From: Bradyrhizobium sp. Ghvi
GTDB lineage: Bacteria; Pseudomonadota; Alphaproteobacteria; Rhizobiales; Xanthobacteraceae
Direction of reading: 5' to 3'
Length of the DNA stretch: 64,000 bases
Assembly (NCBI RefSeq): GCF_900115265.1
Contig: NZ_FOVU01000004.1
Coordinates: 618,987-682,986 of the forward strand
In this document: piece after piece, positions 1 through 64,000 of the stretch
Layout of the letters: each line of letters starts with the position of its first letter
Position numbering within the stretch: the stretch's first letter is position 1
Made by a program: the position numbers and the translations under genes
Notes under the pieces: generated by a model
What the model was told of the DNA's origin: nothing
What the model saw: only the letters and a program-made list of their open reading frames with translations
Database searches by the model: none

Positions 1-19
1 TGCGGTGTCATAACACCGG

Positions 20-40
20 TACTGTGCATGGGGTTGTTTT
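20..40. repeat. 21-nt dispersed repeat, copy 1
   Basis: These 21 bases, beginning TACTGTGCATGGGG, recur exactly on the opposite strand at 28152-28172. Just before them, bases 3-18 form the hairpin CGGTGT-CATA-ACACCG. Both copies lie outside genes. The function is unknown; it may be a short dispersed intergenic repeat. Confidence 0.6.
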
Positions 41-56
41 GCGGATTTTGATGCGG

Positions 57-1919
<1,863 letters not shown>

Positions 1920-1976
1920 GCGGCCTTGTCACCGCAAGCCGCGGTGAACGCAACCCGTTTTTCTGTCATCAATAAA

Positions 1977-2150
1977 CTAGTGCGTATCGCGCTCGCGCTT
2001 CTGCAACTCGTTCAAGAGCTGCTCGAGATGCGTCGGCAGGCGCGGTTCGGGACGGAGACTCTGCTGCAGCCGCTCGCCTACGGCATCGCAAATCGAGCGG
2101 CTGGTGCGCCGGTCGATCTGTTCGCTGTCATTGGCAGAAAAACCAGCCAT
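1977..2150 (-). CDS. Small protein resembling the NepR anti-sigma family
   Basis: A 57-residue protein transcribed toward the ABC-F gene, 57 bp upstream of it. ATG 2150 is preferred over TTG 2171 because GGAA lies shortly upstream. Residues 24-51 (VGERLQQSL, then PRLPTHLEQLLNELQ) follow the NepR core pattern I/VGxxLR...P-P-x-x-h-x-x-LLxxL. NepR sequesters the general stress sigma factor EcfG until phospho-PhyR binds it. No ecfG or phyR is adjacent, so this would be an orphan paralogue. The resemblance is short and the protein may simply be an uncharacterised small protein. Confidence 0.55.
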   Translation of the reverse strand: MAGFSANDSEQIDRRTSRSICDAVGERLQQSLRPEPRLPTHLEQLLNELQKRERDTH

Positions 2151-2281
2151 TGCAGGGTTCCGTGTTTTCAAAATAACGACACGTTACCAAGTCATAGGCC
2201 CCCGAAATGGTTTCGCCGGCCGTGGAAATGCCCGGCATTCTAGTAAAAATTGTATGAATCCGTCGTCTCTGTCCAAATACA

Positions 2282-2310
2282 AGGCCCCGGCGGGGGGATC
2301 GCCGGGGCCT
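2282..2310 (-). terminator. Hairpin downstream of the secreted-protein gene
   Basis: A perfect 11-bp stem (AGGCCCCGGCG paired with CGCCGGGGCCT) around a 7-base loop lies about 50 bp past the stop of the minus-strand gene at 2364. On the minus strand a short mixed T-rich stretch follows, so it is a plausible rho-independent terminator. Confidence 0.55.
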
Positions 2311-2363
2311 CTCTTGGAAGGTGCCGCAGGGGGGAACGGCACCTCAGGAAGTTCTTTGGGGGC

Positions 2364-2627
2364 TCAATAGCAGCGATTGACCAGCCGCCAGCGGGGTCCC
2401 CAGGGGGTCGGGACCAGCCGGCGCACATAGCAGCCGCCGTAACCGTAAGCGACGGGCGCAGCATAGAAGCGCGGTCCGCCCCAGCCGTAGCCGTAACCGT
2501 GGTGCCAGCCACCCCAACCACCGTGCCAGCCCCAGCCGCCATGCCAGTGAGCGGAGGCGGAGGTAGGAGCCAGCGCGGCACCCAGAGCGACCGCGGCGAC
2601 TGCAGCGAGCGAAAGTTTCCTCAACAT
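2364..2627 (-). CDS. Gly/His/Trp-rich small secreted protein
   Basis: An 87-residue protein with a clear Sec signal peptide: a basic start, a hydrophobic stretch of alanine, valine and leucine, and the cleavage motif ASA-HW near residue 26. The mature part is about 60 residues, extremely rich in Gly, His, Trp and Tyr (HWHGGWGWHGG, YGYGWGG), and ends with a Cys-Tyr. AGGAG lies just upstream of the ATG. The high histidine content suggests metal binding or an envelope role, but that is inference. Proteins of this composition are common in Bradyrhizobium and lack a defined function. Confidence 0.8.
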   Translation of the reverse strand: MLRKLSLAAVAAVALGAALAPTSASAHWHGGWGWHGGWGGWHHGYGYGWGGPRFYAAPVAYGYGGCYVRRLVPTPWGPRWRLVNRCY

Positions 2628-2877
2628 GGTGATCTCCTCAAGACTGCCGGCGCGGGGCTATCGCGCCGATGGAAAGGCCGCCGAAACGGTCCGCCTCGCC
2701 AGGAGGCTTTGGTTTCGATGGGCCTGACGCTACGCCAGCGAGGCTGAACCAAACCCTGACAGGGCCTTCAGATTGGGTTCATCTGGGTGAAATCGTTGTA
2801 ATCCATGTTGGAATTCGGACAGCCATTCGGGCCTTGGCCTGCGGCGAAGCGCCCGTGAAGCCCGTTCCGGCGATCGC
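2628..2877. other. Intergenic region with no gene seen
   Basis: This lies between the divergent secreted-protein gene and ndk. The open frames here have no ribosome binding site or recognisable protein features. The only signal I can support is the ndk promoter listed next. Confidence 0.5.
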
Positions 2878-2906
2878 TTGCCGGATCGCGAAGGCGCCGA
2901 TATAAG
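2878..2906 (+). promoter_or_regulatory. Putative sigma-70 promoter of ndk
   Basis: TTGCCG at 2878-2883 and TATAAG at 2901-2906 are separated by exactly 17 bases. They sit about 45 bp before the ndk start, which has AAGGA as its ribosome binding site. The spacing and the -10 box are good; the -35 box is imperfect. Confidence 0.5.
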
Positions 2907-2951
2907 CCCCGCAACTCCGAACCACCGTTTTTCTCTTTCAAGGACAAGATC

Positions 2952-3374
2952 ATGGCCATCGAACGCACTTTCTCGATCATCAAGCCCGACGCGACCGCGC
3001 GCAATCTGACCGGCGCCGTGAACGCCGTGATCGAGAAGGCGGGCCTGCGCATCGTCGCGCAGAAGCGCATCCGCATGACCAAGGAACAGGCCGAGACCTT
3101 CTACGCCGTCCACAAGGCGCGTCCCTTCTTCGGCGAGCTCGTCGAGTTCATGACGTCGGGCCCGGTCGTGGTCCAGGTGCTGGAAGGCGAGAACGCCGTC
3201 GCCAAATATCGCGACGTCATGGGTGCCACCGATCCGTCCAAGGCGGCTGATGGCACCATCCGCAAGCTCTACGCCAAGTCGATCGGCGAGAACTCCGCGC
3301 ACGGCTCGGACGCTCCTGAGACCGCTGCGATCGAGATCGCGCAGTTCTTCTCGGGCAACGAGATCGTCGGCTGA
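2952..3374 (+). CDS. ndk: Nucleoside diphosphate kinase
   Basis: A 140-residue protein of normal family length that transfers the gamma-phosphate from ATP to nucleoside diphosphates through a phosphohistidine, balancing NTP and dNTP pools in the cytoplasm. It opens with [11 protein letters not shown], the conserved N-terminus. The catalytic histidine is H117 in the segment NSAHGSD, and the nucleotide-binding residues around K11, Y51 and R87 are in place. AAGGA lies upstream of the ATG. It is transcribed in the same direction as the TerC-family gene 41 bp downstream and may be co-transcribed with it. Confidence 0.97.
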
Positions 3375-3415
3375 TCCAACCCGTGAATTAAGTCGACGGG
3401 GCGAAAGGACTTGTT

Positions 3416-4279
3416 GTGAACTGGCTCTGGCAGATCTTCGATCCCGCCACGATCGGAGCATTCTTCACCCAGTTCCGCAATGAGATGGCCGAACCGACCT
3501 TCTGGATTGCGGTCGGCAAGATCATCTGGATCAACGTCCTTTTGTCCGGCGACAACGCGCTGGTGATCGCGCTCGCCTGCCGCGGCCTGAAGCCGCGGCA
3601 CCGGCTGTGGGGCATGGTGCTCGGTGCGGGCGCCGCCGTGCTGCTGCGGATCGTCTTCACCGGCATCGTCGCGAGCCTGATGGGGCTGCCGTACCTCAAG
3701 CTGATCGGCGGCCTCGCGCTGATCGTGATCGCGGCAAAGCTGTTGGTGCCGGAAAACGAGGATGAGGATGACGTCGAGTCGGCCTCGCATCTGTGGCAGG
3801 CGGTGCAGATCGTCGTCATTGCCGACATCATTATGAGCCTCGACAACGTCATTGCGGTAGCAGCCGCCGCCAATGGCAGCGTGCCGCTTCTGGTGCTCGG
3901 CCTCGCCATCAGCGTGCCGCTGATCGTCGCCGGTGCGGCGCTGATCATGGCTCTGCTTTCCAAGCTGCCGATCCTGGTTTGGGCCGGTGCGGCGCTGCTC
4001 GGCTGGATCGCGGGCGAGGTGATCGCGACCGATCCCGGCATCGCACCGAAGCTGCATTCCCTGTCGGAGGGGCCGTTCGGCGCTTCAGTGGACAAGATGC
4101 TCGGTAGCCTGCACATCCCGGCGCAATTCGCTCATGGCGGCGGTGGCGCCGAATATTTCTGCGCCGCGCTCGGCGTCATCGTCGTGCTGTCTGTCGGCTC
4201 GATCTGGCGCCGGCGCAGGCTGAGCGCGGCTGCACTCGAGGCCTCCGAACAGCACGCCAAGGCGTCGGCTGAAAGCTGA
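3416..4279 (+). CDS. TerC/YkoY-family integral membrane protein
   Basis: A 287-residue polytopic membrane protein, about seven hydrophobic segments, with the two family hallmarks: SGDNALVIALACRGL in the first helices and SLDNVIAVAAAA in the second half. The paired acidic [GS]-x-DN motifs form the presumed metal site; relatives export manganese or calcium, or act in tellurite resistance. The start is GTG 3416, chosen because GAAAGGA lies 8-14 bases upstream and no in-frame ATG does. The charged segment ENEDEDD between helices is probably a soluble loop. The exact substrate is unknown. Confidence 0.85.
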   Translation: MNWLWQIFDPATIGAFFTQFRNEMAEPTFWIAVGKIIWINVLLSGDNALVIALACRGLKPRHRLWGMVLGAGAAVLLRIVFTGIVASLMGLPYLKLIGGLALIVIAAKLLVPENEDEDDVESASHLWQAVQIVVIADIIMSLDNVIAVAAAANGSVPLLVLGLAISVPLIVAGAALIMALLSKLPILVWAGAALLGWIAGEVIATDPGIAPKLHSLSEGPFGASVDKMLGSLHIPAQFAHGGGGAEYFCAALGVIVVLSVGSIWRRRRLSAAALEASEQHAKASAES

Positions 4280-4283
4280 TTGT

Positions 4284-4595
4284 TCAGTCGATGATGCCGA
4301 ACTCCGTCACGGGCGTCGCCCAATAAACGAGCCTGGTTCCCGCAAACGAAGCCCTGAGCCGGTCGAGCAGGCGCGTCGAATGATCCCGCAACATTATCAC
4401 CTGCACCATGGCTTGATCGGCGTGGCCCTGGACGCGTTCGGCCGCCGTGTGCAGTCTGACTTCGCCGCCGTGGCCGGCCGCGTGCGAGGCCGTGAAGCCC
4501 GAGACAAGGTCGCTCTGTTCGGCGAGATAGTCGAACACCTCTTCACGAAGCCGATGCGGCACGATCAGCGTGAGGCAGACCTTTTGGTCGGTCAT
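4284..4595 (-). CDS. DUF3240 protein of the metal efflux operon
   Basis: A 103-residue protein whose start codon overlaps the stop of the upstream RND pump gene by four bases (ATGA), so the two are translationally coupled. Small DUF3240 proteins typically accompany CusA/CzcA-type pumps. Their fold resembles PII or CutA-like ferredoxin folds, and their role is unproven. A histidine-bearing stretch (FTASHAAGHGGEVRLH) could bind metal, which is inference. It is the last gene of the operon. Confidence 0.75.
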   Translation of the reverse strand: MTDQKVCLTLIVPHRLREEVFDYLAEQSDLVSGFTASHAAGHGGEVRLHTAAERVQGHADQAMVQVIMLRDHSTRLLDRLRASFAGTRLVYWATPVTEFGIID

Positions 4596-7500
4596 TTGGC
4601 TACCTTCGACGTGCCGCCGTAGCGGCGGTACAGGATCGGCAGAAGGATCAGCGTCAGCACCGTCGAGGACAACAGCCCTCCGATCACGACGACGGCAAGC
4701 GGTCGCTGGACCTCAGATCCCGGACCCGAGGCAAACAGCAGCGGGATCAAGCCAAGCGCCGTGATGCTCGCGGTCATCAGCACCGGCCGCAGCCTGCGCA
4801 TGGCGCCTTCGACCACGATCCGATGCTCGCTCAGACCGTGGGCGCGCAGTTGATTGAAGTAGGAGACCAGAACGACGCCGTTGAGGACGGCAATCCCGAG
4901 CAGCGCGATGAATCCGACCGACGCCGGCACTGAAAGGTATTCGCCGGCGACGACCAGCGCGAAAACGCCGCCGATCAGGGCAAAGGGAATGTTCACGAGC
5001 ACGAGCAAGGCCTGGCGGATCGCGCCGAACGTGGTGAAGAGCAGGACGAAGATCAGTCCGATCGCCACGGGGACGACCACCGACAGGCGGGCAGACGCAC
5101 GCTGCTGGTTCTCGAACTGTCCGCCCCAGGTCAGCCGATAACCGTCCGGCAGCTGCAGTTCCGCCGCAACCTTCTGACGGGCCGCTTCGACGAAGCCCAC
5201 CATGTCACGGCCTCGGACATTGGCCCGAACCACGCTCATGCGAGCGCCATCTTCGCGGTCGATCTTGACCGGGCCGTCCACGCGCTGAATGCGGGCAACC
5301 TGCGACAGCGCGACGTGCTGTCCGGATGCGAGCATCAGCGGAAGGCTCGCGAGCAGCGTCGGCGCTTCCCTGGTCGTCTCGCTGCCACGGACGAGAATCG
5401 GTGTGCGGCGTCCTTCCTCGAGCGCGGTTCCGATCGTTCGCCCCTCGATTTGGGTACGCAGCGAATTGGCGATGGCGTCCACCGTCAGGCCGAGACGTCC
5501 GGCCTCCATTCGATTGACGGACACCGTATAGTACTGCGCGCCCTCGTTGAGCGTGGTGTAGACGTCCTCGGCGCCGTCGATGCTGGACAGCATGGTCGAC
5601 AGCTTTGCCGCGGTTTCGTTCAGCTTGCCGATATCGGGGCCGAAGATCTTGACCGCGACGTCGCCACGCACGCCGCTGATCATCTCCTGGACGCGCATAT
5701 CGATGGGTTGGGTGAAGCTGAGCGAGATGCCGGGAAAGCCGGAGAGAACCTCACGCAAATTCTGCAGCAGGGCCTCTCGATCGTGGGTCTGTCTCTCGGC
5801 AGCCGGCTTCAGCACGAGGAACGTGTCGGTCTGATTGGGGCCCATGGGGTCGAGGCCGAGCTCGTCGGATCCGGTCCGCGCGACAATGCCGGCAATGTCA
5901 GGCACTGCGAGGAGCGCGGCCTGCAGCCTTCGGTTCATGGCAAGCGATTCGTCGAGATTGACGGAGGGAAGGGTCTCAACGCTGACGATGACATCGCCTT
6001 CGTCCATCGTCGGCATGAAGGTCTTGCCGAGCTTTGCATAGGCAAAGCCTGCAGCGAGCAGGGCGACCAGCGCCGCAGTCATCACCTTGCGCTCGTTGCT
6101 CAAGGCCCAGTCCAGCGCCGGCGCATAGACGCGCTGGGTCGCACGAATGATCAGGGGATCGCGATGTGAGGCCGATTTGAGCAGGAAGGACGTCGCGACC
6201 GGAATCACCGTGAGCGCAAGCAGCAGCGAGCCGGCGAGCGCGAAAATGATCGCCAGCGCGACGGGGATGAAGAGCTTCCCCTCGAGGCCCTGGAGCGTCA
6301 GCAGAGGAACGAACACGATGATGATGATGAGAACGCCCGAGGCGACCGGCTCCAGGACTTCGCAGACCGAGCGGTAGACCAGGTGGATCAGCGGCGCCAT
6401 CTTGCCGGGTTCGTGCTTGCCGAGATTGCCGACGATGTTCTCGACCACGACAACAAGCGCGTCGATCAACATGCCGATCGCGATCGCAAGTCCGCCAAGA
6501 CTCATCAGGTTGGCGGACATTCCCACCAGCCGCATGACGATCAGCGCAATGACGATGGCGAGCGGCAGGCTGAGAGCGATCACCAGGGAGGCCCGCCAGT
6601 TGCCGAGGAAAAGCAGCAAGAGGACAATGACGAGGACGGTGGCCTCGCCGAGCGCGCGCACGACGGTTCCGACGGCGCGATCGACCAGGCGACTGCGGTC
6701 ATAGAACACGTTGATCGAGACGCTCTTCGGCAGCGGGGGTTGCAGCTCCGCAAGGCGAGCCCGCACGTCGCGGACGAGCTGGCCCGCGTTGGCGCCGCGC
6801 AAACCGAGTACGAGCCCCTCGACGGTTTCGCCGCGTCCATTCGACGTGACCGCACCATAACGTGTCAGCGTCCCGGCTTTGACGCTCGCGACGTCGTTGA
6901 CGAGGATCGGCACCCCCTGGCGCGTGTCCACGACGATGGCCTTGATATCCTCGATCGAGCGGATGCTGCCTTCGATCCGCACCAGGGCACTGTCCTCGCC
7001 CTGGTTCACCCGCCCGGCGCCATCGTTGCGGCTGTTCGCTTCGATCGCCCGGCGAAACAGGTCGTAGGAAATGCCACGGGCGGCCAGCGCGTCGTTGCGC
7101 GGAACGATCTCGAAGGCGCGCACGTAACCGCCCAGCGCGTTGACGTCCGCGACGCCGGGGACTGTACGCAGGGCTGGTCGGATCACCCAGTCGAGCAGGG
7201 TGCGGCGCTCGGCGAGCGAAAGCTCGTCGCTGTCGATCGTGAACATGAACATTTCGCCGAGGGGGCTAGTGATCGGGGCAAGGCCGCCGCTCACGCCGTC
7301 AGGAAAATCGCGCGAGATGTTCGACAGCCGCTCCGAAACCTGGTTGCGCGCCCAATAGATATCGGTGCCGTCTTCGAAATCGACGGTGATATCGGCCAGT
7401 GCATATTTCGTGGTCGAACGCAGGATCTTCTTGTTCGGCAATCCGAGCAGCTCGAGCTCGACGGGCACCGTGATGCGCTGCTCGACCTCTTCGGGGGTGA

Positions 7501-7666
7501 GGCCCGGCGCCTTCATAATGATCTTGACCTGGACCGGCGAAACGTCGGGGAACGCATCGATCGGCAGGCTGGGCAACAGGACGGCACCGGCGCCGATCAA
7601 CAGCAATACGCTCAGCAAAACGAACAGTCGCTGCGAAAGCGCGAATGCGACCAAGCGCCGGAGCAT
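4592..7666 (-). CDS. CusA/CzcA-family heavy-metal efflux RND transporter
   Basis: A 1024-residue inner membrane proton-antiport pump of the HME-RND subfamily. It opens with one transmembrane helix and PIDAFPDVSPVQV, then a large periplasmic domain (EEVEQRITVPVE). The helix-4 segment near residue 400, GMLIDALVVVVENI, carries the proton-relay aspartate and acidic residues typical of monovalent or divalent cation exporters. A second periplasmic domain and helices 7-12 follow. Length matches CusA, CzcA and CnrA. It starts two bases after the adaptor stop. Substrate (Cu/Ag versus Co/Zn/Cd/Ni) cannot be read safely from sequence alone. Confidence 0.92.
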   Translation of the reverse strand: MLRRLVAFALSQRLFVLLSVLLLIGAGAVLLPSLPIDAFPDVSPVQVKIIMKAPGLTPEEVEQRITVPVELELLGLPNKKILRSTTKYALADITVDFEDGTDIYWARNQVSERLSNISRDFPDGVSGGLAPITSPLGEMFMFTIDSDELSLAERRTLLDWVIRPALRTVPGVADVNALGGYVRAFEIVPRNDALAARGISYDLFRRAIEANSRNDGAGRVNQGEDSALVRIEGSIRSIEDIKAIVVDTRQGVPILVNDVASVKAGTLTRYGAVTSNGRGETVEGLVLGLRGANAGQLVRDVRARLAELQPPLPKSVSINVFYDRSRLVDRAVGTVVRALGEATVLVIVLLLLFLGNWRASLVIALSLPLAIVIALIVMRLVGMSANLMSLGGLAIAIGMLIDALVVVVENIVGNLGKHEPGKMAPLIHLVYRSVCEVLEPVASGVLIIIIVFVPLLTLQGLEGKLFIPVALAIIFALAGSLLLALTVIPVATSFLLKSASHRDPLIIRATQRVYAPALDWALSNERKVMTAALVALLAAGFAYAKLGKTFMPTMDEGDVIVSVETLPSVNLDESLAMNRRLQAALLAVPDIAGIVARTGSDELGLDPMGPNQTDTFLVLKPAAERQTHDREALLQNLREVLSGFPGISLSFTQPIDMRVQEMISGVRGDVAVKIFGPDIGKLNETAAKLSTMLSSIDGAEDVYTTLNEGAQYYTVSVNRMEAGRLGLTVDAIANSLRTQIEGRTIGTALEEGRRTPILVRGSETTREAPTLLASLPLMLASGQHVALSQVARIQRVDGPVKIDREDGARMSVVRANVRGRDMVGFVEAARQKVAAELQLPDGYRLTWGGQFENQQRASARLSVVVPVAIGLIFVLLFTTFGAIRQALLVLVNIPFALIGGVFALVVAGEYLSVPASVGFIALLGIAVLNGVVLVSYFNQLRAHGLSEHRIVVEGAMRRLRPVLMTASITALGLIPLLFASGPGSEVQRPLAVVVIGGLLSSTVLTLILLPILYRRYGGTSKVAK

Positions 7667-7668
7667 TA

Positions 7669-8796
7669 TTATTGCCCCAATCCCGAGATAATGCCGCGGA
7701 GCGCCGAGATGCCGCCGATCGCGATCTCGTCGCGCTCGGTGATCGGGCCGGATATCACGACATGGTCCTGGTCTTCGGCAAGGAGCGTGACCGGAACGAG
7801 CCGGAAGCCGCCATCGAAAGCGACGAAGACCGAGGTCTGCTCACCTCGCCGGACGAGACCGGCATAAGGAATCTCCCAGGCGCTTTCGCCGGCGGAGAGG
7901 AAGCCGATGCGAGCCGCGGCCGTCTGGCCGGGATGCAGCTCGCCGTCATTGGGGACTTCCGCGCGGATCAGGATGGTCTGGGTGGCGGGATCAATCGTCT
8001 CGGACACCAGAACGACCTTTCCGGGAGTGGAATAGCCCTCGATCTCGACCTTCGCGCCGGCGCGGATCGCTCGAATGCTGGCCGCAGGAACCGCAATTTC
8101 CGCCCAAAGCGGCGAGAGCCGCGCCAGCTTGACCATTGGCGCGGATTGTTCGAGCCGCTGCCCCGGCGACACCACGAGATCGACCACGGATGCGGTCTGC
8201 GGCGCGTTGACCGTCAGCGTGGCGCTGATCGCGGTTTCCTCGACCAGCCGCGAAATTGCCTCGTCGGACATCCCGCTCAGGCGCAGCATCTGCCGGCGTT
8301 CAGCGACGACGAGCGTGGCCTGGCGGGCCTCGGCCTGGCTCGCCTCGAGCACGCGTTGCGGCAGGGCCTTGCCTTCGAACAGATCCATGTTGCGTTTGAG
8401 TTGCTGGGTTGCCAGCAGCTCCTGCGCTGTCGCGTGCAGGTAGTCGCGCTGCTGGGAGACGAAGCTTGGGCTTTCCAGGATGACCAACGGCTGGCCGGCC
8501 GAGATGCGATCTCCGCGGCCGACGGGAAGGCTGGCGACCATGCCGGCCACCGGTGCGCTGACGACCCACAATTGCGGCGTGGGGATCACGATCTGGACGG
8601 GGTAGGGCAGCGTCAGATCGGTCCTGCTCGCGATCGGATGAGCGACGCGCACGCCAAGATTTCGCGCCTGCGGCTCGCTCAGCTTGACCTCGTCCTGCGC
8701 TCCAAAGACCGGCAGCGAAAAGCCGAAAGCGAGCGCGAACAGGACGCAGACAACCACTTTCCGAGCACTGATCGGGAGGCGAAGCTCATGTTGCAT
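7669..8796 (-). CDS. Periplasmic adaptor (membrane fusion) subunit of the metal efflux pump
   Basis: A 375-residue CusB/CzcB-type adaptor and the first gene of the operon. An N-terminal hydrophobic signal segment (VVVCVLFALAFGF) is followed by the lipoyl-like half-motif VSAPVAGMVASLPVGRGDRI, a coiled-coil hairpin (residues ~120-200) and beta-barrel segments ending in IAIGGISALRG. I chose ATG 8796; a TTG seven codons upstream is possible, and neither has a strong ribosome binding site. No CusC/CzcC outer membrane channel and no metal regulator is nearby, so the complex must borrow a channel encoded elsewhere. Confidence 0.88.
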   Translation of the reverse strand: MQHELRLPISARKVVVCVLFALAFGFSLPVFGAQDEVKLSEPQARNLGVRVAHPIASRTDLTLPYPVQIVIPTPQLWVVSAPVAGMVASLPVGRGDRISAGQPLVILESPSFVSQQRDYLHATAQELLATQQLKRNMDLFEGKALPQRVLEASQAEARQATLVVAERRQMLRLSGMSDEAISRLVEETAISATLTVNAPQTASVVDLVVSPGQRLEQSAPMVKLARLSPLWAEIAVPAASIRAIRAGAKVEIEGYSTPGKVVLVSETIDPATQTILIRAEVPNDGELHPGQTAAARIGFLSAGESAWEIPYAGLVRRGEQTSVFVAFDGGFRLVPVTLLAEDQDHVVISGPITERDEIAIGGISALRGIISGLGQ

Positions 8797-8900
8797 GGTA
8801 GAGGTGGTCCGAAACAACGTGGCGGCACGTTAATCCGGCACGGCGCGTTCGAGTTGATCTGCATCAACCGGCGTCGGTCTGCGACAGAATGCAGCGCTGC

Positions 8901-10403
8901 TCAGCGTCTGACGATCGAGCCCGATCGTCCGATCAGGCGGGCGAGCTGCTTGAAACGACTACCGACGCGGTCGGCGACGAGATCGCCGAGCTTGTGCTCG
9001 AACACCAGCATCAGATTGCGCCCCCGGCTGCGGAAGTGCGTGGCCGGCAGCACGCCCGGACGCGCGGCCGAGATCAGATGCGCGACGCGGAATGCAGCGC
9101 CGAGCAGACGGGCGCGTTCGAGCTGCGCCGGCGTCAGCAATTCCTGCATGGTCAGCGGCGGCTGGTTCTCCTCGCTGAGGCCCGCATAGCGATAAAACAC
9201 CGACAGTCCGACGAAAGCGCGTTCGCGGTGGTCGATTGCGCCGAAATTGGCGTTGACCACGAGGCTCAGCGTCTGCTCGCCGCGATGATCAGGGTGGACG
9301 CGCCAGCCGATGTCGGACAGAAGACAAGCCGTGTGGCGTAGGCGGCGGTCCTCCTCGGTCTCGCGCAGCTTCACGACGCGCGCAAGCCGGTCGGTCCAGG
9401 CGATCAGCTCACGCGCGTGCTGCGCCGAGCGTGACAGAAGCTGGTTCAGCTCCTCGGCCGCGCAGATCAGGCCGTCCTTGTTGCGCTCGGAGTCCGGCAG
9501 CTTCTCGTGCAGCAGGCCCTCACGCACGCCGAAAGTCGAGAAAACAATAGTCTTGGGTTTTGCGACGCGGATGATGTGCTCGAGCACGAGCGCTGCATAG
9601 GTGAGGAGAGGGCGCCGCGCATCCGCAACGACCTCGATGTCGGCGAGCATGTCGGCGGCGGCGAGGCGCCGCAGCCGGCGGACAAAGTCCAGCGCCTCGG
9701 CCGCTTGTATGGAATAGCCGTGCATCACCTGGAGCGGATAGCCGCTCTGGATGATGTGGATGCGCGCCAGCGCGCGCCAGGTGCCGCCGACGGCGTAGAA
9801 GGTGCGGCTGCGGCCGGCCGTGAGCTGCGGCACTTCATCGAGCGACTCGCGCACGATGCGGTCAGCCCGCTTGAGCGATTTATGGGCGAGGTCCTGCAGC
9901 GCGAGACCACCGAGCGGCAACGTCACGCCGCTGCGCACGCTGTTCCTGCGTACGTCGATCAATTCCAGCGAGCCACCGCCGAGATCGCCAACGATGCCGT
10001 CGGGATTATGGACGCCCGAGATCACGCCGAGTGCGGACAGCTTGGCCTCGCGCGGGCCCGAGAGGATCTCGATCTTCACAGCGCAGATGCGCTCCGCCTT
10101 CGCGATGAAGTCGGGGCCGTTGGAGGCGTCACGGCAGGCCGCAGTTGCGATCGCGAACACGCGGCCGACCTGCATCACGCGGCACAGCGCGCGGAAACGC
10201 TTCAGCGACGTCAGCGCCTTGTCGACGGCGTCCGGCGCAAGCAGGCCCGTGCTCTGTACCTCGCGCCCGAGGCCGCACAGCGTCTTCTCGTTGAAGATCG
10301 AAATCAGGCTCCGCGCCAGCGCCTCGTAGACGACGAGGCGAACCGAGTTGGAGCCAATGTCGATGACCGCGACGCTAGCGCCACGCTTGCGCGGCCGTTT
10401 CAC
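8901..10403 (-). CDS. ppx: Ppx/GppA-family exopolyphosphatase
   Basis: A 500-residue enzyme that releases phosphate from the ends of polyphosphate, or acts on pppGpp. The actin-like ATPase fold is shown by the N-terminal VAVIDIGSNSVRLVVYE and the phosphate loop GDLGGGSLELID near residue 140. The C-terminal ~200 residues are the helical HD-like domain of long Ppx proteins (RHTACLLSDIGWRVHPDHRG). It is transcribed just after ppk with a 15 bp gap, so polyphosphate synthesis and breakdown are encoded together. Choice of ppx over gppA rests on this neighbourhood. Confidence 0.9.
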   Translation of the reverse strand: MKRPRKRGASVAVIDIGSNSVRLVVYEALARSLISIFNEKTLCGLGREVQSTGLLAPDAVDKALTSLKRFRALCRVMQVGRVFAIATAACRDASNGPDFIAKAERICAVKIEILSGPREAKLSALGVISGVHNPDGIVGDLGGGSLELIDVRRNSVRSGVTLPLGGLALQDLAHKSLKRADRIVRESLDEVPQLTAGRSRTFYAVGGTWRALARIHIIQSGYPLQVMHGYSIQAAEALDFVRRLRRLAAADMLADIEVVADARRPLLTYAALVLEHIIRVAKPKTIVFSTFGVREGLLHEKLPDSERNKDGLICAAEELNQLLSRSAQHARELIAWTDRLARVVKLRETEEDRRLRHTACLLSDIGWRVHPDHRGEQTLSLVVNANFGAIDHRERAFVGLSVFYRYAGLSEENQPPLTMQELLTPAQLERARLLGAAFRVAHLISAARPGVLPATHFRSRGRNLMLVFEHKLGDLVADRVGSRFKQLARLIGRSGSIVRR

Positions 10404-10418
10404 GACAAAAATCTCCGG

Positions 10419-12623
10419 TCAAGACTGATGGCGTTCGTTCCGGCGTGTGAGACGCCGCGGCGAAGATTCCTTGAGCGACTTTCCACGGCCAGACAGACTC
10501 GGATTTGTCATGAAGTAGTTATGCACGTTGAAGGGCTCCTCGCCCTTCGCGGCCTTCATACGCGTTGAAGACCCGTCCGGCAACAATTGCCAGCTCTGCT
10601 CGTTGTCCTTCAGATTCGCGACCATGATCTGTTCGAGAACCTGCTGATGCACCGTGGGATTTTGCAGCGGACACAGCACCTCGACACGGCGGTCGAGGTT
10701 GCGCGGCATCATGTCGGCCGACGAGATATACACAGCCGCTTTGGCGCTCGGCAGGCCCTGGCCCATGCCGAAGCAGTAGATTCGGCCGTGCTCCAGGAAG
10801 CGCCCGATGATCGACTTGACGCGGATGTTCTCCGACAGGCCCGGTATACCGGGCCTGAGGCAGCAGATACCGCGCACCACGAGCTCGACCTGCACGCCGG
10901 CCTGCGAGGCCTCGTAGAGCGCGTCGATGATATCAGGGTCGACCAATGCATTCATCTTCATCCAGACCGCGCCGGGCTTGCCGTGACGCGCGTGCTCGGT
11001 CTCGCCCTGGATGTGCTCGATGATCCGCTTGCGCAAGGTTAGCGGCGACACGGCCATCTTTTCCAGATCGCTCGGCGCGGCGTAGCCGGTGATGAAGTTG
11101 AACACGCGCGCGGCGTCGCGGCCGATGGTCGGTTCCGAGGTAAAGTAGGAGAGGTCGGTGTAAATACGCGCGGTCACCGGGTGATAGTTGCCGGTGCCGG
11201 TGTGGACGTAAGTGGCAAGGCTACCGCCCTCGCGGCGCACCACCATCGAGAGCTTCGCGTGTGTCTTCAATTCGAGGAAGCCATAGACGACCTGCACGCC
11301 GGCGCGTTCGAGATCGCGCGCCCAGCGGATGTTGGCCTCTTCGTCGAAGCGCGCCTTCAATTCGATCAGCGCGGTGACGGACTTGCCGGCTTCGGCGGCT
11401 TCCGCCAGCGCGCGCACGATCGGCGAGTTGTTCGAGGTCCGGTAGAGCGTTTGCTTGATCGCGACGACGTCAGGGTCGCGCGCTGCCTGTTGCAGGAACT
11501 GCACCACGACGTCGAAGGATTCGTAGGGGTGATGGACAATCAGGTCCTTCTGCCTGATAGCGGCGAAGATGTCGCCGCCATGCTCGCGCACGCGCTCGGG
11601 ATGGCGCGGCACGTAGGGGGTGAATTCGAGGTCGGGCCGGTCGAGGCGGGTGAGCTGCGACAGCTCATTCATGGCGAGCACGCCGTCGACCAGGAACACC
11701 TCGTCATCGGACGCCGACAGCGCGTGCTGCACGAAGCTGCGCAGCTCCTCCGGCATCTTGGCGTCGATCTCGAGCCGGATTACCGATCCGCGGCGGCGGC
11801 GCTTCAGCGCGGTCTCGAACAGGCGGACGAGGTCTTCGGCCTCTTCTTCGATTTCGAGCTCGGAGTCGCGGATGATGCGGAAGGCGCCCTGGCCGTGGAG
11901 GCTGTAGCCGGGGAATAAGCGGTTGATGAACAGGCTCGTTGCCTGTTCCAGCGAGATCAGCCGGACCTTGCCTTCGGCCGGCAAGCGGATGAAGCGGTCG
12001 ATCTTGCCGGGCATGCGGATCAGCGCGTTCATCGGCTTGCCGTCGACCTCGCGCGTGAGCTGGAGCGCGATGGTGAAACCGAGGCTCGGGATGAACGGGA
12101 AGGGGTGGGCGGGATCGATCGCGAGCGGGGTCAGCAATGGAAACACGTTGTTGAGGAAATAATCCTCGAGCCAGGTTCGTTCCGCCTTGGTGACGTCCTT
12201 GCCGTCGATCAACCCGATGCCGACCTCGGCAAGTGTGCCACGCAGGTCGCGCCAGATAGCCTGCTGATCGGAGGCGAGCCGGGAAACGGTGCGGTTGATC
12301 AATGCGAGCTGCTCGGACGGGGTCAGGCCATCAGGAGCGCGTTCGGCAATGCCCTCGCGTACCTGGGCCTTGATGCCGGCGACGCGGACCATGAAGAACT
12401 CATCGAGATTGTTGGCCGAGATCGACAGGAATCGCACCCGTTCCAGCATGGGATGACTGGCGTTGACCGATTCCTCCAGAACGCGCCGGTTGAAATGCAA
12501 CCAGGACAATTCGCGATTGATGAAGCGCTCGGGGCTCGAGGCGATTGCGGGCAATCCCTCACTCTCCGGGGCTTTCTCTTTCGTTTCAACAGCTTGCGCG
12601 GAGTCCATGAGAAGTCGGTCCAT
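10419..12623 (-). CDS. ppk: Polyphosphate kinase 1
   Basis: A 734-residue enzyme that reversibly polymerises the ATP gamma-phosphate into polyphosphate. The N-terminal part has [19 protein letters not shown], the family opening. The C-terminal phospholipase-D-like domains carry the autophosphorylated histidine in [16 protein letters not shown], followed by [20 protein letters not shown]. The C-terminal ~30 residues are basic and variable. ATG 12623 is preferred over the adjacent TTG 12626; GGGG lies upstream. It heads a ppk-ppx pair and sits downstream of hdaA. Confidence 0.96.
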
Positions 12624-12748
12624 CAAAATTGCCCCTTTTTGCGACTTAAGCGCAAAACCGGCCGGAGCATGTGTTAGTGCGATGACGTTTCGATGACATT
12701 GATGTTCCGCCGCGGCCTGACGTCAAGCGGGCCTGAGGGAGCTGGCGG

Positions 12749-13426
12749 TCAGGTGTCCCGAAGCAGCTCGGCGGCGAGGGCTCGGGTGACGGGGCGGCCG
12801 AGGCGCAGTGCCTCGCTGTCGAGCAGTTCCACGGCCCGCCGGGCGGCGGCCGAGGAGCGCTCCAGCCGGGTCGCGAGATAGCCCACCACGCTTTCGTCCA
12901 CGGTGAGCTGGCGGTCGGCGCAGAATTTGACGATCAGGCCGCGGAACAGCTGGTCATCGGGGGGCGCCAGCGAAATCACCGGAATGGTCCGCAAACGTGA
13001 GTGCAGGTCGCGGAGATCGACCTCCAGTGCCGCCGGTGCCGCGCGCCCGGTAAACAGCACAAAGGCGCCGTCCTCCCGGGCGAGGTTCATCAAATGAAAG
13101 AGCGCACGCTCGTCGAAATCCTTGGCCTTGAGATCCTCGACGACCAGCGCGCCGGTCGCGAGCGTGCCGGGGACGCTGGCTGGGGTCAGCACATTGGCCA
13201 TAGTCGAGCGGGCGCCTGATAGCTCGGCCCAGATTGCGGCCAGATGGCTCTTGCCAGAGCCTTCGGGGCCGGCGAGCCACATGATCCGGCTCGGCCATTC
13301 CGGCCAGCTGTCGATCAGAGCGAGGCCGGCGGCATTGGCGGGGCCCTCGAGAAAATTGTCCCGGCTGAGGCTCTCCGCATGCGGAAGCGAAAACGCCAAT
13401 TGTCGGGGATGAACGCGGCCTGCCAC
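12749..13426 (-). CDS. hdaA: HdaA-type DnaA-homologous regulator of replication initiation
   Basis: A 225-residue AAA+ protein matching only the ATPase part of DnaA. It has an N-terminal clamp-binding-like QLAFSLPH, Walker A GPEGSGKSH near residue 55, the Walker B-like VVEDLKAKDFDE, and a lid domain ending in RRAVELLDSEAL. The DNA-binding domain IV of DnaA is absent. Hda/HdaA, with the DNA-loaded clamp, promotes ATP hydrolysis on DnaA to stop re-initiation. The start is GTG 13426. Its position immediately upstream of ppk-ppx matches the usual alphaproteobacterial order. Confidence 0.88.
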   Translation of the reverse strand: MAGRVHPRQLAFSLPHAESLSRDNFLEGPANAAGLALIDSWPEWPSRIMWLAGPEGSGKSHLAAIWAELSGARSTMANVLTPASVPGTLATGALVVEDLKAKDFDERALFHLMNLAREDGAFVLFTGRAAPAALEVDLRDLHSRLRTIPVISLAPPDDQLFRGLIVKFCADRQLTVDESVVGYLATRLERSSAAARRAVELLDSEALRLGRPVTRALAAELLRDT

Positions 13427-13519
13427 GCTAGCTTTGCTCCGTGCCGGTGTGCCGGCTTTGCCTGAAGAGATGCGACTTCATCAATCGGGAGTTGGCCTTT
13501 TGCGGGGCCGGATCCCGGT

Positions 13520-14062
13520 TCATTTGGCTTCGATCGTGCTCATGTGCCGCAGCCACTCGACGAGATAGAGCGACACGGAGGACAGCGTGAACACCGTGAC
13601 CAGACCTATCAGAATCATATCATAAGGGCCCGGTTTGAAGCCGAAAGCGAGGGCAGCCAGCACCAATGCCGCATAGGCCACCTGGGCGGCGGTATTGAGC
13701 TTCGAGACTTTGGATGGTCTCATCTCGACTGGCTTGTCGAACAGCCAGGATACGATCACCGCAGCGACGATCATGATGTCGCGCGACACCACCAGGATCA
13801 CGATCCAGCGCGGGATGTCGCCCCAGATCCCGAGCGACAGGTAAATCGAGACCAGTAGGGCCTTGTCAGCCAGCGGATCGAGCAGGGCGCCGAGCTCACT
13901 GGACATGTTGAAGCGTTTGGCGAGGAAACCGTCCACGGCGTCACTGACGCCCGCGATGAGGAAGACGGCGAACGCCACCTCCATTTGGCTCGACACGATG
14001 GCCCAGACGATGATCGGGACCAGCATGATGCGGCCCAGGGTAATAATGTTCGGAATACTCAC
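13520..14062 (-). CDS. CDP-alcohol phosphatidyltransferase (PgsA-like)
   Basis: A 180-residue membrane enzyme with about five to six transmembrane segments that makes phospholipid head groups from CDP-diacylglycerol. The family motif is present: SDAVDGFLAKRF, then ELGALLDPLADK, corresponding to D-x2-D-G-x2-A-(R)-x8-G-x3-D-x3-D, with AK in place of the usual AR before another arginine. It opens SIPNIITLGRI, like phosphatidylglycerophosphate synthases. The start is GTG 14062. It is divergent from purM. A cardiolipin synthase-like role is possible, so I give no symbol. Confidence 0.85.
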   Translation of the reverse strand: MSIPNIITLGRIMLVPIIVWAIVSSQMEVAFAVFLIAGVSDAVDGFLAKRFNMSSELGALLDPLADKALLVSIYLSLGIWGDIPRWIVILVVSRDIMIVAAVIVSWLFDKPVEMRPSKVSKLNTAAQVAYAALVLAALAFGFKPGPYDMILIGLVTVFTLSSVSLYLVEWLRHMSTIEAK

Positions 14063-14216
14063 ACGGCGCTTCCCGGCACCCGACTGACCTTGAATCCCGC
14101 CTCCAAGAGGCTGAACCGGTTGATATCTCTACATAGTATAAGGCGGGGCGCCACGCTTGCCATTGCGCGTCCCCGGAATTCGACGTAACCAGCCGCAAAC
14201 CCACTGGAAATCGGGC

Positions 14217-15290
14217 ATGACCGACCGCAAAAACGGCCTCACATACGCCGATTCAGGCGTCGATATCGACGCGGGCAACCGCCTGGTCGACCTGATCAAG
14301 CCGATGGTGCGCGCCACCGCACGGCCCGGCGCCGACGCCGAGATCGGCGGGTTCGGCGGCCTGTTCGACCTCAAGGCGGCTGGCTTTAGGGATCCCGTCC
14401 TGGTGGCGGCCACCGACGGCGTCGGCACCAAGGTCAAGATCGCGATCGAAACCGGCCTGCATGGCGGGATCGGCATCGACCTCGTCGCCATGAGCGTCAA
14501 CGATCTCGTGGTGCAGGGCGCCGAGCCGCTGTTCTTCCTCGACTATTTTGCCTGCGGCAAGCTCGACCCCGAGGCCACGGCTGCGATCGTCGCCGGCGTC
14601 GCCGAAGGCTGCCGCGAATCGGGCTGCGCCCTGATTGGCGGCGAGACCGCCGAGATGCCCGGCCTCTACAGGGATGGCGATTATGATCTCGGCGGCTTTG
14701 CCGTCGGCGCCGCCGAACGCGGTACGTTGTTGCCGCGCAAGGACATCGCGGAGGGTGATGCCGTGATCGGCCTTGCTTCGTCGGGTGTGCACTCCAATGG
14801 CTTCTCGCTGGTGCGCAAGATCGTGGAACAGTCCGGCCTCGGCTTCGAGGCGCCAGCGCCATTCGCGCCTGTGATGACCCTGGGGGGCGCGCTGCTGACG
14901 CCGACCCGGCTCTACGTCAAATCCTGCCTGCGCGCGATCCGCGAAACCGGTGCGGTGAAGGGGCTTGCCCACATCACTGGCGGGGGTTTCACCGACAACA
15001 TCCCGCGCGTGTTGCCGAGCAATCTCGGCGTTGGCATCGACCTCGCACGCCTGCCGGTGCTGCCGGTATTCAAATGGCTGTCCGCGCAGGCCGGCATCGC
15101 TGAGCTCGAAATGCTCCGCACCTTCAACTGCGGCATCGGTATGATCGCCATCGTCGAGCCGGACAAGGTCGACGGGGTCATGCGGGTCTTCACTGACGCC
15201 GGCGAAACCGTGGCGCGGCTTGGCACCGTGATCCCGGCCGAGGGCGAGCACCGCGTCGTCTATAACGGCCATCTCGACCTGGCGCTGTGA
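14217..15290 (+). CDS. purM: Phosphoribosylformylglycinamidine cyclo-ligase (AIR synthetase)
   Basis: A 357-residue enzyme of purine synthesis that closes the imidazole ring to make AIR, using ATP. Recognisable segments are [40 protein letters not shown], the repeated motif [11 protein letters not shown], and [19 protein letters not shown] 14217 gives the canonical start [10 protein letters not shown]; an upstream in-frame start would add 20 residues unlike the family. The stop overlaps the start of purN by four bases, so the two are coupled. Confidence 0.96.
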
Positions 15291-15943
15291 TGAAGCGCCG
15301 CGTCGCCATTCTGATCTCCGGTCGCGGCTCCAACATGACCGCGTTGATCAAGGCCGCCAGCGCGCCGGATTTCCCCGCAGAGATTTCGCTGGTCATCTCG
15401 AACAAGGCCGACGCGCCCGGGCTCGAACGGGCCAAGGCGGCTGGCGTGAAGACGGAGGTGATCGAGAGCAAGCCGTTCGGCAAGGACCGTGCTGGTTTCG
15501 AGAAAGTGTTGCAGGCAGCTCTGGACCAGCACGGCATCGAGCTGATTTGCCTCGGCGGCTTCATGCGCCTGTTCACCGCCGAATTCACCAAGGCCTGGTA
15601 CGGACGGATGCTCAACATCCATCCCTCGCTATTGCCGTCATTCCCGGGCCTCGACCCGCACGGCCAGGCGTTGCGCGTCGGCGTCAAACTGTCCGGCGCG
15701 ACGGTGCACTTCGTCATCCCCGAGACCGATGCCGGTCCGATCGTGATGCAGGGCGCCGTGCCCGTCAGCGACCATGACACGGCGGAAACGCTGTCGGAGC
15801 GCATTCTCGAAGTCGAGCACCGCATCTATCCCGCGGCACTGAGCCTGCTCGCGACCGGCAAGGTCAGGATCGAGGGCGATGTCTGCAAGACGGCGGGAAG
15901 CGCAGCGTCGGAGAATTTCCTAATTGCGCCGGTGGCGAACTGA
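15287..15943 (+). CDS. purN: Phosphoribosylglycinamide formyltransferase
   Basis: A 218-residue enzyme that formylates GAR using 10-formyl-tetrahydrofolate. The N-terminus [16 protein letters not shown] binds the substrate phosphate. The catalytic triad residues N, H and D are visible in [13 protein letters not shown] and ETDAGPI, and the folate loop in CLGGFMRLF. The start overlaps the purM stop as ATGA, giving a two-gene purMN operon. The length is normal for the family. Confidence 0.95.
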
Positions 15944-15971
15944 AGCGCGCTCGCGTTTCGTCGCCCCAAAC

Positions 15972-15995
15972 AAAATCCCCCGGCTGAGCCGGGGG
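15972..15995 (-). terminator. Terminator between convergent purN and cspA
   Basis: A stem CCCCCGGC-TGA-GCCGGGGG at 15977-15995 is followed on the minus strand by ATTTTGTTT, giving a rho-independent terminator for cspA. It may also stop purN transcripts arriving from the other side. Confidence 0.75.
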
Positions 15996-16032
15996 CATCG
16001 TCATGATCTCTCGCGCTGAGCGTCGAGAGAAA

Positions 16033-16239
16033 TCAGGAGACCTTGAGGTTCTCGGCGGATGATTTGCCGCGATTTTCCACGAGGTCGTATTCAACCACCT
16101 GGTTCTCATTCAGGGTCGAGAGTCCGGCACGCTCGACGGCCGAGATGTGGACGAACACGTCCTTATCGCTGCCGTTTGGCTTGATGAACCCATAACCCTT
16201 GGTCGGGTTGAACCATTTGACGGTGCCCTTTTGTGGCAT
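16033..16239 (-). CDS. cspA: Cold shock protein
   Basis: A 68-residue single cold-shock domain protein that binds single-stranded RNA and DNA. Both RNA-binding motifs are present: KGYGFI (RNP1) and DVFVHI (RNP2). It opens GTVKWFNPTKGYGF, typical of alphaproteobacterial Csp proteins. A strong GGAGGA at 16247-16252 precedes the ATG. The long gene-free region upstream could carry a structured leader, as in cold-induced csp genes, but I cannot show one. Confidence 0.95.
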   Translation of the reverse strand: MPQKGTVKWFNPTKGYGFIKPNGSDKDVFVHISAVERAGLSTLNENQVVEYDLVENRGKSSAENLKVS

Positions 16240-16252
16240 CGTTAGTCTCCTC

Positions 16253-16616
16253 CGCTAGATATAAAAAAGACGCGGCCGCTTTTCGCGTGCCACGTCACAA
16301 ACGGGCTTCCGGAAGTCTGTTCGAGTCTTGAGTCTGTCGCGAAACGCACAGCCGAGCGGCCAATTCCGATTGTGTGCGGTATTCCAACACGAAATCCGCG
16401 CGCTAGCAAGCGGCGTACGAATTTCAAGACCATAACGAAGATCTAGCGCAGCAATTTGCGACCTGTGGCCGCGGAACCACAATCTGGGGCAATCCCCTCA
16501 GCGATAGCTTGCCAAACTGTTGACCCCTCGTGGCAGTTCAGCACAAATCACCGCACCTCCTCGCCGTTCGTGTTGTATTTTTGCGGCCGCCATTTTTGCT
16601 TCTGGGATTACTCGTC
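16253..16616. other. Intergenic region between cspA and the autotransporter-like gene
   Basis: About 360 bp without a supportable gene. It must hold the divergent promoters of cspA and of the outer membrane protein gene. I found no clear -35/-10 pair, palindrome or repeat. Confidence 0.4.
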
Positions 16617-17783
16617 ATGTGCCGCATTCGGCAGCCCAACAGGATACGGCAGACGATCGGATTGGAGCGTGTCCGCCGGATCGTGCGGGCGGTTGCCGTC
16701 GCCGTTTCGATCGTCGTAACGATGTCGGCGACATCGGTCTTAGCTCAGACCCCGACGCCGGCTGCATCTCCGACGCCGACGCCCACACCCACGCCTACAC
16801 CGTCCCCGACCCCCAGCGCGACATCGACCAATTACGAGAAGTCGGCCGGCAACAGCACACTCAACTCCGGCTCGAACTTCCTGGAGCGGCTCGGCAGCCA
16901 GGCTTCCGGCGGGATCAACCGGGTGGCGCGCACCAATCCCGGCGGCGGCGGCGCGTCGGAGAGCGCGGAGGACCCGCGCTACCGCACCTGGTACGAGGGT
17001 TACGGGATTTCAGTCCGGACCGATGCCCAGGGCGATTTCGTCGGCGACAAACGCAAGACGATCGGCGGCGTCGCCGGCTTCGGTGCGCGGATCGCGCCCG
17101 GCGTCAACCTCGGCTTTTCCGTTGACCAAAGCCATACCGACATCGACGTGCCGCTCGCGCTCCAGTCGGCGACGCTCGACCTGACGCAGGTCGGCTTTAA
17201 CGGCTCGCTCGACAAAGGACCGTGGACCTGGGCCTTCGCCGTGGTGCATGGCTTCGGCAAGGTTCATTCCAGTCGCGACACCGGCTTTGGCCTTGCGACC
17301 GCGGGTTATCGCGCTGCGGTCGACGGCGCGCTGACCGAGATCAGCTATTACTGGACCAGAGACCAGATACGCATCGTCCCCAAGGGCGCGCTTGAATATG
17401 TGCGGGCGACCGGCGCGGCGTTCCAGGAGGCGGGCGGGCTTGACCCGCTCAACGTCGGCTCGAGCGCGATCTCGCGCGCGCGCGTCATGATCGGCGCCGA
17501 GATCGGGCGCTACTTCATCTTCGACAGGAAGATCCTGGACCTCTCAGCTTACGGCAAGTTCGTCGATAATTTCTATCAAGACCTGGGATCGGTGCAGGTC
17601 AGTCTCGGAACCCAGAACATCATCGTTCCCGGCATCGGCGAGAGCCGGTACGGCATGGACGTCGGCGCCGCCGCCTCGCTCAACCTGACCAATACCGCGC
17701 GGCTCTACGTCAATTACGACGGCAAATTCCGCAACGAGCTGACGTCGCACCAGGGTACGGTCGGCTTCGAATATCGCTGGTGA
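16617..17783 (+). CDS. Autotransporter-barrel-like outer membrane protein with a Pro-Thr linker
   Basis: A 388-residue protein. ATG 16617 is chosen over an upstream frame start because it places a hydrophobic signal sequence (AVAVAVSIVVTMSA...VLAQ) at residues ~24-45. A Pro-Thr-rich linker (PTPTPTPTPTPSPTP) follows, then about 270 residues of alternating beta strands ending in the aromatic VGFEYRW, the C-terminal signature for outer membrane insertion. The barrel resembles autotransporter beta-domains (GVNLGFSVDQSHTDIDV), but there is no large passenger domain. It probably forms a stand-alone surface barrel; its function is unknown. Confidence 0.75.
   Translation: MCRIRQPNRIRQTIGLERVRRIVRAVAVAVSIVVTMSATSVLAQTPTPAASPTPTPTPTPTPSPTPSATSTNYEKSAGNSTLNSGSNFLERLGSQASGGINRVARTNPGGGGASESAEDPRYRTWYEGYGISVRTDAQGDFVGDKRKTIGGVAGFGARIAPGVNLGFSVDQSHTDIDVPLALQSATLDLTQVGFNGSLDKGPWTWAFAVVHGFGKVHSSRDTGFGLATAGYRAAVDGALTEISYYWTRDQIRIVPKGALEYVRATGAAFQEAGGLDPLNVGSSAISRARVMIGAEIGRYFIFDRKILDLSAYGKFVDNFYQDLGSVQVSLGTQNIIVPGIGESRYGMDVGAAASLNLTNTARLYVNYDGKFRNELTSHQGTVGFEYRW
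16749..16818 (+). repeat. Simple repeat encoding the Pro-Thr linker
   Basis: Near-tandem CCGACGCC/CCCACGCC units encode alternating Thr and Pro codons inside the outer membrane protein gene. Such tracts can vary in length by slippage; whether this one does cannot be seen from one sequence. Confidence 0.6.
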
Positions 17784-17800
17784 CGTGGCGTCGATAGCGC

Positions 17801-18808
17801 TTAGGCCGGCGTCGCCGCGACGTAACCCGTCAATCCAAAGGCTTCGCGTGCAGCCGTCATCATCGGCGCCAGCGCGTTCGGATGGATGAATTCGTCGCGG
17901 AAGCAGGGATAAATTTTGGGATCGAAGATCTTCTTCAGCCAGTCGACCACGATCTTGTGCCGCTCGGAGGCGCGGAACTCCTTATGATAAGTGAGCCAGA
18001 GATCGGCGTGGTGGCTGACGCCGAGGTCGACGGCGACGAGCGGAGCCCCGAGTGCGATCGACGCCGTCGGCAGGAAGCCGATGCCGGCGCCGCGCTCGAC
18101 CGCATAGAGCACGCCGACCGAGGAGTTGGTCTTGATTCCGACGATGCCTTCCAGCGAATTCAACCCGAGCACGCGGGCATAGGCGCTGTCGTCGACCTGC
18201 GGTGCGCTCTGCTTGATGATGCGATGGTTCGGCAATTCGGCGAGCGTCGCGGGCACGCCGTAAAGATTCGCATAGTCCCTGGAGACGAACGGATAAATGT
18301 GCAGCCGGCCAAGCTTGACGACGATGAGGTCGGAATTGGTCGGCGGCTCGAGTTGGATCGCGATGTCCGACTCCAATCGCGCGACGTCGGACTGCTCCAT
18401 CGCACAACGCAGATCAACGGTGATCTTGCGATAGGTCTTCTGGAAGTCGATCAGTCGCGGCAGGATCCAGAAATTGCCGGGACCTTCCGTCACCGCGACG
18501 CGCACGGTGCCCGACATGTCGTTGGATGAACGCGAGGCGCGGCGGAAGACGTTGAAGGCGTGACGCTCCATATGCGCGACGTCGGCGATCATTGCAGCGC
18601 CTTCGTCGCTGAGCGTGAGGCCGCTCTGGTCGCGCAGGAAAAGCTTGCAGCCGATGCTCTCTTCGAGCCGGTCGATCCTGCGCATCAACGTGGTGGAGGT
18701 GAGCCCGAGCTCTTCGGCGGCATTTCGGAAACTTTTAAATTTTGCGCAGGCTAAAAACAGCTTCAAATCGTTCCAGGACGCATTTAGCGCTTCTTCATGG
18801 TGCTGCAT
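17801..18808 (-). CDS. LysR-family transcriptional regulator
   Basis: A 335-residue regulator. The N-terminal winged helix-turn-helix is at residues ~8-65 (WNDLKLFLACAKFKSFRNAAEELGLTSTTLMRRIDRLEE), and the rest is a periplasmic-binding-protein-like effector domain. It is divergent from the GNAT/isochorismatase-like cassette, 105 bp away, the usual position for a LysR regulator of a neighbouring operon. ATG 18808 is preferred over an in-frame start at 18841, because the palindromes at 18802-18829 then lie in the intergenic region. The effector is unknown. Confidence 0.88.
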   Translation of the reverse strand: MQHHEEALNASWNDLKLFLACAKFKSFRNAAEELGLTSTTLMRRIDRLEESIGCKLFLRDQSGLTLSDEGAAMIADVAHMERHAFNVFRRASRSSNDMSGTVRVAVTEGPGNFWILPRLIDFQKTYRKITVDLRCAMEQSDVARLESDIAIQLEPPTNSDLIVVKLGRLHIYPFVSRDYANLYGVPATLAELPNHRIIKQSAPQVDDSAYARVLGLNSLEGIVGIKTNSSVGVLYAVERGAGIGFLPTASIALGAPLVAVDLGVSHHADLWLTYHKEFRASERHKIVVDWLKKIFDPKIYPCFRDEFIHPNALAPMMTAAREAFGLTGYVAATPA

Positions 18809-18829
18809 CGTTGCAGCGCCCCGGTGCAA
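18802..18829. promoter_or_regulatory. Putative LysR operator palindromes
   Basis: Two overlapping inverted repeats sit at the LysR start: GCTGCA-TCGT-TGCAGC (18802-18817) and TTGCA-N9-TGCAA (18811-18829). The second fits the LysR T-N11-A pattern. The position next to the divergent promoter supports autoregulation and control of the facing operon. Confidence 0.4.
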
Positions 18830-18913
18830 TACTTGCTGCATACTCCTGATCTCCAGCCGCTAGTCTCGTCCCCATAGCGGCGTACAAAAGCCGCTGAACG
18901 ATAGAGGGACGAC

Positions 18914-19531
18914 ATGAGTATGGAAAGGGGCTCGTTTGCGGCAAGACATGATTTCGATGCCTTGCCACTGCGCCCTGAGGTGGATGTCCGTTGCGCGCAG
19001 TTGTCCCAAATCGCAGCGCTCTCGGAGATGGCGCGACGGCTGGTTCCTGGCGTGCAAATCGGGGCAGTGGAGCTTGCCAAATATTTCGCCTTTGATCCCC
19101 AGAGCATCCTGACGTTCACCCGGAAAGGCAGTTTGCTCGGCGGCATGGCCTTCCTGTTTCTCAACGATCATGGGCATGATGCATTGCTGCTCGACGAAAT
19201 CTGTCTGACTGCGCCGGAGACGCGCTATCTCGCTTCCGCGAATGACGACGTCGCAGCCATCTACATCTGGGCGATCGCGGCGACCGGCCGCGGTATCGGG
19301 GGTCTGGGCAAGGCTGCGGCTCATCTGCGCCAGTTAAGATTTCGCGGAGCCGATTGCTATGCCCAGCCGTCAACCGTGGCCGGACGCGAGATCATGAGGG
19401 CGACCGGCTTCGAGCCCATATCGAGCTTCCAGCCCGACCTTTGGTGTTACCAGCGCCCGTGGCATCGGCGTCCGATGCGCATGCCGGGTGCGATGATCCA
19501 AGCATGGAGTTTTGCAGATGCACGGCACTAG
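18914..19531 (+). CDS. Uncharacterised GNAT-like protein, first gene of LysR-facing cassette
   Basis: A 205-residue protein starting at an ATG with GAGGGA just upstream. I recognise no named family with certainty. The middle part (GSLLGGMAFLFLNDHGHDALLLDEICL) reads like the central beta strands of a GNAT acetyltransferase, but a clear acetyl-CoA loop Q/RxxGxG/A is not obvious; GIGGLGKAAAHLRQL may correspond. The C-terminal half is Arg/Pro-rich (WHRRPMRMPG). Its 3' end overlaps the next gene by 14 bases, so the two are translated together. Its function is probably linked to the partner acetyltransferase. Confidence 0.7.
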   Translation: MSMERGSFAARHDFDALPLRPEVDVRCAQLSQIAALSEMARRLVPGVQIGAVELAKYFAFDPQSILTFTRKGSLLGGMAFLFLNDHGHDALLLDEICLTAPETRYLASANDDVAAIYIWAIAATGRGIGGLGKAAAHLRQLRFRGADCYAQPSTVAGREIMRATGFEPISSFQPDLWCYQRPWHRRPMRMPGAMIQAWSFADARH

Positions 19532-20138
19532 GATTCCTCTCGCCAAGCCCGACTCCCGCGCCATCACTATCCGCCTTGCGCGCGATCCGAGCGATCTCAT
19601 GCTGGTCACCGCCATTCGCTCCGCGGTCTATCTCGCCGAGCAGGATTGTCCGTTTGACGAGGAGTTCGACGGCAACGACATGGTGGCCGCGCATTTCATC
19701 GGTTATGTCGGCAACGAGCCCGCGGGCTGCCTACGCGTGCGCTTCTTCGGCGATTTCGCCAAGGTCGAGCGGCTCGCGGTGCGTCACCAATATCGGCGCT
19801 CGCGCCTTTCTTTCAAGCTGGTGCAGGCGAGCATCGACTTCGTAAAGCGCAAGGGGTTCCGCAAGATCTATGGTCAGGCCCAGGACCGGCTGGTGGATTT
19901 CTGGGCTCATTTCGGCGCCAAGCCGCTTGGTCATAACAGGAAGATCACGTTCTCGGATTTCTCCTACACGGAGATGCTGCTGGAGATCGAGCCGGGTCCG
20001 GACGCCATCACGCTGGATAGCGATCCCTATGTGATCATTCGCCCGGAGGGCGACTGGGACCGGCCGGGCGTACTCGATGCCTCGGCGGGGCGCGCGGTGA
20101 CCTCGCCGTTGCGGGACCTCGCGCTCGCCGACCGTTGA
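19518..20138 (+). CDS. GNAT-family N-acyltransferase
   Basis: A 206-residue protein. ATG 19518 has GGAG eight bases upstream; a TTG two codons earlier is less likely. Residues ~10-150 show a GNAT fold: ITIRLARDPSDLMLVTAIRSAVY, GYVGNEPAGCLRVRFFGDFAKVERLAVR, then QYRRSRLSFKLVQASIDFVKRKG and YGQAQDRLVDFWAHFGAKPL, corresponding to motifs D, A and B, with RRSRLS in the acetyl-CoA loop position. The arrangement also recalls acyl-amino-acid or autoinducer-synthase-like GNATs. It overlaps the preceding gene and lies 25 bp before the next. Confidence 0.82.
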   Translation: MHGTRIPLAKPDSRAITIRLARDPSDLMLVTAIRSAVYLAEQDCPFDEEFDGNDMVAAHFIGYVGNEPAGCLRVRFFGDFAKVERLAVRHQYRRSRLSFKLVQASIDFVKRKGFRKIYGQAQDRLVDFWAHFGAKPLGHNRKITFSDFSYTEMLLEIEPGPDAITLDSDPYVIIRPEGDWDRPGVLDASAGRAVTSPLRDLALADR

Positions 20139-20163
20139 AATAGATGCAGCTCTGCGCAAGATA

Positions 20164-20724
20164 ATGCCGGTCTCCCACGACGATCCGCTAGTCCTGATTT
20201 GTGCGGACCTGCAGCTGGAATATCTGGTTCCGGGGCGTCGCCAGGTCATGCTTGACGGCGACGCCGCAACCATGCGCTGTCTGGAGCTGTTGTCGCTGTG
20301 GCGCAGCAATCTCTGGCCTGTGATGCATTTGAAACGCATCGCGGACTCGGCGTGGTTCAATCCGTCAGCCAGGTTGACCGATTGGATTGCGGAGGCACGG
20401 CCGCGGCCGGGCGAGATGACGTTCGAGCATGCGTTGCCCTCGGCCTACAGCTCATCCCGTTTCGCCGGCTACATGTCCAGCGTCCGCAATCTGCGCTGTG
20501 TGCTGACCGGCTTTTCCCTCGACGAGACCATCTTGGCCACCGTCGTCGACGGGTTTCATCGTAGCCACCGCCATCTGGTGGTCGCCGATGCCGCGGCTTG
20601 CCGGCAGCCGGGCGCGGGCGAGGCGGCTGCCTACAAGCAGTCGGTGATGAATGTCATCGCCAACTTTGCTACAATCCAGTCCAGCGCCGAACTGATCAAA
20701 ACCAGCGGCGCCGTCGCGGTGTAG
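20164..20724 (+). CDS. Isochorismatase-fold protein lacking catalytic Lys and Cys
   Basis: A 186-residue protein with the cysteine-hydrolase (isochorismatase-like) fold. The first catalytic position is kept as D15 in LICADLQLEYL. The usual K-x3-S-A-F motif reads HALPSAY, placing H89 where Lys is expected. The nucleophile motif G-x-x-T-D-x-C-V reads GFSLDETI, placing T122 where Cys is expected. If this alignment is right, the protein is a pseudoenzyme, perhaps a binding or regulatory partner of the adjacent GNAT proteins. It lies 25 bp after the GNAT gene in the same operon. Confidence 0.75.
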   Translation: MPVSHDDPLVLICADLQLEYLVPGRRQVMLDGDAATMRCLELLSLWRSNLWPVMHLKRIADSAWFNPSARLTDWIAEARPRPGEMTFEHALPSAYSSSRFAGYMSSVRNLRCVLTGFSLDETILATVVDGFHRSHRHLVVADAAACRQPGAGEAAAYKQSVMNVIANFATIQSSAELIKTSGAVAV

Positions 20725-20758
20725 GCGGCCGTGATCGGCGGATGGATGGGGTCGGACC

Positions 20759-20923
20759 TTGTCGCGGGAGGATGAGCTCAAGCAGCTGGCGAGCGATCTG
20801 TCGCGTGCCGTCGAGGCAGCGCGCCGTGTGGGCCTGCCAACGGCCGTCTATCTGCTGTCGATGGCGCTCGTCGAGGTGAGGGAGGCTGCAGACGACGGAG
20901 GGAACGAGGACGGCGCGGCCTAG
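20759..20923 (+). CDS. Small helical protein ending the LysR-facing cassette
   Basis: A 54-residue open frame with a TTG start and stop at 20921. It reads LSREDELKQLASDLSRAVEAARR, then VGLPTAVYLLSMALVEVREAA, and has an acidic tail. Such an amphipathic, well-formed helix pair with charge periodicity suggests a real protein, and there is no competing frame. The start is not certain, because no ATG or GTG lies in frame after the upstream stop at 20732. The function is unknown; its position makes it the likely fourth gene of the operon. Confidence 0.55.
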   Translation: MSREDELKQLASDLSRAVEAARRVGLPTAVYLLSMALVEVREAADDGGNEDGAA

Positions 20924-20944
20924 CCTCGCGCGAAAGCGTTTCCG

Positions 20945-22537
20945 TCAGAACCGGCCGATGGCGCGCATCAAGATCTTCGATGCGTCATCGGCATGGTTGT
21001 CTGCATAGGCGACAAACTGATCGGGCCGCACCAGGATCAGGTGCGCCTCGTATTTTTCGCGCCCATTCGAGGCGGTGTCTCTGATCACTTTCAGTGGAGC
21101 ACCGAGCCGGGCGGCAGCTTGCTCGAAAGCTGCTGCCGCGGTGCCATCGGTCAGATCGATCAGTGTGAAGCCGTTACCGAGCTCTTCGAAGACATTCTTG
21201 CCGGACGACAGAGGCTGCGGCGTCAGATGATGGCCGGCGCGCGCTGCATAGCGATGCGAGCCGATCGCGCTGCTGGCGCCCCCTGCAGGCCCGAACACGA
21301 TCGGCGATCCCTCGTAGTTCGGCTCGAAGGCATTGACCTCCGCGCGCGCCCCGGATTGCCGCTCCTGCCATGCGACCTCGAAATCCGCCCGATCGCGCGC
21401 CGGGTCGTGCCGCCTGAGAAAATCCCGATCGCGTAAGATTGACGTCTCGATGAAATCGCGTGCGGTCGATGCAAACACGGGACGGCGCTCTGCGTCGTAG
21501 CTGTCGAGCAGGCCCGCAGGTGCCCAGCCTTGCAGCGTGGCGGCGAGCTTCCACGCCAGATTGACAGCATCTTCGAAGCCGCTGTTGATGCCGTAGCCGC
21601 CGTAAGGCGGGTGGCTGTGCGCGGCGTCGCCGGCGATGAAGATGCGGCCGGCGCGATAGCTGTCGGCCAGCGTGAAACGCAGATCCCAAAATCCGATGTG
21701 CTCGAACTCGACGTCGAACTCTGCGCCTGCGGCCTCGTGCAGCAGGCGCCGGAAATCGAAATTATCGCGCGTCGTGTCGGCGGGAACGGGCGCGTGGAAG
21801 AACCAGGTGGTGCCGAGATCGACGCGGCCGAAGAATTTCCAGTAGCCGTCAAGATCCGGGTGCAGCACACTGTAGAAGGACTTGCCCGGAAACCTGCCGA
21901 GCAGGCGGTGCAATTCGGTGGAGCGAAACACCAGCAGGACCATCAACCGATCATGGTCGGAGCGAGTCAGGGTGATGCCGGCGCGCTCGCGCACGACCGA
22001 CCGGCTGCCGTCGCAGCCGACGACGTAGCCGGCGCGCAGGCTTTGCTTCTGACCCTCGCGATTGACGATTTCGAGGACGACGCCGTCGGCTTCAGGCCGC
22101 ATGTCCTGGCAGGTCCATCCATAACGCAAATCGATGGCAGGAAGCTGCGCGGCTCGCTGGCGCAATACTGCTTCGGTCGCGTATTGCGGCAGACGCTCAT
22201 TGTCGGTGAAGTAAAACGGGCGGACCAGCTCGCGCTGCAGCCAGTCGTAATTATAATCGCTGAGCAGCGTGCCGTGGCTGGTCATTCCGCCGATGCCATA
22301 ATCGGGCGGAATGGTTCGCGCTGCCCTCAGCGCCGCTTCCGCGCCCCAGAAATGGAAATGCTCCATCGTCCGCTGGGTGAGGTTCTGTCCCTTGGGGATC
22401 GGCTGAGGCTGCTCGTAGCGCTCGACGACGATCGTCTTAATGCCGCGCAAGCCAAGGCCAATGGCGAGGCCGGTTCCGACCGGTCCCCCGCCGACGATGA
22501 CGACCGGCGCATCGTTGCTCGCCTGAGCCTGCTTCAC
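20945..22537 (-). CDS. FAD-dependent aromatic-ring monooxygenase (MhpA/PheA-like)
   Basis: A 530-residue flavoprotein hydroxylase that uses NAD(P)H and O2. It has the dinucleotide-binding motif VVIVGGGPVGTGLAIGLGLRG at residues ~10-30, the DG motif GCDGSRSVVRERAGI, and the FAD-ribityl motif GRIFIAGDAAHSHPPYGGYG near residue 290. The C-terminal ~130 residues are the thioredoxin-like domain of phenol or 3-(3-hydroxyphenyl)propionate hydroxylases. GTG 22537 is chosen because GGGGAA lies seven bases upstream; the frame stays open further upstream only because it crosses the promoter and the IclR gene. The substrate is unknown. Confidence 0.85.
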   Translation of the reverse strand: MKQAQASNDAPVVIVGGGPVGTGLAIGLGLRGIKTIVVERYEQPQPIPKGQNLTQRTMEHFHFWGAEAALRAARTIPPDYGIGGMTSHGTLLSDYNYDWLQRELVRPFYFTDNERLPQYATEAVLRQRAAQLPAIDLRYGWTCQDMRPEADGVVLEIVNREGQKQSLRAGYVVGCDGSRSVVRERAGITLTRSDHDRLMVLLVFRSTELHRLLGRFPGKSFYSVLHPDLDGYWKFFGRVDLGTTWFFHAPVPADTTRDNFDFRRLLHEAAGAEFDVEFEHIGFWDLRFTLADSYRAGRIFIAGDAAHSHPPYGGYGINSGFEDAVNLAWKLAATLQGWAPAGLLDSYDAERRPVFASTARDFIETSILRDRDFLRRHDPARDRADFEVAWQERQSGARAEVNAFEPNYEGSPIVFGPAGGASSAIGSHRYAARAGHHLTPQPLSSGKNVFEELGNGFTLIDLTDGTAAAAFEQAAARLGAPLKVIRDTASNGREKYEAHLILVRPDQFVAYADNHADDASKILMRAIGRF

Positions 22538-22615
22538 GTCGTTTTCCCCATGTGTGTCCCGCGCGAGGCACGATCGACCGCCCTCATGGGACTCCGTCGG
22601 TAGTTCGTCAAGAAA

Positions 22616-22634
22616 AATCTCGAATAATGAGATT
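22616..22634. promoter_or_regulatory. Putative IclR operator, site 1
   Basis: The inverted repeat AATCTCGAATAATGAGATT lies upstream of the monooxygenase and touches the stop codon of the IclR gene. A second copy at 23479-23497, read on the other strand, matches 17 of 19 bases. Confidence 0.65.
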
Positions 22635-23412
22635 ACATTGAATTCATGTCGGCCGCCGCGGAGATTTGCCAGGCCGCTTCGCGCACCTCCGAACTGATGC
22701 GGTCGATCAGTTTGCCATTGGCATGCTGCCCCGCGATCGTGATGCAGAGACTCGCGATCGGGTAGCCTGCATCGAGGATCGGGGCGGCGATCCCGACTGC
22801 GCCCGGCGTCACTTCGCCGAAGGCGATGGCAACGCCGGCGCGCCGCACGCGCTTCAACGTGGCCAGAATGTCCTCTGGCGTGTCGCCGACGCCGACGCTG
22901 CGCAGATCGGCGGCGTAGCGCGCCACCAGCGGCATGACGCGCTGCTTGGGCAGAAAGGCCATGATCGAGCGTGCGATCGCACCGCGCCCCATCGGCATCG
23001 GTCTGCCGCGCGGATAGCTGCTGACCGGACTCACGCTGGACGCGATCGAGGCTACACACAGCGTCTTGTCGCCATACCATCGCACGGCGAGCGCGGTGCA
23101 GGGATGCGCGGCCGAAAGGCGTTCCAGATGCGGCATGGCGGTTGCGATCAGCGGATCGGAGCGGCGACTGAGATAGTCCATCTCGACCACGCGCGGGCCG
23201 AGTGCGTAGCGGCCGCCGCGCGTCGGCATCACGAAACCGCTGTCCTTCAGGCTTTTCAGGTAGCGATATAGCGTCGGTCTGGTATAGCCGAGCTCCTTCA
23301 TGAGCTCTTCGGGTGACCATTGCGGACGTGCCTCGGTGAAGAGGTCGAGCACGGCAAGGACCCGCTCCTGACTGTTTGCCTTGACCAATTTCGGTTCGAT
23401 CCCGCTTCCCAT
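22633..23412 (-). CDS. IclR-family transcriptional regulator
   Basis: A 259-residue regulator. Its winged helix-turn-helix is at residues ~10-70 (SQERVLAVLDLF...WSPEELMKELGYTRPTLYRYLKSL) and the effector-binding domain spans ~80-255, ending IAGQHANGKLIDRISSEVREAA. ATG 23412 gives a normal IclR length; the frame continues open upstream but reads antisense through the MFS gene. It is divergent from the MFS transporter and lies upstream of the monooxygenase in the same direction. It likely controls both through the palindromes at 22616 and 23479. Confidence 0.9.
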   Translation of the reverse strand: MGSGIEPKLVKANSQERVLAVLDLFTEARPQWSPEELMKELGYTRPTLYRYLKSLKDSGFVMPTRGGRYALGPRVVEMDYLSRRSDPLIATAMPHLERLSAAHPCTALAVRWYGDKTLCVASIASSVSPVSSYPRGRPMPMGRGAIARSIMAFLPKQRVMPLVARYAADLRSVGVGDTPEDILATLKRVRRAGVAIAFGEVTPGAVGIAAPILDAGYPIASLCITIAGQHANGKLIDRISSEVREAAWQISAAADMNSM

Positions 23413-23478
23413 TTCGTCCTGTGGCCTGAATTTGCGAAGCCCGCAGTAACGCGAATGCGGGCCGCTTGCGTGGGTAGT

Positions 23479-23497
23479 AATCTCATTATAAGAGATT
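23479..23497. promoter_or_regulatory. Putative IclR operator, site 2
   Basis: AATCTC-ATTATAA-GAGATT lies in the divergent IclR-MFS intergenic region, 42 bp before the MFS start. Reverse-complemented, it reads AATCTC-TTATAAT-GAGATT, nearly the same as site 1. Confidence 0.65.
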
Positions 23498-23538
23498 GAT
23501 GAAGAAAAATAGTGCAGGGTTGTTGGGGAGCGGCGCGC

Positions 23539-24870
23539 ATGGCGGTCACAGCAGCGGACAAGGTCGTATCTGGAGCGGTTGACGTTCCCGCCTTTGTCGA
23601 CCGGCAACCGGTCGGTGCCTTTCAGATCCGGGTGCTGGTGGTCTGCGCCGCGGTGCTGTTCATCGACGGCTTCGACACCCAGGCCATCGGTTACGTCGCG
23701 CCCGCCGTCGCGCAGGAGTGGAAGCTGGCGCGCGGTAGCCTCGGGCCGGTGTTCAGCGCCGGGCTTTTTGGCCTTATGATCGGCGCGCTGATCTTCGGTC
23801 CGATGGCTGACCAGATCGGCCGTCGCCGCATCATCCTCGCTAGCACGGTGGTGTTCGGCATCGGAACGCTGCTCACCATGTTCGCGCCGGACACGACCTG
23901 GCTGATCGTGTTGCGCGTTCTGACCGGGCTGGGTCTTGGCGGTGCGATGCCCAATGCCGTCGCGCTCACGTCTGAGTTCAGCCCACATCGTCGTCGCGCC
24001 ACCCTGGTCATGACGATGTTTGCGGGCTTTTCGATCGGCGCCGCGCTGGGCGGGTTGCTCGCGGCCGCGCTCATTCCCGCCTTTGGCTGGCGCTCGGTGT
24101 TTCTGGTCGGTGGCCTCGTACCGCTGCTGTTGGTGCCGTTCCTGCTCAAGACGCTGCCGGAATCGATCCGGTTTTTGGCGATGGCTGGCGACCATGACAA
24201 CGAGGTCGCCGATCTCCTGAAAAAGATTGCGCCGGGCACGTCCTTCGCTGGCAACGCCAAGTTCGTCGTGCCGGAGCCGAAATTGTCGGGCTTGCCTGTT
24301 GCGCATCTGTTTGCGGAAGGACGTGGATCGGTGACGATTCTGCTCTGGATCGTCTTCTTCATGAGCCTGCTCGATCTCTATCTGTTGTCGAACTGGCTTC
24401 CGACGGTGCTGAACGACCTCGGTGTCTCGGTGTCCGCTGCGGCTGCGATCGGCGCAATGCTTCAGGTCGGCGGTGTCGTCGGCACCTTCACGCTCGGGCG
24501 TTTCATCGACCGCTTTTCGTTCCGCGCGCTGTCGCTGACCTATCTCGTGGCCGCGGTTGCCATTGCGGCCATCGGAAGCGCCAGCCATTCCATCGTCCTG
24601 GTCACGGCCACGATCTTCGCGTCGGGATTCTGCATCGTCGGCGGACAGATCGCCTCGAATGCGCTAACGGCGACGTTTTATCCGACGGCCGTCAGATCGA
24701 CAGGCGTGGGGTGGGCGCTCGGTATCGGCCGCATCGGCTCGATCGTCGGACCGCTCGTCGGCGGGGCGATGCTGGCCCGCGACATGGGCGCACAGCCATT
24801 GTTTGCCGCGGCAGCGGTTCCGGCGCTGGTGGCGGCAACAGCTGCCTTCACGCTGGCCCGGCGGGCCTAG
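23539..24870 (+). CDS. MFS transporter, aromatic acid:proton symporter-type
   Basis: A 443-residue inner membrane transporter with about 12 transmembrane helices. The first helix has LFIDGFDTQAIGY, the acidic D-x-x-D motif typical of the AAHS family that imports aromatic acids such as benzoates. The loop between helices 2 and 3 has GPMADQIGRRRII, the MFS signature. ATG 23539 is preferred over a GTG nine codons upstream. It faces the IclR gene and, with the monooxygenase, suggests uptake and hydroxylation of an aromatic compound. No ring-cleavage gene is nearby. Confidence 0.9.
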   Translation: MAVTAADKVVSGAVDVPAFVDRQPVGAFQIRVLVVCAAVLFIDGFDTQAIGYVAPAVAQEWKLARGSLGPVFSAGLFGLMIGALIFGPMADQIGRRRIILASTVVFGIGTLLTMFAPDTTWLIVLRVLTGLGLGGAMPNAVALTSEFSPHRRRATLVMTMFAGFSIGAALGGLLAAALIPAFGWRSVFLVGGLVPLLLVPFLLKTLPESIRFLAMAGDHDNEVADLLKKIAPGTSFAGNAKFVVPEPKLSGLPVAHLFAEGRGSVTILLWIVFFMSLLDLYLLSNWLPTVLNDLGVSVSAAAAIGAMLQVGGVVGTFTLGRFIDRFSFRALSLTYLVAAVAIAAIGSASHSIVLVTATIFASGFCIVGGQIASNALTATFYPTAVRSTGVGWALGIGRIGSIVGPLVGGAMLARDMGAQPLFAAAAVPALVAATAAFTLARRA

Positions 24871-25064
24871 CCGGGACCTCGAGACGCCGAGACGGCAGCG
24901 CTGCTTTCCTGCAACGCTCATGTGCACGTGTCGGCAATGAAATGACGTTGCAAGTTACTGCGCACCGCAATAGCCAAGGTATCGAGGTTTTGTTGGACAA
25001 GCCTCGTCCGTGGATGGAGGCTGCGCCACGACGCCCGATGGCGCACCAGTTAGGGAATCCCGTG

Positions 25065-26447
25065 ATGACAATGCTGCCGAATTCGCAAGAAGCCCGGGAC
25101 GTGGCTTACCAGCTCCACGCCTACACCAATGCGCGTGCCCATCAGCAGGCGGGTCCGCTTGTGATCGAGCGCGGCGAAGGGCCCTACGTGTTCGACGCGT
25201 CGGGCAAACGCTATTTCGAGGCGATGGCGGGCCTGTGGAGCGTCGGGCTCGGCTTCAACGAGAAGCGGCTGGTCGAGGCGGCCTACAAGCAGATGCAGGC
25301 GTTGCCGTTCTATCACACCTTCTCGGCCAAATCGCACGGGCCTTCCATCGATCTCGCCGAGAAGCTGGTGGCGCTCGCGCCGGTGCCCATGAGCAAGGTG
25401 TTCTTCACCAATTCGGGCTCGGAGGCGAATGACACCGTTCTCAAGCTGATCGCCTATCGTTCCAATTCGCTCGGCCAGCCCCAGCGCAAGAAGATCATCA
25501 GCCGCATGCGTGCCTATCACGGCGTCACCATTGCCTCGGCCAGCCTCACAGGGCTGCCGAACAATCACCGCTCGTTCGACCTGCCGCTGCCGAACATCCT
25601 GCACACGGGCTCGCCTCATTTCTACAAGGACGGCGCACCCGGCGAGAGCGAGGAGGCGTTCGCGACGCGACGGGCCGAGGAACTCGATGCGCTGATCCAG
25701 AAGGAAGGACCCGACACGATTGCCGCCTTCTTCGGCGAGCCGGTGATGGGGGCAGGCGGCGTCGTCGTGCCGCCGGCGACTTATTGGGACAAGATCCAGG
25801 CGGTCCTGAAAAAATATGACATCCTGCTGATCGCCGACGAGGTGATCTGCGGCTTCGGCCGCACCGGCAAGATGTTCGGCTGCGAGACCTATGGCATCAA
25901 GCCGGACGCGATGGTGGTCTCCAAGCAGATCACATCGAGCTATTTCCCGCTGTCGGCGATCATCATGAACGATCGCATGTTCGAGCCGATCGCCGACGAG
26001 AGCAACAAGATCGGCGTGCTGGGCCACGGCTTCACAGCGGGCGGCCATCCGGTCGGCTCGGCCGTGGCGCTCGAAAACCTCAAGATCATCGAGGAGCGGA
26101 GCCTGATCGCGCATGCCGCCGAGCTCGGCGGCTACATGCAGGGCCGCTTGCGCGAGCTCTCCAGCTATCCGCTGGTCGGTGAGGTCCGCGGCGTCGGCAT
26201 GATCGCAGCGCTCGAGCTCGTGCTCGACAAGGGCCGCAGGACTGCGGCCGCGACACCGGGCGCCGTTGGTGGTATGGCCAGTCGCATGCTCCAGGAGCGT
26301 GGCGTGATCTTGCGCAACATGCTCGACGCCATCGCCATCTGCCCGCCCTTGATCGTCACCAAGGCTCAGATCGACGAGCTGGTCGCCGCGATCTCGGGCG
26401 TGCTCGAAGACATGAAGAGCGAAGTCGCAAAGCTGCCGCAGGCGTAA
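25065..26447 (+). CDS. Class III aminotransferase (omega- or beta-alanine-type)
   Basis: A 460-residue PLP enzyme that moves amino groups from omega-amino acids or amines, usually to pyruvate or glyoxylate. It shows YFEAMAGLWSVGLGFN, FFTNSGSEANDTVLKL, YHGVTIASASLTG, and the cofactor region LLIADEVICGFGRTGKMFG; the Schiff-base lysine is in VVSKQITSSYFPLSA. ATG 25065 has AGGGAA seven bases upstream; the frame is open further upstream, but that part overlaps the MFS gene in another frame. It follows the MFS gene by ~195 bp and may have its own promoter. Confidence 0.92.
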   Translation: MTMLPNSQEARDVAYQLHAYTNARAHQQAGPLVIERGEGPYVFDASGKRYFEAMAGLWSVGLGFNEKRLVEAAYKQMQALPFYHTFSAKSHGPSIDLAEKLVALAPVPMSKVFFTNSGSEANDTVLKLIAYRSNSLGQPQRKKIISRMRAYHGVTIASASLTGLPNNHRSFDLPLPNILHTGSPHFYKDGAPGESEEAFATRRAEELDALIQKEGPDTIAAFFGEPVMGAGGVVVPPATYWDKIQAVLKKYDILLIADEVICGFGRTGKMFGCETYGIKPDAMVVSKQITSSYFPLSAIIMNDRMFEPIADESNKIGVLGHGFTAGGHPVGSAVALENLKIIEERSLIAHAAELGGYMQGRLRELSSYPLVGEVRGVGMIAALELVLDKGRRTAAATPGAVGGMASRMLQERGVILRNMLDAIAICPPLIVTKAQIDELVAAISGVLEDMKSEVAKLPQA

Positions 26448-26468
26448 TTGCTGCGCCCAACTCTCTCA

Positions 26469-26603
26469 CCGTCACCCTGAGGTGCTCGCCTCTTCGGCGA
26501 GCTTCGAAGGGCGACGGCCCGGTTGGTGCAGCGTGGGCTCGCATCCTTCGAGGCTTCCCGTGCGGTGCTTCGCACCGCACGGCTCGCACCTTCAGGATGA
26601 CGG
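26469..26603. repeat. Intergenic palindromic repeat element
   Basis: The outer arms CCGTCACCCTGAGGTGC and the matching GCACCTTCAGGATGACGG enclose smaller hairpins (CTCGCCTCTTCGGCGAG and GTGCGGTGCTTCGCACCGCAC). This nested layout between convergent genes is typical of mobile intergenic palindromes in Bradyrhizobium-type genomes, and it may double as a terminator. Confidence 0.75.
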
Positions 26604-26618
26604 TCTGGCTCAGGCTAA

Positions 26619-27767
26619 CTACGCCCGCTGCACGCCGATCACGCGACCCTTCTCGATCGCCAGCGCCAGCTCGCCGCGTTTCAGCCTCAGCGCGGCTTCG
26701 CCGAACAACTCACGGCGCCAGCCGCGCAGCGCCGGCACGTCGGCATCATCGCTGGCTGCAATCTCTTCGAGATCATCGACGGTCGCGATCACCTTGCTCG
26801 CCACCGCATGGCGCTCGGCGGTCATGCGCAGCAGCACCTTCAATAGCTCGACGGTGGCCGCGCCATTGGAATTGTTGCGCGGCTTCTCCAGCTTCGGCAG
26901 CGTGGAGAAATCCCGCGCCAGGCCGCGCTCGACCGCAGCGACGATGTCGGCGCCCCATTTGGACTTCTCGAAACCCTTCGGCACCGAGCGCAGATGGGCG
27001 AGCTTCTCCAGCGTGTTCGGCGCATGGGTTGCGATATCGGTGACGGCTTCGTCGCGCAGCACGCGCCCGCGCGGCACGTCACGGCTCTGCGCCTCCTGCT
27101 CGCGCCAGGCGGCGACCTCCATCAGGACGGCAAGGTCCTTCGGCTTGCGCACCCGCGTCTTCAGCCGCTCCCAAGCGCGCTCGGGGTGAAAGTCGTAGGT
27201 CTTGGGCGAGGTCAGGACCTCCATCTCGATGGAGACCCATTCGCTGCGGCGGCGCTTCTTGAGGTCGGCGTCGAGCGCGGCGAAGACATCGCGCAAATGC
27301 GTGACGTCGGAGACCGCGTAATGCATCTGCTCCTTGGTCAGCGGCCGGCGCGACCAGTCGGTGAAGCGGTGGGTCTTGTCCGGGCGGTGGCCGGTGACCT
27401 TCTCGACAAGGGCGTCATAGGCGATGCTATCGCCATAGCCGAGCACCATGGCGGCAACCTGGGTGTCGAACACCGGATGCGGGATGATGTTGGCCTGGTG
27501 CCAGATGATTTCGATGTCCTGGCGCGCAGCGTGGAAGACCTTCAGCACGCTCTCGTTGGCCATCAGCTCGAAGAATGGCTTGAGGTCGATGCCCTCGGCC
27601 AGGGTGTCGATGACAACAGCTTCCTCGGGGCTGGCCATCTGCACCACGCACAGCAGCGGGTAATAGGTGGTCTCGCGCAGGAACTCGGTATCGACAGTGA
27701 TGACAGGATGCTTGGCCAGCCGGCTGCAGGCAGCCGCGAGGTCAGCAGTGGTGGTAATCAAATCCAT
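26619..27767 (-). CDS. rnd: Ribonuclease D
   Basis: A 382-residue 3'-5' exoribonuclease for tRNA and stable RNA maturation. The DEDDy catalytic motifs are present: D26 and E28 in [16 protein letters not shown], the Exo II segment [11 protein letters not shown], and Exo [14 protein letters not shown] with the catalytic tyrosine. One or more HRDC-like helical domains follow from about residue 210. In many alphaproteobacteria rnd lies close to aspS; here aspS is 7.6 kb away with accessory genes between. Confidence 0.93.
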
Positions 27768-27884
27768 GAACGGCCCATGACACTTGGTATCAGCCGTTCT
27801 GCCGAAAGTGCTGTGATGTCAAGGGGGTTGGCGCGAATTCGAGCCTTGCATTGGGGCCAGAATCGCCGGAAGCGGCCAAAATTC

Positions 27885-27995
27885 CTATTCGTAGCGGATC
27901 CGGTGCGAGGATTTGCGGGCGCAGGGCAGCGCCACCACGACCAGGCACATGCCGACCAGCGCCAACCCCAGGAACTCGAAAACCAACAAATCCAC
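27885..27995 (-). CDS. 36-residue single-span membrane protein
   Basis: A tiny gene 117 bp upstream of rnd. GTG 27995 has AGGAG nine bases upstream. The product begins VDLLVFEFLGLALVGMCLVV, one long hydrophobic helix, and ends with a basic tail (CARKSSHRIRYE). The clean membrane-helix-plus-basic-tail layout and good ribosome binding site support a real small membrane protein. I recognise no family. Confidence 0.5.
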   Translation of the reverse strand: MDLLVFEFLGLALVGMCLVVVALPCARKSSHRIRYE

Positions 27996-28151
27996 GGCGG
28001 AAATCTCCTGAAACATTGGTCAATTTGTCGGGGCTGCGTTGAGGGTCTGTTAATTCCAATGGTTACCGTCGGCGAGCCGAGCCGGATGGTGGACGGGGGG
28101 TTAATGGGGGACACACGTTCGGAGCGAGACGGGGGCTTCGGCAAGACGTGA

Positions 28152-28172
28152 AAAACAACCCCATGCACAGTA
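28152..28172. repeat. 21-nt dispersed repeat, copy 2
   Basis: An exact inverted copy of the 21 bases at 20-40 lies in the gene-free stretch upstream of the rnd region. It may mark a boundary of a rearranged or inserted segment. Confidence 0.6.
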
Positions 28173-28189
28173 GAAGCGCGATCGCTCGC

Positions 28190-28513
28190 CGGCGCGAGGT
28201 CCACCCGGTCAGCTCATTGCAGCGTCGAGCAAATCAGCGACAAACGGGCAAAGCTCCCAGCATCTGTGGCGCGGGATCGTTTTCGTAGCCAGCAGCGCCC
28301 TCAGTCAGTCGCGATTCAAGTCGATGATATTTCGCATTTTACGAAAATCGTTTGACGCGTCGGGCAAAACAATGGCATGATGCCATGCTGGAGGTCGTTC
28401 ATCGGAAACAGCCAGGGCCGTACGCGCCCGGAGCGGCGATAGATGATCGCCTGGTGTGAGGCGAGATCGTCGATCGATTCGGCTTGCCGCTGGCGCGCAA
28501 ATACGAGCGCGCG
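28190..28513. other. Gene-poor degenerate stretch
   Basis: No credible intact gene is visible here. Around 28450-28510 a short frame reads IVDRFGLPLARKYERA before breaking off, which looks like another gene remnant. This stretch joins the rnd side to the accessory cluster. Confidence 0.4.
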
Positions 28514-28624
28514 CCACATACCACCATGCGCTGGCTGGCAATGCGAAGTTCGATGACATCGTCGAGGCGCATCGCTTCCTGGAGTCGAACGCGCAGTTCG
28601 GCAAGATCGTCGTGACGATCTGAC
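28514..28624 (+). pseudogene. C-terminal fragment of a zinc-type quinone oxidoreductase/alcohol dehydrogenase
   Basis: The plus-strand frame ending at TGA 28622 reads HALAGNAKFDDIVEAHRFLE followed by SNAQFGKIVVTI. This is the characteristic C-terminus of medium-chain dehydrogenases (EAHRxLExNxxxGKIVxT). The frame upstream does not continue into the rest of that enzyme and there is no start codon, so only a remnant of about 30 codons remains. A REP-like palindrome starts right after the stop. Confidence 0.55.
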
Positions 28625-28627
28625 GCC

Positions 28628-28745
28628 GTAGCGTGGGTGAGCCGAAGGCGTAACCCACCGCTGTTCATATCGCCCTGGGGCAGAAGAGGTGGGTTACGCT
28701 GGGCGAACTGCGCTTCGCGCCTTCGCCCAGCTAACTCACCCTACG
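28628..28745. repeat. Degenerate REP palindrome
   Basis: CGTAGCGTGGGTGAGCC...GTAACCCACC pairs with GGTGGGTTACGC...CTCACCCTACG. It is a diverged relative of the two elements flanking the RAYT gene at 33 kb, with a different internal spacer. It lies just past the ABC-operon stop and may terminate it. Confidence 0.7.
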
Positions 28746-28757
28746 AAGCGACCGAGG

Positions 28758-30092
28758 TTACGGCAGCTTCAGCGAGGTCTCAGCGTTGTACGGCTTCAGC
28801 GTCTCGTCCGCGGCCTTCTGCGCGGCGACCAACGCTTCCTTCGGCTGCTTCTTGCCGTTGAGGACAAGCATCACCTCGTCCTCGAGGTTCTTGCGCACCG
28901 GCACGGTCTTGTAGGTCGCGAACCAGGGTTTTGCGACGTCGAGCTGCTCGACGGCGGTCTTGGCGTCCGGGTTCTTGTTCAGGAAGTCGATCATGTCAGG
29001 CGTCTTGTAGGCGGCCATGTTCGGCGCGAAATAGCCGGTGGCGCGGCTCCACCAGGCGCTCTTTTCCGGCGAGGTCATCCACTTGATCAACGTCCAGGCG
29101 GCCTTCTGCTTGTCGGCTTCGACGCCGGCCGGCATGATCAGCGAGGCGCCGCCGATCGGCACGGCGTTGCGGACGTTGCGCGGAATGAAGGCGACCTTGT
29201 AGTTGAACTTGGCGTTCTCGCGCACGTAAGTAAGCGAGCCCGTCGACAGCATCATCATCGCCGCGTTGCCGGAGATGAAGGAGGTGCTGACGGCGGGGCC
29301 AGGCGTGGCGCCGGGCGGGTGGACCTTGTGCTTGCTCACGAGGTCGTTCCACCAGGTCAGCGCACCTAACATCGATGGTGTGTCGTAGTAGACCTCGCCA
29401 CCGAACTCCTCGTTGTAGTAGCGCCCGCCATTGCTCATGGTCAGCGTTTCCATCATCCAGCCGCAATAGTCGTAGGCGCAGGGAATGGCGATGCCCCATT
29501 GGGTCACCTTGTCGCCTTCGCGCTTGGTAAGTTTCTTGGCCCAGTCGGTGAGCTCGGCCCAGGTCTGCGGCGGCTTGTTCGCATCAAGGCCGGCTTCCTT
29601 GGCCTTGTCGGCGTTGATGTAGAGCAGCGGCGTCGAATTGTGGAAGGGCACGCCGTAGACCGAGCGGTTGATCACCGCGTTGCCGTGCAGCGCCGGGAAG
29701 AACTGGCCCAGGAACTGCTCCTTGGTGGTGCCGTCGGCCTTGATCAGGGCATCGAGATTGGTCAGCTCGTTCTCGATCTGCATGTCGAGCAGGAAGTTCG
29801 CCGACATGATCACGGCCGCCGGCGGCTTGCCGGCCTTGATCGAGGCGCGCGTCTTGATCAGCGTATCGTCATAGGAGCCGGTGTAAACAGCGGTCGCCTT
29901 GATATCGGGATGACCGTCGTTAAACTCCTTGATCAAGGTGCCCATGTCGCGGGCAAGCTTGCCGTCGACGGGGACAGGGAAGAACAGGTCGATCTCGGTC
30001 GGGCCTTCGCCGGCGAGCGCCGGGAAGGTGAGGGCGCTTGCCAAAGTGCCTGCCATAGCGAGGCCCAGCATGAGCCTGCGGGAGAACAGCAT
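28758..30092 (-). CDS. ABC transporter substrate-binding protein (UgpB-type)
   Basis: A 444-residue periplasmic binding protein with a signal peptide (LMLGLAMAGTLASALTFPALA). The mature protein shows the family-1 extracellular solute-binding pattern: EIDLFFPVPVDGKLARDMGTLIKEFNDGHPDIKA, VPFHNSTPLLYINADKAKEAGLD and WTLIKWMTSPEKSAWW. It most resembles UgpB-like sn-glycerol-3-phosphate or sugar binders. ATG 30092 has AGGAG upstream. It is the last gene of an operon led by a phosphodiesterase; no ATPase gene is present. Confidence 0.88.
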   Translation of the reverse strand: MLFSRRLMLGLAMAGTLASALTFPALAGEGPTEIDLFFPVPVDGKLARDMGTLIKEFNDGHPDIKATAVYTGSYDDTLIKTRASIKAGKPPAAVIMSANFLLDMQIENELTNLDALIKADGTTKEQFLGQFFPALHGNAVINRSVYGVPFHNSTPLLYINADKAKEAGLDANKPPQTWAELTDWAKKLTKREGDKVTQWGIAIPCAYDYCGWMMETLTMSNGGRYYNEEFGGEVYYDTPSMLGALTWWNDLVSKHKVHPPGATPGPAVSTSFISGNAAMMMLSTGSLTYVRENAKFNYKVAFIPRNVRNAVPIGGASLIMPAGVEADKQKAAWTLIKWMTSPEKSAWWSRATGYFAPNMAAYKTPDMIDFLNKNPDAKTAVEQLDVAKPWFATYKTVPVRKNLEDEVMLVLNGKKQPKEALVAAQKAADETLKPYNAETSLKLP

Positions 30093-30103
30093 CGAAAAAT
30101 CTC

Positions 30104-30973
30104 CTATTTGATGCCTGAGGTGACGAAAGAGCTGATGAAACGCTTCTGAAAGATCAGGAAGGTGATGAGCAGCGGTGCGATCACCATCAGCGTGCCTGCG
30201 GCGATGGTGCCCCAGTCCTGCGTGCCTTCGGCGGTCTTGGTGAAGACCGAGAGCCCCACCGTGAGCGGCCGCTTGTCCGGCGAATTGATCACCATCAGCG
30301 GCCACAGGAAGTCGTTCCAATGGCTGGTGACCGAGATGATGGCAAACGCCGAGAAGCTCGGCAGCGATAGCGGCACGTAGATGTGGCGGATGCGCTGGAT
30401 CAGGCTGGCGCCGTCGATCAGAGCGGCATCCTCCAGCTCGGTCGGAATGGCTTCGAACGCCTGGCGCATAAGGAAGGTGCCGAAGGCCGAGGCGAAGAAC
30501 GGCATCATCACGCCGGCGAGCGTGTCGTAGAGGCCGAGCTGCACCACAAGGCTCAGGTTCGGTACGATCAGCAGCACAGGCACCAGCATGAGCTGCATCA
30601 GGAACAGGTAGAAGATCGGCGTCTTGCCGGCGAAGTCGAGCCGCGCAAAGGCGAAGCCGGCCAGGGTGATGGTGACGAACTGCACCAGCAGGATACCGGT
30701 GCAGATGATCGTGGTGTTGAGGAAATAGCGCGGGAAATCGCCGATCTCCCACGCATCCCTGACATTGTCGAGCGTCGGCTTCAGGCTCGGCATCAATTCA
30801 GCCATCAGGTTGATGCCGTCGGAGGCCGGGCGCAGCGTTGCCACGCCCATCCACAGGAACGGGATCAGCCAGGCGAGCGCAAGCAGGATTGTGAGCAGGA
30901 AGCCGAGCTTCGGCGTGATCTCGTTGCGGGTGGCGAGCGGGGCGTCCTTGTAGAGCCTGTCGATCAGCTTCAT
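30104..30973 (-). CDS. Carbohydrate-type ABC transporter permease (UgpE/MalG-like)
   Basis: A 289-residue inner membrane permease with six predicted helices. The ATPase-contact EAA loop reads EAIPTELEDAALIDGASLIQRIRHIYVPLSLP. The C-terminus (FLIFQKRFISSFVTSGIK) is typical of MalG/UgpE subunits. It overlaps the upstream permease gene by four bases and precedes the binding protein by 11 bp, so all three are expected to be one transcript. Confidence 0.92.
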   Translation of the reverse strand: MKLIDRLYKDAPLATRNEITPKLGFLLTILLALAWLIPFLWMGVATLRPASDGINLMAELMPSLKPTLDNVRDAWEIGDFPRYFLNTTIICTGILLVQFVTITLAGFAFARLDFAGKTPIFYLFLMQLMLVPVLLIVPNLSLVVQLGLYDTLAGVMMPFFASAFGTFLMRQAFEAIPTELEDAALIDGASLIQRIRHIYVPLSLPSFSAFAIISVTSHWNDFLWPLMVINSPDKRPLTVGLSVFTKTAEGTQDWGTIAAGTLMVIAPLLITFLIFQKRFISSFVTSGIK

Positions 30974-31920
30974 GGGCCGCCCTCCCGGTTCGCCATGGTG
31001 CGGAACGAGAGCGCGGTGAGGCCCATCAGGGCGGCGAGCGTCAGGAGCGTCGCGGCCGAGGCTTTGCCGACGTCGAAATGCTCCACTGCCTGCTGATAGA
31101 TGTAGAACAGCACGAGATTGGTCGCATTGGATGGGCCGCCCTGGGTCAAGACGAAGACGTGGTCGACTTGCGTCACCGCGTTGAGCGTGGCGATCACGAT
31201 GACGAACAGGAAGGTGGGCTTGAGCTCCGGCAGAATGATGTAGCGCAGCCGCATGAAGGGGCCAGCACCGTCGAGATGCGCGGCTTCCATGACGTCCTCG
31301 GGCACCGCCTGGAGGCCGGCGAGGAAGAACAGCATGTAATATCCGGCGTTCTTCCAGATCGTGATGATCATGATCGCATAGAGCGCGATATCGGGGTCGC
31401 CGAGCCAGTTCGGCAGCACCGGCAGCAGGCGGCCGATATAGTGGTCGAGCAGGCCGACATTGGGCAGGAAGATGAACAGGAACAGCGCGGACGCCGCGAC
31501 CATCGGAATCAGCACCGGCAGGAACAGCGCGGCTCGCAACGCGCTGGTGACGGCGTTGGTGCGCGCCAGCGCCAGCGCAAACAGCAGCGCGAGGCCGATG
31601 CTCGGTATCGCGGTGCCGACGGCGTAGATGAGGTTGTTGACAACAGCGCCGGTAAAGGCGGAGTCCGCCAGCACCGCCGCGATGTTGTCGAGGCCGACGA
31701 AGCGCAGCGGCGCCTTCGGCGTTGCGCGCTGGTACAGCGCATCGATCAGCACGCGTCCCATCGCGCCATAGGTGAACAGCGCGAGGAAGACGAGCGAGGG
31801 CAGAAGCAGCAGATAGGCGGGAAGCGATGCCTTCAGGCGGGCGGTGAATCGCCTCGCGATGTGAAGGCGCGGCGGCGCCGAGGCTGCGACGGAGAGAGCC
31901 GCGGGTTCAGCGAGGGTCAT
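30970..31920 (-). CDS. Carbohydrate-type ABC transporter permease (UgpA/MalF-like)
   Basis: A 316-residue permease with about six helices. Its EAA loop reads QAVPEDVMEAAHLDGAGPFMRLRYIILPELKP. ATG 31920 is chosen because it overlaps the phosphodiesterase stop by 14 bases, the usual coupling; a start nine codons upstream is possible. The N-terminal ~35 residues are cytoplasmic. It pairs with the MalG-like permease; both need an ATPase that must come from elsewhere in the genome. Confidence 0.9.
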   Translation of the reverse strand: MTLAEPAALSVAASAPPRLHIARRFTARLKASLPAYLLLLPSLVFLALFTYGAMGRVLIDALYQRATPKAPLRFVGLDNIAAVLADSAFTGAVVNNLIYAVGTAIPSIGLALLFALALARTNAVTSALRAALFLPVLIPMVAASALFLFIFLPNVGLLDHYIGRLLPVLPNWLGDPDIALYAIMIITIWKNAGYYMLFFLAGLQAVPEDVMEAAHLDGAGPFMRLRYIILPELKPTFLFVIVIATLNAVTQVDHVFVLTQGGPSNATNLVLFYIYQQAVEHFDVGKASAATLLTLAALMGLTALSFRTMANREGGP

Positions 31921-32773
31921 CTGACCGCGCCGGGAAATTGAGCGCATAGTCGCGGCCGTCCATTCCCTCGGGCGGATCGAACGGAAAGCGCAGACTGGTG
32001 TCGAGGAAATCGTGGCTGTGCACGACGAGGTTCTGATCGTCGATCAGCACGACGCCATAGGCCGGCGGCTCATGGCTCGCCAGATGGTCTTTCGCGTTGG
32101 CATCGAGCTCGAACCAGACCTGGTGGTTGGTGCCGCGCAGCGTCGAGAACGGGATCTTGCCGTAGCTGCCGAAGATCGGCCGGTGCACATGGCCGAAGAA
32201 GAGATGGCGGATGCGCGAACGATAGGGCGCGATCACCTCCGCGAATTCGGCACTTTGCTTCAGTCCGATCTCATCCATTGCATGCACGCCGACCGGGAAG
32301 GGCGGGTGGTGCATGAACACGACGAATTGCTGGTCGGCGGGCGCGGCGGCGAGCATCTTCGCGAGCCACTCGAAGCGCTTGGCGCACATCTCGCCGGCAT
32401 GGCTGGTCTCGTCCAGCGTATCGAGGAAGACGAACAGGCCGTGCTCGGTGGTGCGGGTGCCCTGGACAAAGCCGTTGGCATCGCGCGGTGCGGCCTTCAA
32501 TCCGTCGAGACAGGCCACGCGCTTGTCGTGATTGCCGACCATGGCGATGTAGGGAATCTTCAGCGCCGACATCGCCTCGGCGAAGTTGGCGTAGGATTCC
32601 GGCTCGCCCCAATGGGTGAGGTCGCCGGTCACGATTGCAAAGGCGGCGTCCGACTGGTGTTTGTTGATGTCGGCGATCGCCGCATCCAGCCGGGCCCGCG
32701 GATCGAGCCCATAAAGCTTCAGCCCGGGGGTCGCCAGATGCGTGTCGGTGATGTGGATGAATTTGAAGGGCAT
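31907..32773 (-). CDS. Calcineurin-like metallophosphodiesterase (GpdQ/CpdA-type)
   Basis: A 288-residue class III phosphodiesterase. All metal-binding blocks are visible: FIHITDTHL (D-x-H), AIVTGDLTHWG (GDxx), MVGNHDKR (GNHD), FMHHPPFPVG, and LFFGHVHRPIFG (GHxH). Relatives hydrolyse glycerophosphodiesters (GpdQ) or cAMP. It is the first gene of the importer operon, with its 3' end inside the first permease gene. That context favours processing of an imported or exported phosphodiester, which is inference. Confidence 0.88.
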   Translation of the reverse strand: MPFKFIHITDTHLATPGLKLYGLDPRARLDAAIADINKHQSDAAFAIVTGDLTHWGEPESYANFAEAMSALKIPYIAMVGNHDKRVACLDGLKAAPRDANGFVQGTRTTEHGLFVFLDTLDETSHAGEMCAKRFEWLAKMLAAAPADQQFVVFMHHPPFPVGVHAMDEIGLKQSAEFAEVIAPYRSRIRHLFFGHVHRPIFGSYGKIPFSTLRGTNHQVWFELDANAKDHLASHEPPAYGVVLIDDQNLVVHSHDFLDTSLRFPFDPPEGMDGRDYALNFPARSDDPR

Positions 32774-32892
32774 GGCGCGCTTTGTCGGACGGTTGGAGGA
32801 TGGACGCCTCCGGCAAGACGACCTGCCAGCCCGTTAGAGCGCGTGTGTTTCAGTTTGATGACAGCGGTTCAGATCTCCACGAACGGCAGCGT

Positions 32893-32982
32893 CGTAGGGT
32901 GGATTAGCGGAGCGTAATCCACCTCTTTGCTTTCCGCTGGTTGAGAGAAGTGGTGGATTACGCTCCGCTAATCCACCCTACG
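32893..32982. repeat. REP/BIME-type palindrome, left of the RAYT gene
   Basis: Perfect 31-bp arms at 32893-32923 and 32952-32982 begin CGTAGGGTGGATTAGCGG and enclose a 28-base spacer. The same spacer and nearly the same arms recur at 33578-33669, on the other side of the transposase gene. Confidence 0.92.
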
Positions 32983-33042
32983 AAGTCGAGTTTGTCGCTA
33001 CGTATACGGTGATGCAACATCAAGTTGTGCTATCCATTGCGA

Positions 33043-33582
33043 ATGTCCCAGTATCGCCGCGCATTCGTTCCCGGAGGCTGCTGGTTCTTCACTGTGAACC
33101 TGCTGGACCGGCGGAGAACCCTGCTAACTGACGAGATCCCTATCTTGCGAGAGGCGATCGGCGCAACGCGCAAGAGCCATCCTTTCGAGATCGGCGCTTT
33201 CGTGGTTCTGCCGGATCATCTGCATGCGATCTGGAGACTGCCAGAGGGCGATGCCGACTTTTCCGTACGCTGGCGGTTGATCAAGACGCGCTTTGCCAAA
33301 GCGCTTCCCGCAGATGAGCGGCTGAGCGCCGTTCGCGTCGCACGGGCCGAGCGCGGCATCTGGCAACGCCGGTTCTGGGAGCATCTGATCCGCGATGAGG
33401 CGGATTACGCGCGTCATGTCGAATACTGCTACTACAACCCGGTGAAGCACGGTCATGTGTCGCGAGTATGCGACTGGCCGTATTCGTCGTTTCACCGCGA
33501 TGTGCGAGCGGGACTGTTTCCCGAGGATTGGGGCGGTGATGCGAAGATCGCAGGCGACTTTGGCGAGCGGGTGGGACCGTAG
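33043..33582 (+). CDS. REP-associated tyrosine transposase (RAYT, Y1/HUH family)
   Basis: A 179-residue single-strand DNA transposase of the TnpA-REP group, which moves or cleaves REP palindromes. The HUH metal motif is H59-L-H61 in VVLPDHLHAIWRLP; the presumed nucleophile is Y128 in HVEYCYYNPVKHG. The N-terminus YRRAFVPGGCWFFTVNLLDR is typical. ATG 33043 is preferred over a GTG six codons upstream. The gene is framed by two near-identical REP elements, and its TAG stop is supplied by the first bases of the right-hand element. It looks intact. Confidence 0.92.
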   Translation: MSQYRRAFVPGGCWFFTVNLLDRRRTLLTDEIPILREAIGATRKSHPFEIGAFVVLPDHLHAIWRLPEGDADFSVRWRLIKTRFAKALPADERLSAVRVARAERGIWQRRFWEHLIRDEADYARHVEYCYYNPVKHGHVSRVCDWPYSSFHRDVRAGLFPEDWGGDAKIAGDFGERVGP

Positions 33583-33669
33583 GGTGGATTAGCGAAGCGT
33601 AATCCACCTCTTTGCTTTCCGCTGGTTGAGAGAAGTGGTGGATTACGCCTTCGGCTAATCCACCCTACG
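33578..33669. repeat. REP/BIME-type palindrome, right of the RAYT gene
   Basis: Arms at 33578-33608 and 33637-33669 enclose the same 28-base spacer as the left copy. Arm centres differ (AGCGAAGCG against GCCTTCGGC), so the arms are mixed subtypes. It overlaps the last codon of the transposase gene. Confidence 0.92.
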
Positions 33670-33683
33670 GCATCGTGTTTGCC

Positions 33684-35156
33684 TTACGTCCCGCAGAACG
33701 TTTGCAACACCCGCTGATCCGGTAGCGGCGGATCGGCATAAGCCGTGTACTCCGGCTGATCCTGATACGGCCTCGCCAGCACCTTCACCAATTCTTCGAA
33801 CGGCGCGTAATCGTCGTCATTCACCGCGGCCTGGATCACGGCTTCGACGCGGTGGTTGCGTGGGATGAAGAGCGGGTTGACGGCATGCATCGCGGCTTGC
33901 CGCTCGGCCGGCGTCTGCGGCTCCAGCGCGATGCGCGCGCGCCAGCGTGCGGCCCATTCGTCGAAGGCTGCGGGCTCCATGAACTGCGCGCGCACGTCGG
34001 TGCTGTCATCAACGGTGGCGTCGCCGAGCTTGCGGAAGGTGAGAGTGAAGTCGGCCTGGTTCTTGGCCATGGCGTCGAGCAGATCCTGGATCAGCGCTTC
34101 GTCGCCGTCGCGTTCCGTGAACAGGCCGACCTTTTTGCGCAGCCCCGCCTGATAGGCGTTGCTGAACGTTTCGGAGAACGCGCCGAGAATGTCCTGCGCC
34201 TCCGCGACCGCCTTCTCCTGGTCGTCGGAGAACAGCGGCAGCAGGCATTCGGCGAGGCGCGTGAGATTCCACAAGCCGATGCGCGGCTGGTTGGCGTAGG
34301 CGTAGCGGCCCATCTCGTCGATGGACGAGAACACCTGTGAAGGGTTGTAGGCGTCCATGAAGGCGCAGGGGCCATAATCGATGGTCTCGCCTGAGATGGA
34401 GGAGTTGTCGGTGTTCATGACGCCGTGGATGAAGCCGACCAGCAGCCAGCGGGCGATGAGCTCGGCCTGCCGCGCGACGACACCGGCGAGCAGCGCGTGA
34501 TATGGTCGCTCGGCGTGAAGCAGATCCGGATAGTGCCTGGTGATGACGTGATCGGCGAGCCGGCGGATCGCGTCGGTGTCGCGGCGGACGGCAAAGAACT
34601 GGAAGGTGCCGACCCTGATGTGGCTCGAGGCGACGCGCGTCAGCACCGCGCCTGGCAGCACAGTCTCGCGGATGACGGGCTCGCCGGTGACGACGGCCGC
34701 GAGCGAGCGCGTGGTCGGAATGCCGAGCGCGAACATGGCTTCGCTGACGATGTATTCGCGCAGCACCGGTCCCAGCGCGGCGCGGCCGTCGCCGCGGCGG
34801 GAGAACGGGGTGGGTCCCGAGCCCTTGAGCTGGATGTCGCGGCGGATGCCATCGATGTCGATGACCTCGCCGAGCAGAATAGCGCGGCCGTCGCCGAGCT
34901 GCGGCACGAAATTCCCGAACTGGTGGCCGGCATAGGCCATGGCGATCGGATCGGCGCCTGATGGAACCGTCTTTCCGGCCAGGATCTCGGCGCCTTCCGG
35001 GGTCTCCAGCAGATCGGGATCGAGCCCGAGCTGGACCGCCAGGGGCCGGTTCAGCTTGATCAGCCGGGGCGCGGCCACGGGCGTCGGCGCGACGCGGGCG
35101 AAGAAGCTGTCCGGCAGGGCCGAATAGGAGTTCTGGAAGGGGAAATGGACCGTCAT
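33684..35156 (-). CDS. selO: SelO-family protein adenylyltransferase (YdiU)
   Basis: A 490-residue pseudokinase-fold enzyme that transfers AMP to Ser, Thr or Tyr of target proteins. Diagnostic stretches are [40 protein letters not shown] and [21 protein letters not shown], the last carrying the catalytic Asn and metal-binding Asp. It ends in QTFCGT, with a cysteine near the C-terminus where eukaryotic SelO has selenocysteine. ATG 35156 gives [11 protein letters not shown], the usual start; a longer frame upstream is not conserved-looking. It is divergent from aspS. Confidence 0.94.
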
Positions 35157-35364
35157 GGCCTCAAGATAGGGCTGGAACGCCTGATGGCAAAGGCTTGGGC
35201 CCAAATGGTCCAAAAAGAGGCCTTCGAGGCCCAAAACAGGGCGTTCCTTTGGTTGCCGCCTCGGGTTGCCGCTTTGGGCCTCGTCGGGTAAACCCTGCCG
35301 CAATTCGGACCGGTCGTTTCAGACCGTCCGATTCGTATCCTCCGACATTGATTTTGGGACGACC

Positions 35365-37137
35365 ATGCATCGCTACCGGTCACATACATGCGGCGCGCTC
35401 CGCGAGAGCAACATCGGCGAGACCATCCGCCTTTCGGGCTGGGTCCATCGCGTTCGCGACCATGGCGGTGTGCTGTTCATCGATCTGCGCGACCATTACG
35501 GCCTGACCCAGTGCGTGGTCGATCCTGACTCGCCGGCCTTCTCGCTGGCCGAAAAGCTCCGCTCCGAATTCGTGGTCAAGATGGACGGCAAGGTCCGTCG
35601 CCGCCCCGAAGGCACCGACAATGACGATCTGCCGACCGGCAAGGTCGAAGTTTACGTCAGCGAGATCGAGGTGCTGGGCCCGGCCGGCGACTTGCCGCTG
35701 CCTGTGTTCGGCGACCAGGAATATCCAGAGGACATCCGCCTGAAATACCGCTTCCTCGATTTGCGTCGTGAGAAGCTGCACCAGAACATCATGACGCGCG
35801 TCGAGATCATCAAGTCGATGCGTCGGCGCATGGAGGGGCAGGGCTTCTTCGAGTTCAACACGCCGATCCTGACGGCGTCCTCGCCGGAAGGCGCGCGCGA
35901 CTTCCTGGTGCCCTCGCGTATCCATCCCGGCAAGTTCTACGCGCTGCCGCAGGCGCCGCAGCAGTACAAGCAACTCTTGATGATGTCGGGCTTCGATCGC
36001 TACTTCCAGATCGCGCCCTGCTTCCGCGACGAGGACCCGCGCGCCGATCGTCTGCCCGGCGAGTTCTATCAGCTCGATGTCGAGATGAGCTTTGTCACGC
36101 AGGAAGACGTGTTCGCGGCGATGGAGCCGGTCATCACCGGGGTGTTCGAGGAGTTCGCCAAGGGCAAGCCGGTGACGAAAGGCTGGCGGCGGATTCCGTT
36201 CGCCGAGGCGCTCCGCAAATACGGCAGCGACAAGCCTGATCTCCGCAACCCCATCGAGATGCAGGACGTCTCGGAGCACTTCCGCGGCTCCGGCTTCAAG
36301 GTGTTCGCGCGCATGCTCGAAGACCCCAAGAACCAGGTCTGGGCCATTCCCGCGCCCGGTGGCGGCAGCCGCGCATTCTGCGACCGCATGAACTCGTGGG
36401 CGCAAGGAGAGGGCCAGCCCGGCCTCGGCTACATCATGTGGCGCGAGGGCGGCGAGGGCGCCGGCCCCTTGGCGAACAACATCGGGCCCGAGCGCACTGC
36501 TGCTATCCGCGCGCAGATCGGCACCAAGGAGGGCGATGCCGCCTTCTTCGTTGCCGGCGATCCCGACAAGTTCTGGAAGTTTTCAGGTCTCGCCCGCAAC
36601 AAGGTTGGCGAGGAATTGAACCTCACCGACAAGGAGCGGTTCGAACTCGCCTGGATCGTCGACTTCCCGATGTACGAGTACAACGAGGACGACAAGAAGG
36701 TCGACTTCTCGCACAACCCGTTCTCGATGCCGCAGGGCGGTCTCGAAGCGCTGAAGAGCCAGGATCCGCTGACCATTAAGGCCTTTCAGTACGACATTAC
36801 CTGTAACGGCTACGAGATCGCCTCGGGCGGCATCCGCAACCACGTGCCCGAAGCGATGGTGAAGGCGTTCGAGATCGCAGGTTACGGCGAGCAGGAAGTG
36901 GTCGACCGCTTCGGCGGCATGTACCGCGCCTTCCAGTACGGCGCGCCGCCGCATGGCGGCATGGCCGCGGGCGTCGACCGCATCGTGATGCTGCTCTGCG
37001 GCACCACGAATTTGCGCGAGATCTCGCTGTTCCCGATGAACCAGCAGGCCATGGACCTGCTGATGGGCGCCCCGTCGGAAGCCACGACCAAGCAGTTGCG
37101 CGAGCTGCATGTGCGGGTGAACCTGCCGCAGAAGTGA
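35365..37137 (+). CDS. aspS: Aspartyl-tRNA synthetase
   Basis: A 590-residue class IIb synthetase of bacterial type. An OB-fold anticodon domain is at residues ~1-110 ([23 protein letters not shown]), then the catalytic core with motif 2 [11 protein letters not shown], the bacterial GAD insertion (~290-420) and motif 3 [18 protein letters not shown] 35365 starts [10 protein letters not shown]. Whether it is strict for tRNA-Asp or also charges tRNA-Asn cannot be decided by eye. The gene is essential and is divergent from selO. Confidence 0.97.
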
Positions 37138-37146
37138 GCTCTTGCG

Positions 37147-37256
37147 CCGGACGCAGCGCAGCACGCAGTGATGCGCTGCCGAGCCGGGGTCCACGTCGCC
37201 GCAGCCAAGGCTCTGCGCAGCGTCACTGCGTGCCGCGGCGCGTCCGGGACGCGAGA
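37147..37256. repeat. Dispersed GTCCGGGACGCG repeat, copy A
   Basis: Between aspS and the malic enzyme gene, arms CCGGACGCAGCGCAGC and GCGTCCGGGACGCGAGA enclose GCGCTGC...GCCGGGGTCC...CTGCGCAGCG. Related elements lie at 49578-49716 and 52757-52910. The rest of this ~300 bp gap holds nothing I can name, apart from the promoter that must serve the malic enzyme gene. Confidence 0.75.
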
Positions 37257-37441
37257 CCGCTGCGCGATTCGCTCGGCTTGCAGCGCCGCCGACGTCCGGT
37301 GTTGATGGGGGCGCAATCGGATATTGCCACCGGGCCTTCGGCCGTGCTTCATCCGGTTTCCACGACCCGGAAATACCATCCGCTTGGATGGCCGCTCCGG
37401 ATCATGCATTTTGAGGCCGGTAACGCGAGGCAAGAGACCGC

Positions 37442-39754
37442 ATGTCGTCCTATTCTGATGATCTCCACCAGGCGGCGCTGGCCTATCACCGTCTGCCGCG
37501 CCCCGGAAAGCTCGAGATCCAGGCTAGCAAACCGCTCGCAAACCAGCGGGACCTCGCGCTTGCCTATTCTCCGGGCGTGGCGGCCGCCTGCACCGAGATT
37601 GCCAAGAACCCGGCGGAAGCAGCGACCCTGACGACCCGTGCCAACCTCGTCGCGGTGGTCTCGAACGGCACCGCGGTGCTCGGTCTCGGCAATATCGGCC
37701 CGCTGGCCTCCAAGCCTGTCATGGAAGGCAAGGCGGTCCTGTTCAAGAAGTTCGCGGGCATTGACGTGTTCGACATCGAGATCGCCGCCGACACCATCGA
37801 GCGTGTGGTCGAGACCGTGGCGGCGCTGGAGCCGACCTTCGGCGGCATCAATCTGGAAGACATCCGCGGACCGGAATGCTTCGAGATCGAGGCGCGGCTG
37901 AAGGAGCGCATGAAGATCCCGGTCTTCCATGACGACCAGCACGGTACCGCCATCATCGTTGCTGCTGCCATCACCAACGGCCTCAGGCTGAACGGCAAGA
38001 AGCTCTCCGAGGTCAAGATCGTGCAGTCAGGGGCGGGCGCGGCAGCGCTCGCGACCCTCAACCTCCTGGTCTCGATGGGCGCGCAGCGCAAGAACATCTG
38101 GGTCTGCGACATCGACGGTCTCGTACATGAGGGCCGCAACACCTCGATGGACCGCTGGAAGGCGGTCTATGCGCAGAAGACCGACAAGCGCACGCTCGGC
38201 GATGTGATCGGCGGGGCCGATATCTTCATCGGCCTGTCGGCGCCGGGCGTTCTGACGCCCGAGATGGCCAAGCAGATGGGCGAGAAGCCCTTGATCATGG
38301 CCCTTGCCAACCCGACGCCGGAAATCATGCCGGAGGAGGCGCGGAAAGCGCGGCCCGACGCCATGATCTGCACCGGGCGCTCCGATTATCCGAACCAGGT
38401 CAACAATGTCCTGTGCTTCCCCTTCATCTTCCGTGGCGCGCTCGACGTCGGCGCGACCGCCATCAACGAGGAGATGAAGCTCGCTGCCGTCGAGGCCATC
38501 GCGCAACTCGCGCGAGAGGCGCCGTCGGATGCGGTCTCGGCGGGCGGCTTCGACACCGGCGAGGCGGGTGGTTTCGGTCCGGGCTCGCTGATCCCGAGCC
38601 CATTTGATCCGCGGCTAATCCTGCGCATCGCGCCGGCCGTCGCCAAGGCCGCGATGGAGTCGGGCGTCGCAACGCGCCCCATCACCAATTTCGAAGAGTA
38701 CGAGACGCAGCTCACGCGCTTTGCCTTCCGGTCCGGCCTCGTCATGAAGCCGATGTTCGCCAAGGCCAAGACCCAGCCGGTGCGGGTGATCTATGCCGAA
38801 GGCGAGGACGAGCGCGTGCTGCGCGCCACGCAGGTCGTGCTGGAGGAGAAGCTGGCGCAACCGATCCTGGTCGGCCGTCCGTCCGTCGTGGAAGCGCGCA
38901 TCAAGCGCTTCGGCCTGTCGATCAAGGCGGGCAAGGATTTCGACCTCGTCAATCCCGAGGACGATCCGCGCTACCGTTCCTATGTGCAGTCCTATGTCGA
39001 GATCGCAGGCCGCCGCGGCGTGACGCCCGATACGGCGCGCACCGTGGTGCGTACCAACAACACGGTGATTGCGGCGCTCGCCGTGGTGCGCGGGGAGGCG
39101 GATGCGATGCTCTGCGGCGTCGAAGGGCGCTACATGAGCCATTTGCGTCATGTCCGCGACATCGTCGGCTTCACGCCGGGGATCTCCGACTATGCGGCGC
39201 TTGCACTGATGATCACCAGCAAGGGCGCCTACTTCCTTGCCGATACCCAGGTGCGGCCCAATCCGAGCGCGGAGGAGCTTGCCGAGATCGCGGCGCTGGC
39301 CGCGCTCCACGTCCAGCGCTTCACGCTGAAGCCGAAGATCGCCTTCGTGTCGCATTCGGATTTCGGCAGCTACGATACGGACTCCTCGCGCAAGATGCGC
39401 CGCGCAACCCAGCTCCTGAAGGACAAGCATCCGGAGATCGAAGCCGACGGCGAGATGCAGGGCGACACCGCGCTATCGGCTGCGGCCCGCAAGCTCGTGC
39501 TGCCGCACTCCAAGCTCGAAGGCGAGGCCAACATCCTGATCATGCCGAACCTCGACACCGCCAACGTTGCCTATCAGATGATCAAGGCCTTGGCGGACGC
39601 ACTTCCCGTCGGTCCGATCCTGATCGGCCCGGCGCGCCCGGCCCACATCCTGACGCCTGGCGTCACCGCACGCGGCATCCTGAACATGACGGCGGTCGCC
39701 GTGGTCGAAGCGCAGGAGCGCGCAGCGCGGCAGCAGCCGACGTTGTTTACGTAA
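37442..39754 (+). CDS. maeB: NADP-dependent malic enzyme with C-terminal phosphotransacetylase-like domain
   Basis: A 770-residue enzyme that decarboxylates malate to pyruvate. The malic domain covers residues ~15-430 with [55 protein letters not shown] and the nucleotide fold [16 protein letters not shown]. Residues ~440-770 are a phosphotransacetylase-like regulatory domain ([21 protein letters not shown]) that in relatives senses acetyl-CoA and is usually not catalytic. The two-domain form is typical of rhizobial Dme/Tme enzymes, which feed pyruvate during growth on C4 acids. Confidence 0.94.
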
Positions 39755-39771
39755 AAGGGCTCTGAGAATTC

Positions 39772-39800
39772 GTCATGCCCGGGCTTGTCCCGGCCATGAC
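39772..39800. repeat. Short palindrome downstream of the malic enzyme gene
   Basis: GTCATGCCCGGGCTTGTCCC continues to GGCCATGAC, forming an imperfect hairpin about 20 bp past the stop. It is a common type of proteobacterial intergenic palindrome and may act as a terminator. Confidence 0.6.
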
Positions 39801-39981
39801 AAGGAGAGTGTGATGACAACCGCGGCACCCTTGGTTCGATTCCGCTAGGGAGCGCCAACCTGCTGCAAGCCACCGCTTTTTGAATAACTCGCAGCTTTCC
39901 ATTTCCCCGTTTGAAAACCGCAATCGGACTCTTCATAATCCGCCGGCGTCCCGCGTTTTAGCGCTTGCCAAGAGGTCGACC

Positions 39982-40434
39982 ATGCCAGCGTTCGTGACTT
40001 TCGGGCGAATCCTGTTCGCTGTGCTGTTCATCTACACGGGCGCGACCAAGTTCTTCCCGCTCCAGGCGACCGCCGATCTCATCGCCGGCAAGATCGTGGT
40101 GCCCGATATGATCGCACCCTATGCGAAGCAGGTGGAGACCGCGACCGCGATGACCACACCGCAATTGTTGGCGATCGCGCTCGGTGGGCTCGAGATCCTT
40201 GCGGGACTGATGATCGCGCTCAATCTCGGCGCGCGCTTCTTCGCCATGCTGATGGTCATCACCATCGCGGTGTCGACGGTCCTGTTCTCCGATTTCTGGA
40301 ATCAGACGGCGCCCGAGAACGCCGCCACGGTGATCGATGCGCTGAAGAATCTCTCCATCATCGGCGCGCTGTTCATGATCATGGGCTATGGCCGCGTCAC
40401 CCGTCCGGCCGAGGCGGCCTACGGGGACGTGTAA
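39982..40434 (+). CDS. DoxX-family membrane protein
   Basis: A 150-residue protein with four predicted helices. It opens VTFGRILFAVLFIYTGATKFFPL, then IALGGLEILAGLMIALNLGARFFAMLMV and ALFMIMGYGRV. ATG 39982 is preceded by AGAGG; the frame extends further upstream but without a ribosome binding site. DoxX/YphA-type proteins are linked to redox and quinone-related functions, but this one has no assigned role. Confidence 0.85.
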   Translation: MPAFVTFGRILFAVLFIYTGATKFFPLQATADLIAGKIVVPDMIAPYAKQVETATAMTTPQLLAIALGGLEILAGLMIALNLGARFFAMLMVITIAVSTVLFSDFWNQTAPENAATVIDALKNLSIIGALFMIMGYGRVTRPAEAAYGDV

Positions 40435-40437
40435 GCG

Positions 40438-40989
40438 CTAATCCCGCCGCCACGGCGTAACAGTCACATCATTCGCGGCGTCGAGCAGGTAAGGCGTGCC
40501 CGGATTCATCCCATGTGATCTCAGCACGTCGTGGGGCGTCCGCTTGGGCACGTCGACGAAACAGCCTTCGCCGCCGGGCAGCGTGACATGCGGGGCTTCC
40601 GACAGCCAGAACGTGTCGTAGCGGTCCATGAACATGTCGAACACGACGGGGCCGCCGATGATCGCGACGCGGCCGGAGACGACATCGGCAAAGGCGCAGG
40701 CCTCCTCGAAGCTCGCATGCTCAGGATTCCACAGCGTCGCGTTCGGCATTTCGGGATCGACCGTGAGGGCCTTGATCTTGCGGGTCAGGATCAGCCGCTT
40801 GCGCTTGGGTGAGTTCGGCTGCTGCTCGTGCGAGTGGCGGCCGTGCACGATCAGCGCGGCGCCATCGAGGGCCTGCTCGAAGAAAAGCTTGTCGCCTTCG
40901 AACTTCAGACTGTCGGGCATGACATGGCTGGCGTCGGCAAGCATGCCGTCGGCCGAGACGATGACGTAACCTTCGAACCTGAAAGACAA
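40438..40989 (-). CDS. Dihydrofolate reductase/RibD-like reductase family protein
   Basis: A 183-residue protein with the DHFR-type fold. It opens FEGYVIVSADGMLADASHVMPDSLKFEGD, then ALIVHGRHSHEQQPNS, KRLILTRKI and VSGRVAIIGGPVVFDMFMDRYDTFWLSEAP, which matches the NADPH-binding GG region. No thymidylate synthase gene is adjacent, so this may be a DHFR-like reductase of another pathway. It ends three bases after the convergent DoxX gene and starts 7 bp from the deacetylase gene stop, perhaps in the same operon. Confidence 0.8.
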   Translation of the reverse strand: MSFRFEGYVIVSADGMLADASHVMPDSLKFEGDKLFFEQALDGAALIVHGRHSHEQQPNSPKRKRLILTRKIKALTVDPEMPNATLWNPEHASFEEACAFADVVSGRVAIIGGPVVFDMFMDRYDTFWLSEAPHVTLPGGEGCFVDVPKRTPHDVLRSHGMNPGTPYLLDAANDVTVTPWRRD

Positions 40990-40996
40990 GTGACGT

Positions 40997-42007
40997 CTAT
41001 TCGGAAACGGTCGTCACCACGGAATTGACCGGGCGCGTGCTGACCGTCGGCAGCTTGACGTCCTTCATCAGCTCCTGGTCGTATTCGGGAAGCGAGGCGA
41101 CCGGCGCCTTGGCGCGCATCGCCACGATCTTGTAGCCGCCGGCCTTGAGACGGTTCAGAAGCTCGGGCAGGGCTTCTGCCGTGTGCTTCTGGAAGTCGTG
41201 CATCAAGATGATGCCTTTGCCCTTGCTGTCGAGCTTCTTCATCACGGTCTCGATCACCTTCTCGGGCTTCGAGGCCTTGAAGTCGAAGGAGTCGATGTCG
41301 CAGGAGAAGATCGCGACGTTGCGGTTGCCGAGATAGGTGACCATCTCCGGCGGATGTTGCAGCGCCGGGAAGCGGAAGAACGCCGCCGGCGAGATGCCGC
41401 CGAGCGCCCATTTCACGGCGCTGATACCCTTCTCGATCTCTTCCTTGCGCTGTGCTTCGCTCAGCCTCTTGTCGTTGAGGTTGGCGTGCGACCAGGTGTG
41501 GGTGCCGATGGTGTGACCGGCCGCGTAGACCTGCTTCAGGATTTCCGGCTCGTAGGTGGCGTGCTTGCCGATCGAGAAGAAGATGCCGGTGGTGCACTGG
41601 TCGGCGAGCGCCTTCAGCACGGCAGGCGTGTTGCGCGGCCACGGACCGTCGTCGAAGGTCAGGACGACCTCCTTGTCGCGCAGGAAGTCGAGCTCCTTGA
41701 AATGCTCGAAGCCGAAGCCGGGACCGCCTGTGGTGTCGATCTCGACCGTGCGGGCAACGCCCAGCGCGTTCGGATTGGTGCAGGCGGCGCGCGCCGGCTG
41801 CGGCGCTTGTTGCGGCGGTGGCGGGAAGGCAGCGGATGGTGCCGCGGCGGGCGCTGCGGTTGCCGGAGCCGCAGCTGCGGCCGCCGTTGCCGCCGGTGCG
41901 GCTGGCGTCGCGGCCACCGGTTTCGCGGCTGAGGTCTGCGACCATGCCGCGCCTGTCAGCGCAACAGACATCGCGCTTGCCAAAATCAGTCCTACCGCCA
42001 CACGCAT
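40997..42007 (-). CDS. Secreted polysaccharide deacetylase (NodB homology domain)
   Basis: A 336-residue exported enzyme that removes acetyl groups from N-acetylated glycans. The signal peptide (GLILASAMSVALTGAAWSQ) is followed by an Ala/Pro-rich linker of about 60 residues. The NodB domain has all motifs: VVLTFDDGPWPRN (catalytic D, metal D), HTWSHANLND (metal His pair), FFRFPALQHP and GIILMHDFQKHT. ATG 42007 is chosen because it starts the signal peptide. It may act on peptidoglycan or an exopolysaccharide; it is not in a nod context. Confidence 0.9.
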   Translation of the reverse strand: MRVAVGLILASAMSVALTGAAWSQTSAAKPVAATPAAPAATAAAAAAPATAAPAAAPSAAFPPPPQQAPQPARAACTNPNALGVARTVEIDTTGGPGFGFEHFKELDFLRDKEVVLTFDDGPWPRNTPAVLKALADQCTTGIFFSIGKHATYEPEILKQVYAAGHTIGTHTWSHANLNDKRLSEAQRKEEIEKGISAVKWALGGISPAAFFRFPALQHPPEMVTYLGNRNVAIFSCDIDSFDFKASKPEKVIETVMKKLDSKGKGIILMHDFQKHTAEALPELLNRLKAGGYKIVAMRAKAPVASLPEYDQELMKDVKLPTVSTRPVNSVVTTVSE

Positions 42008-42405
42008 GGTGCTGTCCTCGAGATTGATCCCGTTGTTCCGCCGCGGCTTTTCGCCTTCGGCCAAACCCATCCTGCCCCAGATCATCCTAGCCTAGATGGT
42101 GGCCCATCGCTATTGCAACGGCTGTTTGTCGGTTCGCCACAATTGTGCCCAAGCCTATTTGATGAGACCGTGCGGCGCGGCGATGTAGCCTATCGCGATC
42201 AATCAATTGTTTGCGGAAGTTCCGGTGCGGAACCCCGTCCGGTCGCGCCTCGCCGGTCCATTCGTAAAGCAGATATGCCTTTGCTCCGACCACACCACGG
42301 CATTGGCGGCAACAGGGGAGGTAATCTCGTATTGGTAACCGGCAGTCTTCGAGATCTCTATGCGACCGGCCTGCTCAACACCGCGTTATCTGCGGGGTGA
42401 TCGGT
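42008..42405. other. Intergenic region with no convincing gene
   Basis: About 400 bp between the start of the deacetylase gene and the end of the transpeptidase gene. A 68-residue minus-strand frame at 42087-42293 (opening VGAKAYLLYEWTGEARP) is open, but it lacks a clear ribosome binding site. I do not call it. Confidence 0.4.
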
Positions 42406-44007
42406 TTAATACAGGCGGACGATGAAGTCGGTGCCTTCACCGGTCTCACCTTGGTTGATTCCCTGGTCGGAGACGATGACCGAGCTGCCCGAGGTGAGCA
42501 TCTCGTTGATCTTCGCCATGGCATCGGCAGGGATCGTGATGCGGTCCAGTGCCTCGGCGGGGCTGTCCGGCGTGATCACCGGCTTTGCGGCAACGGGGAT
42601 CACGGCGGCGCCGCGCTGGCGGCGCACAGCGCGGCCATCCTCGTCGCGCGCGGCGGCGCGAACAGCGACGGGCAGCGACACCACCGACCAGTGCAGCGAA
42701 TTGGAATCGGCTTTGTCGGCCTCGGCGGTGAAGACGTGGGTACCGAGTGGTCGATCGCTTGCCGCGATCGTCACGGGCACATCGAACAGCGGCGCAAAGT
42801 TCTGCCGTACGTAGAGCTTGGAATCCTTGCGGCTGATGAACACTGCGATCTGGCCGGTTCGCTTCGGCAGGTCCGGCCTTACGGACGGTGCGGGCTCGGC
42901 GAGGCGGGGCTGCTCTTCCTTGTCCGGCGAAGCAGCTTGCGCGGGCGCGATTGCGGTCACAGCCGCGTCGGACTTTGTCTCGGTCGCTGTGTCAGCCTTG
43001 ACCGGTTCGGATTTGGCAGGCTCTGAGGCGACGTCCGCCTTCGGCGCGTCGGCTTTCGGAGCGTCGGTCGACTTCCCTTCCGTGCTCGCCGTGTCAGCGG
43101 CCTTGCCGGCATCGTCCGTCTTCGCGGCTTCCTCGCGGACCGGCGCATTGCCGGTGGTCACGTCCGACATCACGGTATGGCCGACGGTGGAGCGCAGCTC
43201 GAGCACGCCGTCAGCGCTGGCAGTCTTCGTCTCAAACGATTCGGTCTCGACCGGCTTGGCGTCCGCGACCCTGGTCTCCGGCCCACCCTTGTCCGTCTTG
43301 TCGCCGATGCTCGTCGTCGGCTCGAGGCTGGCGGCCGGCTGCGGCGGGACGCGGAGCGAGGCGAGCATCGGATGCGAGAAGCTTTGCGGTGTCATCTGGC
43401 CGGGCACGACGATCACACGCGCGCCCATCTTGGTCCAGTTCCACATCTTCACCGCGAACGCCATCGGCATGCGGATGCAGCCGTGCGAGGCCGGATAGCC
43501 TGGCAGCACGCCGGCGTGCATGGCGACGCCGGACCAGGTGATCCGCTGCATATACGGCATCGGCGCGCCGCTATAGATGTTGGAGTGGTGGAATTTGTGC
43601 TTCTGGATGACGCTGAACACGCCCATCGGCGTCGAGTGGCCCTTCATGCCGGTCGACACCGGCGATTCCGCGAACACGCCGTTGGAGTCGTAGATCGTTA
43701 CCTTCTGGCGGTCGATCGAGACGACGATTACGAGCGGGCCTTGCGGCTTCGCGCCGCTCTCCTTCTCGACGACACCCTCTTTCTTGTTCCTGGCGGATGC
43801 CGAGCCGCGCTTCTGGGGCTTTTGCCGCAGCTGCTCGGGATACCGCTCTTGCGGGTAATAGTAGGACGTGCCCGAATAATCCGGCGTGTAAAAGAAGGCA
43901 GCATCCGCCTGGCTGGTCGAGCCGATCGCACCTGCCGCCGTCAAAATGGCGACCTGCCACAGCCGTGCCGGCGCGGCAGCAAAACGGGGCCCGTTCACGC
44001 TATTCAT
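42406..44007 (-). CDS. L,D-transpeptidase (YkuD) with a second degenerate YkuD-like region
   Basis: A 533-residue exported protein; the N-terminus holds a hydrophobic signal (WQVAILTAAGAIG). The YkuD domain at ~90-210 has GPLVIVVSIDRQKVTIYDS, TPMGVFSVIQKHKFHHSN, MHAGVLPGYPASHGCIRMP, with catalytic Cys177. This forms 3-3 peptidoglycan cross-links or attaches proteins to the wall. A ~150-residue Ala/Lys/Asp/Glu-rich linker follows, then QIAVFISRKDSKLYVRQNFA and PLGTHVFTA, which resembles a YkuD start but has no HGC motif. ATG 44007 is preferred to TTG 44022; neither has ideal spacing. Confidence 0.88.
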   Translation of the reverse strand: MNSVNGPRFAAAPARLWQVAILTAAGAIGSTSQADAAFFYTPDYSGTSYYYPQERYPEQLRQKPQKRGSASARNKKEGVVEKESGAKPQGPLVIVVSIDRQKVTIYDSNGVFAESPVSTGMKGHSTPMGVFSVIQKHKFHHSNIYSGAPMPYMQRITWSGVAMHAGVLPGYPASHGCIRMPMAFAVKMWNWTKMGARVIVVPGQMTPQSFSHPMLASLRVPPQPAASLEPTTSIGDKTDKGGPETRVADAKPVETESFETKTASADGVLELRSTVGHTVMSDVTTGNAPVREEAAKTDDAGKAADTASTEGKSTDAPKADAPKADVASEPAKSEPVKADTATETKSDAAVTAIAPAQAASPDKEEQPRLAEPAPSVRPDLPKRTGQIAVFISRKDSKLYVRQNFAPLFDVPVTIAASDRPLGTHVFTAEADKADSNSLHWSVVSLPVAVRAAARDEDGRAVRRQRGAAVIPVAAKPVITPDSPAEALDRITIPADAMAKINEMLTSGSSVIVSDQGINQGETGEGTDFIVRLY

Positions 44008-44215
44008 TCCTCGAATCCGCAATCCAAATCAGACGTTAGTGTCGCAGAGGGGATACGCGTTCACCACCACGGCGGTTCTGCCATCAGCTACTTTTGTCCA
44101 AGACGTAGCAAAAAAGCCTCACGGAGCGGTAAACGGCGGCCGCAGCCGGCTTGCGTGACCTTCCTGATCGGCCAGCTCATGCCTACATTGCCCGGACTTG
44201 TTACCGGAGAACTTC

Positions 44216-44764
44216 ATGTCATCTCGTTTCCCTGGTCTTTCCAGCATCTGCTTGAAAGACTTCGTTTTATTCCTGTTGTTACTGGTTGTGCCTGCGACGT
44301 CCGCCGCTGCCGCCGACGAACCGGATCTGATCTTCCGTCGCTCCACCGTGTTCAAATGGATGAGCCCAAACGACAAGCTCGCGACCTATGGCCTCGACGA
44401 TCCCGAAGTCGAGGGCGTGGCCTGTCATTTCACGGTTCCGGAGAAGGGCGGTTTCAAGGGCTGGCTGGGTCTTGCCGAGGAGGTCTCGGACATCTCGCTC
44501 GCCTGCCGCCAGATCGGCCCGATCAAGTTCAAGGATAAGATGGAGCAGGGCGACGACATGTTCCGCAAGCGCCGTTCGATCTTCTTCAAGAAGATGCAGA
44601 TCGTGCGCGGCTGCGACGCCAAACGTAATGTGCTGGTCTACATGGTCTATTCGGACAAGTTGATCGAGGGATCGCCGAAGAACTCAACTTCGACGGTGCC
44701 GATCATGCCCTGGGGACCGGCTGACGCCAACGTTCAGAAGTGCGGCGACTTCTTTACTCAGTGA
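44216..44764 (+). CDS. creA: CreA-family periplasmic protein
   Basis: A 182-residue exported protein. The signal is FVLFLLLLVVPATSAAAA near residues 16-34; the mature part has IFRRSTVFKWMSPNDKLATYGLDDPEVEGVACHF and SLACRQIGPI, typical of CreA. ATG 44216 has CGGAG seven bases upstream; the TTG six codons earlier is less likely. Several cysteines (VACHF, LACRQ, RGCDA, QKCGD) could form disulphides. The molecular role of CreA is not established. Confidence 0.88.
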   Translation: MSSRFPGLSSICLKDFVLFLLLLVVPATSAAAADEPDLIFRRSTVFKWMSPNDKLATYGLDDPEVEGVACHFTVPEKGGFKGWLGLAEEVSDISLACRQIGPIKFKDKMEQGDDMFRKRRSIFFKKMQIVRGCDAKRNVLVYMVYSDKLIEGSPKNSTSTVPIMPWGPADANVQKCGDFFTQ

Positions 44765-44994
44765 TGCGCTTGCGTGAACGCTAGTTTCCAGGCGGGTTCA
44801 AATCATCGGGCGTCCCGTCTGAAATGATTGATGTTTTCCGCGAATTATTTCGTCGCGCCTCGGGTGACGAAACAATTCTCACCGGGAACGAAACCATTTT
44901 CGGCTTGGAGTGCATCACGCAAGAAACCGCGGATGGTTATCAGGATCACAACGACGCCGCCGTACCGCCGGCCACGCAATTCGGAGAGAGATCC

Positions 44995-45159
44995 ATGCGC
45001 GCGCTCAGCTTGATCCTTGCTTTTGGTTTCGTGCTCGCAGGTTCCTCGTTCGCGGGCGCGCCGGACGGGGATCTGCCCGGCATTGGGACCTTCCAGTACA
45101 GCGGCTCGCCGGTCACGACTGCCGCGCCGCAGCCCATCGTCCTCGCGGCGCACTTCTGA
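44995..45159 (+). CDS. 54-residue small secreted protein
   Basis: A short gene with ATG 44995 and GGAGAGAG upstream. The product has a signal peptide (ALSLILAFGFVLAGSSFAGA) and a mature peptide of about 30 residues, [20 protein letters not shown] and so on. The frame extends upstream, but those codons do not look coding. No family is recognised. It lies 33 bp before the next small secreted-protein gene. Confidence 0.6.
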   Translation: MRALSLILAFGFVLAGSSFAGAPDGDLPGIGTFQYSGSPVTTAAPQPIVLAAHF

Positions 45160-45192
45160 TCACCAACAAGAAAATCAGCCGGCAAGGCCATC

Positions 45193-45558
45193 ATGTATCT
45201 TCGTTTCTGCGCGGCAGTGTTCCTGTCCGTTCTGACGATCAACTCCGTTCAGGCGCAGGTCCGCTCGCCGAGTCGACTGCCGGATCCCCGTACCGAATTC
45301 GTGCGACAATGTGCACCGCGCATGCTCGGGCGCTGGGAGCATCCGGAAGAGGTCTGCGGCTGTCTGCATGATCATGCCGCGGCCGTCGTCGAGGATCGCG
45401 ATCTGCGCGAGGCTCTGCTGCGCGGTATCAGCGAGACCGGTGTGCCGACGATCGAGACCGATTGGGTGCCGGCGGCCAAACAAAGCGAAATCGGCGCGAC
45501 CTTCACCAAGATCGCCAAGCCGACCTTGCAGTGTATGTTCGATCCGGCGAAGTCTTAA
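45193..45558 (+). CDS. Uncharacterised small secreted protein with four cysteines
   Basis: A 121-residue protein with a signal peptide (LRFCAAVFLSVLTINSVQAQ). The mature part has FVRQCAPRMLGRWEHPEEVCGCLHDHAAAVVEDRDLREALLRGI and a late Cys (TLQCMF), so disulphides or metal binding are possible. A helical, charged composition suggests a small periplasmic protein. It may be co-transcribed with the 54-residue gene upstream. No family is recognised. Confidence 0.75.
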   Translation: MYLRFCAAVFLSVLTINSVQAQVRSPSRLPDPRTEFVRQCAPRMLGRWEHPEEVCGCLHDHAAAVVEDRDLREALLRGISETGVPTIETDWVPAAKQSEIGATFTKIAKPTLQCMFDPAKS

Positions 45559-45571
45559 GGGTCTATTGTCT

Positions 45572-45641
45572 GAGCATGATCTCGTCGGAAACCCGCTTCA
45601 CGCTTTGCGCTAACGCGGCCCTTCGGGTCCGGATCATGCTC
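45572..45641. repeat. GAGCATGATC palindromic intergenic repeat
   Basis: GAGCATGATC at 45572-45581 pairs with GATCATGCTC at 45632-45641, enclosing CTTTGCGCTAACGCGGCCC. This is the layout of a repeat very common in Rhizobiales intergenic regions. Here it separates two convergent genes. Confidence 0.75.
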
Positions 45642-45642
45642 G

Positions 45643-45900
45643 TCACCTCGACTTCGGGCCGAACCGCGCCACGCAGGTGGCCGTTCGCACGACGCCCTGG
45701 TCGGTCATCTTCGAACCGCGCACTTCCTTGATTTGTCCGGCCGGGCAGGTTCCGTCATCCACTTGCACGCGCTGGCCGAGCTTGAGGTCGACGATATCCT
45801 GTTCGCGTCCGACTGTGGTGGCTGATGCTGTCGAGGCAAGAGCGGTGAGCATCAGCAGCAAGAGGAAGGTGGCACGGCCGAGTGTCGTGACAGAAAACAT
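45643..45900 (-). CDS. Small secreted protein (DUF6719-like)
   Basis: An 85-residue protein. ATG 45900 is chosen because it begins the signal peptide (FSVTTLGRATFLLLLMLTALASTASA); the longer frame adds a non-signal leader. The mature domain has LKLGQRVQVDDGTCPAGQIKEVRGSKM and VVRTATCVARFGPKSR, two cysteines that may pair. It resembles the short exported DUF6719 proteins seen in Rhizobiales; the family assignment is from memory of this pattern and is tentative. Confidence 0.65.
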   Translation of the reverse strand: MFSVTTLGRATFLLLLMLTALASTASATTVGREQDIVDLKLGQRVQVDDGTCPAGQIKEVRGSKMTDQGVVRTATCVARFGPKSR

Positions 45901-45968
45901 GGCAAGAGGTCCTGGAATCGATGCCGCGACGTTAAAGAGCCGTCGATGATTCTGATAGTCAACCTTCG

Positions 45969-47438
45969 TCACGCTCGCCGGACCGATTTGCCCTTGCTGC
46001 GCAAGGCGGCGCGCGCTTCCTGCGCCAGCCTTTCCGCGGCGGCGACCAGTTGCGGAACCGGGTGACCTGAAAATCCCAGCACGAAACCGGGCAGCGGCCG
46101 CGTCCGCGCATAGGTGTCGGCGAGCAGCCAGCCTTCCGTGCCTGCGGCCTGCTTCGCCTCAGCCGCAACGGCTGGAGCAACCAACGGATCGAACTGTGCC
46201 ACGAGATGCAGGCCCTGTGACGGCATCGGAACCGACAGCGCGCCATCCGAAGCTGCTTCAAGCGTCTCCGCCAGCGCATCGCGCGCCTCACGATAGAGTT
46301 TTCGGACACGCTTCAAATTCGCCGCGAACGCGCCGGAATTGAGCATGTCGGCGACCGCGCCTTCCATCAACGTGCCGGGAAAGCGATCCAGCGCGGCGCG
46401 CGCGGCCGTGACGCCACCGATCAGGCGCTCGGGCAGGGCGCAATAGCCGATGCGCAGGCCTGGAAACAGCGTCTTGGCAAACGTGCCCATGTAGATCACG
46501 CGCTGGAGGCGATCGATCCCGGCCAGCGACATCAAGGGCGCGCCGTCATAGCGGAATTCGCTGTCGTAATCGTCCTCGAATACGAAGGCGTCCGCCTGCT
46601 TGGCCCAGTCCAGCAGCTCGAGCCGGCGCGGCATCGACATCTGCACCCCCAGCGGAAACTGATGCGAGGGCGTCACATAGGCCGCGCGCGCAGCCGGAGC
46701 GACCGTGCGGCCCCGGTCGACTTGCAGGCCGTGCGCGTCGAGGGGAACGGGCACGGCGCGATAGCCGCATTGCGCGATGGTCCTGCGTGCGATGGGATAG
46801 CCGGGGTCCTCGCACCAGACCTGATCGCCGGTCTTCAGGATCGCGCCGAGCGCGATGCGCAGCGTGTGCAGCGTGCCCGACGTCAGCATGATCTGGTCGG
46901 GGTCGCAGCGCAGCCCTCGTGCCGATAGCAGATGATCGGCAATGGCGACACGCAACTCGCGGCTGCCGCGCGGATCGCCATAATGCAGATGCTCGGCGCC
47001 GAACGACCGCATCCGCCGACCGATGAAGGCACGAAAACGCTGAACCGCGCGCTCGTCGATATGGGTGCAGCCAAGCGAGAGCGCGCCTTGCCTGGGGGTC
47101 TCGACAGTCGCTTTCGGCTTCTTCGGTGCGGCGGCGCGTGCGGGTATGCGCGCGGCAACGAAGGTGCCGGAGCCGACGGTGGCTTCTGCAAACCCGTCGG
47201 CGATCAGACGTTCATAGGCCGCGACGACGGCGTTGCGCCGGAAGCCGGTCTGCTTGGCCAGGATGCGCGACGGCGGCAGCGGCTCGCCTGACTTGACCAG
47301 GCCAGAGACGATTATCTCGCACAGCGCTTGGTACAGCCGGTGCGCCGAGGAGGCGCCCGGGGTGATATGCGGGCCGGTGAAATCCAGCGGCAATTCAGCT
47401 TTGCCCGTCGAGGTGGAATTGGTCGGAAATTTTTGCAT
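45969..47438 (-). CDS. MocR/PdxR-type GntR regulator with aminotransferase domain
   Basis: A 489-residue regulator. An N-terminal GntR winged helix (LYQALCEIIVSGLVKSGEPLPPSRILAKQTGFRRNAVVAAYERL) is joined to a fold-type I aminotransferase-like domain, with the PLP-lysine region VIYMGTFAKTLFPGLRIGYCALP. MocR proteins use PLP as cofactor or effector; PdxR members control vitamin B6 genes. ATG 47438 is chosen over a longer frame. It is divergent from the FMN-binding split-barrel gene, 75 bp away, which is its likely target. Confidence 0.88.
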   Translation of the reverse strand: MQKFPTNSTSTGKAELPLDFTGPHITPGASSAHRLYQALCEIIVSGLVKSGEPLPPSRILAKQTGFRRNAVVAAYERLIADGFAEATVGSGTFVAARIPARAAAPKKPKATVETPRQGALSLGCTHIDERAVQRFRAFIGRRMRSFGAEHLHYGDPRGSRELRVAIADHLLSARGLRCDPDQIMLTSGTLHTLRIALGAILKTGDQVWCEDPGYPIARRTIAQCGYRAVPVPLDAHGLQVDRGRTVAPAARAAYVTPSHQFPLGVQMSMPRRLELLDWAKQADAFVFEDDYDSEFRYDGAPLMSLAGIDRLQRVIYMGTFAKTLFPGLRIGYCALPERLIGGVTAARAALDRFPGTLMEGAVADMLNSGAFAANLKRVRKLYREARDALAETLEAASDGALSVPMPSQGLHLVAQFDPLVAPAVAAEAKQAAGTEGWLLADTYARTRPLPGFVLGFSGHPVPQLVAAAERLAQEARAALRSKGKSVRRA

Positions 47439-47513
47439 GGAATTGGCACTATCGCAGACCAAATGGGCCGCTACAACTGCTCCGGAATTCTTCCAGTCCC
47501 GACAGGAGCGGCC

Positions 47514-48239
47514 GTGAGCCAGACCGAAAGCCAAAGCGTCTATCCGAGATCAGCGCGCAATCAGGTGAAGCGCCGGCACGACCGCGGCTTCTACGATCAC
47601 GCCACCGTTCATCGCATCCTGGACTCCTCGATGCTGTGTCACGTCTCCTATGTCATCGACGGACAGCCCTATTGCACGCCGACGTTCTTCTGGCGCGAGG
47701 GGACCAGGCTCTATTGGCACGGCTCCAGCGCGAGCCGCATGCTGCGTAACCAGACCAAAGGTGAGCGCGTCTGCCTGACGGTTGCCCATCTCGACAGCCT
47801 CGTGCTGGCGCGCTGCGGCTTCAATCACTCGGCTGACTATCGCGCGGTGATGGCGTTCGGCACGGCCTACCTCGTCACCGACCCCGCGGAGAAAGAACGC
47901 GCGGTGATCGCGATGGTCGATCGCTTCTTTCCGGGGCGCACTGCCATCCTGCGGGCGAGCAACGTCCAGGAGATCAAGGCGACCTCCTTCATCGCGATGG
48001 AGTTCGAGGAGGCCTCTGCAAAAATCCGCGCCAAGGGTGTCGCCGACGACGATGAGGACTACGAGTTGCCAATCTACGCCGAGCGCATTCCGGTGCGAAC
48101 CGTCCTCGGCGCGCCGGAGCCGTGCCCGCGGCTGCTCGACGGCGTGAGCCGGCCCGCGACGCTGAATGGATATTCGGAAGGTCGACTGCTCGAAGATGCA
48201 TTGCGGGATGCTTATTTTGAGGAGTACCCGAACGGCTGA
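47514..48239 (+). CDS. FMN-binding split-barrel protein (pyridoxamine 5'-phosphate oxidase-like, NimA type)
   Basis: A 241-residue flavin-binding protein. Residues ~25-170 hold the split barrel: FYDHATVHRILDSSMLCHVSYVIDGQPYCTPTFFWREGTRLYWHGSSAS and VCLTVAHLDSLVLARCGFNHSADYRAVMAFG. GTG 47514 has AGGAG six bases upstream. It faces the MocR regulator. This arrangement suggests PLP-responsive control and a role in B6 or flavin redox chemistry, but it is not a canonical PdxH and the substrate is unknown. Confidence 0.85.
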   Translation: MSQTESQSVYPRSARNQVKRRHDRGFYDHATVHRILDSSMLCHVSYVIDGQPYCTPTFFWREGTRLYWHGSSASRMLRNQTKGERVCLTVAHLDSLVLARCGFNHSADYRAVMAFGTAYLVTDPAEKERAVIAMVDRFFPGRTAILRASNVQEIKATSFIAMEFEEASAKIRAKGVADDDEDYELPIYAERIPVRTVLGAPEPCPRLLDGVSRPATLNGYSEGRLLEDALRDAYFEEYPNG

Positions 48240-48292
48240 AATCGGCTAGCTTGCGCGCACCCTTTGACCATTTGGATGCCCGGAGTTGCCTG

Positions 48293-49570
48293 ATGAATGC
48301 CGAAACGCAGCAGAGGATTCTTGACGCCGTCGATGCCGGCTTCGAAGCCCAGCTTGCGACCACGCGCGATTTCGTCGCGATCCCCTCGACTCGCGGCGCG
48401 GAGGGACCGTGCCAGGATATGATCGGCGACCTCCTCCGCGCGCGCGGCTACGAGGTCGACGACTGGCACATCAATGTCGACGACTTGAAGGATCTGCGCG
48501 GCTTCGGGCCGATCGAGCATGATTTCTCCAAGGCCCGTTCGGTTGTCGGCACCTATCGTCCGGCGAGCGAAGCCGGCAAATCGCTGATCCTCCAGGGCCA
48601 CTGCGACGTGGTGCCGGCGGGTCCCTTGGAATTGTGGGACACGCCGCCATTCTCGCCCGTCATCAAGGACGGCAAGATGTTCGGCCGCGGCGCCTGCGAC
48701 ATGAAGTCGGGCACCATTGGCGCGCTCTATGCACTTGATGCGATCAAGGCCGCTGGGCTCAAGCCGACGGCGCGGATTCACTTCCAGTCGGTGATCGAGG
48801 AGGAGAGCACCGGGGTTGGCGCGCTCTCGACACTGCAGCGCGGCTATCGTGCCGACGCCTGCTTCATCCCCGAGCCGACCTCCGGCAAGATGGTGCGCTC
48901 GCAGGTCGGCGTGATCTGGTTTCGGCTGCGCGTGAAGGGCCATCCGACCCACGTCGCGTTTGCCGGCTCAGGCTCCAATGCGATCATGGCAGCATATCAT
49001 CTGATCCATGCCCTGCAGAAGCTCGAGACCGAGTGGAACGAGCGTGCCAAGGCGGATCGTCACTTCAAGACGCTCAACCACCCGATCAACTTCAACCCTG
49101 GGATCATCAAGGGCGGCGACTGGGCCTCCAGCGTGCCTGCCTGGTGCGATGTCGACTGCCGTATCGCCATCCTGCCGGGCTGGTCGGTCGCCGACCACCA
49201 GAAGGAGATTTTGGCCTGCGTTGCAGCGGCCTCGCGCGACCACCGCTTCCTCGCCAACAACCCGCCCGAGGTCGAGTGGTCGGGCTTCCTGTCGGAAGGT
49301 TATGAACTGACCGACGCCGCCGCGCCGGAAGCCGCATTCGGCAAGGCGTTCAACAAGGTCTATGGCGGCGCGGTCGAGGACCTGGTCTTCACCGCGCTCA
49401 CCGACACCCGCTTCTATGGCCTCAACCACGGCATTCCGAGCCTGTGCTTCGGCGCCAGCGGCGGCGAGATGCACGGCTTCAACGAGTTTGTCGATCTGGA
49501 GTCGCTCAAGAAGACGACCAAGGCAATGGCGCTGTTCATCGCGGAATGGTGCGGGGTGGAGAAGGCGTAG
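48293..49570 (+). CDS. M20-family metallopeptidase (ArgE/DapE-like)
   Basis: A 425-residue zinc hydrolase for N-acyl amino acids or dipeptides. Metal and catalytic motifs are visible: ILQGHCDVVPAG (H, and the catalytic D), GRGACDMKSGTIGALYAL (bridging D), SVIEEESTGVGAL (catalytic and metal E) and the C-terminal GASGGEMHGFNE (metal His). A dimerisation lid domain is at ~210-330 (RLRVKGHPTHVAF). ATG 48293 is chosen; the frame extends 14 codons upstream without a ribosome binding site. It is a deacylase or deacetylase of unknown substrate. Confidence 0.9.
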   Translation: MNAETQQRILDAVDAGFEAQLATTRDFVAIPSTRGAEGPCQDMIGDLLRARGYEVDDWHINVDDLKDLRGFGPIEHDFSKARSVVGTYRPASEAGKSLILQGHCDVVPAGPLELWDTPPFSPVIKDGKMFGRGACDMKSGTIGALYALDAIKAAGLKPTARIHFQSVIEEESTGVGALSTLQRGYRADACFIPEPTSGKMVRSQVGVIWFRLRVKGHPTHVAFAGSGSNAIMAAYHLIHALQKLETEWNERAKADRHFKTLNHPINFNPGIIKGGDWASSVPAWCDVDCRIAILPGWSVADHQKEILACVAAASRDHRFLANNPPEVEWSGFLSEGYELTDAAAPEAAFGKAFNKVYGGAVEDLVFTALTDTRFYGLNHGIPSLCFGASGGEMHGFNEFVDLESLKKTTKAMALFIAEWCGVEKA

Positions 49571-49577
49571 TTTCGTT

Positions 49578-49716
49578 GTCCCGGACGCGGTGCAGCGCGC
49601 GGACGACGCGAAGCGTTGGTCCGAGTGGTGCTCCGCAGGGCCGGGACCCATGTCGTCCCAGGCACTGGACCCCGGTTCAGCAGCGCATCGTTGCACGCTG
49701 CGATGCGCCCGGGGAA
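49578..49716. repeat. Dispersed GTCCGGGACGCG repeat, copy B
   Basis: The element starts GTCCCGGACGCGGTGCAGC and ends near CGCCCGGGGAACGC, with an internal CCGGGACCC hairpin. It fills most of the gap between the M20 peptidase and the kynurenine operon and is related to the copies at 37147 and 52757. Confidence 0.7.
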
Positions 49717-49848
49717 CGCACCGAGCACTCGGCGCTTGCGTCATGCATAAGCGCCCCCAATTCCTTTAAGCTTAAAATAAAGACTAGGATGCCGCCGGCT
49801 CTGGTGGCAGACTGGCGCTGGACTGCCGAGTCCACCCAGGGAGACACC

Positions 49849-50658
49849 ATGCGCGATTGGGATGATGCTTACGCCAATTCGGCCCATATCCCGGGCTCGG
49901 ACAAGATGCCGGCGCAATGGGCGGAGCGGGCGGCGGCTTACCGTGCCGCTCTGAAAGGCTTTCGCGCAGACATCGCCTACGGCTCCGGTGAGCGTCAGCG
50001 CTTCGACCTCGTCCCGCCTGATGGTGATAGCAAGGGTCTCGTCGTGTTCGTGCACGGCGGCTACTGGATGCGCTTCGACAAATCGACCTGGACAGATCTC
50101 GCCGAAGGCGCGCGACATCATGGCTGGACGGTGTGCTTGCCGAGTTACACGCTGACACCGGCCGCGCGTATCTCCGACATCACTGCGGAGATGTCTGCCG
50201 CGATCACGAAAGCGGCCTCACTCGTTACGGGACCGATCCGGCTCGCCGGGCATTCCGCCGGCGGCCATCTCGTCACGCGCATGCTGTGCGACGACAGCGG
50301 GCTCGAACCTTCCGTCTTCAACCGCATTGCAGGTACGCTTTCTATCAGCGGCTTGCACGATCTGCGGCCGCTGCTCAAGACCAAGATGAACGAGACGCTG
50401 CGGATGACCTTGGAGGAGGCGAGCCTCGAAAGCGCGGCGCTGCATCTGCCGCGCGGGCATTCGCCTGTCACCGCCTGGGTTGGAGGTGGCGAGCGGCCCG
50501 AATTCATCCGTCAGTCCGACCTGATGGCCAATATCTGGACTGGTTTCGACGTGCCGACCCGCCTCGTCGTCGAGCCCGGGCTCAACCATTTCACCGTGAT
50601 CGACGGGCTGAAGGACCCGTCGTCGCAGATCACCGCGCGCCTGATCGGTCTCGACTAG
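49849..50658 (+). CDS. Alpha/beta hydrolase, probable N-formylkynurenine formamidase
   Basis: A 269-residue hydrolase. It has the HGG oxyanion motif (VVFVHGGYWMRFDKSTW), the nucleophile elbow LAGHSAGGHLVTRM, and a late histidine (VEPGLNHFTVID). This is the eukaryote-like or BNA7-type arylformamidase fold rather than the metal-dependent KynB. ATG 49849 has AGGGAG upstream. It lies 33 bp before kynA and 880 bp before kynU in the same direction, so it probably converts formylkynurenine to kynurenine. The activity is inferred from context. Confidence 0.85.
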   Translation: MRDWDDAYANSAHIPGSDKMPAQWAERAAAYRAALKGFRADIAYGSGERQRFDLVPPDGDSKGLVVFVHGGYWMRFDKSTWTDLAEGARHHGWTVCLPSYTLTPAARISDITAEMSAAITKAASLVTGPIRLAGHSAGGHLVTRMLCDDSGLEPSVFNRIAGTLSISGLHDLRPLLKTKMNETLRMTLEEASLESAALHLPRGHSPVTAWVGGGERPEFIRQSDLMANIWTGFDVPTRLVVEPGLNHFTVIDGLKDPSSQITARLIGLD

Positions 50659-50691
50659 CGAGGGCAGGGATGATCGATCGAGAGGTCTGTT

Positions 50692-51531
50692 ATGACATCC
50701 AGCGATTATGATCCCTCAAGCGAAGGCGCCGAGACCGATTTCGCACGGCGCATGTCCTATGGTGATTATCTGGCGCTCGACGCCATTCTCGGCGCGCAGC
50801 ATCCGCTGTCGGAGGCGCACGACGAGATGCTGTTCATCATCCAGCATCAGACCACCGAACTTTGGATGCGCCTTGCCATCCACGAGCTCAGCGCCGCGCG
50901 ACGCGCCATCGCCAAAGACGAGGTGCAGCCCGCGATGAAAATGCTGGCGCGCATGTCGCGTATCTTCGAGCAGCTCAACAATGCCTGGGACGTGCTGCGC
51001 ACGATGACGCCAAGCGAATATACGCGCTTCCGCTCCCAGCTCGGCCAGTCCTCCGGCTTTCAGTCGCGTCAGTACCGGCTGATCGAATATCTGCTTGGCA
51101 ACCGCAATCACGCCATGCTGAAGCCGCACGCGCACGACGTCGAAACGACAAAGCTGCTCGAAGCCGAGCTCGCGACCCCGAGCCTCTATGACGAGGTGCT
51201 GCGGCTCGCCGATCGACACGGGCTGACGATGCCGGCCGCGGTGCTGGCGCGCGACGTCCGCGAGACACACAGCTTCAGCGAAGGCGTGCTGCAGGCCTGG
51301 CGAATCGTCTATGAGGCGCCGGAGACGCACTGGATGTTGTACGAGCTCGCCGAGAAGCTGGTCGATTTCGAGGATTATTTCCGGCGCTGGCGCTTCAACC
51401 ACGTGACCACGGTTGAACGCGTCATCGGCTTCAAGCGCGGCACCGGCGGTACCGGCGGCGTCAGCTATCTCAAGCGCATGCTCGAGGTCGAGTTGTTCCC
51501 CGAGCTCTGGCGCGTCCGTACCATTCTGTAG
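50692..51531 (+). CDS. kynA: Tryptophan 2,3-dioxygenase
   Basis: A 279-residue heme enzyme that opens the indole ring of tryptophan to give N-formylkynurenine. Recognised segments are the active site [45 protein letters not shown], and the heme-ligand histidine in [22 protein letters not shown], followed by the conserved [14 protein letters not shown] precedes the ATG. It is the first committed step of the operon; kynU starts 8 bp downstream. Confidence 0.96.
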
Positions 51532-51539
51532 AATTGCTC

Positions 51540-52742
51540 ATGACCGGATATCGCGTCTACGACGACACCAAAGCGCTGTTCCATTTGCCGGACGGCGTGA
51601 TCTATCTCGACGGCAATTCGCTCGGCGCGCTGCCGCTGGGCGTTGCCGAACGCGTCAACCGCGTGATTACAGCCGAGTGGGGCAATGAGCTGATCCGCGC
51701 CTGGAACAGTGCGGGTTGGTATGCCCAGCCGCGCCATGTCGGCGACCGTCTCGCGCGATTGATCGGCGCGGAAGGCGGCTCCGTGATGGTGGGCGATACG
51801 CTGTCGCTCAAGGTCTATCAGGCGCTGGCCGCAGCGCTCGATATGAACGCCTCACGCAAAGTCGTTTTGTCGGACACCGGCAATTTCCCGACCGACCTTT
51901 ACATGGCCGAAGGCCTGATCGCGACGCTCGGGCGGGGCCATCAATTGCGCCTGGTGGCGCCGGAGGAGATCGAGGGCGCGCTGTCGGATGAAATTGCAGT
52001 GCTTTACATCACCGAGGTCGACTACCGCACCGGCCGCCGCCACGACATGGCGAAACTGACCGCGACGGCGCATGCGCTGGGGATCGTGACCGTCTGGGAT
52101 CTCGCCCATTCGGCCGGCGCGCTACCGGTCGATCTCGCCGGCTGTCGCGTCGATTTCGCCGCCGGCTGCACCTACAAATATCTCAACGCCGGCCCGGGCG
52201 CGCCCGCCTTCCTCTACGTCTCGCCGCGCCATGCCGACGATGCGCGCGCTGCATTGTCCGGATGGATGGGCCATGCAAAACCCTTCGCATTCGAGCTTGC
52301 CTATGCGGCCGCCGGCGGCGTCGAGCGCATGCGCGTGGGCACGCCGCCGGTGCTGGCGATGGCCGCGCTGGAGGCGTCGCTCGATATCTGGGATCGCGTC
52401 GACATCAATGAAGTCCGCGCCCGCTCGTTGGGGCTTGCCGATCTGCTGATTGCGGAAGTTGAGCGCCGCTGCCCGTCGCTGAGGCTGGTCACCCCGCGTC
52501 CACACGAGCGCCGCGGCTCCCAGGTCTCCTTTGCCTTCGAGGGCGGTTACGCCGCCATGCAGGCCCTCATCGCCCGCGGCGTGATCGGCGATTTCCGCGC
52601 GCCTGACATCATGCGGTTCGGGATCACGCCGCTGTATATTGGTGAAAGCGAGATCGTGCGGGCGGCCGAGATCATCGAGGAGGTGATCAAGGGCGAGGTG
52701 TGGCGGCGACCGGAATATCAGGTGGTGAATGCGGTGACGTGA
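51540..52742 (+). CDS. kynU: Kynureninase
   Basis: A 400-residue PLP enzyme that cleaves kynurenine to anthranilate and alanine. It shows IYLDGNSLGALP near the N-terminus, VVLSDTGNFPTDLYMAEGL, WDLAHSAGALPVDL, and the cofactor lysine in GCTYKYLNAGPGAPAFLYV. ATG 51540 is two codons after an in-frame TTG. It completes the route tryptophan to anthranilate with kynA and the formamidase-like gene. No anthranilate-degrading gene is in the window. Confidence 0.96.
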   Translation: MTGYRVYDDTKALFHLPDGVIYLDGNSLGALPLGVAERVNRVITAEWGNELIRAWNSAGWYAQPRHVGDRLARLIGAEGGSVMVGDTLSLKVYQALAAALDMNASRKVVLSDTGNFPTDLYMAEGLIATLGRGHQLRLVAPEEIEGALSDEIAVLYITEVDYRTGRRHDMAKLTATAHALGIVTVWDLAHSAGALPVDLAGCRVDFAAGCTYKYLNAGPGAPAFLYVSPRHADDARAALSGWMGHAKPFAFELAYAAAGGVERMRVGTPPVLAMAALEASLDIWDRVDINEVRARSLGLADLLIAEVERRCPSLRLVTPRPHERRGSQVSFAFEGGYAAMQALIARGVIGDFRAPDIMRFGITPLYIGESEIVRAAEIIEEVIKGEVWRRPEYQVVNAVT

Positions 52743-52756
52743 AGCTGCGAGCCGTG

Positions 52757-52910
52757 CCCCGGACGCGGCGCAGCGCTTCCCCGGCGATGCGAAGCATCGT
52801 CCGGTGCGGTGCGCTGCAGAGCCGGGGCCCAGGTTGCTGATCGGGTACGTTGCGAGATGGGTCCCGGCTCAGCGCAGCAACGCAAGAGCGAACGCGTCCG
52901 GGACACGAGA
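52757..52910. repeat. Dispersed GTCCGGGACGCG repeat, copy C
   Basis: Arms CCCCGGACGCGGCGCAGCGC and GCGTCCGGGACACGAGA enclose GCAGAGCCGGGGCCCA...GGGTCCCGGCTCAGCGCAGC, a nested palindrome. It lies between kynU and the thioesterase gene; the rest of this 304 bp gap holds no gene I can support. Confidence 0.8.
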
Positions 52911-53046
52911 ACTGGGGTCGCGTTGGCGTGTTCACTCCGTAGCGCAGCTACGGTGGCTCCAAATGCACGGCCATGACTTCAGACGTCATTGCGTTAGCGC
53001 GCGAAGCCATTCACGCTGGGACAACAAGGAATTGGGAGGAGATCTG

Positions 53047-53445
53047 ATGACGCCGCTCGAGAAAGTTAAAGCGATGAAGATGCCGTTCGCCGAGCTCAAG
53101 GGCGTCGAGTTCGTCGAAGCTGAGAAGGACCGCGTGGTCGCGCGGATGACGGTCAGGCCCGATCTCTGCACCCTCCATCACACCATCCATGGCGGCGCGG
53201 TGATGGCGTTTGCAGATTCCGTCGGCGCGGCAGCAACCGTGATCAACCTGCCGGAGGACGCGAAGGGCACGACCACGCTGGAGAGCAAGACCAATTTCAT
53301 CGGCGGGGCGAAGGAAGGAACGACTGTCATCGCAATCGCCACCCCGGTCCATCGGGGCCGCCGGACCCAGGTCTGGACCACCCGGCTTGAAACTGAGGAC
53401 GGCAAGCTGGTCGCATTGGTGACCCAAACGCAGCTGGTCCTGTAA
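53047..53445 (+). CDS. PaaI-family hotdog thioesterase
   Basis: A 132-residue single-hotdog protein that probably hydrolyses acyl- or aryl-CoA thioesters. The family helix and motif are CTLHHTIHGGAVMAFADSVGAAATV, with the HGG and acidic residue typical of PaaI-type active sites, then TTLESKTNFIGGAKEGTTV and QVWTTRLETEDGKLVALVTQTQ. AGGAG precedes the ATG. It stands alone, after the kynurenine operon. Confidence 0.9.
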   Translation: MTPLEKVKAMKMPFAELKGVEFVEAEKDRVVARMTVRPDLCTLHHTIHGGAVMAFADSVGAAATVINLPEDAKGTTTLESKTNFIGGAKEGTTVIAIATPVHRGRRTQVWTTRLETEDGKLVALVTQTQLVL

Positions 53446-53597
53446 GACTACCGGGCCTTGATTTTGTTAATGAATTAGTCGTTTACGCTGCCTCAAACTT
53501 GGGCGGGTTCCCATCTTGAAAAAATTATTGCGTCGCACAATATTGGGACTCTAGGGATTCGAACGCCTCCTCGAGGGACACCAAGAGGAGTTTTGAC

Positions 53598-54203
53598 GTG
53601 GTACTTGAAGACACTGTCCGCACCGCCCCGGGTTACGTGCGGACCCTGATCCAGCAGGAAGAATTGCCACTATTGCGCGATCACCTGCTGCGGCTTGACG
53701 CCGAAAGCCGGCATGATCGTTTCAACGGTTTTCTCGACGATAGCTTCATCGAGCGTTACGCAGCCCGCTGTGCCGAAGACGGCACTGTCATCGCTGCCTA
53801 CATCGTCGATGGCGTGGTCCGTGGTGCGGCCGAGCTGCATCCGCCGGAGGGCGATTCGCTACCCGAAGTCGCCTTCAGCGTAGAAGCCTCCTCGCGCCGG
53901 CAGAATGTCGGCACCGTACTGTTCAGCCGTCTGATCGCGGAAGCGCGCTGGAAGGGCTACAAGAGCCTGCGCATCACCACGGGCGCGGAGAATCATGCCA
54001 TGCGCGCGCTCGCGAGGAAGTTTGGCGCGCATCTCGTTTTCCGCCATGGCGAATCCACCGGCACAATCGACCTTACCAAGACGGCCGAGGACGAGCTTGC
54101 CGATCTCGCAGCAGCGCCATTCAAGGCTGGCCGCGCGCTTCTCAGCTTCAACTCCACCTGCTGGAAGCTGATCTCCAGCATGTATGGCCATCGCGCGGCT
54201 TGA
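53598..54203 (+). CDS. GNAT-family N-acetyltransferase
   Basis: A 201-residue acetyltransferase. Residues ~20-170 show the GNAT fold: LRDHLLRLDAESRHDRFNGFL, GVVRGAAELHPPEGDSLPEVAFSVEASSRRQNVGTVLFSRLIAEARWKGYKSLRI and MRALARKFGAHLVFRHG. The acetyl-CoA loop is RRQNVG. GTG 53598 has AAGAGGAG upstream. A strong terminator follows. It resembles the substrate-unknown GNATs with a wide role in Rhizobiales. Confidence 0.88.
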   Translation: MVLEDTVRTAPGYVRTLIQQEELPLLRDHLLRLDAESRHDRFNGFLDDSFIERYAARCAEDGTVIAAYIVDGVVRGAAELHPPEGDSLPEVAFSVEASSRRQNVGTVLFSRLIAEARWKGYKSLRITTGAENHAMRALARKFGAHLVFRHGESTGTIDLTKTAEDELADLAAAPFKAGRALLSFNSTCWKLISSMYGHRAA

Positions 54204-54218
54204 ATTGCAGCCTGAATC

Positions 54219-54253
54219 AAAAAGCGGACCGGCGAGAGGCCGGTCCGCTTTTT
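54219..54253. terminator. Bidirectional rho-independent terminator
   Basis: A perfect 10-bp stem (GCGGACCGGC with GCCGGTCCGC) has AAAAA on the left and TTTTT on the right, so it works in both directions. It separates the convergent GNAT gene and the minus-strand gene at 54276. Confidence 0.92.
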
Positions 54254-54275
54254 GTTGATCCGAAGAAATGAGTGT

Positions 54276-54581
54276 TCAGGTTCCGGTGCGTTTGTCGTTG
54301 CCGAAGCGGCGAACGACGCGGCGTTCCACCACCACCGAGCGCTGTGCACCCTGTTCGCCGGCGATCACGCGCGTGGCAGTGATGCGGCTGTTGGTGCGAG
54401 CCTGCTTCTTGACCTCGGCCTGAACGATTTCGAGCGGCATCCCCATCAGCGCGGCAGCGATCTCGGCCTGCTGCTCGTGATCGTCGGTGATGCCGACAGC
54501 GGCGAAGATCGCCTCGTCCAGAGTGGGCGGATCATGGCGGACGCGGCGCGTGCCATATTTGGTATTCCAGTCTGCGCTCAT
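54276..54581 (-). CDS. Conserved-looking hypothetical protein
   Basis: A 101-residue soluble protein. It has LDEAIFAAVGITDDHEQQAEIAAALMGMPLEIVQAEVKKQ, a helical, acidic region, and a basic C-terminal stretch (SVVVERRVVRRFGNDKR). No family is recognised. Clean codon use, a proper ATG and the shared terminator support a real gene. It lies about 95 bp downstream of the DUF2161 gene on the same strand. Confidence 0.75.
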   Translation of the reverse strand: MSADWNTKYGTRRVRHDPPTLDEAIFAAVGITDDHEQQAEIAAALMGMPLEIVQAEVKKQARTNSRITATRVIAGEQGAQRSVVVERRVVRRFGNDKRTGT

Positions 54582-54676
54582 AGCGGCCTCGTTTTGATGC
54601 CGGGATACCTAGTGCCCTGAATGTTGCATTGCAATATGAAATTGGTATGGCATCTCAGCTATGCACCGGTCAGGTG

Positions 54677-55363
54677 TCATGGCGGTGACGTAACACCGGC
54701 ATTCACCTCTGCCCGTTGCTGCGGCCAACGCTTCAGCGCCGCACGTCCCGCCTCGGTCAGTCCGTAGATTCCCCGGTCGGCACGCTCGAACCAGCCATAC
54801 ACATTGTTAAGCAAGATCTTGCCGGCATCGGGACAGCGCTCGCGCAGTTCGCGCACGCGCCGCGGGCCCGCTGCGAGCTCGGATGCGCAGGCCAGCGCCT
54901 GCTGCCGGTAGGCGGTCATGATCGGTGCGCGGGTGCTGCCACCGAGCGCGGGATCGCCCTGGCGGCGCTGATGCTCGGCCACGAGCCGCGAGCGCGTTTT
55001 CGGCTCGCGACGCGGGGCTGCCGTCGGCGGCTTCACCAGCACCTCGACCTGGCCGTTCTCGGTCACCCCGAGCATACCGAAGCCGAGTCGACGGCAGAGA
55101 TTGCGATAACGGGCATCGCTCTCGCGTCCCTTGCCGCGCGCCGATATTCTTGCCGCGATCCAGATCTCGTCGCCGGCCGGTGCGCGATCGACCGCCTGCA
55201 GGATCAGTTCGAGATTGAAGGCGAGCTTGAGCTCGCCGATCACCACCACGGGCGGATCGCCGGCGCTCAGGCCCACGAGATCGCAGCCGCGAATCTCGCC
55301 CTTCACGTCGAAGCCGAGGCCTTCGAGGAATCGTTTGACGGGGAGATAGAGGGCGGTTTCCAC
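54677..55363 (-). CDS. DUF2161 PD-(D/E)XK-type phosphodiesterase-like protein
   Basis: A 228-residue protein. The N-terminal half has a restriction-nuclease-like core: GCDLVGLSAGDPPVVVIGELKLAFN, giving the D-x(n)-E-x-K motif (D28, E44, K46). The C-terminal half (RVRELRERCPDAGKILLNNVYGWFERADRGIYGLTEAGRAAL) looks like a winged helix. The pairing of a nuclease-like core and a DNA-binding domain suggests a DNA-processing enzyme, but no substrate is known. Near the stop (54683-54698) is a hairpin CGGTG-N6-CACCG. Confidence 0.82.
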   Translation of the reverse strand: METALYLPVKRFLEGLGFDVKGEIRGCDLVGLSAGDPPVVVIGELKLAFNLELILQAVDRAPAGDEIWIAARISARGKGRESDARYRNLCRRLGFGMLGVTENGQVEVLVKPPTAAPRREPKTRSRLVAEHQRRQGDPALGGSTRAPIMTAYRQQALACASELAAGPRRVRELRERCPDAGKILLNNVYGWFERADRGIYGLTEAGRAALKRWPQQRAEVNAGVTSPP

Positions 55364-55490
55364 GGCGAGTGTCCGATCGGAGAATCAGTTGCGGGGAGTC
55401 TAGCCCGGATTGGACTCTGGGCTGATCGCATTTGCCCGCACGCGGCCAAGCCAGCTATATCTCGGTGTGGGGAACAGGGCGTTTGCGGCG

Positions 55491-55838
55491 ATGACGATCA
55501 GGAATGGGCTCTATCATATCCGGATTGAGTTCCTGGATAGCGTCCAGGGCGGCAATCAGGGCGTCATGGTGCTGCGCGACGGTACCATGCGCGGCGGGGA
55601 TTCTTTCTTCTTCGCTTATGGCAGCTACACGTCTGCGGACGGCAAGTGGAAAGGCGAGCTGACCAACGAGGAACATTCGCCCTCGTTCGACGAGCGTCCG
55701 GTGTGGGGCCGCAAGGTCGTGACCATCGGCTTCAGCGGCACCTACACCGATGAGACTGCCTATGGTGAGGGCATCGCGCTGGCCGGCAAGCAGAGCATCC
55801 GTTTCAAGGGCAATCTGCGGCTGCTGGTGCCGGATTGA
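55491..55838 (+). CDS. GrlR-family regulatory protein, single domain
   Basis: A 115-residue protein of lipocalin-like beta structure: RNGLYHIRIEFLDSVQGGNQ, GTMRGGDSFFFAYGSYT, KWKGELTNEEHSP, VTIGFSGTYTDETAYGEG. GrlR of enteropathogens blocks the activator GrlA of type III secretion; here there is no such locus, so the role is unknown. ATG 55491 is chosen, 27 codons into a longer open frame. It is clearly homologous to the C-terminal half of the 233-residue protein at 59767. Confidence 0.8.
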   Translation: MTIRNGLYHIRIEFLDSVQGGNQGVMVLRDGTMRGGDSFFFAYGSYTSADGKWKGELTNEEHSPSFDERPVWGRKVVTIGFSGTYTDETAYGEGIALAGKQSIRFKGNLRLLVPD

Positions 55839-56519
55839 TCACACCCGTCCGCTCACCGGAATGAGCGCACCGGTGACGCCGCTCGCGGCGTCGCTGATCA
55901 GGAACAGGATCACCTCGGCAAGCTCCTGCGGCGTCACCCATTTGCTGAAGTCCGCTTTCGGCATGTCGGCGCGGTTGGCCTTGGTGTCGATGATCGACGG
56001 CAGCACCGCGTTGACCGTGACCTTGCCCTTCCACTCGCTGGCCAGTGCCTCGGTGAGACGGTGCACGCCTGCTTTCGATGCGGCGTAGGGACCCATGCCG
56101 GACCCGGCCTGGAGAGCGCTCATCGCGCCGATATTGACGATGCGGCCTGCCTTCGACACGGCAAGATGCGGTAAAGCCGCGTGCGAGGTGTTGAGGGCGG
56201 TCAGCACGTTCAGCGCATGCATGCGCTGCCATGTCTTGATGTCGCCGTCGCCAATGGTCTCGAAGACGAAACCGCCCGCGATGTTGACCAAGGCATCCAG
56301 TCTGCCGAAATGCCTTGCGGCAGCCTCGACCGCCGCCTTCGCCTGCACCGCGTCGGACAGGTCGACGCCCCCGATCTCGATCCGCTCGGCCGTCGCCGGT
56401 GTTTGAGAGGGCGCGTGATCGATGCCGGCGACCCGCGCGCCGCGCGCCAGCGCGATCTCGGATACCACCTTGCCAAGCGCGCCCAGCGCGCCGGTCACGA
56501 TCAGAACCTTGCCTTGCAT
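55839..56519 (-). CDS. SDR-family oxidoreductase
   Basis: A 226-residue NAD(P)-dependent short-chain dehydrogenase. The cofactor loop is VLIVTGALGALGKVV, the structural motif NIAGG, and the catalytic residues are Ser (GAMSALQAGSG) with Y-x3-K in MGPYAASKAGVHR. ATG 56519 has GGGAGA at a six-base spacing, better than the adjacent ATG or TTG. The 3' end abuts the GrlR-type gene. The substrate is unknown. Confidence 0.9.
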   Translation of the reverse strand: MQGKVLIVTGALGALGKVVSEIALARGARVAGIDHAPSQTPATAERIEIGGVDLSDAVQAKAAVEAAARHFGRLDALVNIAGGFVFETIGDGDIKTWQRMHALNVLTALNTSHAALPHLAVSKAGRIVNIGAMSALQAGSGMGPYAASKAGVHRLTEALASEWKGKVTVNAVLPSIIDTKANRADMPKADFSKWVTPQELAEVILFLISDAASGVTGALIPVSGRV

Positions 56520-56542
56520 CATCAATCTCCCGACGCGGCCGC

Positions 56543-57301
56543 CTATGATTGCAGATAGCGTTCCCTCAGCGCGGTTCGTTCGACCGTGCCAAGCTTGAGG
56601 CCGTCGCGCAAATAGGTTTCGAGATCGCCATAGTCGCGGCTGACAGCATCGAAGGCGGCATCGAGATAGGACGTCTCGACCAAGCCGATGGCGTCGAGGA
56701 CGTCGGCGGGGAGATCGGAGACGCTCGACACGTCGCGCTTGTAGTGGCGGTTGGTCAGCAGATAATCCTCCGCGATGACATCATCCGGCACGCCCAGCGC
56801 ATGCAGGATCAGGGCGCTGGCAAAACCGGTGCGGTCCTTGCCGGCGGTGCAATGGATCACGAGCGGCGCGCGGTCTTCCAGGAGATGGCCGAACAGCGCG
56901 CGGAAACTGTGCGTGTTGTGGCGGACATAGTTGCGGTAGGACTCGCGCATGAGCTCGAGCGCGACCGGTCCAGTCAGTGCGCCCCTGACGAGTTCGGCGC
57001 GGAGCGCGGCGACAACCGTCGGTTCGATCGGCAGCGAATGCACGGTGATCTCGCTCACGGCGCAGATGCCGGTTGCACGCTCCTCGACGCCGCGGAAGTC
57101 GAACGCGCTTCTCACGCCGAGCGCGCGGACGATCTCGACGTCGGCGGCGGTGAGCTGGCCGAGATGGTTGGAGCGGAAGATGTGGCGCCAGCGCGTGGTG
57201 CGGCCATCATGTGTGACGTAGCCGCCGAGATCGCGAAAATTGCTGGCGCCTTGCAAAGCGAGGTGACGGGCAGGGGAGTCCTTGAGCGAAGGGTCTTGCA
57301 T
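56543..57301 (-). CDS. Tyrosine-protein phosphatase (Tyr_phosphatase3/PTP-like)
   Basis: A 252-residue enzyme. The signature loop C-x5-R is in IHCTAGKDRTGFASALIL, and the N-terminus has NFRDLGGYVTHDGRTTRWRHIFRSNHLGQL, typical of this family. It removes phosphate from tyrosine, phosphoinositides or small molecules. It starts 72 bp from the divergent MliC-like gene and ends 23 bp from the SDR start, so it may be in one operon with the SDR. Confidence 0.92.
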   Translation of the reverse strand: MQDPSLKDSPARHLALQGASNFRDLGGYVTHDGRTTRWRHIFRSNHLGQLTAADVEIVRALGVRSAFDFRGVEERATGICAVSEITVHSLPIEPTVVAALRAELVRGALTGPVALELMRESYRNYVRHNTHSFRALFGHLLEDRAPLVIHCTAGKDRTGFASALILHALGVPDDVIAEDYLLTNRHYKRDVSSVSDLPADVLDAIGLVETSYLDAAFDAVSRDYGDLETYLRDGLKLGTVERTALRERYLQS

Positions 57302-57372
57302 GGGCTCAGCTTGGGTTATGGTTCCGCCGGACGCACTGAGGGCGTCCTTGATGTCTATTACAGGGGGCGATC

Positions 57373-57681
57373 ATGGATCGGCACAAGGCCGTTCTTTTGG
57401 GGATAGCAATGCTGGCCGGAATGACTGGCGCGGGGCAGGCCAATGCGCAGACATTCCGGAACTACCATTGTGTCGATGGTACGCAGTTCATCGTGGGGTT
57501 TTATGATGACGATACCCGCGCCTTCCTTCAGATCGATGGCGAGCCGGTGACGCTCGCCAAGCGGCTGACGGTTTCGGGCGCGCGGTATTCGGGGGCGGGC
57601 ATCACGCTCAGGATCGGCAAGGCCGGAGCCGCCACGGTCAAGCATCTGAAGAGGCCGGTCACGGCCTGCAGCGTGATCTGA
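57373..57681 (+). CDS. MliC-like secreted protein (C-type lysozyme inhibitor fold)
   Basis: A 102-residue protein with a signal peptide (AVLLGIAMLAGMTGAGQANA). The mature domain begins with YHCVDGTQFIVGFYDDDTRAFLQIDGE, then RYSGAGITLRIGKAGAATV and ends TACSVI. The opening cysteine motif Y-x-C-x-D-G matches the MliC fold, with C33 and C99 probably paired. It would protect against lysozyme, which is inferred from the family. A terminator hairpin follows. Confidence 0.75.
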   Translation: MDRHKAVLLGIAMLAGMTGAGQANAQTFRNYHCVDGTQFIVGFYDDDTRAFLQIDGEPVTLAKRLTVSGARYSGAGITLRIGKAGAATVKHLKRPVTACSVI

Positions 57682-57703
57682 CGAGGCTATCGGGTCCGGA
57701 ATC

Positions 57704-57740
57704 AAAAAGGATCGAAACGTCGTTGTTTCGACCCTTTTTC
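57704..57740 (+). terminator. Terminator after the MliC-like gene
   Basis: AAAAAGGATCGAAAC pairs with GTTTCGACCCTTTTT around a short GTCGTT loop, giving a stem with one mismatch and a terminal T run. It lies 22 bp after the stop and can also serve the convergent DUF2735 gene. Confidence 0.82.
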
Positions 57741-57793
57741 AAATGTCCGTCCGCTCTTGAAGGAGCGCGGCGGCCTCAAACCCGACATCGGCA

Positions 57794-57997
57794 TCAGCGA
57801 TCCCATTTAGGCTTTGCTTCGTCGACCGCGTCCTGATGATACCAGCTATCGCTGCAAATCGAGACGTTCGCGGGAAGCGAAGCGTGATCGGCGGGAAGGC
57901 GGGTCTCGCCATAGCGGCGTCCAGCGAGAGCCGCGCGGCCCCCGACGGGGAATTGATAGATCGTTGCCGTTCCGTGACTCAGACCATTGTACATCAT
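57794..57997 (-). CDS. DUF2735 small protein next to glnII
   Basis: A 67-residue protein with the family motif IYQFPVGGRAALAGRRYGE, then SWYHQDAVDEAKP. DUF2735 genes are typically found beside glnII in rhizobia, as here, where this gene is divergent from it. AAGGAG precedes the ATG pair. A role in nitrogen assimilation is likely from position, not proven. The two genes share a 536 bp region with regulatory sites. Confidence 0.85.
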   Translation of the reverse strand: MMYNGLSHGTATIYQFPVGGRAALAGRRYGETRLPADHASLPANVSICSDSWYHQDAVDEAKPKWDR

Positions 57998-58340
57998 TGC
58001 GATTGCTCCTTGGCCGAGGCGACTTTGCCTCCATCGTGCGCCCGACTCGTTCTGATGTGGTTACTGGAGTCCCCATATCGGCCGCGCATCCCGAATTGGA
58101 AAGTGCTGAAAACTAAATCAGTTTCAGCCTAATTTATGGGCAGTCGAGCTTTTGCATCCCCCAAGGCACGATGTCAGTGACCAACGCTTGGGCCATTCCA
58201 AAGGTTGCTAGGCAGGGCCCGACGGCTTTGCAGAAGTTGCCGGACGTTGATGCGCGTTTCATCGGCAGCCTCCGGGCGGAGGCTGCTTGCTCCGGAATCA
58301 GGCGATTTCCGCGGGATTTTTGCAGTGCAGCTTCACGGGA
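57998..58340. other. DUF2735-glnII intergenic region, unresolved part
   Basis: No supportable gene is seen. A minus-strand frame at 58134-58361 is open, but there is no ribosome binding site I can trust. The glnII control signals lie at the far end of the region. Confidence 0.4.
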
Positions 58341-58363
58341 AGGTGCGCGCCTATGACGCACCT
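58341..58363. promoter_or_regulatory. Putative NtrC-binding site upstream of glnII
   Basis: AGGTGCG and CGCACCT form an inverted repeat with the NtrC pattern TGC-N11-GCA met exactly. The centre lies ~85 bp before the -24 element, where an NtrC enhancer is expected. Confidence 0.6.
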
Positions 58364-58433
58364 CGCGGTGGAGGTTTTTTGACCGGCGGCTCCAGCCCCG
58401 GTCCGGGTGGTAAAGCGGCCGCGCTGCGGCTTT

Positions 58434-58450
58434 TTGGCACGCAAAATGCT
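58434..58450 (+). promoter_or_regulatory. Sigma-54 (RpoN) promoter of glnII
   Basis: TTTGGCACGCAAAATGCT contains GG (58436-58437) and GC (58448-58449) at the required 10-base interval, and TTGGCACG matches the -24 box. The ATG is about 85 bp downstream. GlnII genes of rhizobia are known to be NtrC/RpoN-controlled. Confidence 0.8.
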
Positions 58451-58533
58451 TATAAAGCGCCGGCCGATGATGGCCGGGTACAAACGTGCGGGGCTCTCAA
58501 CCCCACCTTTCGCATCATCTACAGAGAGGCTCA

Positions 58534-59568
58534 ATGACCAAGTATAAGCTCGAGTACATCTGGCTCGACGGATATACGCCGACTCCGAATTTGCGCGGCA
58601 AAACTCAGATCAAGGAATTCGCGTCGTTCCCGACGCTCGAGCAGCTTCCGCTCTGGGGCTTCGATGGCTCCTCCACCCAGCAGGCCGAGGGCCACAGCTC
58701 GGATTGCGTGCTGAAGCCGGTTGCTGTCTTCCCGGACGGCGCCCGCACCAACGGCGTGCTGGTGATGTGCGAAGTCATGATGCCCGATGGCAAGACCCCG
58801 CATCCGTCGAACAAGCGCGCCACCATCCTCGACGACGCCGGCGCCTGGTTCGGCTTCGAGCAGGAATACTTCTTCTACAAGGACGGCCGTCCGCTCGGCT
58901 TCCCCGAGCACGGCTATCCCGCACCGCAGGGCCCGTACTACACCGGCGTTGGCTACAAGTACGTCGGCGACGTCGCCCGCAAGATCGTCGAAGAGCACCT
59001 CGACCTCTGCCTTGCCGCCGGCATCAACCATGAAGGCATCAACGCGGAAGTCGCCAAGGGCCAGTGGGAATTCCAGATCTTCGGCAAGGGCTCCAAGAAG
59101 GCCGCTGACGAAATGTGGATGGCCCGCTATCTGATGCTGCGCCTCACCGAGAAGTACGGAATCGACATCGAATTCCACTGCAAGCCGCTCGGCGACACCG
59201 ACTGGAACGGCTCCGGCATGCACGCCAACTTCTCCACCGAGTACATGCGCACGGTGGGCGGCAAGGAGTATTTCGAGGCGCTGATGGCCGCCTTCGACAA
59301 GAACCTGATGGATCACATCGCCGTCTACGGTCCTGACAACGACAAGCGTCTGACCGGCAAGCACGAGACCGCCCCGTGGAACAAGTTCAGCTACGGCGTG
59401 GCTGATCGCGGCGCGTCGATCCGCGTTCCGCACTCCTTCGTCAACAATGGATACAAGGGCTATCTGGAAGACCGCCGTCCGAACTCGCAGGGCGACCCAT
59501 ACCAGATCGCTTCGCAGATCCTGAAGACGATCGCGTCTGTGCCGACCGACAAGAAGGCCGCGGCCTAA
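58534..59568 (+). CDS. glnII: Glutamine synthetase type II (eukaryote-like)
   Basis: A 344-residue enzyme that makes glutamine from glutamate, ammonia and ATP. It has YIWLDGYTPTPNLRGKT, WGFDGSSTQQAEG, the metal-binding GFEQEYFFYKDGRP, and WNGSGMHANFSTEYMR, typical of GSII. It is shorter than bacterial GSI (about 470) and lacks the adenylylation site, so it is not controlled by GlnE. Expression is instead nitrogen-controlled through the RpoN promoter and NtrC-like site. AGAGAGG precedes the ATG. Confidence 0.97.
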   Translation: MTKYKLEYIWLDGYTPTPNLRGKTQIKEFASFPTLEQLPLWGFDGSSTQQAEGHSSDCVLKPVAVFPDGARTNGVLVMCEVMMPDGKTPHPSNKRATILDDAGAWFGFEQEYFFYKDGRPLGFPEHGYPAPQGPYYTGVGYKYVGDVARKIVEEHLDLCLAAGINHEGINAEVAKGQWEFQIFGKGSKKAADEMWMARYLMLRLTEKYGIDIEFHCKPLGDTDWNGSGMHANFSTEYMRTVGGKEYFEALMAAFDKNLMDHIAVYGPDNDKRLTGKHETAPWNKFSYGVADRGASIRVPHSFVNNGYKGYLEDRRPNSQGDPYQIASQILKTIASVPTDKKAAA

Positions 59569-59613
59569 GATCCTCCCGGCCCGGGTTGGGGGGCTGGGCC
59601 CGGGTTGGCTTTC

Positions 59614-59649
59614 AAATCCGCCGGAGCTGCGAGGCTCCGGCGGATTTTT
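59614..59649 (+). terminator. Terminator of glnII
   Basis: A perfect 14-bp stem (AAATCCGCCGGAGC with GCTCCGGCGGATTT) around TGCGAG ends in a T run, 45 bp past the glnII stop. Confidence 0.92.
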
Positions 59650-59766
59650 GCATTTGTATGACCGTGGTTGTTCTGGGTCTGGCGGCCAAGCCGGTCTGAC
59701 GCCTGTCCTTCCCAGGCGAAACCGGGATAGAGTGCCCGCAGGATGCGCGGGCCGGGGACACGGCTG

Positions 59767-60468
59767 GTGTTTGAAGGCTTCTACAAGGTGCGATTTCAGC
59801 TCGGCGATGCCATCGGCCGGAGCGTGATGCATGCCGGCAATGGCAAGATGCTCGGCGGCAACTCGGCGTTCGCCCATATCGGCACGTATGAGAAGACCGC
59901 TGACGGGGTTGACACCGTCATCAAGACCGTCCGCCACAACCCCGATCCGAACTACCGCGCCATGGCCGGCACCGACGATGCGACCTTGATCGCGAAGGGT
60001 TTTGCCGACGGTGATCTCTACCGCTTCAAGGGCGAGCTGAAGGAGCTGCCGGGTGTGCCGTTCCAGTCGGTGATGACGCCGATCACGGAGGAAGAAGTGT
60101 CGATCGCCGGTGGGGTTGGCCAAAGCGGCATCATCGATGGTCTCTACTCGATTAATCTGCGTATGCTCGACGGCGTCGATGGCGGGCTGACCGGCGTGAT
60201 GCTGCTCAACGCAGGCCGTATCCTCGGCGGCGATGCCTCGTTCTACTATCTCGGCAGCTACACCGCTGCGAACGGCCGCTGGAAGGGACAGATCCTCAAC
60301 CAGGAGCACACGCCCGCCAAGGACGATCCGATCTTCGGCGGCCACGAGGTCGGCATCGGCTTCTCCGGCAGCTATGACGGCGAAGAGGCCGTGCTGGAGG
60401 CAACAGCGCTGGCCGGTAAGCGCAGCCTGCGCCTGACCGCCGCGCTCAAACTGATGCATCGCGCCTGA
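59767..60468 (+). CDS. GrlR-family protein with two tandem domains
   Basis: A 233-residue protein made of two GrlR-like domains. Domain 1 (residues ~1-110) begins FEGFYKVRFQLGDAIGRSVM, with GKMLGGNSAFAHIGTY. Domain 2 (~125-233) begins IDGLYSINLRMLDGVDGG, with GRILGGDASFYYLGSYT and RWKGQILNQEHTP. Domain 2 is closer to the single-domain protein at 55491. GTG 59767 is preferred to ATG 59743, which has a ribosome binding site too close. The function is unknown; it precedes the leaderless ModA-like gene by 20 bp, perhaps in one operon. Confidence 0.82.
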   Translation: MFEGFYKVRFQLGDAIGRSVMHAGNGKMLGGNSAFAHIGTYEKTADGVDTVIKTVRHNPDPNYRAMAGTDDATLIAKGFADGDLYRFKGELKELPGVPFQSVMTPITEEEVSIAGGVGQSGIIDGLYSINLRMLDGVDGGLTGVMLLNAGRILGGDASFYYLGSYTAANGRWKGQILNQEHTPAKDDPIFGGHEVGIGFSGSYDGEEAVLEATALAGKRSLRLTAALKLMHRA

Positions 60469-60487
60469 TCGCGACGGGACATCGCCC

Positions 60488-61171
60488 ATGGAAAAAGTTC
60501 GCATGCTCTCGACGCTCGGCCTGATGGGCGCGATGCGCAGCCTGTCCGCCGCCTTCGAGGCCGCAACAGGCATTCACGTCGATGCCGACTTCGCGCCAAC
60601 GTTGGCGCTGCTCAAGCGAATGCGCGCGGGCGAGGGCGCCGATCTCGTGATCCTCACGCGGGAAGGGCTCAATGAGCTGATCGGCGAGGGCCGCGTTGTC
60701 GAAGGCACCGCGGCAGATCTCGCGCGGTCCTATGTCGGCCTTGCCGTACGGAAAGGCGCTCCGCATCCCGATATCGCCACCGAGGCCGCGCTGCGCAAGA
60801 CCTTGCTAGCGGCGCGGTCGGTCGCCTATTCGCGCCTCGGTGCGAGCGGGGTGTACTTCGCCCAGCTGATCGTGCGGATGGGGATTGCGGACGAGATCAA
60901 CGCCAAGGCCACCATCGTCGAGCAGGGCTTTACCGCGGAGCGGCTCGTCAGCGGCGAGGCTGACCTCGCCGTGCAGCAGATCAGCGAGCTGAAGCAGGTC
61001 GGCGGCATAGAGGTGATCGGCCCGGTGCCGCACGACTTGCAGACGCCCGCGGTGTTCTCCGCCGGCCGCATGGTGAATGCGAAGCAGGCTGATGCTGCCG
61101 ACCGACTGTTGCGCTATCTGGCATCTGCCGAAGTCGTGCCGGTGCTGCGGCAATCGGGACTCGAGCCTTGA
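60488..61171 (+). CDS. ModA-like substrate-binding-fold protein without a signal peptide
   Basis: A 227-residue protein of the molybdate-binding type: LSTLGLMGAMRSLSAAFEAATGIHVDADFAPTLALLKRMRAGEGADLVILT, then YSRLGASGVYFAQL and PAVFSAGRMVNAKQADAADRLLRYL. The N-terminus (MEKVRMLSTLGLMG) is not a signal peptide, so the protein probably stays in the cytoplasm. No ABC permease or ATPase is adjacent. It may bind an anion or small molecule for sensing; that is inference. Its stop overlaps a possible TTG start of the next gene. Confidence 0.82.
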   Translation: MEKVRMLSTLGLMGAMRSLSAAFEAATGIHVDADFAPTLALLKRMRAGEGADLVILTREGLNELIGEGRVVEGTAADLARSYVGLAVRKGAPHPDIATEAALRKTLLAARSVAYSRLGASGVYFAQLIVRMGIADEINAKATIVEQGFTAERLVSGEADLAVQQISELKQVGGIEVIGPVPHDLQTPAVFSAGRMVNAKQADAADRLLRYLASAEVVPVLRQSGLEP

Positions 61172-61197
61172 AATCGCCGGCACGCGGACGCAACGTG

Positions 61198-62025
61198 ATG
61201 GCCATGCGAACTTACCTCTGTGCCATGCTCCTCGCCCTTGCCGCGCCCATCGCAGCGCATGCGCAATCGGCCGACCTCGTCCTGTGCGACCGCGTCGCCG
61301 CCGACCCAAGCGACCCCGACAAGCCGGCCGACGTGAAGGGCGTGCCCGACATCGCAGCCTCGGACATTGCGACCGCCATCAAGTTCTGCAGGCAGGCGGC
61401 GGGCTCCTCGCGCCGCGCGATATTCGCGCTCGGCCGTGCCTATGCCGCCAACCGGCAGACGGCGGAGGCGATCGCCGCCTGGCGCAAGGCCGCCGACAAG
61501 GGCTCCAGCGCGGCGATGGTCGAGCTCGGCGTCGCCTACGGCACCGGCTCAGGCGTCGCCAAGGACGAGGCGCAGGCGCGCCAATTGTTCGAGAAGGCGG
61601 CGCAAGCGGGTAATCCCCGCGGCGTCTCGAATCTCGCTGCGCTCGGCAGTGCCGGCGGCGGTGCGCCGGCCGATCCGGCGCAGGCGCGCGCGCTGCTGGG
61701 CAGGGCTGCCGAGACCAATGCGGAGGCGCAGTACCAGCTCGGCCTGATGCTCGCGAGCGGCAATGGCGGCGAGAAGGACGACGTCGCGGCGCGCGCGCTG
61801 TTCGAGAAGGCGGCGGCGCAAAACCATCCCGGCGCGCTGGAGCGGATGGGCGCCTTCGCGGAAGGGGGCCGCGGCGGCCCGAAGGACAAGGACGCCGCCA
61901 AGGCCTATTACGAGCGCGCCGCCGCGCTCGGCGACGAGGACGCCAAGAAGGCGCTGGAGCGGCTGCGCTGTCCCTACGCGATCAAGGACAAGCAGGGCAA
62001 GCTCGTCACCACGCTGTGCTTCTAG
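61198..62025 (+). CDS. Secreted Sel1-repeat protein
   Basis: A 275-residue exported protein. A signal peptide (TYLCAMLLALAAPIAAHAQS) precedes about five Sel1-like repeats of ~36 residues, for example AIAAWRKAADKGSSAAMVELGVAYGTGSGVAKDEAQARQLFEKAA, AQYQLGLMLASGNGG and DAAKAYYERAAALGDEDAKKAL. Sel1 repeats form protein-binding solenoids. ATG 61198 is chosen; ATG 61204 or a TTG at 61168, overlapping the previous stop, is possible. The function is unknown. Confidence 0.85.
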   Translation: MAMRTYLCAMLLALAAPIAAHAQSADLVLCDRVAADPSDPDKPADVKGVPDIAASDIATAIKFCRQAAGSSRRAIFALGRAYAANRQTAEAIAAWRKAADKGSSAAMVELGVAYGTGSGVAKDEAQARQLFEKAAQAGNPRGVSNLAALGSAGGGAPADPAQARALLGRAAETNAEAQYQLGLMLASGNGGEKDDVAARALFEKAAAQNHPGALERMGAFAEGGRGGPKDKDAAKAYYERAAALGDEDAKKALERLRCPYAIKDKQGKLVTTLCF

Positions 62026-62111
62026 CGGACTGCGCCGCCGGTCTTGATCGAGCGCAAGGTGGCGCGGCCCGGCCGGCCTAGATTGCGTCTCCATTGGAAT
62101 GGAGACGTGCG

Positions 62112-62579
62112 ATGACACTGCGGCATTGGATGTTGGTATTGGGCGGGTTGGCGGCTGCGACGGCGGTGGCGGCGCAGGATCTCAAGTCGCCGACGGCGGA
62201 CCAGTACGTGCCGCAGCTCGGCGACATCATGAGCGCCGCGCAGACGCGCCATCAAAAGCTCACGCTGGCCGGTAAGGCCCAGAACTGGGAGCTTGCCGCC
62301 TACGAGCTGCGGCAGCTCAAGGCGAGCCTGATCGAGGCCGCCTTGCTCTATTCCGGCATCCCCATCAGCAACGTCACGACGCTGGAGCCGTCGCTGCAAG
62401 CGACATCCGATGCGATCGCAGCAAAGGACGGCCGCAAATTCGCGAAAGTCATGGGTGATCTGACCGAGGGCTGCAATTCATGCCACCGCTCGATGGGACG
62501 CAGCTTCGTCGTGATGAAGGTTCCCTCCGATCCGCAGCCTTTCGCCAACCAGCAGTTCGCGCCGCAGGCCAAGCCTTGA
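62112..62579 (+). CDS. Periplasmic c-type cytochrome, four-helix type
   Basis: A 155-residue exported protein with a signal peptide ending ATAVAAQ and one heme motif C121-N-S-C-H125 near the C-terminus. Helix-rich sequence and a C-terminal heme site suggest a cytochrome c'-type or related four-helix fold. GGAG precedes the ATG. Electron partners cannot be seen from context. Confidence 0.88.
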   Translation: MTLRHWMLVLGGLAAATAVAAQDLKSPTADQYVPQLGDIMSAAQTRHQKLTLAGKAQNWELAAYELRQLKASLIEAALLYSGIPISNVTTLEPSLQATSDAIAAKDGRKFAKVMGDLTEGCNSCHRSMGRSFVVMKVPSDPQPFANQQFAPQAKP

Positions 62580-62650
62580 CCGCCAAGCCGTGACGGAACG
62601 CTGCGCGTGCGAAGCGGGTTGATCTGCAAGGCACGACAGGAGGCGCAACC

Positions 62651-62800
62651 ATGATCCGCAAGCTCGCATCGGGTGAATACCGGCTCTATTCGCGCAAGGT
62701 GAATCCCAAGACCGGCAAGCGCCGCAACCTCGGCACGTTCAAAAGCCGCGCGGCCGCCGAAAAGCACGAGCGCGAGGTGCAGTATTTCAAGCGGCACTGA
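62651..62800 (+). CDS. Small basic protein of 49 residues
   Basis: A short gene with strong AGGAGG upstream of ATG 62651. The product opens MIRKLASGEYRLYSRKVN, has TGKRRNLGTFKSRAAAEKHE and ends QYFKRH. High Lys/Arg content and beta-then-helix pattern suggest a small nucleic-acid- or ribosome-associated protein. Very similar small proteins seem widespread in Rhizobiales, by my recall. Function is unknown. Confidence 0.85.
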   Translation: MIRKLASGEYRLYSRKVNPKTGKRRNLGTFKSRAAAEKHEREVQYFKRH

Positions 62801-62810
62801 TGCCTGGCGA

Positions 62811-62993
62811 ATGTCGGCCGAGTCAGAAAGTCGATCCCAACTTTCGGCCGTTGATGGGGCCGACGTCACCACGATCAAGCTGCGCGACCGCACCGGGGGA
62901 TCGACCATCCTGCTGGAGGGCAGGGCGGATGCGATGCCCTAGGGCGTCGTTGGTTCGTTCACGGCGGCAGAATTGCTGCGACTGATCCAATGA
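62811..62993 (+). pseudogene. Small open frame interrupted by an in-frame TAG
   Basis: ATG 62811 opens a frame reading DVTTIKLRDRTGGSTILLEG and RADAMP, then TAG at 62940. It continues GVVGSFTAAELLRLIQ to TGA 62991. The part after the TAG looks as protein-like as the part before, so this is either a small gene broken by a nonsense mutation or a 43-residue gene whose tail is chance. It lies 10 bp after the 49-residue gene. Confidence 0.4.
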
Positions 62994-63000
62994 GTTCGCT

Positions 63001-63611
63001 GCTAGCTGCCGGCTGGTGGGATCGGGCGAAAATGAAACGCGATGTCGCGGACATATCCGCTTCGGCGCGACCATCTTCAGCTTCGGCTGGTGCTGCAAGA
63101 CATCGCGGGCTGCGCATTGAGCGGACGTTGCCCGCGAAGGGAATGATGCAGGCTATCCAGTGGCTGGAAGCCGCAATCTTCCGACAAACTCGCCTTGCGC
63201 TTGAACCGTCATTGCCTGCCGCGCACCTGGTGCGGCTTCTAAAAGGAGACATGGCGAATGGCTTTTTCTAAAGCGTTGGACAGAAAAAGCCCGCCTCCGA
63301 GTCAATGGGAAGAACGGAGGGAAAAAGCTCAAATGAATATTCCCCGGCCGACTTTGAAATGCGTCCGGAGGCGGGGCCTATGGCTAAAGTATTCCAACTT
63401 CCAAATGGCAGGCGGCAGTCCGTAAGCCTGATCACCCACCCGCCGCATCAGCCCTAACGGACTGATGTCATCGAAAGATAGCACCCAGAGCAAATCGGCC
63501 CAACGCCAGAGTAGCCTATGGAGCGAACTGCGACCCGGCGACGATGGCTCTTGGCGCGAAGCGGACGTGCGACCAATGGAGCGGCCGGGTGTGCCGGCCG
63601 CTCCGAGCTCG
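63001..63611. other. Gene-poor region
   Basis: No supportable gene. At 63246-63254 a good ribosome binding site (AAAAGGAGAC) precedes ATG 63252, but the frame stops after six codons. GCCCGCCTCCG (63289) and CGGAGGCGGGGC (63366) form a widely spaced inverted repeat. The stretch looks like decayed sequence. Confidence 0.4.
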
Positions 63612-63887
63612 TCACTGCTTTGCCAAGGCAGCCAAGATTGGACCGGCTTCGGCATCTTCAACGCAAGGCGTAACGGTGATTTCCATCACATTCGCCCATT
63701 GGGCGTACCATTGGTACATGGCCTTCGGGTCGTTGCTTTCCGAGATTGCAAAGCCTGTCCCATTCATTCCGTGCCAGCGGCCAAGCATCTTCACGCCCTC
63801 GGGTGGCGCGCCCCCTGTCTTCAAAAATTTCTCGATGGCGGAATCGATCAGATTCGGCGGCAACTTCCAGCTTGAGATGTACTTCAT
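63612..63887 (-). CDS. DUF3303 protein
   Basis: A 91-residue protein. ATG 63887, with GGAGATT upstream, begins MKYISSWKLPPNLIDSAIEKFLKTG, then PPEGVKMLGRWHGMNGTGFAISESNDPKAMYQWYAQW, the pattern of the DUF3303 (dimeric alpha/beta barrel-like) family. An upstream in-frame start would add nine residues, but lacks a ribosome binding site. The function is unknown. Its codon use looks less G/C-biased than its neighbours, which hints at separate origin. Confidence 0.85.
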   Translation of the reverse strand: MKYISSWKLPPNLIDSAIEKFLKTGGAPPEGVKMLGRWHGMNGTGFAISESNDPKAMYQWYAQWANVMEITVTPCVEDAEAGPILAALAKQ

Positions 63888-64000
63888 TGCAATCTCCAAT
63901 CTGAAATAACCCATTCGCCTTACGGCGGTGCGAATTCAATCACGAACTGAGACGCTTGCAAGTATCGATTTTGGATCTTTGGCCACCTGCTCGGCGTGTC
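63888..64000. other. Window edge upstream of the DUF3303 gene
   Basis: This short stretch must carry the promoter of the DUF3303 gene. I see no other gene within it. Confidence 0.4.

Follow-up and report, generated by a model that had tools for sequence, protein, structure and literature searches.

The window, as we call the whole 64,000-nucleotide stretch of DNA analysed here, contains a gene for a REP-associated tyrosine transposase (RAYT) located between an SpdA-like metallophosphoesterase gene and a gene for the protein adenylyltransferase SelO, with a REP dimer, or REPIN, on each side (Table 1). RAYT and SelO are convergent, and the right dimer lies between their ends. The SpdA-like gene product matched the SpdA model NF050112 (E=2.7e-69), although its 233.8 bits remained below the cut-off of 400. 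Alignment with orthologs placed the RAYT start at the ATG rather than at an upstream TTG at 33025.

Table 1. Features of the RAYT locus (positions are those of the window; strand is left empty where none was assigned).
Feature	Position	Strand	Remarks
Third, diverged REP dimer, GGTGGGTTA-like type	28628..28744		Long loop in one arm
SpdA-like metallophosphoesterase gene, left neighbour	31907..32773	-	Pfam Metallophos, E=9e-17
Left REP dimer (REPIN, heads outward)	32893..32982		GTAG at 32894 (+) and 32981 (-)
Left dimer spacer	32924-32951		28 nt
RAYT leader	32983..33042	+	Read off alignments, without a statistic
RAYT (REP-associated tyrosine transposase)	33043..33582	+	179 aa, ATG start; NF047646, PDB 4er8
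HUH motif H59-L-H61	33217-33225	+	Aligned with the 4er8 chain
Putative catalytic Tyr Y128	33424-33426	+	Aligned with E. coli Y115
Right REP dimer (REPIN)	33578..33669		GTAG at 33579; spacer 33609-33636
TAG stop of RAYT	33580..33582	+	T-A-G of the right dimer's GTAG head at 33579
SelO (YdiU) protein adenylyltransferase gene, right neighbour	33684..35303	-	Pfam SelO, E=4.9e-123

The RAYT protein matched the NCBIfam model NF047646 (E=2.4e-57, 192.9 bits against a cut-off of 80) and the solved E. coli TnpA-REP structure, PDB 4er8 (E=4.3e-57). It shares 53.6% of its residues with E. coli RayT, and both the HUH and Tyr motifs could be aligned: H59/H61 and Y128 match the E. coli protein, as the earlier note had supposed in assigning the HxH/Tyr motifs to the RAYT family. 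The position of Y115 in 4er8 comes from a hand count on the alignment; Y115F is the catalytic mutant used for the E. coli enzyme (PMC8266576). The likeness to the E. coli system extends to the GTAG head, the bulged REP stem, and the placement of the gene next to REPs, whereas the REPs of the window have a different stem sequence, form dimers with a 28-nt spacer to the left and right of the gene, and supply its stop codon. The best named matches of the protein (83-89%) come from Bradyrhizobium, in agreement with the note's description of a Bradyrhizobium-type genome. The Pfam model Y1_Tnp (PF01797) matched neither the RAYT at 33043-33579 nor anything else in its own genome. We therefore counted RAYTs with NF047646, and Pfam-based RAYT counts may be too low. 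By this model, the 7.93-Mb genome carries a single RAYT copy. Comparison of the window RAYT with 25 intact orthologs yielded dN/dS values of 0.050-0.108 (median 0.076), which are rough because dS is near 1. The gene is under purifying selection.

The left dimer consists of a 31-nt arm, a 28-nt spacer, and another 31-nt arm, and the right dimer of a 31-nt arm, an identical 28-nt spacer, and a 33-nt arm. The first 71 nt of the two dimers are 99% identical, with one difference. The spacer occurs in exactly two copies in the genome, allowing up to 3 mismatches. In single-strand DNA folding, none of 200 shuffles was as good as either gene-flanking dimer (z=-13.8 and -10.4). The third dimer begins with a GTAG containing 2 mismatches, and its other end contains 1 mismatch. 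The earlier note had described two near-identical palindromic elements of ~90 bp with a common 28-base spacer and 31-bp arms, a transposase stop formed by the first bases of the right element, and a third, diverged element at 28628. All of this held except for the arm length, which applies to three of the four arms.

In the wording of PMC3733652, the flanking dimers are HH dimers, with GTAG on the outside. They resemble the GTAG REPs reported there for Bradyrhizobium and Rhodopseudomonas in their GTAG end, their HH arrangement, and the presence of both short and long, self-complementary, GC-rich loops. Our guess is that the window REPs correspond to GTAG-14 of that work. Like the REPINs described for Pseudomonas fluorescens SBW25 (PMC3116915), they occur as inverted doublets that form a unit and a hairpin, with few singlets. 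In contrast to SBW25, the window genome has fewer of them, with 44 dimers found, and these fall into three length classes arising from long loops.

We examined the REP population of the genome using the 16-mer head GTAGGGTGGATTAGCG. With up to 2 mismatches, 39 + 39 hits were obtained, while a reversed control yielded 0, indicating that the repeats are not due to chance. At least 97 REP monomers were recognized (up to 3 mismatches), a lower bound because monomers were read only in stretches around head hits, and the arm sequence is thus repeated across the genome, as the note had presumed. Of these monomers, 88 are paired, forming the 44 dimers, and inverted pairs therefore constitute the majority of REPs, as expected of REPINs. 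Dimer lengths fall into classes of 83-91, 111-117, and 139-149 nt because the loops are either short or long. REPs with loops of 32-46 nt, many of them self-complementary, were also seen to share dimers with short-loop REPs (L070, L074, and L076). A stem could be read in 93 monomers, and in 84 of these the loop starts with GC and ends with GCG, leaving these bases unpaired as in a bulged REP. CT was found at +2/+3 past the stem in 60 of the 93, against a background of 5.1%, and at +5 in 35. In E. coli, the cleavage site of the enzyme is a CT adjoining the REP (PMC8266576). The CT signal could instead reflect shared ancestry of the spacers. In this tally, row B was dropped because one mismatch admits type A, and rows D, E, and F showed less sharp peaks than type A. 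Exact heads of GGTGGGTTA, the commonest REP in the genome, numbered 51, compared with 19 for GGTGGATTA, the type flanking the RAYT. By eye, at least 10 of the 44 dimers appeared to be mixed, with one GGTGGGTTA and one GGTGGATTA arm.

We then compared REP types with RAYT phylogeny across the genus. Based on the flanking REP stem, 107 of 110 RAYT loci could be typed, two mixed loci by majority: 24 as GGTGGATTA, 18 as GGCGGATTA, 42 as GATGGGT, 12 as GGTGGGCA, and 11 as CCCGGAT/CCCGCAT. No RAYT mainly flanked by GGTGGGTTA REPs was found among the 110. On a RAYT protein tree of 108 rows, the stem type changed 7 times, compared with a minimum of 5 and a shuffled mean of 58.7. Judged from these sequences, five REP stem types correspond to five RAYT clades, as RAYT-REP coevolution would produce, with each clade retaining its own stem within one genus.

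REP numbers were compared by counting exact heads in 146 genomes. The median count of GGTGGATTA heads, a few of which are the RAYT-flanking copies, was 9 in 19 genomes with an intact window-clade RAYT (including L050 and L051, which are 5-9 residues short), 10 in 5 genomes with a decayed one, and 1 in the 122 genomes without. The corresponding medians for GGTGGGTTA were 42, 36, and 5.5. Similarly, the median for GGCGGATTA was 10 where the second RAYT clade was present (18 genomes, broken copies included) and 1 in the 128 genomes without it. The counts are not fully specific, since GGTGGGTTA was also commoner with the second clade (20 vs. 6); GGCGGATTA was slightly raised with the window clade (3 vs. 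1.5). In genomes carrying only one of the two clades, medians for the window versus the second clade were 40.5 vs. 14.5 for GGTGGGTTA, 9 vs. 1 for GGTGGATTA, and 3 vs. 10 for GGCGGATTA. Two genomes without a window-clade RAYT were rich in GGTGGATTA (36 heads in G105 and 22 in G135). When kinship was controlled, five independent pairs remained, a number that cannot reach significance: on average, 1.6 differed in the expected way, 0.0 in the opposite way, and 3.3 not at all for GGTGGGTTA, and 2.0, 0.2, and 2.8, respectively, for GGTGGATTA. The proposal that RAYT presence tracks REP number thus holds for the counts across the genus, whereas most of the kinship-controlled pairs show no difference.

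We consider it very probable that the locus is a REPtron, in which cognate REPINs accompany a RAYT of the same type as E. coli TnpA-REP that is inherited vertically ("domesticated"). This reading draws on the family, the motifs, the genomic site, the REP population, the match between clade and stem, and the rarity of the REP-supplied stop, all as read from the sequences compared. By analogy with the E. coli enzyme, the RAYT would most likely act as a Y1 HUH nuclease on folded, single-stranded REP DNA, binding the REP through its GTAG head and bulged stem and cutting at the nearby CT. It may slowly copy or rearrange the REP dimers of the genome, whereas the RAYT gene itself remains in place and would be retained for some benefit. 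Both DNA cutting and REPIN copying are activities we would expect of the RAYT from its relationship to TnpA-REP. The system is of a known kind with an unusual local arrangement, rather than a new one.

We analyzed the genomic site of the RAYT clade across the genus. All 35 clade loci examined, 81-100% identical and including the window, lie at the SpdA-SelO site; this sample omits a 79% match in G168 and any fragments in 119 genomes that were searched at E<=1e-80 only. Of these loci, 33 adjoin both the SpdA-like gene and SelO, while within the stretch read L168 shows only the SpdA-like gene and L182 only SelO. Several copies of the clade are broken, with inner stops in L045, L203, and L208 and partial alignments in L126, L168, L171, and L182. 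We searched for SelO in 30 genomes in which the RAYT was absent, weak, or of another type. The SpdA-SelO site without RAYT was found in 10 of them, and the other 20 showed no SpdA within the stretch. Alignment with relatives, evaluated against 500 shuffles, detected upstream REP or leader traces at 7 of these 10 sites. For L089, L091, L094, L102, and L103, four of them via the leader, no shuffle was as good, and for L090 and L092, 6 and 7 of the 500 were; the same alignment test found no REP or leader trace in L095, L101, and L104. Because 7 of the 10 keep such traces, the RAYT-less sites look like losses. Empty sites of the kind the earlier note had in mind do exist, but they appear to reflect loss. 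Two RAYT-less arrangements next to SelO stand out: L091 (G062) has a single dimer whose spacer is shortened, possibly a single-dimer scar, and L096 (G075), by eye, has an apparent half REP, with another gene replacing the RAYT.

On a SelO tree of 61 loci, RAYT-less sites are interspersed with RAYT-bearing ones. At least 9 changes between presence and absence are needed across the 41 loci whose site could be read, on a tree that represents a single gene and has many weak branches; the well-supported branches alone force at least 5 changes for the RAYT-less group. Repeated loss is the simplest reading of the RAYT-less sites, and within the genus the RAYT seems to be inherited vertically, with repeated losses. 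Among 72,556 plasmid records searched at the protein level, 24 contained relatives, none of them from Bradyrhizobium. RAYTs have been described as single-copy and vertically inherited (PMC8049555), whereas for RAYT-class genes at large horizontal transfer has been held to be more parsimonious (PMC6006769). Our data for the genus fit the former view. They provide, within one genus, an example of a RAYT lineage that stays at one chromosomal site and is seemingly lost repeatedly.

An alternative is that the unit is an active transposon, with the dimers as its ends and the RAYT moving itself. The near-identical flanking dimers, the intact and selected gene, and the patchy presence in the genus (a RAYT match at E<=1e-80 in 59 of 265 genomes, counting two RAYT clades) would all be compatible with such an element. 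However, an active transposon would not be expected to show one copy in the genome and one site in 35 of 35 examined loci, nor absences that are interspersed with presences in the SelO phylogeny and leave traces at 7 of 10 sites. The left dimer is not a standard end of the unit either, since it was found in only 2 of the 24 clade loci scanned (the window and G014) and in none of 11 further loci. Elements of the IS200/IS605 kind are recognized by several copies at different sites that move as a unit, and a search for these found only the single copy in this genome and the one site in the 35 loci examined. We therefore regard active transposition as highly improbable. The earlier note had left open whether the unit was domesticated or mobile; domestication agrees with the data, whereas mobility is unsupported given the one copy, the single site, and a dN/dS of ~0.08.

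Within the REPtron, the stop codon of the window RAYT represents a local peculiarity. RAYTs of the clade usually terminate near codon 177, and in relatives that retain both the gene end and the downstream REP, 5-48 nt commonly separate the two. The TAG of a REP is used as the stop in 3 of 121 RAYT loci (110 examined by script and 11 by eye, some truncated): the window, L045, and L143. In L045 (G014), the fused stop is at the SpdA-SelO site, and the RAYT is broken, being read past an inner stop. In L143 (G095), a separate REP-supplied stop ends a RAYT of another clade. Screening of 80 further contig-derived loci, a few of them from genomes in the earlier count, flagged 7, of which 5 were convincing (L219, L240, L245, L270, and L279); L215 and L231, with loops of 23 and 39 nt, were not. 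We thus rejected the idea that a REP stop is a general feature of REP-RAYT units; it is a rare state. In the window, the gap between the usual codon-177 stop and the right dimer is nearly gone, so that the TAG of the dimer is the stop.

REP heads also terminate other genes in this genome. At least 120 open codons precede the head in the TAG frame in 25 of 97 cases, compared with 14 and 12 cases for the two remaining frames. We scanned 7 of 26 listed frames, picked by eye as protein-like, together with the RAYT against Pfam. Six of the seven matched a family ending 5-16 residues before the REP's TAG, namely QueA, UDG, an FlK-like thioesterase, two MFS proteins, and Pth (L013, L016, L017, L028, L062, and L076), and for the remaining frame no Pfam family was matched. 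The effect is known, as PMC3733652 (Di Nocera 2013) reports that GTAG REP ends often supply the TAG stop to adjoining ORFs, and the legend of its Figure 8 marks flanks overlapping the 3' ends of tyrosine transposase genes.

The REP stop might in addition serve as a control, with a stop at the foot of a hairpin stalling terminating ribosomes and lowering RAYT expression. This would be compatible with the REPtron and would mean that the transposase is influenced by its own REP. RNA folding of 33560-33672 predicts a hairpin of -66.1 kcal/mol in which the stop is paired. According to work cited in PMC5082802, ribosomes in E. coli stall where a REP lies no more than 15 nt from a stop codon. A separate REP stop exists in another clade (L143), and REP stops appear convincingly at five of the 80 further loci. 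We nevertheless consider such control unlikely: the fusion is rare, one of the three RAYTs concerned is broken, and closeness alone explains it, because six unrelated genes here also terminate in this head.

It is also conceivable that the role of the REPs is confined to termination or mRNA stabilization between convergent genes, with the RAYT as a relic. The position of the right dimer between the RAYT and SelO ends, its strong RNA fold, and the several broken RAYTs in the clade are in keeping with this idea. However, a relic would not be expected to maintain a constrained coding sequence (median dN/dS as given above), nor would every RAYT clade be expected to retain its own REP stem, making this explanation very unlikely compared with the REPtron.

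Finally, we compared the left and right dimers with each other. The window and G014 have in common the fused stop at codon 179 and the left dimer, whereas relatives carry a single REP to the left of the RAYT. Within a genome, left and right spacers are identical in the window, and their cores have an identity of 0.91 in G014. Between the two genomes, core identity is 0.74 (window left vs. G014 right) and 0.77 (G014 left vs. window right), in a clade where spacer-core identity between loci has a median of 0.74, a 90th percentile of 0.82, and a highest value of 0.97. Dimers also flank the RAYT left and right at 8 loci of the GATGGGT clade, where identity between loci reaches a maximum of 0.80. 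Left and right dimers exceed this maximum in direct orientation in L147 and L150 (0.93 and 0.81), and as reverse complements in L143 and L144 (0.87 and 0.83), whereas L132, L151, L159, and L163 do not exceed it. Because the dimers are alike within a genome and unlike between genomes, these sequences, from few loci, suggest gene conversion or repeated local duplication across the RAYT gene. In the window, the presence of a same-spacer dimer to the left of the gene is a second local change; the order of the local events, and duplication or gene conversion as their cause, we infer only.

A further-reaching possibility is that flanking REPINs are kept alike by gene conversion or by RAYT-driven copying, direct or inverted, and that a REP fused in frame, with the stop in its hairpin, becomes a cis control of its transposase. 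We regard this combination as unlikely. In the parts of the literature on RAYTs and REPs available to us, including that on gene conversion, no report of homogenised flanking REPINs was found. The arrangement shared by the window and G014 opens REPIN copying at RAYT genes to direct test. The RAYT leader bears on the same comparison. Its last ~23 nt match the leaders of orthologs, and the first ~20 nt are similar to the flank of the right dimer on the SelO side, of which they are probably a duplicate.
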